A stretch of 37,002 bases of DNA from Actinomycetota bacterium. Its GTDB lineage: Bacteria > Actinomycetota > Acidimicrobiia > Acidimicrobiales > Ilumatobacteraceae. This document shows, in pieces, positions 1 to 37,002 of this stretch. The translations under genes and the position numbers were made by a program. The DNA lies in assembly GCA_016870865.1 (NCBI GenBank), contig VGAC01000018.1:1-37002 (forward strand), written 5' to 3'. Under the pieces are notes generated by a model. The model had not been told where the DNA came from, did no database searches, and saw nothing but the letters and a program-made list of their open reading frames with translations. The first letter of the stretch is position 1. Every line of letters begins with the position of its first letter.

Positions 1-680
1 TTCGACTTGAGAACCTCGGCCGTACCTTCCATCGTGAGTTCGCCGTGCGCCATGACATAGCCACGGTCGGCGACGCTGAGTGCGAGGCCGACGTGCTGTT
101 CGACCATGAGTACGCCCGCTCCGGTTCTGTCTGCGATCTCACGCACGATCGGGAGCATGCGCTCGACAATGATCGGTGCGAGACCGAGGCTCATCTCGTC
201 GACCAGTAACACCTTCGGATTCGAGGCGAGGCCACGTGCCATGGCGAGCATCTGTTGTTCGCCACCCGACAACAGCCCTGCGCGGCGACCGACGAGCGGT
301 CGCAAAGCAGGGAACATCGTCAGGGCGTTCTCCAATGCCTCTGCCTTCTTCTCCCTGTCGGTCGTGAGGCCCAGACGAAGGTTTTCCTGCACGGTGAGGT
401 CGAAGAACAGCGAACGGTCCTCGGCCACGTGGGCCAAACCGCGACGCGCGATCTTCTCCGGACGCTCACCGATCGTCGACGAGCCAAGCACATTGATGTT
501 GCCGGACACCGGCTTGAGGATGCCGCTGATCGTCAGGAGAGTGGTGGTCTTCCCCGCACCATTCGGTCCGAGAAGGGCGACCACCTCACCCGAGTTGACG
601 TGGAGATCGAGTCCACGCACCACGGGGATGCCGCCGTAACCCGCGTTCAGATTCTTCACTTCTATGAGAGCTTCAGTCAT
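1..680 (-). CDS. livF: LivF-type ABC transporter ATP-binding protein (partial, C-terminus off the window)
   Basis: This is the second ATPase of a branched-chain amino acid type (HAAT) importer; it binds ATP on the cytoplasmic side and powers the permease. The reading frame starts with ATG at 680 and stays open to the left edge, giving about 226 residues of an expected 230-240, so only the last few residues are missing. Visible motifs are Walker [10 protein letters not shown] (about residues 38-46), the ABC signature LSGGEQQ, Walker [14 protein letters not shown] and the switch region VEQHV. The gene starts 2 bp after the livG stop and is the last visible gene of the transporter operon. LivF rather than LivG is inferred from its position and from the SLGLAP form of Walker B. 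The transported substrate cannot be read from the ATPase. Confidence 0.93.
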
Positions 681-682
681 GA

Positions 683-1486
683 TCAATTGCCTCCTTGCTG
701 GCGTACTGCGGCGCCCTCCTGTGCCTGGATCTCGCCCGCCGTTTCACCGAGGTACGCCTTGATGACTTCAGGGTTTTTACGGACCTCATCGGGCGTACCC
801 TCGGCGATGATTTTGCCGAAGTCGAGCACGTAGATGTAGTCGCACACGCTGAGCACGAGACCCATGTCGTGGTCGATCAGGAACAACGTGATGTCACGGT
901 TGAGGATTTCGCGGAGGTGTGAACCGAGTTGCTGGGACTCGACGGTGTCGAGACCGGCCGCGGGCTCGTCGAGAAGCAACAGCTCGGGGCGGGCCGCCAG
1001 ACCTCGCGCCACGCTCACCAGCTTGCGCTGGCCGTGCGACAGGTCGAAGGTGAGTCGATCCTTCAAGTCGCCTAGTCCAAGTAGGTCGAGTGCCCACTGC
1101 GCCTGTTCTTCGACACCAACCTTGCGGTTTGGCCTGATGATGTCGGCCAAGAACGACCACCAATACGTCGTTTCGGCCATCACGATCAAGTTGTCCCACA
1201 CCGTGAGGTCCTCGAAAAGTTCGAGTGACTGGAACGTCCGGACCAGCCCGTTTCGGGCACGCCCGGCAGCCGACTCACCCGACAAATCTTGGCCGCGAAA
1301 CTCTGCTCGGCCCGACGAGACGTTCGTGAAGCCGGTGATGGCATCGATGAAAGTCGTCTTGCCGGCACCATTGGGGCCAATCAAACCCGTCAACTTGCCC
1401 TTCTCGACCTTTATGTTGACGTTTGAGTTGGCGTGCAGACCACCGTAGGAAACCGTGAGGTCATGGGTTTCGAGCAGAGCACTCAC
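683..1486 (-). CDS. livG: LivG-type ABC transporter ATP-binding protein
   Basis: This is the first ATPase of the same importer, 267 residues, a normal LivG length. Walker [11 protein letters not shown] lies at about residues 37-46, the signature region reads LSHGQRK (the usual LSxGQ with His in the variable position), Walker B is [12 protein letters not shown] and the switch His follows in IDHDMGLV. That DHDM form and the GxVRTFQ Q-loop are typical of LivG. The start is GTG at 1486 and overlaps the permease stop as GTGA, so translation is coupled to the upstream permease. LivF and LivG would form the heterodimeric nucleotide-binding module under the fused permease. Confidence 0.94.
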
Positions 1487-3816
1487 TTCGCCACCTCCAT
1501 TTCGGCGAGAAACTTCTCGAGTTCGGCTGCTTGCGCGGCCTTGGCTGCGCGCGCGGCACGAATCTGAACGACGATGCTGCGGACGAAGAAGACGAGGAAG
1601 ATGCCCGTCAGTGCCATCCAGAAGCGCGAGTACTCATCGGTACGCCAGGGGTTGATGCCGATGACCCCCCAGATCGCGCCGAGCACGATGAATGGTCCGT
1701 AACGCGTCAGTGAGTTCAACCATGCGGTGCCGCGGGCCTTCACCAGCCATCCGCCGAGATGTTGCATCAGTGGCTGGAAGATTGAGGCCTGACCCGCCGG
1801 GTGGATGATTGCGGTCAGGACGATGCCTATACCTCCCATGATCCCCGTGTAGCTGAACAAACCAGGCGAATGCCACGTGCCGAAGTAGGCCACGAGACCA
1901 CCCGCGGCAGCCATGCCACCGAGAATTGCGCCGTTGATCGAGGTGATACCACCGATGTAGAGGAAGGCGAGAGCCGAGAGGCCGATGCCGTAGTCGTACG
2001 ACGGTGCTGCCGTCTGGCCGATCTGGTACGCAGCCATGATGCCCGCGATACCAGCGATGGCCGAAGCCAAACCGAAAGCAAGGATCTTCGTTCTTGCAAC
2101 GTCGACGCCCGCGGACGCCGCAGCACGCTCGTTGGCACGAACTGCCAAGAATCGTCGACCAGAACTGCCCCGTCGAATGTTTGCCACGAGTACGCACAAC
2201 CCCGCGAGCACGACGAGAGCAAACAGGATGAAACGTGGTGAATCGGTAAGTCCCGAGCGCCCTGTCGAGCCCATCTCGATACCAAAGAACGTCGGTGCCG
2301 GGAAGATGTAGGCCGCTCCGCCCTGCAGAGCGGTGAGTTCCGAGTTCGCGAAATACAACGTATAGATCGAGATCGAAGCTGCAATCGTGACGACAGCGAG
2401 TTGGACACCGCGGATGCGCAGCGCAGGAATCGCCAGGAGCATGCCGACGACGACGGCAACGGCCACACCAGCGATCGACGCAAGGGGCCATGGCCACCCC
2501 GGTCCCTCAACCGCGAACGGGTCGAATTCAGCCGAAGGCTCCGCACCCTTTGCAACTAGTCGGGCTGTCACGAAAGCCGCGATACCGGAGAGAGTGATCT
2601 GAACGAGCGAGATCTGACCGACGTAACCCGACAACAACACAATGGAGAGCGCGAACATCGAAGCCACGAGAGTGACACCGAAATGGAACCCCCAAGGTCC
2701 TGTGAGTCCACCCCAACCCCAGTCGCCGGGGAGACCGGCGGCGAGGAGGAATCCGAGCGGTACGAACACCGCAACGTAGATACCCACGCGTTTCGGGTAC
2801 GGGGCAAGCGGCAAGCGCTTTTCTTCGATGTTGCCGCGCACGGGAAGACTCTTTCCTCGCGCGTACAACACGCCGACGATGATGATCAGCGGAACCGCCT
2901 CGCGGATGCCCGACCGACCCCAGGCGGGAAACCAACTTTGGCCGGTCATCCATGTTCCAGTGAAGTTTTGAAGCAAGCCAATGATCAGACCACCTGCAAC
3001 CGCAAGTGGGATGGACGACATACCACCAATGAGAGCCGCACCGAGCGCGGGCACGATGAGTCCGGTGAATTTGCCGACGCTGAGCGAACCGGTGATGGTG
3101 CCCGAGAAGATGCCGATCAAGCCGGCAATCGACGCTGAGAGCATCCAGTTGTAGAGCGCCAGACGATCGGGGGAGAAGCCGAGGAGGACCGCCCCCTTTT
3201 CGTTGCCTGCCGCGGCGCGCGTCGCGAGACCTGCACGCGTGCTCTTGTAGAACCACCAAACGGCCCCACCGACGACGATCGACAATCCAGCGAAAGCAAG
3301 TGATTCAACCGATACCTGACCGCCGAGTCCGAGGAAATTCTTGAAGGTCGTGTCCGGAAACAGAACTGCTTCCGGGTTCGGGATGATCGCACCGAACTGC
3401 AGGGACGCGAGACCGAGCAGGTAGGTCATGACGCCGACGGCACCGATTACCTTGCCGAGCGGCGCGGAGTTGCGGAGTGGTTTGAAGACGAGATAGTGGA
3501 TGGCAGCACCCAGGAGAAGTGCCGTCGCCATTGCAAGAATCGCGGCGAGCCAAACGTTGATGCCGACCCCGTTGTTGAGTGAGAGTCGAACCGGAATGTT
3601 CAATGTTTTGGTTGGAAGAATGTCGAACCACGGGAAGTGGAAGATTCCCTCGTTGCGAAGGTAGAAGAACTGGAATGCGATGTACATGGCAATGGCACCG
3701 TGCGAAAAATTGATGACGCCCGAACCCTTGTATGCCGTCACGATCCCCATGGCCATGAGTGCAAAGAACCCCCCGGCGCCCAGACCCATGATTGAAAAAA
3801 GAATTGCTTGTTGCAT
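1483..3816 (-). CDS. Fused LivH-LivM branched-chain-type ABC permease
   Basis: This is a 777-residue inner-membrane permease that joins the two halves usually encoded separately. Residues 1 to about 335 are LivH-like (start MQQAILFSIMGLGAGGFFAL, then LLGAAIHYLVFKPLR and the GTITGSLSVGKFTGLIVPAL region). A short charged linker with KSLPVRGNIEEKRLPLAPYP follows. The rest is LivM-like (GYVGQISLVQITLSGIAAF, then RRGSSGRRFLAVRANERAA and an AFGLASAIAGIAGIMAAYQIG segment). After the LivM core there are two more predicted membrane segments and an Ala/Lys/Glu-rich cytoplasmic tail. I chose ATG at 3816 because a GGGGGG ribosome site lies 3-9 nt before it; an open frame continues upstream to 3864 without such support. 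It overlaps livG by 4 bp. Confidence 0.9.
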   Translation of the reverse strand: MQQAILFSIMGLGAGGFFALMAMGIVTAYKGSGVINFSHGAIAMYIAFQFFYLRNEGIFHFPWFDILPTKTLNIPVRLSLNNGVGINVWLAAILAMATALLLGAAIHYLVFKPLRNSAPLGKVIGAVGVMTYLLGLASLQFGAIIPNPEAVLFPDTTFKNFLGLGGQVSVESLAFAGLSIVVGGAVWWFYKSTRAGLATRAAAGNEKGAVLLGFSPDRLALYNWMLSASIAGLIGIFSGTITGSLSVGKFTGLIVPALGAALIGGMSSIPLAVAGGLIIGLLQNFTGTWMTGQSWFPAWGRSGIREAVPLIIIVGVLYARGKSLPVRGNIEEKRLPLAPYPKRVGIYVAVFVPLGFLLAAGLPGDWGWGGLTGPWGFHFGVTLVASMFALSIVLLSGYVGQISLVQITLSGIAAFVTARLVAKGAEPSAEFDPFAVEGPGWPWPLASIAGVAVAVVVGMLLAIPALRIRGVQLAVVTIAASISIYTLYFANSELTALQGGAAYIFPAPTFFGIEMGSTGRSGLTDSPRFILFALVVLAGLCVLVANIRRGSSGRRFLAVRANERAAASAGVDVARTKILAFGLASAIAGIAGIMAAYQIGQTAAPSYDYGIGLSALAFLYIGGITSINGAILGGMAAAGGLVAYFGTWHSPGLFSYTGIMGGIGIVLTAIIHPAGQASIFQPLMQHLGGWLVKARGTAWLNSLTRYGPFIVLGAIWGVIGINPWRTDEYSRFWMALTGIFLVFFVRSIVVQIRAARAAKAAQAAELEKFLAEMEVAK

Positions 3817-3910
3817 GGTCCCCCCGAGAACCCAAAAAAGTCGCTGGCGACCCAGCGCCCTCAAACGGCTGAATTGCGACAGGGTCCTTCGCCGGACCGT
3901 GTCGCTTTAT

Positions 3911-3957
3911 GTCGAAGGGGGGGTGACCCGTGAGGGCCACCCCCCCTTTTTGTCGAC
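3911..3957. promoter_or_regulatory. Strong GC hairpin between the binding-protein gene and the permease gene
   Basis: Seven G (3917-3923) pair with seven C (3940-3946), extended by TG/CA and, after one mismatch, by CCC/GGG around a 4-nt loop (GTGA on plus, TCAC on minus). Both flanking genes read on the minus strand. The T-run TTTTT (3947-3951) follows the hairpin only on the plus strand, so it is not a standard terminator for the operon. In the mRNA that is made, the stem comes before the permease ribosome site. A role in partial termination or 3'-end protection that gives more binding protein than permease is my inference. Confidence 0.5.
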
Positions 3958-3989
3958 ACAACGTGGTGAACGAAGTGCCCGAAGAAGTG

Positions 3990-5504
3990 TTACTTCACTT
4001 CATTGAAGCGGAGTTCGTCACCCTTTCCGACCAACACGAGGCCCGAGAAGTCCTGGGCGCCCTTGATGGCCTTGAGTGCTTTGCCATTCCACTGGCTGGC
4101 CGAGACCTCGGTCGAGCACACGGCGATGTACGGCTTGATGGCATCCTTGCAGTTCAGACCGGTCGAGCCGAAGCCGACGTGGCCCTTTGTTGCCTTGTAA
4201 GCCTTGAGGACGTCCGCACCGGTGGCCTTGGCACCGCCGGCGAGGTTCATCATCATCCACGTGTTCATGACCACGCCGTAACCCTGCGTCGCAAAACCGG
4301 TCGAGTTCAGCTTTGCATCCTTCGAGTATTTGGCCATCTTGTCGCGGTAGTTCACCGCTTGCTGTTTGGCGAAACCGCTGAGCGCATCCGGGTCGAGAAT
4401 CGACAGTCCACCCAGGGTGTAGATACCCTTGATCTTGTCGCCGAGCTTGGCCATGGTGACGAGGTCAATGCAGGCACCAGACAGAACAACCGGGAAACTC
4501 TTCTTCGCGTCCCATCCCTGCTTGAGCATTTCGTTCATCCAGGTCCAGCACTCCGAACCCTGGTTCGAGTACACCATGATGTCGGGCTTGAAGGCGAGTA
4601 CCTGAGCCACTTCGGCCGACACGTCCGCCTTACCGCTGTCAACCGGAACACCGATGTACTTAATGTCTGGCATCGTGCCCTTCAGCTTGGCGGTCGACTT
4701 GATCTTCGCGCCCGAAAGGGTCTTTCCTGCAAGAACGTCAAGCGGCTTGGCCTCGAGGTCGTTGTAGCAGAAGACACCGGGAGGCGAGTTCGCCCACGGA
4801 ACACCGACACGGCCACCCTTTGGCTTCTTGAGCTTGTCCTTCAAGAGGTACTGCGTCGCGTAGGTGATCAGACCGAGGTGAACACCAAGGCATCCGCCGC
4901 CGCCGCCGATGGCGACGGTACCGGGCGAAGTGAAGTCCTTCGGCATGATCGGAGTACCGACGATGAGTGGGATTTTCGCACCTTGGTAGATAGCGAAGTG
5001 CGCCTCACCGAAGGCGAGTGTAGCGATCACGAGCGCCGGCTTCTTCGAGGAGAGTGAGTTCGCACAACCGGGCAGTTCGGCCGGCACGAGAGCGTTGTAC
5101 TTACAGATCTCCAACTTCAGTGGCCGTCCAGGCGTGCCCGCTTCAGGGTTTGCCCCGACACCACCCAGTTGCTTGTTGATGTACTCGACGGCTGCCTCGG
5201 CTGCCACGCGGTACTCGGGGAAGTTGATGACCGGACCCTCAGCGTTCTGGAAACCTACGACGATTGGGTCACCCGTGGCCTCGAGCGGCGCCTTGTCGCC
5301 ACATGCCCAGCGTTGCGCCAGCCAACCCGCGTTCTTGCCTTCCTTGGCATCGAGCGCTGCGTTTAACTTGATGGTGCACTTTTTTCCTGCAGCCTTGACG
5401 GCCGCATTGTTGCTTTTTGCGGAAACTGCACCTGCCCCCATTGACAAAGCCGCTGCGACGGCCATTGCAACAGGAACCAGGAGTTTCCTTTTCTGGTTCT
5501 TCAA
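3990..5504 (-). CDS. Periplasmic-type substrate-binding protein of the HAAT ABC importer (LivJ/type I fold)
   Basis: This 504-residue exported protein captures the substrate for the importer encoded downstream. It starts MKNQKRKLLVPVAMAVAAAL, a basic n-region and hydrophobic core ending in AGAVSA, so signal peptidase I cleavage after about residue 29 is likely. No lipobox cysteine is seen. The mature part has type I binding-protein features: DPIVVGFQNAEGP near the start, AAVEYINKQLGG and the helix after it, and a long C-terminal lobe with paired cysteines. The start is TTG at 5504: AGGGGG lies 5 nt upstream, while the nearby ATG is in another frame and hits a stop at once. It is longer than typical LivJ (about 370), like many actinobacterial members. 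The ligand is unknown; branched-chain amino acids, short acids and aromatic acids are all possible. Confidence 0.88.
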   Translation of the reverse strand: MKNQKRKLLVPVAMAVAAALSMGAGAVSAKSNNAAVKAAGKKCTIKLNAALDAKEGKNAGWLAQRWACGDKAPLEATGDPIVVGFQNAEGPVINFPEYRVAAEAAVEYINKQLGGVGANPEAGTPGRPLKLEICKYNALVPAELPGCANSLSSKKPALVIATLAFGEAHFAIYQGAKIPLIVGTPIMPKDFTSPGTVAIGGGGGCLGVHLGLITYATQYLLKDKLKKPKGGRVGVPWANSPPGVFCYNDLEAKPLDVLAGKTLSGAKIKSTAKLKGTMPDIKYIGVPVDSGKADVSAEVAQVLAFKPDIMVYSNQGSECWTWMNEMLKQGWDAKKSFPVVLSGACIDLVTMAKLGDKIKGIYTLGGLSILDPDALSGFAKQQAVNYRDKMAKYSKDAKLNSTGFATQGYGVVMNTWMMMNLAGGAKATGADVLKAYKATKGHVGFGSTGLNCKDAIKPYIAVCSTEVSASQWNGKALKAIKGAQDFSGLVLVGKGDELRFNEVK

Positions 5505-5523
5505 ATCATCCCCCTGTGAACTC

Positions 5524-5566
5524 GGGCACGTATGCCCGACCGTTGATGTGACAACCGGCATGCCGG
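5524..5566 (-). promoter_or_regulatory. Two inverted repeats in the leader of the transporter operon
   Basis: Between the putative -10 box and the TTG start lie a perfect 12-bp palindrome CCGGCATGCCGG (5555-5566) and a second inverted repeat CGGGCA-N4-TGCCCG (5523-5538). They could be operators for a repressor or small leader hairpins that control translation. The symmetry is seen directly; the role is inferred. Confidence 0.4.
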
Positions 5567-5574
5567 CTTCCCTC

Positions 5575-5604
5575 ACTATAACCACAGTCACATCGCCAGG
5601 TAAA
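5575..5604 (-). promoter_or_regulatory. Putative sigma-70-type promoter of the transporter operon
   Basis: On the minus strand TTTACC (-35, plus coordinates 5599-5604) and TATAGT (-10, 5575-5580) are separated by 18 bp and lie about 70 bp before the TTG start of the binding protein. The -10 matches TATAAT at five of six positions. No transcript data are available. Confidence 0.4.
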
Positions 5605-5627
5605 CGGGAGCGCAACACAAAACCCCC

Positions 5628-5641
5628 GAAGCCGTGGCTTC
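5628..5641 (-). terminator. Possible weak terminator after the MaoC-like gene
   Basis: A perfect inverted repeat GAAGCC-GT-GGCTTC is followed on the minus strand by GGGGGTTTTGTGTT, about 105 bp beyond the stop of the 5747-6649 gene. The stem is short and the U-run is interrupted, so termination would be weak. Confidence 0.3.
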
Positions 5642-5746
5642 ATTGCAGGGTGCAGGGAGTTCGTTCGCTGAGCGTGTTGGACGAAATCGCCTCGTGGGCT
5701 GGCGGACGCTCAGCCGAGTCTCCAGCCGGCCGCCCCGGGCGCTTTG

Positions 5747-6649
5747 TCAGTCGATGAGCGCGGTACCCGAAACCACGATTTCGCCCGGTGTCGGGTCGTC
5801 GCGGCGCAGCCACACGTCGACCCTCCGGACGGAGCAGCCCACGAACGTCTCTGCGCCAACGACCTCACCGCCGGCGACAACGCGATCGCCGTCGAACACG
5901 GGGCGATGAAAAGCGACGGTGAGGCGACGCACGCAACCTGCGCCACCGAATGCATGCAGCGCATTGACGATGTAACTCAGATTCAAGGGACCTTGGTTGA
6001 TGACGCGACCACCGAGGCCCATTTCGGCCGTTGCCGCGCGATCCCAATGCACGCGGTACGGATCACGCAGGATCGCGGCCATCGTTTTCATGCGCTGCGC
6101 ATCAACGCCGTCGACGGCGAATTCCGCGATACTCTGCGAAGTCGTCGAGGCCGTTTCGGCGGTCTTCTCCGCGGGACGCTTGTACGCAGCGGTGCCGTGC
6201 TGGCGACGGAATCTCCACGAGTTGGTGACCCGCGCGACGGGTGCGTTGCCGTTGGCGACGTCACGCAACTCGATCGCGAACTTCATCGCGTCGTAGGCGT
6301 TGCCTTTCTCGTCGAGCATGTGTTCCCAATGGACGATCGATCCCTGCACGTCGTACTCGGAGTCGACCCGCAGACGTGAGAAGTACTCCCAGTCGTAACC
6401 GTCGAGGCCAACCGAACCCGGTCCCTCGGCACCGCACACCTCGAACAACCGCGCGATGTTGATACCCGAGCCGAGAATCGGCACATGGAACAGCGCAACC
6501 GGGTGTGCGAGGCCGTCGGGCAACTGCTCCGCCGTGGTGCAGTCGGTCAGCAGGAAGTTCTCCCAGTGGGCAATCGTGTACCGTCCACCAGGGAAGCGGT
6601 AGCCGAGGATCTCGTTGTCGGGAAGCCCCGAGCGCGCCGTATCAGTCAC
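5747..6649 (-). CDS. Double hot-dog MaoC-like dehydratase family protein
   Basis: This is a 300-residue protein with two hot-dog domains, as in the fused FAS1-like/MaoC hydratases that add water to enoyl-CoA or act on related thioesters. The first domain includes GYDWEYFSRLRVDSEYDVQG and ends at about residue 155 with VTNSWRFRR; a polar linker rich in Ala/Glu/Thr follows. The second runs from about residue 190 to 300 and carries the helix region INQGPLNLSYIVNALHAFGG. R-hydratases normally have a D/N-x-NP-x-H signature there, but neither the Asp nor the His is obvious, so catalysis may differ or be lost. The start is GTG at 6649, since a stop lies nine codons upstream. It diverges from the SDR gene across only 15 bp. 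A role in the neighbouring catabolic block is inferred from context. Confidence 0.72.
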   Translation of the reverse strand: MTDTARSGLPDNEILGYRFPGGRYTIAHWENFLLTDCTTAEQLPDGLAHPVALFHVPILGSGINIARLFEVCGAEGPGSVGLDGYDWEYFSRLRVDSEYDVQGSIVHWEHMLDEKGNAYDAMKFAIELRDVANGNAPVARVTNSWRFRRQHGTAAYKRPAEKTAETASTTSQSIAEFAVDGVDAQRMKTMAAILRDPYRVHWDRAATAEMGLGGRVINQGPLNLSYIVNALHAFGGAGCVRRLTVAFHRPVFDGDRVVAGGEVVGAETFVGCSVRRVDVWLRRDDPTPGEIVVSGTALID

Positions 6650-6664
6650 GAGGGGGAGTCTGTC

Positions 6665-7477
6665 ATGTCATCGAAGGTCTCACGCACGCACACACCGGTC
6701 GACCCGGCCGACGCAAATGTCATGGATCTGTTCCGCATGGATGGAATGGTCGCCGTTGTCACCGGCGCGGGCCGCGGTATCGGCCGCGGAATCGCCCTTG
6801 CATTTGCCGACGCTGGAGCGACGGTGGTTCTCACGGCTCGGCGTGAACATGAACTCGACGAGGTTGCCGAGCGTGTTGCCGAGCGTGGGCAGAAATCGAT
6901 GAAGGTGGTTGCCGACATCACGGCGCCTGACACGATTCCCACCATCGTCGAGCGTGCGATGAACGAACTCGGATCGATCGACACTTGGGTCAGCAACGCT
7001 GGTACGTCCGACTACCCGGGCAATTTCGCCTTCGAAGAGTTCCCCGAATGGCACTGGGACAACCAAATCGCGCTGAACCTGCGCCCGCATTTCGTTGCAT
7101 CGCGCGCGTGCGCCACGGTCATGAAGCCGGGTTCGACCCTCATCGGCATTTCATCGATCGCTTCAATCAAGCCCGCCGTGAATTTCGCTGCCTACGGCGC
7201 GGCGAAGTCGGGTATGAACTCGCTCGCTCTCACACTCGCCACGGAACTCGGCCCGAAGGGCATCCGCTCGAACTGCATCTCACCCGGAACCGTTCCCACG
7301 GAAGCAACCAAGACCGTCGGCCATGTCACCGACGCGCAGCTCGAGGCAACTGCTGTGCGCATTCCCATCCGTCGCCTCGGCACACCAAGCGACTGTGGCG
7401 CAGCCGCCGTATGGCTGGCTTCGCCCGCCGGGTCGTGGATCACGGGTCAGAACATCGTGGTGTCCGGCGGCGCCTGA
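6665..7477 (+). CDS. Short-chain dehydrogenase/reductase (SDR)
   Basis: This 270-residue classical SDR would oxidise or reduce an alcohol/ketone with NAD(P) in the cytosol. The cofactor motif TGAGRGIG is at residues 33-40, NAG at 111-113, catalytic Ser at 163/164 (GISSIAS) and YxxxK at Y177-K181 (YGAAK). RSNCISPGTVPTE and the C-terminal ITGQNIVVSGGA are typical. About 20 residues precede the usual SDR start. ATG at 6665 is chosen because GAGGGGG lies just upstream; the frame is open further up but there it overlaps the divergent MaoC-like gene. R59-R60 after the second beta strand suggest NADP(H) preference, as an inference. The gene converges with the P450-like gene, with 4 bp between stops. 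Confidence 0.88.
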   Translation: MSSKVSRTHTPVDPADANVMDLFRMDGMVAVVTGAGRGIGRGIALAFADAGATVVLTARREHELDEVAERVAERGQKSMKVVADITAPDTIPTIVERAMNELGSIDTWVSNAGTSDYPGNFAFEEFPEWHWDNQIALNLRPHFVASRACATVMKPGSTLIGISSIASIKPAVNFAAYGAAKSGMNSLALTLATELGPKGIRSNCISPGTVPTEATKTVGHVTDAQLEATAVRIPIRRLGTPSDCGAAAVWLASPAGSWITGQNIVVSGGA

Positions 7478-7481
7478 GTTC

Positions 7482-8792
7482 TCAGAACGTGACGGGCAGT
7501 TGCCAGCAGGCGTGCATCTCGCCCCAAGCCTTGCACTTCATCACCGGATTCGCACCGGCGGCGAGCTTCACATGCGGCAACATTTCGAGTAGCACCTGTG
7601 ACGCGGTGGTTGCAGTGTCGCGAGTGATGGCATAGAGCGAACGCGGGCGACCGACGGGTAACGCCGGATACTTCGATGGTGTCCCGAGCGCGGGTGTGAT
7701 GCCCGACGGCAGGCCGTCGGCTCGGTACTGGCCGCGCGGTTCGCGCTGCACGAGGTCTTTGCGCCCGACGATGAACCGGTCGGCGTCGTTGAAGATGCGT
7801 TCGTCGCGGTTTGCCGCTCCCGCCGAGCAGATGACGAGGGCCCCTTCGGGAATCAAGAGTCCGAATCGTTCGACTTCACGGCGGGCGAAGCGGTCGGCGC
7901 TGATGACGGGTGTCGAATGACGAACCGTTTCGAGGTACGCGTACTTCACGAGTCGGCGTTCACCGCGGACCGCTTCAAGTTGCTCGGGATGGGTGAGGAG
8001 CAGCATCCACATGTTGGCAAGTGCGCCGTGGAGTGTCTCGTGGTCACCCTCTAGGAGTGTGGCCACGACGTCTTGAGCCGTCGTCTGTGACCCGTCGATT
8101 TCGACCATCGCAATTGCCGACAACCAGTCGTCCTGGGGGTCGCTACGGCGCTTGTCGAGAAGCGGTGTGAAGTAATCGACGAGTTCGCGTATCGCATGCA
8201 GTCCCACCGCTTGGTTGGCGGGGTGCCAGCGCCAACCGCGCTGCATGCGCAGGTAGCGATCGGCGAACAGCACAAGGTCGGCGTCTGGAATGCCGATGGT
8301 GCGGCCGAGCACGACGAGCGGGTACGGCGCGGCAAAGTCGGCAACGAGATCGGCCGACCCGTTCTTTGCCACGGCACCGAGCAGTTCCTCGGCTGCACTC
8401 CGGGCGTTCGCATCGATGCCCTTGGCTTGCGCGGTGAGAACGGGTATCTGGTTGCGCAGATCACGACCGAAGTCGGTGAGGTGGTAGTGCCAACGCTTCG
8501 AACGAACGGCGAAGTTCGCGGTGTCGGCGAGGACCGAGGTGACGTCGTTGTAGTGCGTCACCCAGAAACAATTGCCCGGCCAGTCGCGCCATGCGGGCCC
8601 GTAGGAGCGAACTTTGGCGAGCAACGTGTAGGGATCGTCGAGGTAATCCTGTGTGCGCATTTGGCCCGGCTTGACGGGTGGCGGGGTGCCGACTCGTTCG
8701 CGTTGGAACACTTCGTAAGTGCGGTAGCCCGCCTCGTCGTCGCCCCGTTCGCTGGCAAGCGTGTCGTTTTCGTTGTCCGAGCTGTAGGTCAT
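7482..8792 (-). CDS. Cytochrome P450-like protein lacking the haem-ligand cysteine
   Basis: This 436-residue protein has the P450 layout throughout. It shows an I-helix LLEGDHETLHGALANMW with the usual acidic-Thr pair (E252-T253), a K-helix ExxR (ETVR, 288-291), the region after it GLLIPEGALVICSAGAANRD, and FNDADRFIVGR. The haem loop that should read FGxGxHxCxG is replaced by SGITPALGTPSKYPALPVGR (residues about 363-382), with no cysteine; the position aligned with the ligand looks like Pro. The frame continues cleanly to a normal P450 C-terminus ending LPVTF, so this is not a frameshift. Translation is coupled to the intact P450 upstream (TGA-G-ATG). Known cysteine-less P450 homologues such as EryCII and DesVIII act as partners of other enzymes; a similar non-catalytic role is my inference. 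Confidence 0.8.
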   Translation of the reverse strand: MTYSSDNENDTLASERGDDEAGYRTYEVFQRERVGTPPPVKPGQMRTQDYLDDPYTLLAKVRSYGPAWRDWPGNCFWVTHYNDVTSVLADTANFAVRSKRWHYHLTDFGRDLRNQIPVLTAQAKGIDANARSAAEELLGAVAKNGSADLVADFAAPYPLVVLGRTIGIPDADLVLFADRYLRMQRGWRWHPANQAVGLHAIRELVDYFTPLLDKRRSDPQDDWLSAIAMVEIDGSQTTAQDVVATLLEGDHETLHGALANMWMLLLTHPEQLEAVRGERRLVKYAYLETVRHSTPVISADRFARREVERFGLLIPEGALVICSAGAANRDERIFNDADRFIVGRKDLVQREPRGQYRADGLPSGITPALGTPSKYPALPVGRPRSLYAITRDTATTASQVLLEMLPHVKLAAGANPVMKCKAWGEMHACWQLPVTF

Positions 8793-8793
8793 C

Positions 8794-10236
8794 TCACACC
8801 TTTTCGAACTCGAGCCACAATTCGTTGATGGCTCCGAGACCGATCGGGGCGAGTGTCTCTCCGTCGATGTCCTTTGGCATGCGGTCCTCGACTATCGCTA
8901 CGTTCTTCACACGCTTCGACATGATGTTCGAGCCGATCGATGCTTCCTGGTGTGAAATCCACGCACCTGGGCACAGGTGCGGACCGACGCCGAAGGCCAT
9001 GTGATTGCACTTGCCTTCTTTGCGGTAGCCGGCGCGGACGATCTTGTCGGTGTAGAGGTCGTTGCGGAAGATGTCGAAGCGCTCCGGGTCGCTGAAGACG
9101 CGCGGATCGTGGTTGGCGGCCCAGTCCACCATGTGCATCAAAGAACCTGTGGGGATCTTGATGCCGTGCATCTCTATGTCGAAGGTGTTGTGGCGAGGCT
9201 GGCCACCGATCGACGACGAATGGCGCAGAGTCTCATGGAACGCGGCATCCCACAGCGCGTCATTCGCAAGAACGGCAGCCATCTGGTCGGGGTGCTGGAG
9301 CAACAGGTACCACATGTTGAGGATCGCGCCGCGAGTGGTCTCACCCCCACCGCCCACGATGAGGGCGATGTTCGAGGTGATCTCCTCGGTCGACAGGTAG
9401 TCGCCGTCGATGACCGTTTGGCAGAGCTCGGAGATGATGTCGGGCGCAACCTGGTTGCCGTTGTCATCGAGGAGATACTGTGGCGACGTGCGACGCTGCT
9501 CGACGATTTCTTCGACGAAGTCCTCGAGGTCCTGGCGAGCGATCAGACCCTTTTGTTCGAAGTCGCGACCACCGATACCGCCCATCATGTTCTTGTACCA
9601 ATAGAAGAAACGGTCCTGTGCCTCGTCGGGGAAACCGAGCACCTGACAGACGACGCGGATCGGGAAGTCGTTGGCGAATGCCCTGCCGAATTCGATCACG
9701 TACTTGCCCGTCGACGGGTCGTATTCCGAGATTCCCGATGCCGGGTCGAACCATGAGTCGATCATGTCGTTGGCCATCTTGCAGATTGCACCGAAACGCT
9801 TCGTCAGCGCACTGCCGACCAGATGGCGACCGTAGAGATTGCGGCGACGGCTGTGTTCGATGCCACTTAGTTCCAGTTGTGTATTCCCCAGGACATGGTT
9901 CGAACTGCCCTTCGGAATCGTGTTGAAGCCGAGGCCGTCGAAGTAGGCGTCGTTGATGTCGGAGTAGCGGGTGACGAAGTAGCAGTTGTTCAGCTTGTCG
10001 TGGAAGACCGGATAGTGGTCCTGCATGATGTGGTAGTAGGGATACGGGTTGCGTTGAAATTCGCGCGAACCAAAGATGCGGGGGTCGATCAGCGGTACAC
10101 CGTTGTGGTCGCGGCCCATGTCGCATGCGGTGCCGAGAGGCATCAACGGAAAGTCTGTCTGCTCGGTCGAGGCGCGCTCGGCGGTGATCTCGAAGGCACC
10201 ACCCACGACAGTCTTGAGGTTTTCGGTCAACGACAT
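8794..10236 (-). CDS. Cytochrome P450 monooxygenase
   Basis: This is an intact 480-residue soluble bacterial P450 that would hydroxylate an organic substrate with electrons from a ferredoxin system not encoded here. Key parts are the I-helix IVGGGGETTRG (T300/T301), the ExxR of the K-helix (ETLR, 335-338), FSDPERFDIFR, and the haem loop MAFGVGPHLCPG with ligand C422. An insertion around residues 160-180 (FDPASGISEYDPSTGKYV) is longer than in many class I P450s. ATG at 10236 follows GGAGGG 5 nt upstream. The stop is one base before the start of the cysteine-less homologue, so both are probably made together. The gene is divergent from the SDR at 10309. The substrate is unknown; context suggests a hydrophobic catabolic substrate. 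Confidence 0.93.
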   Translation of the reverse strand: MSLTENLKTVVGGAFEITAERASTEQTDFPLMPLGTACDMGRDHNGVPLIDPRIFGSREFQRNPYPYYHIMQDHYPVFHDKLNNCYFVTRYSDINDAYFDGLGFNTIPKGSSNHVLGNTQLELSGIEHSRRRNLYGRHLVGSALTKRFGAICKMANDMIDSWFDPASGISEYDPSTGKYVIEFGRAFANDFPIRVVCQVLGFPDEAQDRFFYWYKNMMGGIGGRDFEQKGLIARQDLEDFVEEIVEQRRTSPQYLLDDNGNQVAPDIISELCQTVIDGDYLSTEEITSNIALIVGGGGETTRGAILNMWYLLLQHPDQMAAVLANDALWDAAFHETLRHSSSIGGQPRHNTFDIEMHGIKIPTGSLMHMVDWAANHDPRVFSDPERFDIFRNDLYTDKIVRAGYRKEGKCNHMAFGVGPHLCPGAWISHQEASIGSNIMSKRVKNVAIVEDRMPKDIDGETLAPIGLGAINELWLEFEKV

Positions 10237-10269
10237 GTGGCCCTCCGGATCGACTGTCTGTTCGACACC

Positions 10270-10277
10270 ACTATACG
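10270..10277. promoter_or_regulatory. Overlapping divergent -10 boxes between P450 and SDR genes
   Basis: The 72-bp gap between two divergent genes contains ACTATACG. Read on minus it gives TATAGT towards the P450 gene; read on plus it gives TATACG towards the SDR, with TCGACT 16 bp upstream as a possible -35. The two boxes share four bases, so the promoters would compete. A near-symmetric TTCGGAAATTCG (10280-10291) lies beside them and could be an operator. Confidence 0.35.
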
Positions 10278-10308
10278 AGTTCGGAAATTCGCCCGTCCGA
10301 GGCGGACT

Positions 10309-11184
10309 ATGTTCGGCGACATGGGGACATCACTGGAGGGGCGTCGGGCACTCGTTACCGGCGCCGCAGCAGGATTGGGCAAGGCATACGCGATTGCACT
10401 CGCTCGGGCGGGTGCCGACGTGGCCATTTGCGACGTGAACGATTCGGTCAAGGCCGTGCGCGACGAGGTTCGCTGTCTGGGCGTGAACTGCTGGGCGAAG
10501 GTTGCGGACGTGGCGAAAAAGGAGGACGTGAAGGCTTTCGTTGACGGTGCCGCCGACAAGGTGGGTGGTCTCGACATCGTCGTGGCGAACGCCGGAGTGG
10601 TGCGCGTGACCAACCCCGCAAAGGACGACTTCTGGAAGGCGGTCGACGACTTCGAATTCATGATGGACGTGAACCTGCGGGGCGTGTATCTCACGGGGCG
10701 CGCCGCGATTCCGTACCTGATGGAGAACGGCGGCGATCTGATCAACGTCACCACGGACCACATCCACACCTGTGGCTGGCCCGAAATGCACTCGCACGAC
10801 GAGGCGCAGTTGTGCAACTGGAAGGACGTGCGGCGCGCCGCCGTCGGCGGCCCGGGCTTCGACGTGTACGACGCCTCGAAGTGGGGAATCAAGGGTCTGA
10901 CAAACGCCTGGGCGCGCGCGCTCGCGCCGCACAAGATTCGTGTCAACTCCTTCGGCATGGGAGCGACGGCGACACCGATGTATCTCGGCTTTCTTGGAGG
11001 CCGCCCACCTGCTCCGGGTGTGATGACACCCGAGGGTGTCGCGGGTGTTCTCATCGAACTCATCAATGAGGGGCCGAGTGGCCGAACGGGTGACTGCGTG
11101 CAACTGTGGGCCGGTCATCCGACGGTGCTGCCGCCGCCGATGCTCGACGGCATTCTCTGTGCCGCCGACCTGGCGCGCGCGTGA
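10309..11184 (+). CDS. SDR family oxidoreductase with a His/Cys-rich insertion
   Basis: This 291-residue SDR has the cofactor motif TGAAAGLG (residues 17-24), NAG (94-96) and YxxxK at Y187-K191 (YDASK). The strand that normally carries the catalytic Ser reads INVTTDH, with Thr instead. Between it and the Tyr lie about 25 extra residues rich in possible metal ligands: H151, H153, C155, H161, H163, C169. Normal SDRs have about 13 residues in this gap. RVNSFGMGATATPMYLGFLG follows as the substrate loop. ATG at 10309 is chosen for the GAGGCGG just upstream; a second in-frame ATG lies at 10321. It is followed after 16 bp by the small flavin protein, so it is probably the first gene of a three-gene unit. 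I cannot assign the substrate. Confidence 0.85.
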   Translation: MFGDMGTSLEGRRALVTGAAAGLGKAYAIALARAGADVAICDVNDSVKAVRDEVRCLGVNCWAKVADVAKKEDVKAFVDGAADKVGGLDIVVANAGVVRVTNPAKDDFWKAVDDFEFMMDVNLRGVYLTGRAAIPYLMENGGDLINVTTDHIHTCGWPEMHSHDEAQLCNWKDVRRAAVGGPGFDVYDASKWGIKGLTNAWARALAPHKIRVNSFGMGATATPMYLGFLGGRPPAPGVMTPEGVAGVLIELINEGPSGRTGDCVQLWAGHPTVLPPPMLDGILCAADLARA

Positions 11185-11187
11185 CGG

Positions 11188-11195
11188 GGAGGTGA
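11188..11195 (+). promoter_or_regulatory. Ribosome binding site that sets a TTG start
   Basis: GGAGGTGA is an almost perfect anti-16S match. It lies 5 nt before TTG at 11201 and overlaps the in-frame GTG at 11192, which could not itself use this site. It therefore favours the TTG start. Confidence 0.6.
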
Positions 11196-11200
11196 GCGGG

Positions 11201-11638
11201 TTGTCGGGAAGCGACCTTGCGTCGATCCGCACCGCGGCGACGGCACTCAGTCCGTGGGCGCACATTGCCACCGTCGGCCGTGACGGTCATCCCGATGTCG
11301 TTCCGGTGCATCCGTGCTGGGAGGGTGATGCGATCTGGATCATGATCGGCAACGACTCGGTGAAAGCCAAGAACGTGCGACACAACAACCACGTCGCGCT
11401 GCACTGGCAGGTGACGGAAAAGGGCGACGGAGTGGAGATCTGGGGCACCGCGTCGCTGCATTCAGATCCTGAGACGAAGCGCCGCCTGTGGACCGGTGTC
11501 TTTGACTACGACCTCGACCTCTTCGCGCCGGGAGGGCCTGACAATTCACCCGACACCGGTTTCATGCGCGTCGACCCGTACCGCGCGTTGCACCTTCCCG
11601 CCTACGGCATGGGTGGACGTTTCGAATGGCGCGCCTGA
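11201..11638 (+). CDS. PNPOx-like (split beta-barrel) flavin protein
   Basis: This is a 145-residue protein of the pyridoxamine-phosphate-oxidase-like split-barrel fold, which binds FMN, F420 or haem and often reduces small substrates. Recognisable parts are ATALSPWAHIATVGRDGHPD (the first beta hairpin), VVPVHPCWEGDAIWIMIGND, SVKAKNVRHNNHVALHWQV (the cofactor phosphate-binding region in this family) and GTASLHSDPETKRRLW, ending in YRALHLPAYGMGGRFEWRA. The start is set by the strong ribosome site just upstream of TTG. It lies between two SDR genes and overlaps the next by 13 bp. Whether it uses FMN or F420 cannot be told by eye. Confidence 0.75.
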   Translation: MSGSDLASIRTAATALSPWAHIATVGRDGHPDVVPVHPCWEGDAIWIMIGNDSVKAKNVRHNNHVALHWQVTEKGDGVEIWGTASLHSDPETKRRLWTGVFDYDLDLFAPGGPDNSPDTGFMRVDPYRALHLPAYGMGGRFEWRA

Positions 11639-12411
11639 CGTCGCTCGACCGCTCGGTGCTGGGCAAGACGGTCATCGTCACCGGTGCGGCGAGCGGCATG
11701 GGCCGCGCCACGGCACATCTGTTCGCCGATGAGGGAGCGAACGTGGTGGTGGCCGATCTCGGAGAGGACCGCGTGTCTCGCGTGGTGGGCGAGATCACCG
11801 CGGCGCACGGAGCCGACCGTGTGATCGGCGTGCCGACCGACGTGACCGCCGACGACCAGCGACGTGCGCTCGTCGACGCTGCAATCGCCCGCTTCGGCAA
11901 CATCGACATTCTCGTCAACAACGCCGGTATCAGCCGCGCCTCGTCGGTGTTCACCGACGATGAAGCCTTCGCCGAGGCCTGGAACGCCACACTCGCCGTG
12001 AACCTGAGTGCCTATGCGCACCTCGTGCGGTTGGTCGTACCCCACATGACGGGGCGATCGGGGCGCATCGTCAACGTGGCCTCGACCGAGGCGATCGTTG
12101 CGACGCCGGGCCTGGCGGCGTACTCGGCGACCAAGCACGGTGTCGTCGGCCTGACCAAGAGCCTCGCCGCCGAACTCGGTCGGCACGGCATCAACGTCAA
12201 CGCCATTTGTCCCGGGCCGATCAACACCGCGATGACCGCCGACATTCCCGACGAGTCAAAGACGATCTACGCCAAGCGAAAGGTGCCCCTGCGCAGGTAC
12301 GGGGAACCCGAAGAAGTTGCCCAGATGACACTCAGCGCGTGTCTGCCTGCGGCAAGTTTCTTGAACGGGGCCAGCATCGTCGTGGACGGCGGGATGACCA
12401 TTCTTCACTGA
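11626..12411 (+). CDS. Short-chain dehydrogenase/reductase (SDR)
   Basis: This 261-residue classical SDR has TGAASGMG at residues 19-26, NNAG at 98-101, S153 in NVASTEA and the YxxxK pair Y166-K170 (YSATK). INVNAICPGPINTAMTADIP is the usual segment after the active site, and the C-terminus LNGASIVVDGGMTILH matches the FabG-like group. The Asp after the second strand (VVADLGE) suggests NAD rather than NADP, as an inference. Its ATG is inside the end of the preceding flavin gene (13-bp overlap), so it is co-translated. It probably acts on a hydroxyl introduced by the oxygenases of this block. It is the last gene before a 227-bp gap. Confidence 0.88.
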   Translation: MARLTSLDRSVLGKTVIVTGAASGMGRATAHLFADEGANVVVADLGEDRVSRVVGEITAAHGADRVIGVPTDVTADDQRRALVDAAIARFGNIDILVNNAGISRASSVFTDDEAFAEAWNATLAVNLSAYAHLVRLVVPHMTGRSGRIVNVASTEAIVATPGLAAYSATKHGVVGLTKSLAAELGRHGINVNAICPGPINTAMTADIPDESKTIYAKRKVPLRRYGEPEEVAQMTLSACLPAASFLNGASIVVDGGMTILH

Positions 12412-12626
12412 CCCAGGCCGTGGCCGACACGGGACGGTGCAGGGAAGTGGAGGACGAGAAAATTCGCCCCTGTGATCCACCTCGGCCCGGTCGTGTGCAA
12501 CCCTCTTTCGTCCGCAAAGACTTCCGCTCCCTCGCCCGACCCCCTATCGGGCACCGTGATCGAGTCGACGCTCCACGTCAGTTCCTCACGGTGCGTGCAC
12601 CCTCGGGGAGCCGGAGCGGCCTGGGA

Positions 12627-12632
12627 TACCCT
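12627..12632 (+). promoter_or_regulatory. Putative -10 box for a leaderless Rieske oxygenase transcript
   Basis: TACCCT lies 6 nt before the ATG at 12639, where no Shine-Dalgarno sequence is visible. This spacing would start the transcript at or next to the start codon. Confidence 0.4.
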
Positions 12633-12638
12633 GTTTCC

Positions 12639-14036
12639 ATGGAACAGACACTTCCCGATCCCGGTGTCGCCAAGGGTGAACACCGCTGTCCGGGGGAGAC
12701 CTACCAAGACGTCCTGCGCCGTGACGAGACGGGCGCACCGCCGCAGATGATGACCGAGTCCTACGAGTACCTCGGTGACGAGCCGATCGGTTTCTACCGC
12801 TACACATCGAGAGAGTTCCTCGAACTCGAGTTCGAAAAAGTGTGGTCGAAAGTGTGGCAGTGGGCCTGCCGTGAGGAGCACATTCCGAACATCGGCGATT
12901 ACTACGTGTACGACATCGGCCACCGCTCGATCATTATCGTGCGCGGTGACGACGGTGTGATCCGCGCGATCGACAACTTCTGTGGTCACCGCGGAACACA
13001 GTTGAAGCCGTCGTGGGACAACGGCAATGCGAACCGTTTCACGTGTCGCTTCCATGGCTGGGCCTGGTCGACGAGCGGCAACATCGCCTCGGTGCCGTGC
13101 CGGTGGGACTTTCCGGGTCATTCCGATGACGATCTCAAGCTGCCCTCGATCCAGGTCGACGTGTGGGGCGGCTTCGTCTGGGTGAACTTCGACACGAAGG
13201 CGGCGCCGTTGCGGGAGTACCTGGGCGTGATGCCCGAACACTTCACCGGTAACTGGGACCTGGGCGACCGTTACCTCGAACTGCACCTGCGCAAGCGTCT
13301 GCCGGCCAACTGGAAGGCGTCGATGGGCGCGTTCCTCGAGGCCTACCACGTGTACAAAACGCACCCCGAGGGGCTGCGCGCAACAGGAGATGCGAACGCC
13401 CAGTACGACGTGTTCGGTGAAAACGTGTCGCGCTTCATGCACACCTCTGGCACGCAGAGTCCGCACATCGAACGCAAGCAGAGCGAGCAAGAGATTCTCA
13501 ACTTCGTGTTGCGTCGTCGCTACGGGAACCCCGACGACGCACCGAAGGTGCCCGAGGGCAAGACCGCGCGCGACGTCTACTACAAGATCGTGCAGGACGA
13601 ACTCAGGCAGCGCTTCAACCACGACTTCTCGCGCTTCAAGGTCGCCGAGACCCTCGACTCGATCGAGTACTTCGTGTTTCCAAACGCCTTCTTCTTCCCG
13701 GGCGCTGCGCGGCCGATGGTGTACCGCTTCCTGCCTCACCCGACAGACCCGGACGAGTGCATCTTCGAATTGTTGTTCCTGCGTTTCGCGCCTGACGGCC
13801 AAGAGGCACCCGCACCGGCGACTCCCTACGACCTTGACGTGCAAGAGAGCTACATGTCGGCTCCGGGAATCGAAAGAGGACTCGGCTACGTATATGACCA
13901 AGACACCGACAACCTTGCCGCGCAGCAGCGCGGTTTCAAGGGCAGCCTGAGGGGCACCGAGATTCTCGGCAACTACCAGGAGGTGCGTATGCGTCACGTG
14001 CACAAGGTGATCGACAAATACCTCGCACAAGCGTGA
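12639..14036 (+). CDS. Rieske non-haem iron oxygenase, alpha subunit
   Basis: This 465-residue ring-hydroxylating-type oxygenase uses a Rieske cluster and a mononuclear iron to add oxygen to an aromatic or other hydrophobic substrate. The Rieske ligands are C115-x-H117 (CGHRG) and C136-x2-H139 (CRFHGW). The catalytic iron site begins with H237 and H242 in EAYHVYKTHPEG; the third ligand, an Asp near the C-terminus, may lie in YDQDTDNLAAQQRGF. The first 50 residues (CPGETYQDVLRRD and on) form an extension before the Rieske domain. No beta subunit, ferredoxin or reductase is next to it. The frame stays open well upstream, but coding similarity begins at this ATG, just after a TACCCT box, so I chose it. 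The substrate is unknown. Confidence 0.9.
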   Translation: MEQTLPDPGVAKGEHRCPGETYQDVLRRDETGAPPQMMTESYEYLGDEPIGFYRYTSREFLELEFEKVWSKVWQWACREEHIPNIGDYYVYDIGHRSIIIVRGDDGVIRAIDNFCGHRGTQLKPSWDNGNANRFTCRFHGWAWSTSGNIASVPCRWDFPGHSDDDLKLPSIQVDVWGGFVWVNFDTKAAPLREYLGVMPEHFTGNWDLGDRYLELHLRKRLPANWKASMGAFLEAYHVYKTHPEGLRATGDANAQYDVFGENVSRFMHTSGTQSPHIERKQSEQEILNFVLRRRYGNPDDAPKVPEGKTARDVYYKIVQDELRQRFNHDFSRFKVAETLDSIEYFVFPNAFFFPGAARPMVYRFLPHPTDPDECIFELLFLRFAPDGQEAPAPATPYDLDVQESYMSAPGIERGLGYVYDQDTDNLAAQQRGFKGSLRGTEILGNYQEVRMRHVHKVIDKYLAQA

Positions 14037-14140
14037 TCCCGGCCGCGAACTCGACCGCGGATCGAATCTCGTGGGAAACAAGAAAGGATCGCGACCGCCG
14101 ACTTCTCTGACGTCCGGCGAGGGTTTACCCTGAGGTCAAC

Positions 14141-15538
14141 GTGAACGCACCTGACGCCCCCGACGCACCTCCCCGCACGCGAACATGGCGGGACATCCCG
14201 CCCAGCCCGCCGCTTGGAGTGCCCCTGCCGCCTCCGAGCGCACGGTTCGGTGACGGCGACGGCTCCGACTTCCAATCGCGGAGCGGGAGCAAGCGTGGGA
14301 TCAAACTCGTCGCCATCATTGTCGCGGCCGCACTCGTTCTTGGTGGTGCTGTGGCGATCTTCTCGGGGGGTGACGACTCCCCCGCGGTGTCGACCTCAAC
14401 CACGCCGGCAGACGACGAGACAACACAGGCCACTGACGGGGATGAAGGCGCTCGTTCCCCGACAACCAAGGCCGATTCGGGTACGCAGGCACCGGCCGGC
14501 AGCCCCGAGCGGGTGGCCAAGGAAGTCGGTCCGTCGGTTGTGCAGATCGAATCGAACGGTGAAATCGGCAGCGGGGTCATCTACGACGAGTCGGGTCTCG
14601 TACTCACCGCCCACCACGTGGTCGAGTCGGCCGAGACGTTCAACGTTGTTCTCGACGACGGCACCAAGTTGCGTGGCCGCGTGGTTGGGCGTCGGCCGGC
14701 ACGTGATCTTGCGGTGCTCGCGGTCGAGACGACCAAGGAACTGCCCGCCGCGAAGCTGGGTGGCGGTGACCTCGCCATCGGTCAACCGGTCGTTGCGCTC
14801 GGCAGTCCATTCGGCTACCAAGCGTCGGTGACGTCGGGAATCATCAGCGGACTCAACCGGCAGTTGACCATCGGTTCGCTCACACTCACAGGTCTCGTCC
14901 AAACGGATGCAGCGATCAATCCCGGCAACTCGGGCGGCCCGCTCGTGGATGCAAAGAATCGCGTCATCGGCATCAATACGGCCATCGCCACCACATCGGG
15001 CGGCAGCAATGGTGTCGGGTTTGCCGTCCCGATCCCCGATGCGCAGGACCTGATGGACGAAGTTGAAGAAGCCGGCGGTGTCGATGCGCCGACACTGCCT
15101 GCAACCGAGAATCCGCTCAGGAACCGAGGTAACGGTTTCGACTTCCAGTTGCCCGACTCGCTCGGCGACTTGTTCGGGGACCTTTTCGACCAACTCGACC
15201 CGGGCCAAAGTGCGCCGAACGACGGGTTCGGCACGCCACCACAGGCGGCCGACTCCGGAATCATCGACATCACGCCACCACAGGGTTGGACCGAGTCGAA
15301 CAACATGTCGTTCCGTTCGGGCGACCAAGGGGTCGAGACGATCATTCTCACCGGGCCCGATGGAACCGTCACGGTCACGGCCACGAAGGGACCCGGAGCG
15401 AAGAAGGCCGCCAAGGCCTACAACGGCAAGGGTGAGGTGCGACAACTTGCCGACGACCTTACGGTGATCGTCGAGGGCACGCCCGGTGTCTCTTCATCGG
15501 ATCTGAAGGCGATCGCCGACGCGGTCCGGGAGAGGTGA
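14141..15538 (+). CDS. Membrane-anchored HtrA-like serine protease without PDZ domain
   Basis: This 465-residue protein has a Pro-rich cytoplasmic N-terminus (residues 1-50), one membrane segment (about 53-75), a Ser/Thr/Asp-rich outer linker and a trypsin-like domain. The catalytic triad is H159 (TAHHVV), D189 (ARDLAVL) and S264 (GNSGGPL). HtrA enzymes usually follow this with one or two PDZ domains. Here there is instead an Asp/Pro-rich stretch (FDFQLPDSLGDLFGDLFDQL) and a separate C-terminal beta domain starting near GIIDITPPQGW. The likely role is quality control or signalling at the cell surface. GTG at 14141 follows GAGGT, with a TACCCT box at 14126-14131. The stop overlaps the upstream alternative start of the moxR-like gene, so the two are in one operon. 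Confidence 0.85.
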   Translation: MNAPDAPDAPPRTRTWRDIPPSPPLGVPLPPPSARFGDGDGSDFQSRSGSKRGIKLVAIIVAAALVLGGAVAIFSGGDDSPAVSTSTTPADDETTQATDGDEGARSPTTKADSGTQAPAGSPERVAKEVGPSVVQIESNGEIGSGVIYDESGLVLTAHHVVESAETFNVVLDDGTKLRGRVVGRRPARDLAVLAVETTKELPAAKLGGGDLAIGQPVVALGSPFGYQASVTSGIISGLNRQLTIGSLTLTGLVQTDAAINPGNSGGPLVDAKNRVIGINTAIATTSGGSNGVGFAVPIPDAQDLMDEVEEAGGVDAPTLPATENPLRNRGNGFDFQLPDSLGDLFGDLFDQLDPGQSAPNDGFGTPPQAADSGIIDITPPQGWTESNNMSFRSGDQGVETIILTGPDGTVTVTATKGPGAKKAAKAYNGKGEVRQLADDLTVIVEGTPGVSSSDLKAIADAVRER

Positions 15539-15540
15539 AC

Positions 15541-16500
15541 ATGACCGCGAACGCGAAACTCGAAACCCTGAGGGTCGAACTCTCGCGCCACGTCGTCGGA
15601 CAAGAGCGTGTCGTCGAGCGGCTCATCATCTCGATGCTCGCCAACGGCCATTGTCTGCTCGAGGGTGTTCCCGGTGTCGGCAAGACGATGATGACATCGA
15701 CGCTCGCGCGAATGGTGGGCGGCACCTTCGCACGAATCCAGTTCACTCCCGACCTGCTGCCGGCCGACATCATGGGCACGCGCATCTACCGCGCGTCGCG
15801 CGAGGCATTCGACATCGAACTCGGTCCCGTGTTCGCCAACTTCGTCCTCGCCGACGAAATCAACCGCGCACCCGCGAAGGTGCAGTCGGCACTCCTCGAG
15901 GTGATGGCCGAGCGCCAGGTGTCGATCGGTGGCGTGACAACCAAGGTGGCCCTGCCGTTCATGGTGCTCGCGACGCAGAACCCCATCGAACAGGAGGGCG
16001 TGTACGCGTTGCCCGAGGCGCAGCGTGACCGCTTCCTCATGCGGGTACCGGTCGACTATCCGACACCCGCACAAGAAGTCGAGATTGCCCGACGCAGTGC
16101 CGGTCCCGCGCCAGAGTCGGCACAGGTTTTGGCGATCGATGAACTACGCGAGATGCAGTCCGTCGCCGCCGGCCTGCCCGTACCCGAAGCGGTCGCCGAC
16201 TACGCGGTGCGTCTCGTCGTCGCCACACGTGAACCCCGTTCGTTCGGATTCGACGCACTGGATGGTTGGTTGTCTTTCGGTGCAAGCCCGCGCGCAACCC
16301 TCGGTTTGCTGGCCGCAGGTCGTGCACTTGCGATGATGCGAGGTCACTCGACCGTTCGGGTGCAGGACATCTACGACATTGCCTACGACGTGTTGAACCA
16401 CCGTCTCGTCCTGTCGTGGGATGCGGTGACCCGTGGCGCAACAGTCGACGAGTTCATCGTCGCACTGCTCGAGCGTGTTCTCGCACCTTCCGGATGGTGA
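15541..16500 (+). CDS. MoxR-family AAA+ ATPase
   Basis: This 319-residue MoxR ATPase is a chaperone-like AAA+ protein that typically works with VWA-domain partners to mature or insert metal centres and envelope proteins. Walker A is GVPGVGKTM (about 42-50), Walker B is VLADEINRAPAKVQSALLEVM, sensor 1 is LATQNPIEQEG, followed by LPEAQRDRFLMR with the arginine finger region. ATG at 15541 is chosen because AGAGGTGA precedes it; a GTG two codons upstream is in frame and overlaps the protease stop. It is followed after 10 bp by the DUF58 gene and then the VWA gene, the classic moxR-DUF58-VWA order. Confidence 0.92.
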   Translation: MTANAKLETLRVELSRHVVGQERVVERLIISMLANGHCLLEGVPGVGKTMMTSTLARMVGGTFARIQFTPDLLPADIMGTRIYRASREAFDIELGPVFANFVLADEINRAPAKVQSALLEVMAERQVSIGGVTTKVALPFMVLATQNPIEQEGVYALPEAQRDRFLMRVPVDYPTPAQEVEIARRSAGPAPESAQVLAIDELREMQSVAAGLPVPEAVADYAVRLVVATREPRSFGFDALDGWLSFGASPRATLGLLAAGRALAMMRGHSTVRVQDIYDIAYDVLNHRLVLSWDAVTRGATVDEFIVALLERVLAPSGW

Positions 16501-16510
16501 GGAACCAGCG

Positions 16511-17401
16511 ATGCGCCGTACCGCGCCGCCCCGTTTACCGAAGTCGCTGATCCCGGTGACTCGCCGCATCTCGGGTTTGTTGCACGGTGACTATTCGGGT
16601 CTGCTGCACAGGGCCGGCTCGGAACTGGGCGACATCCGCCGCTACACCGACGGCGACGATGTGCGTCTCATCGATTGGCCCGCCACCGCACGCACGAATG
16701 AAACACAGGTCCACGACACGATCGCCGACCATGAACTTGAGGTGTGGCTCGTCGTCGATGCGTCGGCCAGCATGTCGTTCGGAACCGCGCGCTCGACCAA
16801 GTACAGGCTTGCGGTCGACGCCGCGGGAGCAATCGGTCTTCTGATCGTGCAATCGGGCAACCGACTCGGTTGCGTCGTGGCCGCCGGCACCGGTCGCATC
16901 ATGCCGAAATCGGGTATCGATCATCTCGCCGCCGTTCTTGCAACCCTCGAGCCTTCGACCGCGGAACCCGGTTCGGCGACGGCCGATCCCGCGGCTGCAC
17001 TTGCGATGCTGATGTCGCCGCGCACCCGACGGGGTCTCGTAGTTGTGGTGTCCGATTTTCTCGACTCCGCGTGGCCGTCCGAGATGTCGCGTCTCACTCG
17101 TCGGCACGACGTGATTGCCGTCGTCGTCTCCGATCCACGTGAATTCGCCCTGCCCGACGTGGGTGTCATCGACCTCGAGGACATCGAGACGCATCAGATG
17201 GCAACTGTCGATACGTCCCGAGCCGATGTTCGGGCACGATTCGCCGAAGCCGCCGCTCGACGTTTCGAGGCGAGGCTGACATCGTTGCGCGCAGCGCGTG
17301 TCGACGTGGTTGATCTGCGCACCGATACCGACTGGGTGCCGGTGCTCGCAGGCTTTCTGCGTTCGCGCAAGCGACGTCTCGCCGCCGGGGGTCGTACGTG
17401 A
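16511..17401 (+). CDS. DUF58 domain protein (MoxR partner)
   Basis: This 296-residue cytosolic protein contains the DUF58 signature RRYTDGDDVRLIDWPATAR (about residues 44-62) and then a VWA-like fold beginning LEVWLVVDASASMSFG, whose DxSxS is an intact MIDAS motif for metal binding. Proteins of this family accompany MoxR ATPases, although their exact task is unknown. The start is ATG at 16511 with TGAGGA upstream; the frame is open back to 16433 inside the moxR gene but without support. It overlaps the next gene by 4 bp (GTGA). Unlike many DUF58 proteins of about 400 residues, it has no N-terminal membrane segments and is correspondingly shorter. Confidence 0.88.
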   Translation: MRRTAPPRLPKSLIPVTRRISGLLHGDYSGLLHRAGSELGDIRRYTDGDDVRLIDWPATARTNETQVHDTIADHELEVWLVVDASASMSFGTARSTKYRLAVDAAGAIGLLIVQSGNRLGCVVAAGTGRIMPKSGIDHLAAVLATLEPSTAEPGSATADPAAALAMLMSPRTRRGLVVVVSDFLDSAWPSEMSRLTRRHDVIAVVVSDPREFALPDVGVIDLEDIETHQMATVDTSRADVRARFAEAAARRFEARLTSLRAARVDVVDLRTDTDWVPVLAGFLRSRKRRLAAGGRT

Positions 17402-18357
17402 TCGGGCTGACGCTTCTCTCTCCGTGGCTGCTGCTGCTGCTCATCCTGCCGTTGACCCTCATCGTCGTGACGGTTGTCGACGTCAGGCGCAAGCCGAAAC
17501 AGCGGGTGCGTTTTAGCTCGCTCGAACTGTTCGACGAACTTGCCGTGTCGCCATCGCGTCTGAAACAGGTCGTGCCGACGGGCCTCTTGGTCCTGGCGAT
17601 GTGCGCGGGTGCCGTGGCGGCGGCCCGCCCCGCCTACGAGCAAACCGACAAGACCGAAAAAGCCGTGGTCGTGTTGGCCATCGACGTGTCGCTGTCGATG
17701 AGTGCGACCGACGTGGCGCCGTCACGCATCGAGATCGCGAAGAAGTCGGCGATTCGCTTCGTCGACAACGCGCCTGCCGACACACTGATCGGGGTCGTGG
17801 CCTTCGACAGCGCCGCTCAGCAAATCATTTCTGCGACGGATAACCGCGATGCGGTGCGGCGCGTCATCTCGCGCCTTGAACCGGGCACCGGAACTGCGAT
17901 CGGCGAGGCGATCTTCGCCTCGCTCGACACGATCACCGCGGCAGCCGACGAGGCGGATGCGGAGAAAAGTGTGGGAACGATCATCCTTCTCTCCGACGGC
18001 ACCACGACGACGGGACGACCCGACAACGAGGCCGCGGCGGCGGCACAGGCAAGGGGAGTGAAGGTCAACACCATCGCTTTCGGAACCGCGGATGGAACGG
18101 TTGTCACACCCGATGGCCAAACCGTGCCGGTTCCGCCCGATGAGCAGGCCCTGCAGAACATCGCCGACATTGCGCGGGGGAATAGTTTTGCCGCGACAAC
18201 CGAAGACGCCCTCACGAAGATCTACGACTCGCTCGGCAGTGCCATCGTTCGCAAGACACTCATGAAGGAAGCGTCGGGGCTTTTTGCACTCGTTGCGGTG
18301 GTGCTGGTTTTCCTCGCGGCGGTCGTGTCCCAGCGATGGTTCCGCCGACTTCTCTAG
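17398..18357 (+). CDS. VWA-domain membrane protein (BatA-like)
   Basis: This 319-residue protein has an N-terminal BatA-type region with two membrane segments (LLSPWLLLLLILPLTLIVV at about 6-24 and VVPTGLLVLAMCAGAVAAAR at about 59-78). A von Willebrand A domain follows, with a complete MIDAS (AIDVSLSMS, a downstream Thr in GTGTAIGEAI, and LLSDGTTTTG). A last membrane segment lies near the C-terminus (SGLFALVAVVLVFLAAVV). The VWA domain therefore lies outside the cell if the topology follows BatA. It is the probable client or partner of the MoxR ATPase encoded two genes upstream. Its GTG start overlaps the DUF58 stop. Its TAG stop overlaps the stop of the convergent small gene in the palindrome CTAG. 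Confidence 0.87.
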   Translation: MIGLTLLSPWLLLLLILPLTLIVVTVVDVRRKPKQRVRFSSLELFDELAVSPSRLKQVVPTGLLVLAMCAGAVAAARPAYEQTDKTEKAVVVLAIDVSLSMSATDVAPSRIEIAKKSAIRFVDNAPADTLIGVVAFDSAAQQIISATDNRDAVRRVISRLEPGTGTAIGEAIFASLDTITAAADEADAEKSVGTIILLSDGTTTTGRPDNEAAAAAQARGVKVNTIAFGTADGTVVTPDGQTVPVPPDEQALQNIADIARGNSFAATTEDALTKIYDSLGSAIVRKTLMKEASGLFALVAVVLVFLAAVVSQRWFRRLL

Positions 18358-18650
18358 TCGGTGTCGATGATTGCCATTGCGGGATTGCTGACGGTGACCG
18401 CCGTCTTCGCCCCGAGCGCCGCGGCCGATGCTTCCATGTTCGGAATATCGACGAGGGCGGAGAGCACTGCGAGTTTTTCGTTCGAAACGCTTGGTTTGTC
18501 CTCACCAATCCACGTGCGTAGCTGTTGGTTCGACAACTCGACACGGCCGGAGCGAGCCATCGCCGCCGCGAACCATTCATGGGCGAGCGCCTTGGTGCTG
18601 CGGGTGAGGCATGCGGCCTTGGTGGCAGAAGGGGTGCCAAAATGTCGCAC
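18354..18650 (-). CDS. Small protein of unknown function (98 aa)
   Basis: I do not recognise this protein. It begins VRHFGTPSATKAACLTRSTK if GTG at 18650 is used and includes ALAHEWFAAAMARSGRVELS, then RTWIGEDKPSVSNEKLAVLS and a C-terminus NPAMAIIDTD. The amino acid mix and codon use look like real coding DNA up to about 18640. Further upstream the same frame is only the antisense of the methyltransferase. No signal peptide, membrane segment or clear domain is seen; two predicted helices are likely. The start overlaps the divergent methyltransferase start by 9 bp and has no ribosome site, so the true start could be the internal ATG near 18563. The stop shares CTAG with the VWA gene. Confidence 0.5.
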   Translation of the reverse strand: MRHFGTPSATKAACLTRSTKALAHEWFAAAMARSGRVELSNQQLRTWIGEDKPSVSNEKLAVLSALVDIPNMEASAAALGAKTAVTVSNPAMAIIDTD

Positions 18651-19871
18651 CGTATGCTCGGGGCGGTGAACACCGCGGTCGACGAGTTCTACGCCCGAGC
18701 CGGCCTCGTCCGCCACGCGGGGGCGATGGAGTTCTGGGAGGAATTGGCCCCGCGGTGCGGCGATTCCGTGGCCAGCGAGGTTGGCGAAATGTTGAAGCGA
18801 CGGGCCCGCGGCCGGTCGGCACCCGGCGATGTCGAGGTGTTCTGCCGTGACGCGGAGCGGCAACGGGCAACGATCGATGCTGCGGCGCCGCACACCCACG
18901 CTTGGCTCGGCATCCTCGCGGGAATTGACGACCTGCACGCTGCGATCGACCTCGGCTGTGGAGGCGGAGTCGCGTCGTGTTTTCTCGCCGCGATGAACCC
19001 GCAGGCACGCATCATCGGGGTCGATGTCAGCCCGGTTGCGATCGCAACCGCGCGCGACATGGCGGCCGACCTCGGACTTCGCAACGTCGAATTCGTTGCG
19101 GCCGATGTCGACGGTTTCGATGCGGGTCGCGAATTCGATCTCGTCATCTCGAGCGCGGTGTGGGCCGAGACCCTCGACTGGGTACACGCTGAACGCCGGT
19201 GGTCGGCGCTCAACGAACTGCCGCACCTTCTCGCACCCGGGGCGATGCACACACCCCTGGCTGCCACTGCCTCACGCCACCTGGTCGACGACGGTGTCTA
19301 CCTGTCGCTCGAACGTTGTCGTGACCTGGCGGGCCTCGCTGGGTGGGTCGGTGCCCAACAAAACGTGGGCCTCAACTTCGACACGACGATCAGTGACATG
19401 CTGACCATCGACGGCGTTCTCACCGGGCCGGAGCGGTTGCCACTCGTGGCCGCACACCGCAACACACTCCCCACCGGTGCGCAGGACCTCGTGCAATGGC
19501 GGTTGCGTGTCGGCGACGAACAATTCGACCAAGCGCTGATGGCCGAGATGGTGATGGCCTCCGGCAGCGGCACGTGGGAACTCCTCACGGGAACGCTGTT
19601 CGAAGCCAGCGAGGATGACGATGACTTTTCTGCAGCGCTTTTGCTGTTGCGACGTGGCGATGCGGCCAAGTTGTATTTCGCCACCACACGCGGCGTGCGG
19701 GAAGTTCTGGCATCGAGTCCCGACGGTGGGGCCGAGCAGTTCCGGCCGCTATACCGGCGCATGCGTGACCACCTCGGCCGGCGCCAGTCCGTCGTGTCGC
19801 ACCGCGCGGCGACCAACGACGATGTCCAAGTGGTCGTACCCCGAGCAATCGTGGGTCGCGGTGCGGGTTAG
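18642..19871 (+). CDS. Class I SAM-dependent methyltransferase
   Basis: This 409-residue protein has a Rossmann methyltransferase core at about residues 100-170. Motif I is AIDLGCGGGVASCFLAAMNP, the acidic end of strand 2 is IIGVDVSPVAIATARDMA, and strand 3/4 parts are VEFVAADVDGF and FDLVISSAVWAETLDW. About 95 residues precede the core (with AMEFWEELAPRCG and a helical KRRARGRSAPGDV region), and the C-terminal half beyond residue 210 does not resemble a domain I can name. ATG at 18642 is chosen for the GAAGGGG 7 nt upstream. It converges with prfC; the stop codons overlap. No substrate can be inferred, and the neighbours are unrelated. Confidence 0.75.
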   Translation: MSHRMLGAVNTAVDEFYARAGLVRHAGAMEFWEELAPRCGDSVASEVGEMLKRRARGRSAPGDVEVFCRDAERQRATIDAAAPHTHAWLGILAGIDDLHAAIDLGCGGGVASCFLAAMNPQARIIGVDVSPVAIATARDMAADLGLRNVEFVAADVDGFDAGREFDLVISSAVWAETLDWVHAERRWSALNELPHLLAPGAMHTPLAATASRHLVDDGVYLSLERCRDLAGLAGWVGAQQNVGLNFDTTISDMLTIDGVLTGPERLPLVAAHRNTLPTGAQDLVQWRLRVGDEQFDQALMAEMVMASGSGTWELLTGTLFEASEDDDDFSAALLLLRRGDAAKLYFATTRGVREVLASSPDGGAEQFRPLYRRMRDHLGRRQSVVSHRAATNDDVQVVVPRAIVGRGAG

Positions 19872-21457
19872 TTGCCCGCGAGGATCGGGGTCAAGGTCAG
19901 CTCGGGCTCGTCGGCCAGGAGGCGTTGTAGGCGAAATTTGTTCTCAAAGAGCGCGACGAGGGCTTCGTCGCTGCGCTTGAGGATGCGGATCCCGCCGATC
20001 GCCCGAAGGCGCGGGATGCTCGCCCTGTCGGTGATGCGGATCGCCTGGTACACCGTTGGACGCACCTCGATGGGCGCATTGAACTCGCCCGCGAGCCGGT
20101 GCGCGAACACCTCCAACTGCAGCGCGCCGACGGCTGCAAGAATCGGGTCGCCGTCGCCGAGGTCGGGGTCGCGCAGCACCTGCACCACGCCTTCCTCATC
20201 GAGTTGCGCCAAGCCCTTCCGGAATTGTTTGAACCGACCCGAGTCGAGCGGTCGTGCGGTGGCGAACACCTCGGGTTCGAAACGGGGAACACCGGGGTAT
20301 TCGACGATGTCACCCGCATAGAGGGTGTCGCCGATACGCAGGTCGTTGGCGTTGATGAGGCCGATGATGTCACCGGGAAACGCGACCTCGACGGTCTCAC
20401 GATCGCTACCGAAAGCGGTGGTGGCGTACTTGGTCGCAACGAGGCGTTTCGAGCGCATGCACGTGGCATCCATGCCGCGCTCGAACATCCCCGAACACAC
20501 GCGTGCGAAGGCGAGACGGTCACGGTGGTTGGGATCCATGTTTGCCTGGATCTTGAAAACGAACGCCGAGAACGCGGCGTCGAGCGGACGCTGACGCTCG
20601 TTCACCTCGACGCGCGGTTCGGGCGCCGGTGCCAGGTCGACAACGGCATCGAGCAACATGCGCACACCAAAGTTGGTGAGTGCCGAGCCGACAAAAACGG
20701 GTGTGGTGACACCGGCAAGGTATGACTCGATGTCGAGGTCGGCACCGATGGCATCGAGCAGGGAGCATCCGTCGAGGGCCACCATCCATGCCGCACCCTC
20801 GGCCGACGCGGCCTCGTTGGGCGAAACCACTTCCTCGGGCGACAGTTCGGCACCGTGGGCGGTGCGCAGGAACCGCACGAAGTCGCCCGTCCGACGGTCG
20901 ATCACACCCCGAAAGTCGCCGGGAATGCCGACGGGCCACGTGACGGGCGTCGGCTTCAGCCCGATTTTTTCCTCGACTTCGTCGAGCAACTCCAGCGGGT
21001 CGCGGCCGGGGCGGTCGTACTTGTTGAAGAAAGTGATGACTGGCAGGTTGCGCGAACGGCACACCTGGAACAACTTCAGGGTCTGGGCCTCGATGCCCTT
21101 GGCCGTGTCGAGCACCATCACCACCGAGTCGACCGCGGCGAGCACGCGGTAGGTGTCCTCGGAGAAGTCGCGGTGGCCGGGGGTGTCGAGGAGGTTGAAC
21201 GTGTGGCCGCGATAGGGGAACTGCAGAACCGCCGATGAAATGGAGATACCGCGCTGCTTTTCGAGTTCCATCCAGTCGGACGTCGCGGCGCGGCGTCCGG
21301 CGCGTGCCCGTACCGCGCCGGCCTCTTGTACCGCACCGGCGTACAGCAGGAACTTCTCGGTGAGTGTGGTCTTGCCGGCGTCGGGGTGCGAGATGATCGC
21401 AAAGGTTCGGCGCCGTGCCGCCTCGGCGGTGACGTCGGTGTGCGGCGGCTGGCTCAT
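19868..21457 (-). CDS. prfC: Peptide chain release factor 3 (RF3)
   Basis: This 529-residue translational GTPase recycles RF1/RF2 from the ribosome after termination. The GTP motifs are G1 SHPDAGKTTLTEKFL (about 23-37), G2 RGISISSAVLQF, G3 LLDTPGHRDFSEDTYR and G4 FFNKYDRPGRDP. The RF3-specific RARAGRRAATSDWMELEKQR and the C-terminal part (LQLEVFAHRLAGEFN, then FRLQRLLADEPELTLTPIL) are present. Length matches E. coli RF3 (529). ATG at 21457 gives a start at MSQPPHTD; a longer frame to 21511 is unlikely because it runs into the divergent gene. No ribosome site is seen, and a TAGCGT box lies 10 nt upstream. Confidence 0.96.
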   Translation of the reverse strand: MSQPPHTDVTAEAARRRTFAIISHPDAGKTTLTEKFLLYAGAVQEAGAVRARAGRRAATSDWMELEKQRGISISSAVLQFPYRGHTFNLLDTPGHRDFSEDTYRVLAAVDSVVMVLDTAKGIEAQTLKLFQVCRSRNLPVITFFNKYDRPGRDPLELLDEVEEKIGLKPTPVTWPVGIPGDFRGVIDRRTGDFVRFLRTAHGAELSPEEVVSPNEAASAEGAAWMVALDGCSLLDAIGADLDIESYLAGVTTPVFVGSALTNFGVRMLLDAVVDLAPAPEPRVEVNERQRPLDAAFSAFVFKIQANMDPNHRDRLAFARVCSGMFERGMDATCMRSKRLVATKYATTAFGSDRETVEVAFPGDIIGLINANDLRIGDTLYAGDIVEYPGVPRFEPEVFATARPLDSGRFKQFRKGLAQLDEEGVVQVLRDPDLGDGDPILAAVGALQLEVFAHRLAGEFNAPIEVRPTVYQAIRITDRASIPRLRAIGGIRILKRSDEALVALFENKFRLQRLLADEPELTLTPILAGN

Positions 21458-21467
21458 GGGAAACTGA

Positions 21468-21489
21468 ACGCTACCGACGGACCTAGTGT
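21468..21489. promoter_or_regulatory. Divergent TAnnnT boxes between prfC and the OYE gene
   Basis: The 41-bp gap between the two divergent starts contains TAGCGT on minus (plus coordinates 21468-21473, 10 nt before the prfC ATG) and TAGTGT on plus (21484-21489, 9 nt before the OYE ATG). Both would give very short or no leaders. There is no room for -35 elements outside the two coding starts. Confidence 0.35.
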
Positions 21490-21498
21490 GTCGCGGGG

Positions 21499-22590
21499 AT
21501 GAGCCAGACACTCAACGACGCAGCCTTCGAAACGGTGACCTTTTCGCACGGTCCGGCGATGCCGAACCGTCTGATGCTTGCACCGTTGACCAACCAACAA
21601 AGCCACATGGATGGGACGTTGTCGGATGCCGAGCACCGCTGGTTGGCGATGCGCGCGCTCGGCGGCTTCGGACTCACCATGACCTGTGCCGCATCGGTGC
21701 AGGCGGTGGGGGTGGGCTTCGCCGGCCAGTTGGGCGTGCATAACGACGCACATGTTGCGGGCCTCACCCGGTTGGCATGCGACATCAAGATGGCCCACAG
21801 TGTCGCGATCGTGCAGTTGCACCACGCGGGGAATCGTTCCCCACGTGAACTCATCGGAACCGATCCGTTGTGCCCGTCCGACGACCCCGAGACGGGGGCC
21901 CGGGCGATGACGAACGTCGAGGTCCACGAGATGATCGGTGCCTTCGTCGCGGCCGCGAAGCGCACGCAGATCGCCGGTTTCGACGGCGTCGAACTGCACG
22001 TCGCACACGGCTATCTGCTGTGCCAATTCCTGTCGTCGGAATTGAACAAGCGCACCGACGAGTTCGGTGGATCACTCGACAACCGCACACGGCCGCTCTT
22101 TGCGATCATCGACGGTATCCGACACGAGTGCGGTGACGATTTCCAGGTCGGCGTGCGGCTGTCACCCGAACGTTTCGGGATGAAACTCGCCGAAATCCGC
22201 GAGGTCTACTCACGGCTCGTCGCAACGGGCCAGGTCGACATGATCGACATGTCGTTGTGGGACTGTACAAAGAACGCCGTCGAAGAGGGGTGGACCGATC
22301 GACGCTTGATCGACGTCTTTGCCGAGATCGACCGTGGCAACGTTCGCCTCGCAGTCGCCGGAAAGTTGTACTCGGCCGCCGCGGTGCGCAGGGCCCTTGG
22401 TGCCGGAGCCGACATCGCGGTTGTCGGCCGTGCAGCGATCACGAACCACGACTTTCCCCGGATGATGCGCGACAATCCCGATTTTGCGATGCGGGAACTC
22501 CCCGTGCCCGCACGGACGCTGCGAGACGAAGGCCTGTCCGACACGTTCGTCGGCTACATGCGCAACTGGAAGGGTTTCGTCACCGACTGA
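21499..22590 (+). CDS. NADH:flavin oxidoreductase (Old Yellow Enzyme family)
   Basis: This 363-residue FMN TIM-barrel ene-reductase resembles 2,4-dienoyl-CoA reductase or xenobiotic reductases. Diagnostic parts are NRLMLAPLTNQQ, the active-site strand VQLHHAGNRSP, GFDGVELHVAHGYLLCQFLS with the flavin/substrate histidines, and ELNKRTDEFGGSLDNRTRP. The phosphate site follows in AVAGKLYSAAAVRRAL and GADIAVVGRAAI. It is a single-domain form without the C-terminal FAD/iron-sulfur part of dienoyl-CoA reductase. A short gap of 20 bp separates it from the TauD gene, so it may be the first gene of the long run that ends in the Dlt-like system, although a metabolic link is not evident. Confidence 0.9.
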   Translation: MSQTLNDAAFETVTFSHGPAMPNRLMLAPLTNQQSHMDGTLSDAEHRWLAMRALGGFGLTMTCAASVQAVGVGFAGQLGVHNDAHVAGLTRLACDIKMAHSVAIVQLHHAGNRSPRELIGTDPLCPSDDPETGARAMTNVEVHEMIGAFVAAAKRTQIAGFDGVELHVAHGYLLCQFLSSELNKRTDEFGGSLDNRTRPLFAIIDGIRHECGDDFQVGVRLSPERFGMKLAEIREVYSRLVATGQVDMIDMSLWDCTKNAVEEGWTDRRLIDVFAEIDRGNVRLAVAGKLYSAAAVRRALGAGADIAVVGRAAITNHDFPRMMRDNPDFAMRELPVPARTLRDEGLSDTFVGYMRNWKGFVTD

Positions 22591-22597
22591 CGAAGGG

Positions 22598-22603
22598 TAC
22601 GGT
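22598..22603 (+). promoter_or_regulatory. Putative -10 box before the TauD gene
   Basis: TACGGT lies 7 nt before GTG 22611. It would allow a leaderless transcript starting here in addition to read-through from the OYE gene. Confidence 0.3.
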
Positions 22604-22610
22604 TTCGGTC

Positions 22611-23450
22611 GTGGAGGTGCAGCGACTCACGGGCGTGTTCGGCGCCGAGGTCGATGTCGGCGATGTGCGTCGCCTCGACGACGGGGCTTTCGCCGAATTG
22701 CGTTCGGTCGTGTGCGAACACGAAGTCGTCGTCGTGCGGGGGCAGAGTCTCGACGTCACCGAACAAGTGGCCTTGTCGCGGCGCTTCGGGCCGGCCGGCC
22801 CGGTTCCGTTCATCGAGCCGAGCCCCGATCACCCCGAGGTCATCAAGGTCCTGAAAGAGGCCTCCGATGGTGCGGCGTTCAACTTCGGCGGAGCATGGCA
22901 CAGTGACTTCAGCTTCCAGTCCGAACCGCCGTCGTTCACGTTGCTCCACGCCATCGACATCCCACCCTACGGCGGCGACACCCTCTGGGCTTCGATGACG
23001 GCTGCCTGGAAACATCTCTCCGACGACCGACGTGCCGAGTTGTCGGCGATCACCGCCGTGCACACCGCACGCGATGCTTACTCCCGCAAGATGCAGCCGC
23101 TGCACTCGGGCTTGTCGGGCATGAACATCGTCTGCGACGACACAGCCAACGACACCGAAGTGCATCCGCTCGTCGTCACGCACCCCGAAACGGGCAGGCA
23201 GGCATTGTTCTTCAACCGTGCGTACGTGCGCGATCTGCTCGGTGTCGATGCCGTCCGCCTGCAGTCGCTGCTCGACTGGCTGCATGCACACACCACCGAT
23301 GCACGATTCACGCTGCGTCACCGTTGGTCGGTGGGTGACCTCGTCATTTGGGACAACCGTTCGACGCAGCACTACGCACTGAACGACTACGCGGGATTCC
23401 GCCGCGAACTGCACCGCACCACGGTTGCGGGCACCCGACCCACGGCCTGA
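22611..23450 (+). CDS. TauD/TfdA-family 2-oxoglutarate-dependent dioxygenase
   Basis: This 279-residue Fe(II)/2-oxoglutarate oxygenase would hydroxylate a small substrate with loss of CO2 from 2-oxoglutarate. The iron ligands are H97 and D99 in GGAWHSDFSF and the distal His in DNRSTQHYALNDY. The 2-oxoglutarate Arg is likely in FRRELHRTTV. IDIPPYGGDTLWASM and GRQALFFNRAYV are typical for the group that includes TauD, TfdA and AtsK. The start GTG 22611 is uncertain; another GTG lies two codons on, and the open frame upstream is antisense or out of context. It is followed after 5 bp by a sulfotransferase-like gene; AtsK-like members cleave sulfate esters, but a shared sulfur role is only a guess. 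Confidence 0.88.
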   Translation: MEVQRLTGVFGAEVDVGDVRRLDDGAFAELRSVVCEHEVVVVRGQSLDVTEQVALSRRFGPAGPVPFIEPSPDHPEVIKVLKEASDGAAFNFGGAWHSDFSFQSEPPSFTLLHAIDIPPYGGDTLWASMTAAWKHLSDDRRAELSAITAVHTARDAYSRKMQPLHSGLSGMNIVCDDTANDTEVHPLVVTHPETGRQALFFNRAYVRDLLGVDAVRLQSLLDWLHAHTTDARFTLRHRWSVGDLVIWDNRSTQHYALNDYAGFRRELHRTTVAGTRPTA

Positions 23451-23455
23451 CGTCG

Positions 23456-24313
23456 ATGTTCCTCGCAATTGCCAGCACGGGTCGTACTGCCACGTCGTAC
23501 ATCGCCGAGGCGCTGAACAAGGTGCCCGGCATTGCCGCCCTGCACGAGGGCCACCTCGGCAACGACGCGGGCCCCGACGTTCTGCCGATGGTCAATCTCG
23601 ACAACTTCCAGTGCTTCAAGAGCGCCTCGCGCGCCGCGGAAGTGGTTGCTGCCAAGCGCAGCACCGCGGTGCTCGATGTCGCACGCAGCGAACTCGGCGT
23701 TGCGCTGCTGGTCGACGTCGCCTATTACAACTCGGTTCTCTTGGATGAGATCCTGACGCAGGCACCCGATGCGCACGGTGCGATCATCATGCGTGACTGC
23801 GAGTCGTTCGTGCGTTCCGCGACGTGGTTCACCGGTACCGACCCGATGCCCGTGGGTTGGCCCGAGCCCGCAAAGGAACTCGATGCACGCGAACGCTTCA
23901 TCGGGATGGGTCGTCTGCGCCCCCACACGGGACCCGACGTCGATGCGTGGCCGGCATGGGGAGGAATCGAACGCAACATCTGGTTGTGGCGCACGACGAA
24001 CACCGTCCTCTGCGATGCACGGGAGCGCCATCCCGGTCGCGTGCACCACATCGACTTCGCAGACTTCACGAGAAATCCGACGGCGGTTCTCGCGTCGCTG
24101 TTGGCTACCATCGGCTGTCCCCTCGGTGAATCCGCAACCGGTGAACTCGAGCGGGCTCTCGTCGAGGCGCGTTCGCACCAAAATGAGAGGATGGGTGGAT
24201 ACCAGGCCGGTCCTGCCGACACCTGGACGGCCGGCCAGCGGCGTCTCCTTGCAGAGGCGCAGATGGCAATCGAGAGTCGAGTGGAGAGTCTGCGTGACCG
24301 AAGGGTTGGTTGA
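23456..24313 (+). CDS. Sulfotransferase-like P-loop protein
   Basis: This 285-residue protein opens with MFLAIASTGRTATSYIAEAL, a strand-loop-helix matching the 5'-phosphosulfate binding loop of sulfotransferases (SxxRTxT). The 3'-phosphate region may be AIIMRDCESFVRSATWF. Further parts are ERNIWLWRTTNTVLCDARER and a terminal IDFADFTRNPTAVLASLLATIG, the usual end of bacterial sulfotransferase-fold proteins. It could transfer sulfate from PAPS to a glycan, lipid or small molecule; no PAPS synthesis genes are in the window. ATG at 23456 is chosen because the frame upstream belongs to the TauD gene. Its end overlaps the carrier protein gene by 20 bp, placing it in the same transcript as the Dlt-like genes. 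Confidence 0.68.
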   Translation: MFLAIASTGRTATSYIAEALNKVPGIAALHEGHLGNDAGPDVLPMVNLDNFQCFKSASRAAEVVAAKRSTAVLDVARSELGVALLVDVAYYNSVLLDEILTQAPDAHGAIIMRDCESFVRSATWFTGTDPMPVGWPEPAKELDARERFIGMGRLRPHTGPDVDAWPAWGGIERNIWLWRTTNTVLCDARERHPGRVHHIDFADFTRNPTAVLASLLATIGCPLGESATGELERALVEARSHQNERMGGYQAGPADTWTAGQRRLLAEAQMAIESRVESLRDRRVG

Positions 24314-24542
24314 CGAGGTGGTGGCGATCGTCGAATCGGTGCTCGCCGCGCGTGGTGCCGGCGGTGTCACGGTCACGGTCGACTCGGGGATGGCCAACCC
24401 CCCCGCATGGGACTCCTTGGCCTTCGTCGAGATCTTCACCACGGTGTCCGAACGTCTGGGCCTCGACGTCAGTGACGACGATGCGATTCACTTCATGACG
24501 GTGCGCGAGATTGTCGACTTCGCGGTCGCCAATCGCCGCTGA
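24294..24542 (+). CDS. Acyl carrier protein (DltC-like)
   Basis: This 82-residue carrier protein would bear a phosphopantetheine arm on S41 in AWDSLAFVEIF, the DSL motif at the start of helix 2. It begins TEGLVDEVVAIVESVLAARG (helix 1) and ends in VREIVDFAVANRR (helix 4). Length matches DltC (about 78). GTG at 24294 has GGAGAG 5 nt upstream inside the end of the sulfotransferase gene. The ligase gene follows after 4 bp. In a Dlt-type system the ligase loads an activated amino acid on this thiol and the MBOAT takes it over. It is not marked as DltC by sequence alone; the context makes the case. Confidence 0.82.
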   Translation: MTEGLVDEVVAIVESVLAARGAGGVTVTVDSGMANPPAWDSLAFVEIFTTVSERLGLDVSDDDAIHFMTVREIVDFAVANRR

Positions 24543-24546
24543 GCCC

Positions 24547-26070
24547 ATGTCCGTCTGTTCGGCGCTCCTCACCGATCGTTGGCGGGCCGAAGGGGCTGAT
24601 CGGTCCGCGTTCGAGGGCGCATTCGGAGCCGAGCCGAAGATCGTGTTGTCGGAAACCGAGGCATCGCTGCACCTCGCGGGGATCGCCGAGTTGCTGCGCA
24701 CCCACGGTGTCGGACCCAACGCGCGGGTGGGGGTGCTCAGCAACCACCGCGTCGAGACGTACCTCGCGGTACTCGCCGTGGTGTCGGTGGGCGGTACTTT
24801 CGTTCCGCTGAACCCGAAGTTTCCGGCCCAACGGCTGCGAACGATCCTCGACCTCGCACGGCCCGTTGTCGTCCTCGGTGACCACACGACCGCGGAACTT
24901 CACCGGAACTTGTCCGGATCGGTTCCCTTCGTCGACGTCGCATCGGCGGGATCATCGGTCAACACCGGGGGAGCGTGGCTCGACGCCGCCGCGGAGGTAC
25001 CCGCAACCGAAAAAGACACGGCGTACGTGATGTTCACATCGGGCTCGACGGGCACCCCGAAGGGCGTTCCGATCTCATACGCGAATCTCGCTGCCTACGT
25101 CGACGGCGTGACAGGGCTCCTCGCGATTCCCGACGGCGCCCGCTTCTCCCAGTTCTTTGACCTCAGTTTCGACCTGTCGATGCACGACATCTTCGTTTCG
25201 ATGCGGCAACGGGGAACCCTCGTCGCGCCGCTGCAGGTCGACCTCATGATGCCCGGCGCGTACGTGGCGCGTGAAGGTATCGACGCCTGGTTCTCGGTGC
25301 CGCTGGTCGGGGCGCAACTCGGTGCCGGAAAGCGCAGGGAGGACTTCGCGGGTTTTTCTTCGATGCTGTTCTGTGGCGAAGCATTGCCGACAGAAACCGT
25401 CGCCGCTTGCCGACCCTGGCTCGCCGAGGGTGGCCGGATGTGGAATCTCTACGGGCCGACCGAGGCCACCATCGCCTTCACCGCCGCCGACGTCACCGAC
25501 TCGTCGCGCACCGAGGGCAACGCATCAATTGGGAAGCCTTTTGGCGTCAACCGCACCGCGTTGCTCACCGCTGACGGAACCGTTGCAACCGAGCCCGGAC
25601 TCGGCGACGAAGGCGAACTGCTCCTCGGCGGCCCGCAGGTCTTCGCGGGTTATTCGAGCGATGTCCCGTCGCCCTTCGTCGAACACGGCGGTGGGAACTG
25701 GTACCGCAGCGGTGACCTCGTGCGCATCGATGCCGAGGGCGTGTACTTCCGTGGTCGTATCGATTCGCAGGTCAAGTTCCGTGGCTATCGCATCGAACTC
25801 GGTGAGATCGAAACCGTCGCGCGGCGCACGTTCGGACTCAAGACCCTCGCCGTCGTCGTATCGGGCGATGGCGCCGGGGCGCGACTCGTGATGTTCCATC
25901 TCGCCCACGAGACGACCGACGCACTCGACCTTGGGCGCCTCGCAACAGATCTACCGAACTACATGATCCCCGCCGAGGCCGTTGCGCTCGATGAGATGCC
26001 GACGAACCAGAACGGCAAGATCGACCGGCGCGCCCTTGTCTCGCGCTCGCGCGGGAAGCAGGGGCCATGA
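24547..26070 (+). CDS. DltA-like amino acid-carrier protein ligase (AMP-forming)
   Basis: This 507-residue adenylating enzyme would activate an acid with ATP and load it on the adjacent carrier protein. Core motifs are FTSGSTGTPKG (163-173), NLYGPTEATI (300-309), YRSGD, the hinge FRGRIDSQVKFRGYRIELGE and the catalytic Lys K491 in NQNGKIDRR. Length fits DltA (about 505) rather than a modular NRPS domain. Two pocket features also fit DltA: FDLSMHDIF, whose D209 aligns with the Asp that holds the amino group of the substrate, and FCGEALP, whose C276 aligns with the Cys linked to D-alanine selection in Bacillus DltA. An amino acid, possibly D-alanine, is thus the likely substrate. The stop overlaps the MBOAT start by 4 bp. 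Confidence 0.85.
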   Translation: MSVCSALLTDRWRAEGADRSAFEGAFGAEPKIVLSETEASLHLAGIAELLRTHGVGPNARVGVLSNHRVETYLAVLAVVSVGGTFVPLNPKFPAQRLRTILDLARPVVVLGDHTTAELHRNLSGSVPFVDVASAGSSVNTGGAWLDAAAEVPATEKDTAYVMFTSGSTGTPKGVPISYANLAAYVDGVTGLLAIPDGARFSQFFDLSFDLSMHDIFVSMRQRGTLVAPLQVDLMMPGAYVAREGIDAWFSVPLVGAQLGAGKRREDFAGFSSMLFCGEALPTETVAACRPWLAEGGRMWNLYGPTEATIAFTAADVTDSSRTEGNASIGKPFGVNRTALLTADGTVATEPGLGDEGELLLGGPQVFAGYSSDVPSPFVEHGGGNWYRSGDLVRIDAEGVYFRGRIDSQVKFRGYRIELGEIETVARRTFGLKTLAVVVSGDGAGARLVMFHLAHETTDALDLGRLATDLPNYMIPAEAVALDEMPTNQNGKIDRRALVSRSRGKQGP

Positions 26071-27116
26071 CTCCTCTCGCCCACGTCGTCACGATCCTCG
26101 CCTCGCTACCGCTTGCACACTTCCTGCCGCGCCGCCCGCGGCTCATCTTCGTCACGCTCGTCGGCGCAGTCTTCATGTTGATGCTCGCCCCCGCGGGTTT
26201 CTGGGTCGTCTGTGCGACCATCGTCGAGGCGCTCATTCTCGAACGACTGCTTCGAAATCTTCCGAAAAAGTCGGCCATCCGGCAATACCTCCCGTACGTC
26301 TTGTTGCTGAACGTCTTTTCCACCGATCTCGCAAACGGTGCACTGTCACGGCAAGACTTCCTCACCGCAGGCGTCGCCTTTTCCGTCGTGCGCGTGTTCA
26401 TGACAACCAAACAACTACTCGGTACGAACTCGACGACTTTGCCGCAACGACTCGTCTCGCTCGCCGCTGGCGGTTGGTTCCTGCCCGCCGTGGTCATCGG
26501 CCCCGTCTTTGCGGGCACCGCGCTCTGGGAGCAGACGCAAAGGGGGAGCGAGGAGCCCGATGTCGGTGCCACCGAGTTGCTCTATCGCAAGTTCTTGGGC
26601 GGCTGGTTGCTCGCTGTGCTCGTCTCTGACTGGTTGGTGCAAGAGTCCGGCGGGTCGGACCTGGGGCGGTGGACCGCACCGTTCGTCATGCTCGCGCTCT
26701 TTGGTCACCTGTTTGCGGCGTTCTGGGGACAGTCGCTGATTGCCGAATCGGGGGCCGCCCTCGCCGGGTTCCGGATCCCCGCGAATTTCGATCGTCCCTG
26801 GCGTGCGGTCGACATTCGTGACTTCTGGAACCGCTGGCACATGTCGATGGCCCGGTTCGTGATGCAGTACTTCTTCCTGCCCCTCAACCTGCGCGGCGTG
26901 AATGCGCGCATCGCCACGACCATCGCCTTCGTCTTCATGGGCCTGTGGCACGAGGTGCGGGTGGGTTATGTCATCTGGGGCGTCGCGCACGGCCTGTTGA
27001 TGGCCTTCGGCCCGAAGACCGCCGACCTCTCCTCGCGCACCACCCGCTGTGCCAACCGTGTCGTGACACTGTCGAGCGTCATCCTTCTCTCGTACGTGGC
27101 GAACTATGCGTTCTGA
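26067..27116 (+). CDS. MBOAT membrane O-acyltransferase (DltB-like)
   Basis: This 349-residue polytopic membrane protein would take the acyl group from the carrier protein on the inside and pass it outward. The MBOAT core is clear: DFWNRWHMSMARFVMQYFFL (253-272), FMGLWHEVRVGYVIWGVAHG (290-309), with the invariant histidines H295 and H308. About nine to ten hydrophobic segments are seen, starting at residues 5-20 and 27-57. DltB and AlgI are longer (400 or more), so this is a compact form, mainly short in the N-terminal half. ATG 26067 overlaps the ligase stop, and the SGNH gene begins inside its last codons (11-bp overlap). The order ligase, MBOAT, DltD-like matches A-B-D of dlt operons. Confidence 0.86.
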   Translation: MTPLAHVVTILASLPLAHFLPRRPRLIFVTLVGAVFMLMLAPAGFWVVCATIVEALILERLLRNLPKKSAIRQYLPYVLLLNVFSTDLANGALSRQDFLTAGVAFSVVRVFMTTKQLLGTNSTTLPQRLVSLAAGGWFLPAVVIGPVFAGTALWEQTQRGSEEPDVGATELLYRKFLGGWLLAVLVSDWLVQESGGSDLGRWTAPFVMLALFGHLFAAFWGQSLIAESGAALAGFRIPANFDRPWRAVDIRDFWNRWHMSMARFVMQYFFLPLNLRGVNARIATTIAFVFMGLWHEVRVGYVIWGVAHGLLMAFGPKTADLSSRTTRCANRVVTLSSVILLSYVANYAF

Positions 27117-28161
27117 ACGTCTCCTCGCCCGACGTCTGGTGGTGCCCGTCATCGCGCTCGTGGTCATCGTCGTGCCGTCGTACAACTGGCTACGTGCCGG
27201 ACACGTTCCGGGCAGGTACGTGAATCGTTGTCAGGCGCAGGTGTTCGAAGACGACGTGCCGGCCGCCGACCTGTTGTTGATCGGTGCCAGTCGCGCCGGC
27301 TTCGGCATCGACGACGGTCTCGTCGACTTGCGTCTGTCAGCCACAAAAGCACATCGCACGGAGAAGATCGTGCTGCTCGGCAACGCCGAGTCCGATGCCA
27401 ACATGGCATTGCGCACGTATCTTCGCGAACGCGGCGCTCCCCGCAAGCTCGGCATCGAGATCCTCATCACCCGTGTCGCGGGCGACTCTGCGCCGGCGCG
27501 ATTGGGCGCCGACCTGACGAAGCGCTCGTACGCTCTCTTCGGCACCGACGCGTACTCGGGCTACCTCGGCGCACTTCTCGACCGCAACGTCATCGGGTTG
27601 GCCGACATTTACGCGCGTTCGTACATGCCGTCACCCGTGAAGTTCTTCTTCGAGCACCTGCAGATCGGCCTCGACAACGCCTATCGCAATCCCGACCAGA
27701 CACTTGATCCGATGGGCCACTGCGCGAGCACGGTTCTGCCCGTGTGGGGACCCGTTGCCGCGGTGCCCTACACAGACGCCACGCCCCGACCCACGCAACG
27801 CAAACTCGAACGTTTGGCACGTGAGTCCGAGCGCTACGTGCCCATCAACCTCGACAGCCGCCGCGCTTCGGGCGAGATCGCGGTCATGCGCGACATGGTG
27901 AAAATCGCCCGTGATGCAGGGGTGCGAGACGTCTTTTTCTACTACTTCCCGTCGTTTGGTGAACCCGCCGACACCATCGACCTACAACGGGTTGCGGAGC
28001 TCGTGCCCGGCGCGGGAATCTTCGACGCCCGGCCCGTCGTCAGGGACCCGAACAAGCCGGGACTCGATCTGCAGTTCGAGGACCGTGCACACCTCACCAA
28101 GTACGGGGCCTATGAAGTGACCGACGCATTCGTCGACTTTCTCGAAGGTCTCGACAAATGA
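27106..28161 (+). CDS. DltD-like membrane-anchored SGNH/GDSL protein
   Basis: This 351-residue protein has one N-terminal membrane segment (LVVPVIALVVIVVPSYNWL, about 11-29) and an extracytoplasmic domain. The nucleophile strand reads LLLIGASRAGFG with S62 in the GxS position. The C-terminal DxxH is D326-H329 in EDRAHLTKYGAYEVTDAFV, and FFYYFPSFGEPADT lies before it. These are features of the SGNH hydrolase fold used by DltD and by AlgX/AlgJ-type partners of MBOATs. Overall similarity to DltD is weak by eye, so DltD-like rests on topology, catalytic residues and operon position. It would place the acyl group on the final acceptor outside the membrane. It overlaps the tiny downstream gene as ATGA. 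Confidence 0.75.
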   Translation: MRSERLLARRLVVPVIALVVIVVPSYNWLRAGHVPGRYVNRCQAQVFEDDVPAADLLLIGASRAGFGIDDGLVDLRLSATKAHRTEKIVLLGNAESDANMALRTYLRERGAPRKLGIEILITRVAGDSAPARLGADLTKRSYALFGTDAYSGYLGALLDRNVIGLADIYARSYMPSPVKFFFEHLQIGLDNAYRNPDQTLDPMGHCASTVLPVWGPVAAVPYTDATPRPTQRKLERLARESERYVPINLDSRRASGEIAVMRDMVKIARDAGVRDVFFYYFPSFGEPADTIDLQRVAELVPGAGIFDARPVVRDPNKPGLDLQFEDRAHLTKYGAYEVTDAFVDFLEGLDK

Positions 28162-28289
28162 AGAATTTCTTCACCACCCACCCGCGTGCCCGCAAGGTCC
28201 TCGCCTGGATCGGTCTCGTCGTGGCCGCTTTCGTGCTCTTCCGCTGGGTCGAACCCGCGGCCTTCGAATCCCCGTACAACAACTTCTGA
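28158..28289 (+). CDS. DltX-like 43-aa single-pass membrane peptide
   Basis: This 43-residue peptide starts MKNFFTTHPRARKVLAWIGL with a basic cytoplasmic end, has one membrane segment (about residues 14-28) and an outside tail that ends exactly in ESPYNNF. DltX peptides of Firmicutes have the same plan, about 50 residues with one membrane helix and a C-terminal Phe-x-Tyr-x-x-Phe such as FIYNEF. There the Tyr is reported to carry the acyl group between DltB and DltD. Here Y40 and F43 keep the YxxF spacing and the free C-terminus; the first Phe is two positions further out. The ATG overlaps the stop of the DltD-like gene (ATGA), so it is the last gene of the operon. It is easily missed because of its length. 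Confidence 0.75.
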   Translation: MKNFFTTHPRARKVLAWIGLVVAAFVLFRWVEPAAFESPYNNF

Positions 28290-28307
28290 ACCGCCCGCAA
28301 TCGAACC

Positions 28308-28313
28308 TAGGCT
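28308..28313 (+). promoter_or_regulatory. Putative -10 box for leaderless mftD
   Basis: TAGGCT lies 8 nt before ATG 28322, and no Shine-Dalgarno sequence is seen in between. Confidence 0.4.
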
Positions 28314-28321
28314 GTCCCACC

Positions 28322-29494
28322 ATGGGCAACCCGTGGTTCGAAACCGTCGCCATCGCACAGCGCAGGGCGCAGCGTCGTCTGCCCAAATCGGTGTACGGCG
28401 CCATCGTCGGCGGGTCGGAGAAGGGCCTCACGTTCAGCGACAACCTCAACGCGTTCGACGAGCTCGGCCTCGCACCGCACATCGCCGATTTGCATGCGGG
28501 TCGCGACCAGTCGACGAGCGTGATGGGTCAGCAAGTGTCGATGCCGGTCATCATTTCGCCTACGGGCGTGCAGGCGGTGCACCCCGACGGTGAGGTTGCC
28601 GTCGCGCGCGCCGCGGCAAATCGCGGAGTCATGATGGGCCTGAGTTCCTTTGCCAGCAAGTCGATCGAGGAAGTGACGGCGGTGAACAACCAGGTTCTCT
28701 TCCAGCTGTACTGGTCGGGGGGCCGCGACACGATGGTGCAGCGCCTCGAACGTGCGGCGGCTGCGGGTGCCAAGGGCATCATCCTCACCCTCGACTGGAC
28801 GTTCTCGAACGGCCGCGACTGGGGAAGCCCGTGGATTCCCGAAAAGGTCGGCTTGAAGGAACTCGTCAAGCTCGCCCCGCAGGGCCTATCGCGGCCGCGC
28901 TGGCTGTGGATGTACGCCAAGACGTTCGGCTTGCCCGATCTCTCGACACCCAACATGGCGGCCCCGGGCGAGAAGCCGCCGACGTTTTTCGGCGCCTACT
29001 TCGAGTGGATGCAGAGCACGCCGCCGAGTTGGCAAGACGTCGCCTGGTTGAGGTCGCAATGGAATGGCCCGTTCATGGTCAAGGGCGTGTGCCGTGTCGA
29101 CGATGCCAAGCGTGTGGTCGACGCAGGGGCATCGGCTCTTTCCGTGTCCAACCACGGTGGCAACAACCTCGACGGTACACCCGCGCCGATCCGTGTGTTG
29201 CCCTCGATCGCCGATGCGGTCGGCGACCAAATCGAGGTCGTCCTCGACGGTGGAGTGCGTCGTGGTAGCGACGTGGTCAAGTGCCTGGCCCTGGGCGCAA
29301 AGGCCGTCATGATCGGGCGTGCCTATCTGTGGGGACTGTCGGCGAACGGTCAGGCGGGGGTGGAGAACGTACTCGACATCCTCCGCGGTGGAATCGACTC
29401 GGCTTTGCTCGGCTTGGGCAAGTCGCACGTCAAGGAACTCGATCGCGGCGACGTCGTGATTCCCGACGGGTTCACACGCACGCTGGGTGCGTGA
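28322..29494 (+). CDS. mftD: Pre-mycofactocin synthase MftD
   Basis: This 390-residue FMN enzyme of the alpha-hydroxy-acid dehydrogenase fold matches MftD, which oxidatively deaminates the VY-derived precursor to pre-mycofactocin. The start NPWFETVAIAQRRAQRRLPK, the GGSEKGLTFSDN segment, VIISPTGVQAVHPDGEVAVA, GRDWGSPWIPEK, the FMN/active-site SVSNHGGNNLDGTPAPIRVL and ALGAKAVMIGRAYLWGLSAN are as in mycobacterial MftD, from memory. Lactate dehydrogenase LldD is the alternative, but its N-terminus differs. No mftA, mftB, mftC, mftE or mftF is seen in the window, so the gene is separated from the usual cluster. The product would support mycofactocin-dependent dehydrogenases. It converges with the SnoaL-like gene with one base between stops. 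Confidence 0.85.
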   Translation: MGNPWFETVAIAQRRAQRRLPKSVYGAIVGGSEKGLTFSDNLNAFDELGLAPHIADLHAGRDQSTSVMGQQVSMPVIISPTGVQAVHPDGEVAVARAAANRGVMMGLSSFASKSIEEVTAVNNQVLFQLYWSGGRDTMVQRLERAAAAGAKGIILTLDWTFSNGRDWGSPWIPEKVGLKELVKLAPQGLSRPRWLWMYAKTFGLPDLSTPNMAAPGEKPPTFFGAYFEWMQSTPPSWQDVAWLRSQWNGPFMVKGVCRVDDAKRVVDAGASALSVSNHGGNNLDGTPAPIRVLPSIADAVGDQIEVVLDGGVRRGSDVVKCLALGAKAVMIGRAYLWGLSANGQAGVENVLDILRGGIDSALLGLGKSHVKELDRGDVVIPDGFTRTLGA

Positions 29495-29495
29495 C

Positions 29496-29906
29496 TTACG
29501 GCAGCATCTGGCGGTCGAGAATCGAGTACACGCGCTTGGCGAAGAACCAGCGTCCGTTCTTCTTCACGTACTCGTCTTCGTAGCGGCCGGTCACGTTCAT
29601 CTTGCCACCGGCCTCGAGATGCAGGAACTCCTGCTGGTACCAGGTGCCCGTGGCGCTGTCGCCCGTGATGATGATCGGACCCGCAGAGGCGAAGAAGCCG
29701 ACGAAAGAAAACGCCGACATCGACTCCTGCCACATGGGAAAGAAGTTGGCCTTGCCCTGCACTTCGCGGCCCGGTAGCGACCAGGTCGCGTCGTCGGTCC
29801 AGTTCGACTGCCACGCCTCGCCGTCGAAACGCATGACGGCGTCGTTGTAAGACTCGACCAGCTCCCGGATGGCAAGACGGTCTTCGAGGGGGCCCTGACT
29901 AAGCAT
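29496..29906 (-). CDS. SnoaL/NTF2-like domain protein
   Basis: This 136-residue single-domain protein has the NTF2-like cone fold: an N-terminal helix EDRLAIRELVESYNDAVMRF, the segment W-TDDATWSLPG, a central VGFFASAGPIIITGD and the strand pair TGRYEDEYVKKNGRWFFAKR. Relatives act as cyclases, isomerases, dehydratases or small ligand binders; a catalytic residue cannot be assigned with confidence. ATG at 29906 lies 7 nt after a TACCAT box on the minus strand, and no ribosome site is seen. It is divergent from the EthD-like gene with a 26-bp gap, a pairing that suggests joint regulation. Confidence 0.82.
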   Translation of the reverse strand: MLSQGPLEDRLAIRELVESYNDAVMRFDGEAWQSNWTDDATWSLPGREVQGKANFFPMWQESMSAFSFVGFFASAGPIIITGDSATGTWYQQEFLHLEAGGKMNVTGRYEDEYVKKNGRWFFAKRVYSILDRQMLP

Positions 29907-29913
29907 GCTCGGG

Positions 29914-29926
29914 ATGGTAGTAGGTT
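29914..29926. promoter_or_regulatory. Two abutting divergent -10 boxes
   Basis: TACCAT on minus (plus coordinates 29914-29919) lies 7 nt before the SnoaL-like ATG. TAGGTT on plus (29921-29926) lies 6 nt before the EthD-like ATG. They are 1 bp apart in a 26-bp gap, so both transcripts would be leaderless and only one polymerase could bind at a time. Confidence 0.45.
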
Positions 29927-29932
29927 GGAAAC

Positions 29933-30223
29933 ATGATCCGAGTCAGCGTTTTCTATCCCAAATCGGACGGCGCGAAGTTCGACCACGACTACTACCGGAC
30001 GACGCACGTCCCGATGGCTGTCAACGGCTGGAAGCCCGCCCGCACCGAGATCGACAAGGGCGTCGACGGTCCGTTCGAGGCAGCCGTGCACTTCTTCTTC
30101 GAGTCGACCGAGCGTTTCCAGCAGTGCATGGGTATGCCCGTCACCGGTGAACTGATGGCCGACCTGCCGAACTACACGAACATCGAAGCCCAGATCCAGG
30201 TTTCCGAAGTCGTCGAGTCCTAA
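29933..30223 (+). CDS. EthD-family protein
   Basis: This 96-residue protein is of the EthD dimeric alpha/beta barrel type. It starts MIRVSVFYPKSDGAKFDHDY and contains FDHDYYRTTHVPM, the family hallmark with the conserved His. AAVHFFFESTERFQQCM and the end IEAQIQVSEVVES complete the ferredoxin-like fold. EthD is needed with a P450 in ethyl tert-butyl ether degradation, with an unknown mechanism, and relatives often lie near oxygenases, as here. ATG 29933 is used, directly after a TAGGTT box. Its stop lies 14 bp from the stop of the convergent membrane protein gene. Confidence 0.85.
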   Translation: MIRVSVFYPKSDGAKFDHDYYRTTHVPMAVNGWKPARTEIDKGVDGPFEAAVHFFFESTERFQQCMGMPVTGELMADLPNYTNIEAQIQVSEVVES

Positions 30224-30237
30224 ACCTCGCGCTCGCC

Positions 30238-31356
30238 TCAGTGCGAGTGCGCCCCACAGATGTCGACGCGTTCGTCGGTCGGCACCGCAGCCTGACCCTC
30301 GGCCGGGCCCTCGACGGCGGCAAACGGACCACACGGGTGGGGCACCACCCACACGTGCACCATCGGAATTTGCACGTTCGCTCGTCGTGATCCCGCAGGA
30401 CACTTGCCGCCCTCGTCGGTGATGCCACTGATGAAGGGACGCATGTCGTCACCCAATTTCCAGCACAGGTTGTCGTGGATGTGCCACTGCATGAGGGGGC
30501 CGGCGTAGTCGATGAGTTCGGCATCCTCGATCCCCGTGCCGATCTTCGCCATGTACATCGCCGACACCAGAATGCGCGTCTTGCCGTACACCTTGTAGAC
30601 GATCGATTCGGGTGCCGTCGCGTCGAGGAACTTTCCGTCGATCAACTTCATGGGGTTGACGAAGTGCTCGTATCCCGTGCGCTCGTCACCGATTGAAATC
30701 CAGCCCTCGTCGACGGCCACGCGGTGGTCGCTCCAGCGCATGAGGTCGCGTTGTGTGTCGAGGACAAGTTGGCGTGCCCGGCCTTCCTGCTCGGCGCTGA
30801 CCCCGGCCACGCCGTCGATGTCGATACCGATCCCGGGGAAGTACGGCCGCGGCCACTCGGTTGTCGCCGACCCGTGGTCGTGACCCGCTGCCGTCACCAT
30901 GGCCGGCACCGCGAGAATCGCGGCGAGGGCCGTTGCAGACAACCGCTCGAGGTTCAACTTCGCCGACATACGCGGTGCGACCGCGAACAACACCGCCAGT
31001 GCGGCGAGGATCGCACACAAAAGATCCGTCGCCTGCACGGCCTCTGACGTACCCAAACCATCGATGAACCCGATCCCCACGGTCTTGGCCAAGATCCAGC
31101 CGACCACCGATGCCCCATTCACCACGGCAATGAGGCCGCGTGTGCGTCCGCCGTCGGCGAACAACAACGCAAGTCCTGCGACCACCTGCACGAGCGCAAG
31201 AACGGCAAAGGTGCGTGCCGCTGTCGGATGGTCGGTGTGCAGCCCAACGGCGACGCCGTGCACCAGGCCCGATGCAGTCGAAAAGATTCCCGCAACTGCT
31301 GCCGTTACCCGTGCCGGTGCTGGTGCTGGTGCTGGTGCTGGTGCAACATCACTCAT
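30238..31356 (-). CDS. Four-TM membrane protein with a His-rich outer domain, unknown function
   Basis: This 372-residue protein begins with an Ala-Pro repeat (APAPAPAPAPA) and has four membrane segments in the first 165 residues (around TAAVAGIFSTASGLVHGVAV, FAVLALVQVVAGLALLF, LCAILAALAVLFAV and ALAAILAVPAMVTAAG). The C-terminal 200 residues form a soluble domain beginning GHDHGSATTEWPRPYFPG. It holds several His/Cys clusters that could bind metal: HDHG, QWHIHDNLCWKLGDD, VHVWVVPHPCGP and a last CGAHSH. YEHFVNPMKLIDGKFLD and ESIVYKVYGKTRILVSAMYM are well-formed segments but not from a family I can name. A copper or other metal-handling role is possible, from residue content only. ATG at 31356 is supported by the repeat being in frame. 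Confidence 0.7.
   Translation of the reverse strand: MSDVAPAPAPAPAPARVTAAVAGIFSTASGLVHGVAVGLHTDHPTAARTFAVLALVQVVAGLALLFADGGRTRGLIAVVNGASVVGWILAKTVGIGFIDGLGTSEAVQATDLLCAILAALAVLFAVAPRMSAKLNLERLSATALAAILAVPAMVTAAGHDHGSATTEWPRPYFPGIGIDIDGVAGVSAEQEGRARQLVLDTQRDLMRWSDHRVAVDEGWISIGDERTGYEHFVNPMKLIDGKFLDATAPESIVYKVYGKTRILVSAMYMAKIGTGIEDAELIDYAGPLMQWHIHDNLCWKLGDDMRPFISGITDEGGKCPAGSRRANVQIPMVHVWVVPHPCGPFAAVEGPAEGQAAVPTDERVDICGAHSH
31311..31346 (+). repeat. GTGCTG hexamer tandem repeat
   Basis: Four perfect GTGCTG units (31317-31340) are flanked by GTGCCG and GTGCAA. On the minus strand they encode the Ala-Pro repeat at residues 5-15 of the membrane protein. Copy number changes by slippage would keep the frame because the unit is 6 bp. 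Confidence 0.75.
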
Positions 31357-31393
31357 GGCTCAGAGTCTGCCATACGCCGGAACGAGCCGGTCC

Positions 31394-31648
31394 TCAGCGA
31401 CAAAGAATCGTGCGCATCACACGCAGCAGTTCGCCACCGGCATCTTTGTGCGAACCAAGTGACCGTCCGAGGTGGCGCATGATTTCGACTGTGCGCTGGT
31501 TCGCGATGTGCGCACGCGGGGTGTGAGTGGTGCCTTCGTGCTTGTTCACCAAGACGTGTTCGACGCCGTACTGCGCCAACGCCGTCGCGGTCGTCAGCCC
31601 CGCCGGCCCGCCACCAAGGACCAACACCGGCGTTTCGATACTTGTCAC
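31394..31648 (-). pseudogene. N-terminal remnant of an FAD-dependent aromatic monooxygenase
   Basis: This 84-codon frame is the first part of a PheA/TfdB-type flavin monooxygenase. The FAD-binding strand ETPVLVLGGGPAGLTTATAL has the GxGxxG fingerprint in the form GGGPAG, and TTHTPRAHIANQRTVEIMRH is the conserved PRA-xx-N-x-RT-x-E region. Full-length relatives have 500-600 residues. After MRHLG the sequence stops resembling the family and ends within 23 codons, right before the next gene. No continuation is seen in other frames, because only 37 bp remain. The start is GTG at 31648. It is probably a deletion remnant, although a short expressed peptide cannot be excluded. Confidence 0.7.
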
Positions 31649-31684
31649 TTGACCGTCTTTTCACGCTGGGCAAACGACGCGGAT

Positions 31685-31690
31685 TAGGTT
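31685..31690 (+). promoter_or_regulatory. Putative -10 box for the cupin gene
   Basis: TAGGTT lies 7 nt before GTG 31698 and is identical to the box before the EthD-like gene. It overlaps the alternative TTG start at 31689, which argues for the GTG. Confidence 0.4.
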
Positions 31691-31697
31691 GCTGGTC

Positions 31698-32096
31698 GTG
31701 GGGGAATCAAAAGCAGTCTTTCGACGGGCAGCCGACTGTCCAACCGAATCGTGGAAGGACGACGTCACGGGCCACGTCGACTGGTGGACGCTCTTTAGTT
31801 CCGACCGAACGGCGACGAACGCGCTCACAGTCGGCATTGCCGAGGTCCCCGTCGGTGCCCCGCGGCCCGCACGCGGTCACACGCACGAACAGGCAGAGGT
31901 CTATTTCTTCCTCGGTGGCAGGGGAGAAGTCGTCGTCGAGGGGGAATCGACTCCCGTTGTCGCGGGTGACGCGGTGTTCATCCCCGGCAACGTCGAGCAC
32001 ATGTCGGTGAACACGGGCGACGAACCCCTTCGCCTTCTCTATTTCTTCGCCGCAGATTCCTTCGCGGACATCGTCTACAAATTCCCCGGGCTCTGA
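31698..32096 (+). CDS. Single-domain cupin
   Basis: This 132-residue protein has the two cupin motifs. Motif 1 reads RGHTHEQAEVYFFLGGRG, with the H-x-H-x3-E metal set. Motif 2 reads GDAVFIPGNVEHMSVN, with the last His. A bound divalent metal is therefore likely. Single cupins serve as dioxygenases, isomerases or sensors, and no specific reaction can be named. The N-terminal DVTGHVDWWTLFSSDRTATN is a region seen before the barrel in small stand-alone cupins. The GTG start at 31698 is preferred over the TTG at 31689, which lies inside a likely -10 box. It is followed after 47 bp by a P450 gene with its own promoter and ribosome site. Confidence 0.85.
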   Translation: MGESKAVFRRAADCPTESWKDDVTGHVDWWTLFSSDRTATNALTVGIAEVPVGAPRPARGHTHEQAEVYFFLGGRGEVVVEGESTPVVAGDAVFIPGNVEHMSVNTGDEPLRLLYFFAADSFADIVYKFPGL

Positions 32097-32116
32097 GCCG
32101 CCCCGGCACCTGCGAC

Positions 32117-32122
32117 TAATCT
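32117..32122 (+). promoter_or_regulatory. Putative -10 box of the third P450 gene, with a normal leader
   Basis: TAATCT is followed by a leader of about 15-21 nt holding AGGGGGAG (32131-32138) before ATG 32144. This gives a contrast with the leaderless starts nearby. Confidence 0.4.
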
Positions 32123-32143
32123 CGACTGCGAGGGGGAGACAAC

Positions 32144-33475
32144 ATGGAGACGTATCCACGGCACATCAACCACGAGTTGAGCCCGATGAAGTGCCCGGTC
32201 AACCTCGACGATGTCGACCTCTTCGGTGAGGGTGCCGCCGAGCACTGGTACGAGATGTACGAGATCCTTCACCGCGACGCCCCCGTGCTGCGCATCCCTG
32301 GTGGTGGTCTGACTCCCGGCACCGACGCCTACGTACTCACCAAGCACGCCGACGTCCAGCGCGTGGTGAAGGACACCGAGCGCTACACCAGCCTCACCCA
32401 AAAGCGCATCACCGATTTTGCGAACGAAGGACTGACCGCCGAAAAGACCTATGAGCTGTACCACAACCTGATGCAGGCCTCGATGGTGTCGCTGCGTCCA
32501 ACGCAAGAGTTGTACATCAAACACCGCAAGGAACTCACCGACCCGTGGGTGGGCACCGGCGCAATGCGCCACCGCGACATGATCACGCGCCTTGCCAACG
32601 ACCTCATCGACGAATGGATCGACGACGGTGAAGTCGACTTCGTTCGTCAGTTCGCCCGACCACTTCCCCAGCGAGTGTTCGCCACGGTCCTCGGCTTTCC
32701 CCTAGAGGACATTCCCAAGCTCGAAGCATGGGGCAACGCCGTCGTCATTCCCTTCGTGCACGGCACGGGTCTCAAGCACGAGATCACACCCGACCAGGCG
32801 AAAGACATGATCGCGCGTCTGCAGGGCTTTCAGGAGTACGTGTACGAGCAGGTGCGCATCAAGCGCGCGAATCCGCAGGACGACATGATCTCGTTCCTCT
32901 GCGACGTCCACTACCAGGCACTCGACCGCAAGCTCACCGACCTGGAAATCGCCGGCGTCGTCTACGCCATGATCATCGGTGCCCTCGAGACGACCCAGTA
33001 CGCCCTCGAAGAACAGGCACAGCTTCTCTGCGAACGTCCCGGCATGTTCGAGACGCTGCGCAACGATCGCACCAAGGTACGCGCCTTCACCGAAGAGGGC
33101 ATGCGTCTGCGTTCGCCGACCCACGGACTTTCCACCCGCATGACATCGCAGGACGAAGTGTTCCAGGGTGTCCACGTGCCCGCAGGGTCGCTTCTTCACC
33201 TGCGCTTCGCGGCGGCCAACGTCGACCCCGAGGAGTTCGAGTGCCCCTTTGACCTGAATCTCGACCGTGAAGGTGTCACGCGACACGTCGCGTTCTCGGC
33301 CGGACCACGCGTGTGCCCCGGGGCGAATCTCTCGCGTACCGAGCAGCAGGTTGCCTGGGGTGTTCTCCTCGACCGCATCTCGCACATCGAGTACGGGGAC
33401 GGGAACGACTGGATGCACCAACCGGGCATCATGCTCGGCACGCTGAAGTTGTATGTCAAGTTCAAGAAGGCCTGA
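32144..33475 (+). CDS. Cytochrome P450 monooxygenase
   Basis: This is an intact 443-residue P450. The haem loop is VAFSAGPRVCPGANLSR, with ligand C391; FSxGxR is an accepted variant with Arg in place of His. The K-helix ExxR is E318-G-M-R321, and the I-helix reads YAMIIGALETTQYALE with T283/T284. An early segment ITDFANEGLTAEKTYELYHN and SLRPTQELYIKHRKELTDPW form the B-C region, where bacterial P450s bind substrate. ATG 32144 follows a good ribosome site (AGGGGGAG). It differs clearly from the other two P450 genes in the window, so it is not a recent duplicate. Electron partners are not encoded nearby. Confidence 0.92.
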   Translation: METYPRHINHELSPMKCPVNLDDVDLFGEGAAEHWYEMYEILHRDAPVLRIPGGGLTPGTDAYVLTKHADVQRVVKDTERYTSLTQKRITDFANEGLTAEKTYELYHNLMQASMVSLRPTQELYIKHRKELTDPWVGTGAMRHRDMITRLANDLIDEWIDDGEVDFVRQFARPLPQRVFATVLGFPLEDIPKLEAWGNAVVIPFVHGTGLKHEITPDQAKDMIARLQGFQEYVYEQVRIKRANPQDDMISFLCDVHYQALDRKLTDLEIAGVVYAMIIGALETTQYALEEQAQLLCERPGMFETLRNDRTKVRAFTEEGMRLRSPTHGLSTRMTSQDEVFQGVHVPAGSLLHLRFAAANVDPEEFECPFDLNLDREGVTRHVAFSAGPRVCPGANLSRTEQQVAWGVLLDRISHIEYGDGNDWMHQPGIMLGTLKLYVKFKKA

Positions 33476-33536
33476 CGGCGCTGAGCAAAGCATCTGTATG
33501 GAAGGCACGATCCGTTCAAAGTTCCCGCTCGCCCCA

Positions 33537-33542
33537 TAGAGT
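33537..33542 (+). promoter_or_regulatory. Putative promoter of the Gfo/Idh/MocA pair
   Basis: TAGAGT lies 8 nt before ATG 33551, with TTCAAA as a possible -35 16 bp upstream. No Shine-Dalgarno sequence is seen. Confidence 0.4.
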
Positions 33543-33550
33543 CCATCTGA

Positions 33551-34591
33551 ATGTCTTCCTGCAACGACTTGGCAAACATTCGGGTTGGTCTGCTCGCTTA
33601 CGGTGCGATCGGCCACGAACACAATCTCGCCGTGCAGGGCACCCCGGGTCTCAAACTCGCGGCCGTCTGCGACGTCAACCCCGAGCGCATTGCCGCAGCA
33701 AGGGAACTCGCCCCGACCATCGAGGCATTCTCCGACGCGACTGCCATGCTCGATTCGGGTCTCATTGACCTGGTGGTCATCTCGACGCCGCCCAACAGCC
33801 ATCACATATGGGCAAAAGAAGCATTGTCCCGCAACGTTCACGTGGTGTTGGAAAAGCCCATGGCCCTGACCGCACGGGAGTGCGATGAACTGATGGAAAT
33901 CGCCGCGAGGAAAAACCTGCTGCTCGTCGTCTACCAGAATCGCCGTTACGACCCCGATTTTGTCACCATGGCCCGACTGATTGCCGACGGTGCAATCGGT
34001 GACGTCTTCCAATACGACTCGTTCGTCGGTGGTTATTCAGAACCATGTTCGCACTGGCATTCGAATGCCGAAGTATCGGGTGGGGCAATCTTCGATTGGG
34101 GCAGCCACTTCATCGACCAAATCCTCACGGTAATTCCCGACCAGGTCGCGCATGTCAGCGGCCAGAACTACAAGCGTGTCTGGACGAATGTAACGAATGC
34201 CGACCATGCCCAGATGACGATCACGTTCGCCTCGGGTGCACAGGCCACTTTTGTCAACTCTTACCTCGCTGCCGCGCGCAAACCGAAGTTCTATGTCTTG
34301 GGAACCAAGGGTGCAATCGTGGGGGATTGGAATTCCGCTGCCGAACCGGCAGTGGCAGACCTGCCGGCAATTCTCACCCTGTACACCGGCGATGGCGTGC
34401 AGTCGGTCGTCGCTCTCGACACGGTGGTGCCCTTCTCTCTTCATCGCTCGATCGTCGACTTTCTCGTGAACAAGACGCCGATGTCGGTGCAGGCCCTGCA
34501 GTCGCGCAATGTCGTGGCAATCATGGAAGCAGCCGAGCAGTCGGCACTGTGCAACGCGCGTCCCGTCGTTCCCAACATTGCAATCTTGTGA
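33551..34591 (+). CDS. Gfo/Idh/MocA-family NAD(P)-dependent oxidoreductase
   Basis: This 346-residue enzyme would oxidise or reduce a sugar, inositol or similar polyol. The N-terminal Rossmann part starts IRVGLLAYGAIGHEHNLAVQ, in which the usual GxGxxG is altered to AYGAIG. LKLAAVCDVNPERIAAA, ISTPPNSHHIWAKEAL and the hallmark VVLEKPMALTARECDEL follow. The second domain holds GGAIFDWGSHFIDQIL, where the family has its substrate-binding D-x-G-x-H. It overlaps the next member of the same family by 4 bp, so the two act together or form a heteromeric pair. Codon use looks slightly AT-richer than in the catabolic blocks. Confidence 0.88.
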   Translation: MSSCNDLANIRVGLLAYGAIGHEHNLAVQGTPGLKLAAVCDVNPERIAAARELAPTIEAFSDATAMLDSGLIDLVVISTPPNSHHIWAKEALSRNVHVVLEKPMALTARECDELMEIAARKNLLLVVYQNRRYDPDFVTMARLIADGAIGDVFQYDSFVGGYSEPCSHWHSNAEVSGGAIFDWGSHFIDQILTVIPDQVAHVSGQNYKRVWTNVTNADHAQMTITFASGAQATFVNSYLAAARKPKFYVLGTKGAIVGDWNSAAEPAVADLPAILTLYTGDGVQSVVALDTVVPFSLHRSIVDFLVNKTPMSVQALQSRNVVAIMEAAEQSALCNARPVVPNIAIL

Positions 34592-35535
34592 CCGTTCGCT
34601 GGGGCTTCATCGGCGCTGGTTTCGTGGCCACACACGCCATGGCCCCTGCCGTGCATGCAGCCAACGGTGCCGAGCTCTACGCGGTCGCGAGCCGTGATGC
34701 CGAACGTTCGGCGGAACTCGAGCCTCGAGTCGTCCACGAGTCGTACCGGACATTGATCGGCGACCCAAATGTCGACGCCGTCTACATCAGCCTCACAAAC
34801 GCTCAACACCTCGAATGGGTGGTCGCCGCACTCGAGGCCGGCAAGCACGTCTTGTGTGAGAAGCCACTTGCTCTCAATGCTGATGAAGTTCGCAAGATGC
34901 AGGCGACTGCTGATCACCATCGGCGTCTCGTTGTGGAAGCCGTCTGGACAAGGTGGCAATCTCGAATGAGGCGCATGGCTGAACTGGTCCAACGTGGCGA
35001 CCTCGGCGAGATCTTGTCGATCTCATCGGCGTTCACCTTTCAGGGCAAACTTTCGGGTAACTATCGCTCCCAACCCGAGTTGGGCGGTGGCGCCCTGCTC
35101 GACGTCGGCTGCTATCAGGCCCACCTGTGGTTGATGCTCCTCGGGGAACGACTTGATTTCTCCGTGGAGACTGTCGACGTCGCCACGGGTCCAACCAAAA
35201 TCGACCTCACGACGTCTGCACACGTCACCCTCAACGAGTCACTTCGGGCCGAAGCCCTCTGTTCCTTCGTCATGGCCCCACAACAGCGGATTGCCGTGAC
35301 AGGATCGGCAGCGTCGATGCGCACAGGTGAGGGCGAAGCTTTCACTCTGTGGAAGAGTGAATCCACCCTGGTCGTTGGTGAGACTGTCGAGCGATTCGCT
35401 CCCGACGACGCGTTTGCTCTCATGGTACAAGATGTGAGCGCCGCCATCGAAGGCGGTGAGCACGGCATCTTCCCGGCCTTGAGTTCCCTTCGCTCGGCCG
35501 AGATCTTGGATTCGATTCGCACATTCGGGGGCTAG
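34588..35535 (+). CDS. Second Gfo/Idh/MocA-family oxidoreductase
   Basis: This 315-residue protein has a normal cofactor motif, WGFIGAGFVATHAM, then ELYAVASRDAERSAEL, DAVYISLTNAQHLEWVVAAL and the conserved HVLCEKPLALNADEVRKM. The catalytic region GGGALLDVGCYQAHLWLMLL has the D-x-G-C-Y form found in dimeric dihydrodiol dehydrogenase and glucose-fructose oxidoreductase-like members, in contrast to D-x-G-x-H in its neighbour. GTG at 34588 overlaps the preceding stop (GTGA). The two proteins share the fold but not a close sequence, so they probably catalyse consecutive or paired oxidations. The substrate is unknown. Confidence 0.88.
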   Translation: MTVRWGFIGAGFVATHAMAPAVHAANGAELYAVASRDAERSAELEPRVVHESYRTLIGDPNVDAVYISLTNAQHLEWVVAALEAGKHVLCEKPLALNADEVRKMQATADHHRRLVVEAVWTRWQSRMRRMAELVQRGDLGEILSISSAFTFQGKLSGNYRSQPELGGGALLDVGCYQAHLWLMLLGERLDFSVETVDVATGPTKIDLTTSAHVTLNESLRAEALCSFVMAPQQRIAVTGSAASMRTGEGEAFTLWKSESTLVVGETVERFAPDDAFALMVQDVSAAIEGGEHGIFPALSSLRSAEILDSIRTFGG

Positions 35536-35665
35536 GACGCACAGCGGGTCGTCGTGCTGGTGCCGGGACACTCGATCCTGGGCGGCACGACGGTGTTCGA
35601 TTCCCACCGCCCGGGCGCTGCTGCGAGACCTGTTGGGGCCTCGGCTCCAATGACCTGGCGTCGCC

Positions 35666-36124
35666 CTACCTGCAGTGGCGCGAGCCGAAGCGGAAGACGC
35701 CGATCGTGCCCCTGTGACCCGCCATGAACGTGTTCGAGTTGTCTCGGGTGGTGACGATTGCATCGAGTGGTGCACCGGCGGCGCGCTCCAGCACCTTCAC
35801 GAAGCCACCACAATGGCGTGCGCTTGACCTGACTAGCACCGCGAATTCGTCCCCGGTGACTCGAGCGAGCACGAACCGTCCGTTCGCATCGCTGATCGCC
35901 GACGCAGTCGAATCATCGCCGTACGAGTAGCTCGCGACCCGCACCCCTGCCAGCGGCTGATGGGTTGACGCGTCGACGAGTCGACCCGAGATAAAGCTCG
36001 CGGGCTGGACAAAAGGCTTGGCTGACGCCTGGACCGGGGCGACTGCGAGCGCGAGCGCTGCAGCTGTGCCCATCGCAACGGTGGCGAGGATCCGACGGAC
36101 TGGGTTTGTGGTGTTGTTTCTCAT
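35666..36124 (-). CDS. Secreted carboxypeptidase-regulatory-like beta-sandwich protein
   Basis: This 152-residue protein has a signal peptide (basic NPVRRILATVAMG, hydrophobic AAALALAVAPVQASA, cleavage likely after residue 35). It is followed by one transthyretin-like domain: ISGRLVDASTHQPLAGVRVA, DANGRFVLARVTGDEFAVLV. This is the G-x-V-x-D...G-x-P-L-x-G pattern of CarboxypepD_reg/CNA-B type repeats. The rest (RHCGGFVKVLERAAGAPLDA, then RFGSRHCR) has two Cys that could form a disulfide. ATG at 36124 follows AGGG. No cell-wall sorting signal is seen. The function is unknown; such domains are usually accessory or adhesive. Confidence 0.72.
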   Translation of the reverse strand: MRNNTTNPVRRILATVAMGTAAALALAVAPVQASAKPFVQPASFISGRLVDASTHQPLAGVRVASYSYGDDSTASAISDANGRFVLARVTGDEFAVLVRSSARHCGGFVKVLERAAGAPLDAIVTTRDNSNTFMAGHRGTIGVFRFGSRHCR

Positions 36125-36427
36125 GCCCTACAGATCAGCAAGCGAGTCGATCGCGGACACTTTTTTGCGAAATATGTTCGGCCGTCGATTCACGGTCAGA
36201 TGGCCCCACTCGGGGCTCAGATAGTCTCGGTGACGCAGATTGCCTCCGTGAGGCTGGTGCGTAATTCCAAACTCCAATATCGATGGGTTGGTGGTTGGGG
36301 TTTCCGTAAATGTTCGGAACGCAGAACACCGTTTTTTGGAACGCGTGATCGAGCTGTCTCCGTTCAATGGAGGCGATCCAAAAACCAGGCCCGTACTGGG
36401 GAGGTGGGGCTCTGAGCATCTCACCTG
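36125..36427. other. AT-richer intergenic region with no gene I can support
   Basis: About 300 bp separate the purK stop from the start of the secreted protein. Two overlapping minus-strand frames cross it (36128-36424 and 36135-36419), but neither has a ribosome site or a recognisable protein. A small hairpin CCAG-N7-CTGG (36385-36399) is followed on the minus strand by TTTTT (36380-36384) and may terminate purK. Homopolymer runs (TTTTTT near 36161 and 36333) are unusual for this window. Confidence 0.45.
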
Positions 36428-37002
36428 CTAGCGAGTGATTTTGGTGCGTAGATCGATGGCGTGACGTGTCACGGCTAGCGCGTCAGTGCCAGTGACGGTG
36501 ATGTGTCCCATTTTGCGGTTTGGGCGTGCCTCAGCTTTGCCATACAGATGTACGTGTGAAGAGGCATCTTCTTCGGCAACTTGAAACCGGGGTTCTCCAT
36601 TGCTCCACAGATCACCAAGAAGGTTGACCATAGCCACCGCTGTATGGGTCATGGTGGCGTCACCCAGTGGCAGTCCCGCAAGAGTTCGGACTTGTTGCTC
36701 AAATTGGCTGGTAGTAGCGGCATCGATTGTCCAGTGACCACTGTTATGTGGGCGAGGCGCAAGTTCATTGACGAAAAGTTTGTCGCCGGAAACAAAGAAC
36801 TCGACTGAAAGAACACCGACATAATTCAGTTCCTCGGCAATGAGTACAGCAGCTCGTTCACCAGTGCGAAAAAAATCAATGTCCAATGGTGTCTGTGCCG
36901 TGGTGGCGGTGCTGACATCGAGAATGCCATCGAGATGGACATTGTGGGTAGGCGCAAACACTGCCACTTCGCCAGTGCGTGAGCGCGCAAGAACAATTGA
37001 AA
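36428..37002 (-). CDS. purK: N5-carboxyaminoimidazole ribonucleotide synthase PurK (C-terminal part)
   Basis: This is the last 191 residues of PurK, which carboxylates AIR with ATP and bicarbonate in purine synthesis; the N-terminal half lies beyond the right edge. The ATP-grasp end is clear: VGVLSVEFFVSGDKLFVNEL, then the metal-binding APRPHNSGHWTIDAATTSQF, and the PurK-type C-terminal domain AVAMVNLLGDLW, HLYGKAEARPNRKMGHITVT. The reading frame is open to the edge (SIVLARSRTGEVAVF upstream of the first in-window Met), so the Met near 36967 is internal. Base composition is visibly lower in GC than in the rest of the window, with many A/T-ending codons. Confidence 0.93.
   Translation of the reverse strand, partial: SIVLARSRTGEVAVFAPTHNVHLDGILDVSTATTAQTPLDIDFFRTGERAAVLIAEELNYVGVLSVEFFVSGDKLFVNELAPRPHNSGHWTIDAATTSQFEQQVRTLAGLPLGDATMTHTAVAMVNLLGDLWSNGEPRFQVAEEDASSHVHLYGKAEARPNRKMGHITVTGTDALAVTRHAIDLRTKITR

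Follow-up and report, generated by a model that had tools for sequence, protein, structure and literature searches.

A conserved 43-residue membrane peptide beside an MBOAT without a fused tail: a candidate DltX-like acyl shuttle in an actinobacterial operon

A membrane peptide of 43 residues, encoded at positions 28158-28289 of the forward strand, is the product of a real and conserved gene that stands last in an eight-gene operon of an Actinomycetota bacterium. The operon lies in the window, the whole stretch of 37,002 nucleotides that was analysed. Judged from its sequence, the peptide very probably serves as a detached acyl-shuttle microprotein, DltX-like in function, that works with the MBOAT and the SGNH-like protein encoded before it. 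The founding paper in print is reportedly that of Schultz, Snow and Walker in Nat. Microbiol., 2023.

The peptide gene and its operon

The peptide gene begins in an ATGA overlap, in which its ATG shares bases with the TGA of the preceding SGNH-like gene (ending at 28161), and its stop lies 128 bases beyond the stop of this partner. The product, MKNFFTTHPRARKVLAWIGLVVAAFVLFRWVEPAAFESPYNNF, has a single hydrophobic segment (best 19-residue window 14-32, mean KD 1.98) between a basic N-terminus and an eleven-residue tail that ends in SPYNNF, with Y40 encoded at 28275-28277 and F43 at 28284-28286. The coordinates, the 43 codons, the one helix, the C-terminal residues and the overlap had all been described in the sequence-only reading and stand as described. 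Because a basic N-terminus precedes one helix and an eleven-residue tail, the positive-inside rule predicts from hydropathy and charge that the N-terminus is inside and the C-terminus outside.

Relatives were found by scanning genome contigs with the SGNH-like protein that precedes the peptide, and three were obtained. The 43-codon frame is in place in all three with 60-74% identity overall, and its last eight residues, FESPYNNF, are identical in the four genomes, in which WVEPA.FESPYNNF is unchanged. The pN/pS ratio is 0.29-0.53 across the six pairwise comparisons, and in every pair the differences are concentrated at third codon positions, a coding substitution pattern of a gene under purifying selection. 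The Tyr at -4 and the C-terminal Phe are invariant in the four genomes, which bears out the exact Tyr-x-x-Phe-COOH spacing emphasized by the sequence-only reading; its check of related genomes for the short ORF, set beforehand, finds Y40 and F43 kept in every relative. Of the stop-terminated frames with 20 aa or more in the window and one relative's contig (L073), 1192 in all, two have Y-x-x-F ends, and these are the peptide, once in each. The hexapeptide FxYxxF is incomplete, with Ser38 at -6 where the motif has its first aromatic residue, and Ser is found there in all four genomes. A frame of 43 residues with no family match over cut-off might be a chance ORF and not a gene; the conserved position, the identical FESPYNNF end and the substitution pattern make this extremely improbable, and it was rejected.

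The order of the eight genes is identical in the window and the three relatives. On the forward strand, the conserved block opens with an old-yellow-enzyme-type flavin oxidoreductase (21499-22590; PF00724, 179.7 bits, and synteny), followed by a TauD/TfdA dioxygenase (22599-23450; PF02668, 223.7 bits), a sulfotransferase-like protein (23456-24313; PF13469, 28 bits, cut-off 27), a dedicated acyl carrier protein with a DSL motif (24294-24542; PF00550, 24.7 bits, cut-off 20.8), a DltA-like amino acid adenylation enzyme (24547-26070; PF00501, 197.5 bits; TIGR01733, 283.4 bits, cut-off 317.4), the MBOAT (26067-27116), the SGNH/DltD-like protein (27106-28161) and the peptide. In the window these genes overlap or stand within about ten bases of each other, with the starts of the dioxygenase, the sulfotransferase-like protein and the carrier (GTG) assumed. 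An RF3-like gene on the opposite strand precedes the block in the window and all three relatives, and mftD follows it.

The mftD gene (28322-29494; TIGR03966, 688 bits) begins 33 bases past the peptide. The intervening positions 28290-28321 hold a stretch around TAGGCTG that is conserved in the four genomes and is perhaps the promoter of mftD. The adenylation gene is split in two frames in the relatives L074 and L075 (also L028 and L027); in L074 it lacks part of its length and mftD is interrupted too, and these broken adenylation genes reflect either assembly error or decay.

Of the 13 genomes of the genus, four have the operon, as judged by its MBOAT and SGNH-like protein, and the same four have an mftD orthologue; the other nine reach a completeness of only 76-92%, and gaps may account for some of the absences. 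A profile search with the SGNH-like protein among 221 genomes of the family gave four matches in one genus and none outside it, and the window's own genome is the sole match among 396 sampled genomes of the phylum. Viral contigs searched with the SGNH profile yielded 44 pattern matches and zero relatives, and plasmids gave no match to either the SGNH-like protein or the peptide.

The MBOAT and its SGNH-like partner

The MBOAT (349 aa; PF03062, 66.1 bits, cut-off 27) ends in SYVANYAF and has no FxYxxF at its own end. The comparison comprises 21 other MBOAT loci in relatives, of which 19 have a closed ORF; a fused aromatic-x-Y-x-x-F end is carried by 18 of the 19 closed MBOAT ORFs of the order, with L019 as the exception. 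Where the core is matched to its end, it is followed by about 120-135 residues in fused MBOATs, by 50-54 in three DltB rows and by 36 in the window MBOAT, which therefore lacks the shuttle-bearing tail, as DltB does. Since the tail is missing, the Y-x-x-F shuttle motif would be supplied by the peptide.

Two other readings of the peptide bear on this tail. The first takes the MBOAT's own C-terminus, SYVANYAF, as the shuttle and the peptide as a part that merely holds the complex together. VANYAF is indeed invariant in the four genomes, in part because the 3' end of the MBOAT gene is shared with the beginning of the next one. However, its Tyr stands at -3 and not at -4, the correct spacing is found in the peptide, and the window MBOAT lacks the two additional helices of the fused type; this use of the MBOAT's C-terminal Tyr is very improbable and was rejected on its spacing and the missing helices. 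The second sees the peptide as a small subunit, structural or regulatory, with no acyl-carrier role, as one-helix subunits are common in membrane complexes. It is improbable, as it neither accounts for the invariance of the C-terminal eight residues rather than of the helix nor explains the missing MBOAT tail.

The fused tails of other MBOATs vary as well. Two of them, in L071 and L069, have Ser or Pro at -6 (GSIYGRF, TPIYFQF) and are a precedent for a missing first F of FxYxxF. On a Metabacillus plasmid (L068, 1652-5980), an MBOAT whose fused tail ends FIYGGF has a carrier protein, an AMP-binding gene and a hypothetical protein as neighbours, so fused-tail MBOATs fed by a carrier may occur as well.

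The catalytic His of the window MBOAT is His295 (codon 26949-26951), which aligns with His336 of Streptococcus thermophilus DltB and is unchanged in all 61 aligned MBOATs; the available text of PMC11035591 assigns His336 an active-site role. The sequence-only reading had named H308, which, unlike H295, is kept in 7 of 8 DltB and 43 of 49 other aligned MBOATs and was rejected in favour of H295. Directly after the catalytic His, all four genomes have Glu (E296, 26952-26954) at a position occupied by Gly in all 57 other aligned MBOATs, a replacement that counts against the shuttle reading of the peptide.

Of 26 alignment columns diagnostic for DltB versus the fused type, the window MBOAT has the DltB residue in 6 (N255, M291, Y301 and three more), the fused-type residue in 7 and neither in 13. 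The DltB model TIGR04091 gives it 77.8 of 375 bits, whereas fused MBOATs mostly reach 115-197 on the same model. The branch that leads to the window group in the MBOAT tree is very long (5.49). A quick tree unites the group with DltB (SH-aLRT 81, with a long-branch warning), and the data do not reject a clade of the window MBOAT with L068/L070/L071 (p-AU 0.40). The tree omits six near-copies or repeats, two open ORFs and one locus repeat, and the quick tree five more rows. The trees give no firm placement and are not used as evidence for origin; the window MBOAT is a lineage of its own.

Only two short blocks support the assignment of the SGNH/DltD-like protein (351 aa, with an N-terminal helix), a point against the shuttle reading: LLLIGASR and, near the C-terminus, QFEDRAHLTKYG, which resemble the DltD catalytic blocks GSSE and D-x-x-H. 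The candidate catalytic residues Ser62 (GASR), Asp326 and His329 (DRAHLT) are invariant in the four genomes. No Pfam or NCBIfam family passes its cut-off on this protein, the best being PF19040 SGNH at E 0.25 (in a relative, L029). Two hhalign comparisons with DltD profiles, the second using DltD from 26 actinobacterial and two Bacillota loci, reveal no overall similarity (probability 0.35% and 0.5%, at low power with four close rows), so the DltD-like partner of the sequence-only reading finds no support from profiles. AlphaFold2 models built on four-row alignments have a mean pLDDT of 41.2 for the MBOAT and 38.4 for the SGNH-like protein and are too poor for use; a fold search with the latter model gave a best E of 0.54, which is meaningless on a model of that quality.

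Comparison with DltX, Dlt operons and fused shuttles

The peptide resembles DltX in its length, one helix, basic N-terminus and C-terminal Y-N-x-F, and its Tyr, Asn and final Phe are common to three Bacillota DltX. In contrast, it has Ser at -6 and Pro at -5, and the DltX family model PF12459 gives no match on the peptide at E <= 1, in the whole genome at E <= 10 or on the two relatives' peptides that were scanned, while two Bacillota DltX used as controls match at 57.6 and 58.2 bits. The missing match and these two residues also speak against the shuttle reading. The likeness to DltX proposed by the sequence-only reading thus survives as a role, which Y40 and F43, the topology, the MBOAT without a tail and a position common to actinobacterial Dlt microproteins support, and fails as literal membership, with no PF12459 match, no similarity beyond the motif and Ser at -6. 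The available text of PMC5541007 describes Gram-negative DltX proteins with a common topology and no sequence similarity, and reports that dltX is often overlooked in annotation.

The operon as a whole is Dlt-like in combining an A-domain, a carrier protein, an MBOAT, an SGNH-like protein and the peptide. This gene set favours a rival reading, namely a fast-evolved canonical Dlt system that places D-alanine onto a teichoic-acid-like polymer with a true DltX, DltB and DltD. The adenylation enzyme, at 25-26% identity to three DltAs, has SFDLS and FCGE in common with them, and the DltB-type residues of the MBOAT and its junction with DltB in the quick tree point the same way. However, the partners are divergent. 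The adenylation enzyme reaches 201.8 of 559.85 bits on TIGR01734 (DltA), under the cut-off; the MBOAT scores below most fused MBOATs on the DltB model, is of neither type in half of the diagnostic columns and joins DltB under a long-branch warning; and the SGNH-like protein has no DltD similarity in profile comparisons. As to a teichoic acid acceptor, no PF04464 (TagF-type) enzyme is found in the 96%-complete genome, although two LytR-CpsA-Psr proteins are present. The TauD, flavin-reductase and sulfotransferase-like genes are three extra genes, absent from the Dlt operons annotated here, and the peptide gene stands last, whereas dltX precedes dltA in the three Bacillota loci with dltX that were examined. 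A canonical Dlt system is accordingly unlikely, though far from negligible. Because the defining tests fail, the peptide is not shown to be DltX in a Dlt system.

PatA/PatB and other fused-shuttle MBOAT-SGNH acyltransferases offer a second comparison. The MBOAT His, the SGNH partner and the putative acyl-Tyr shuttle are common to both; the motif is fused to the MBOAT there, whereas the window MBOAT has no fused motif. In the available text of a 2025 paper (PMC12148441), acyl-Tyr chemistry is established for DltX and PatA, and PatA uses acetyl-CoA with neither a carrier protein nor a microprotein.

True Dlt loci were drawn from another order of the same phylum, that of genome G235, in which DltB passes the curated cut-off in 31 of 120 genomes at 33 places. 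All 33 loci were fetched (L091-L096 and L123-L149) and scanned for frames with a helix that end in Y-x-x-[FYWLMI]. An operon-strand one-helix frame ending Y-x-x-F/Y is present in 30 of them, and the three others (L124, L140, L142) reach the contig end downstream. By the same criterion, 33 frames lie on the operon strand (30/33 loci; L128 counts twice) and one on the opposite strand (1/33), a control that matters because the scan itself required Tyr. Omission of two frames before dltA (L133 and L134, ending FYDYF) leaves 31 microproteins, in which Tyr at -4 is universal by construction, unlike their presence, position and other residues. They lie directly after dltD (24), after dltC (6) or after dltB (1); 29 of them end in F and two in Y, position -6 holds F (23 peptides), P (7) or L (1), and position -5 is V, I, A or L where the window peptide has Pro. 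The Pfam DltX model passes one of the 12 microproteins scanned (L149, 27.5 bits, cut-off 25) and misses 11, and L149 thus ties the group to DltX. An NCBIfam scan of 6 of the 31 is uninformative because two Bacillota DltX are missed too.

A DltX encoded downstream and mostly overlooked by the Pfam model seems usual in the G235 order, and the window peptide, next after the SGNH-like gene, fits this position. It shares with these microproteins the place after a DltD-type gene, the topology and the Y-x-x-F end, and several of them also lack F at -6; the difference is that theirs adjoin DltA, DltB, DltC and DltD that pass or resemble the Dlt models. In a limited search of the open-access literature, no title or abstract opening among the matches listed names a DltX of actinobacteria. 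A profile of the 31 microproteins ranks the four window-type peptides, which are close relatives of each other, 1, 3, 5 and 6 of 1872 frames (E 0.16 to 0.79), the window peptide itself having an insignificant E of 0.65. A C-anchored score ranks them 1, 2, 1 and 1 (among 534, 281, 277 and 158 frames), and with positions -4 and -1 removed the ranks fall to 12, 12, 12 and 3. Since the E-values are insignificant and the ranks depend on the motif, no homology is claimed. An ungapped comparison, a weak test that also fails a Bacillota DltX, finds no similarity beyond the two motif residues.

Proposed acyl relay and its wider meaning

In the mechanism that we infer for the shuttle reading, the adenylation enzyme would load an amino acid, or an amino-acid-like acid, on the carrier protein, and the loaded carrier would dock on the MBOAT at the cytoplasmic side. 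His295 of the MBOAT would then pass the acyl group across the membrane to Tyr40 of the peptide, near its outer C-terminus; from Tyr40 the group would move to Ser62, and with it the SGNH-like protein would esterify an acceptor outside the cell. Our guess, by analogy, is that the cargo is a small alpha-amino acid, because we take the Asp of SFDLS as the residue that binds the alpha-amino group and the FCGE Cys as the one that favours D-Ala in DltA. That the operon also encodes TauD, flavin-reductase and sulfotransferase-like proteins suggests that the cargo or the acceptor is tailored, and these proteins would probably make or tailor it.

A bolder proposal, tentative and on balance somewhat doubtful, is that the operon encodes a second, non-Dlt carrier-protein system, in which a free shuttle would carry an aminoacyl group tailored by hydroxylation, reduction or sulfation and not D-alanine, and in which the separation of shuttle and MBOAT may have arisen independently of DltX. 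MBOAT/SGNH pathways besides Dlt have neither a DltX-like microprotein nor a carrier protein as described in the available text of PMC12148441. The operon has both a carrier and a microprotein, yet falls under the Dlt cut-offs, and therefore the free-shuttle design may extend beyond Dlt. The peptide also provides a simple search rule for such shuttles, a one-helix ORF with a Y-x-x-F end next to an MBOAT without a tail, with candidates in nearly all of the actinobacterial Dlt loci (30/33).
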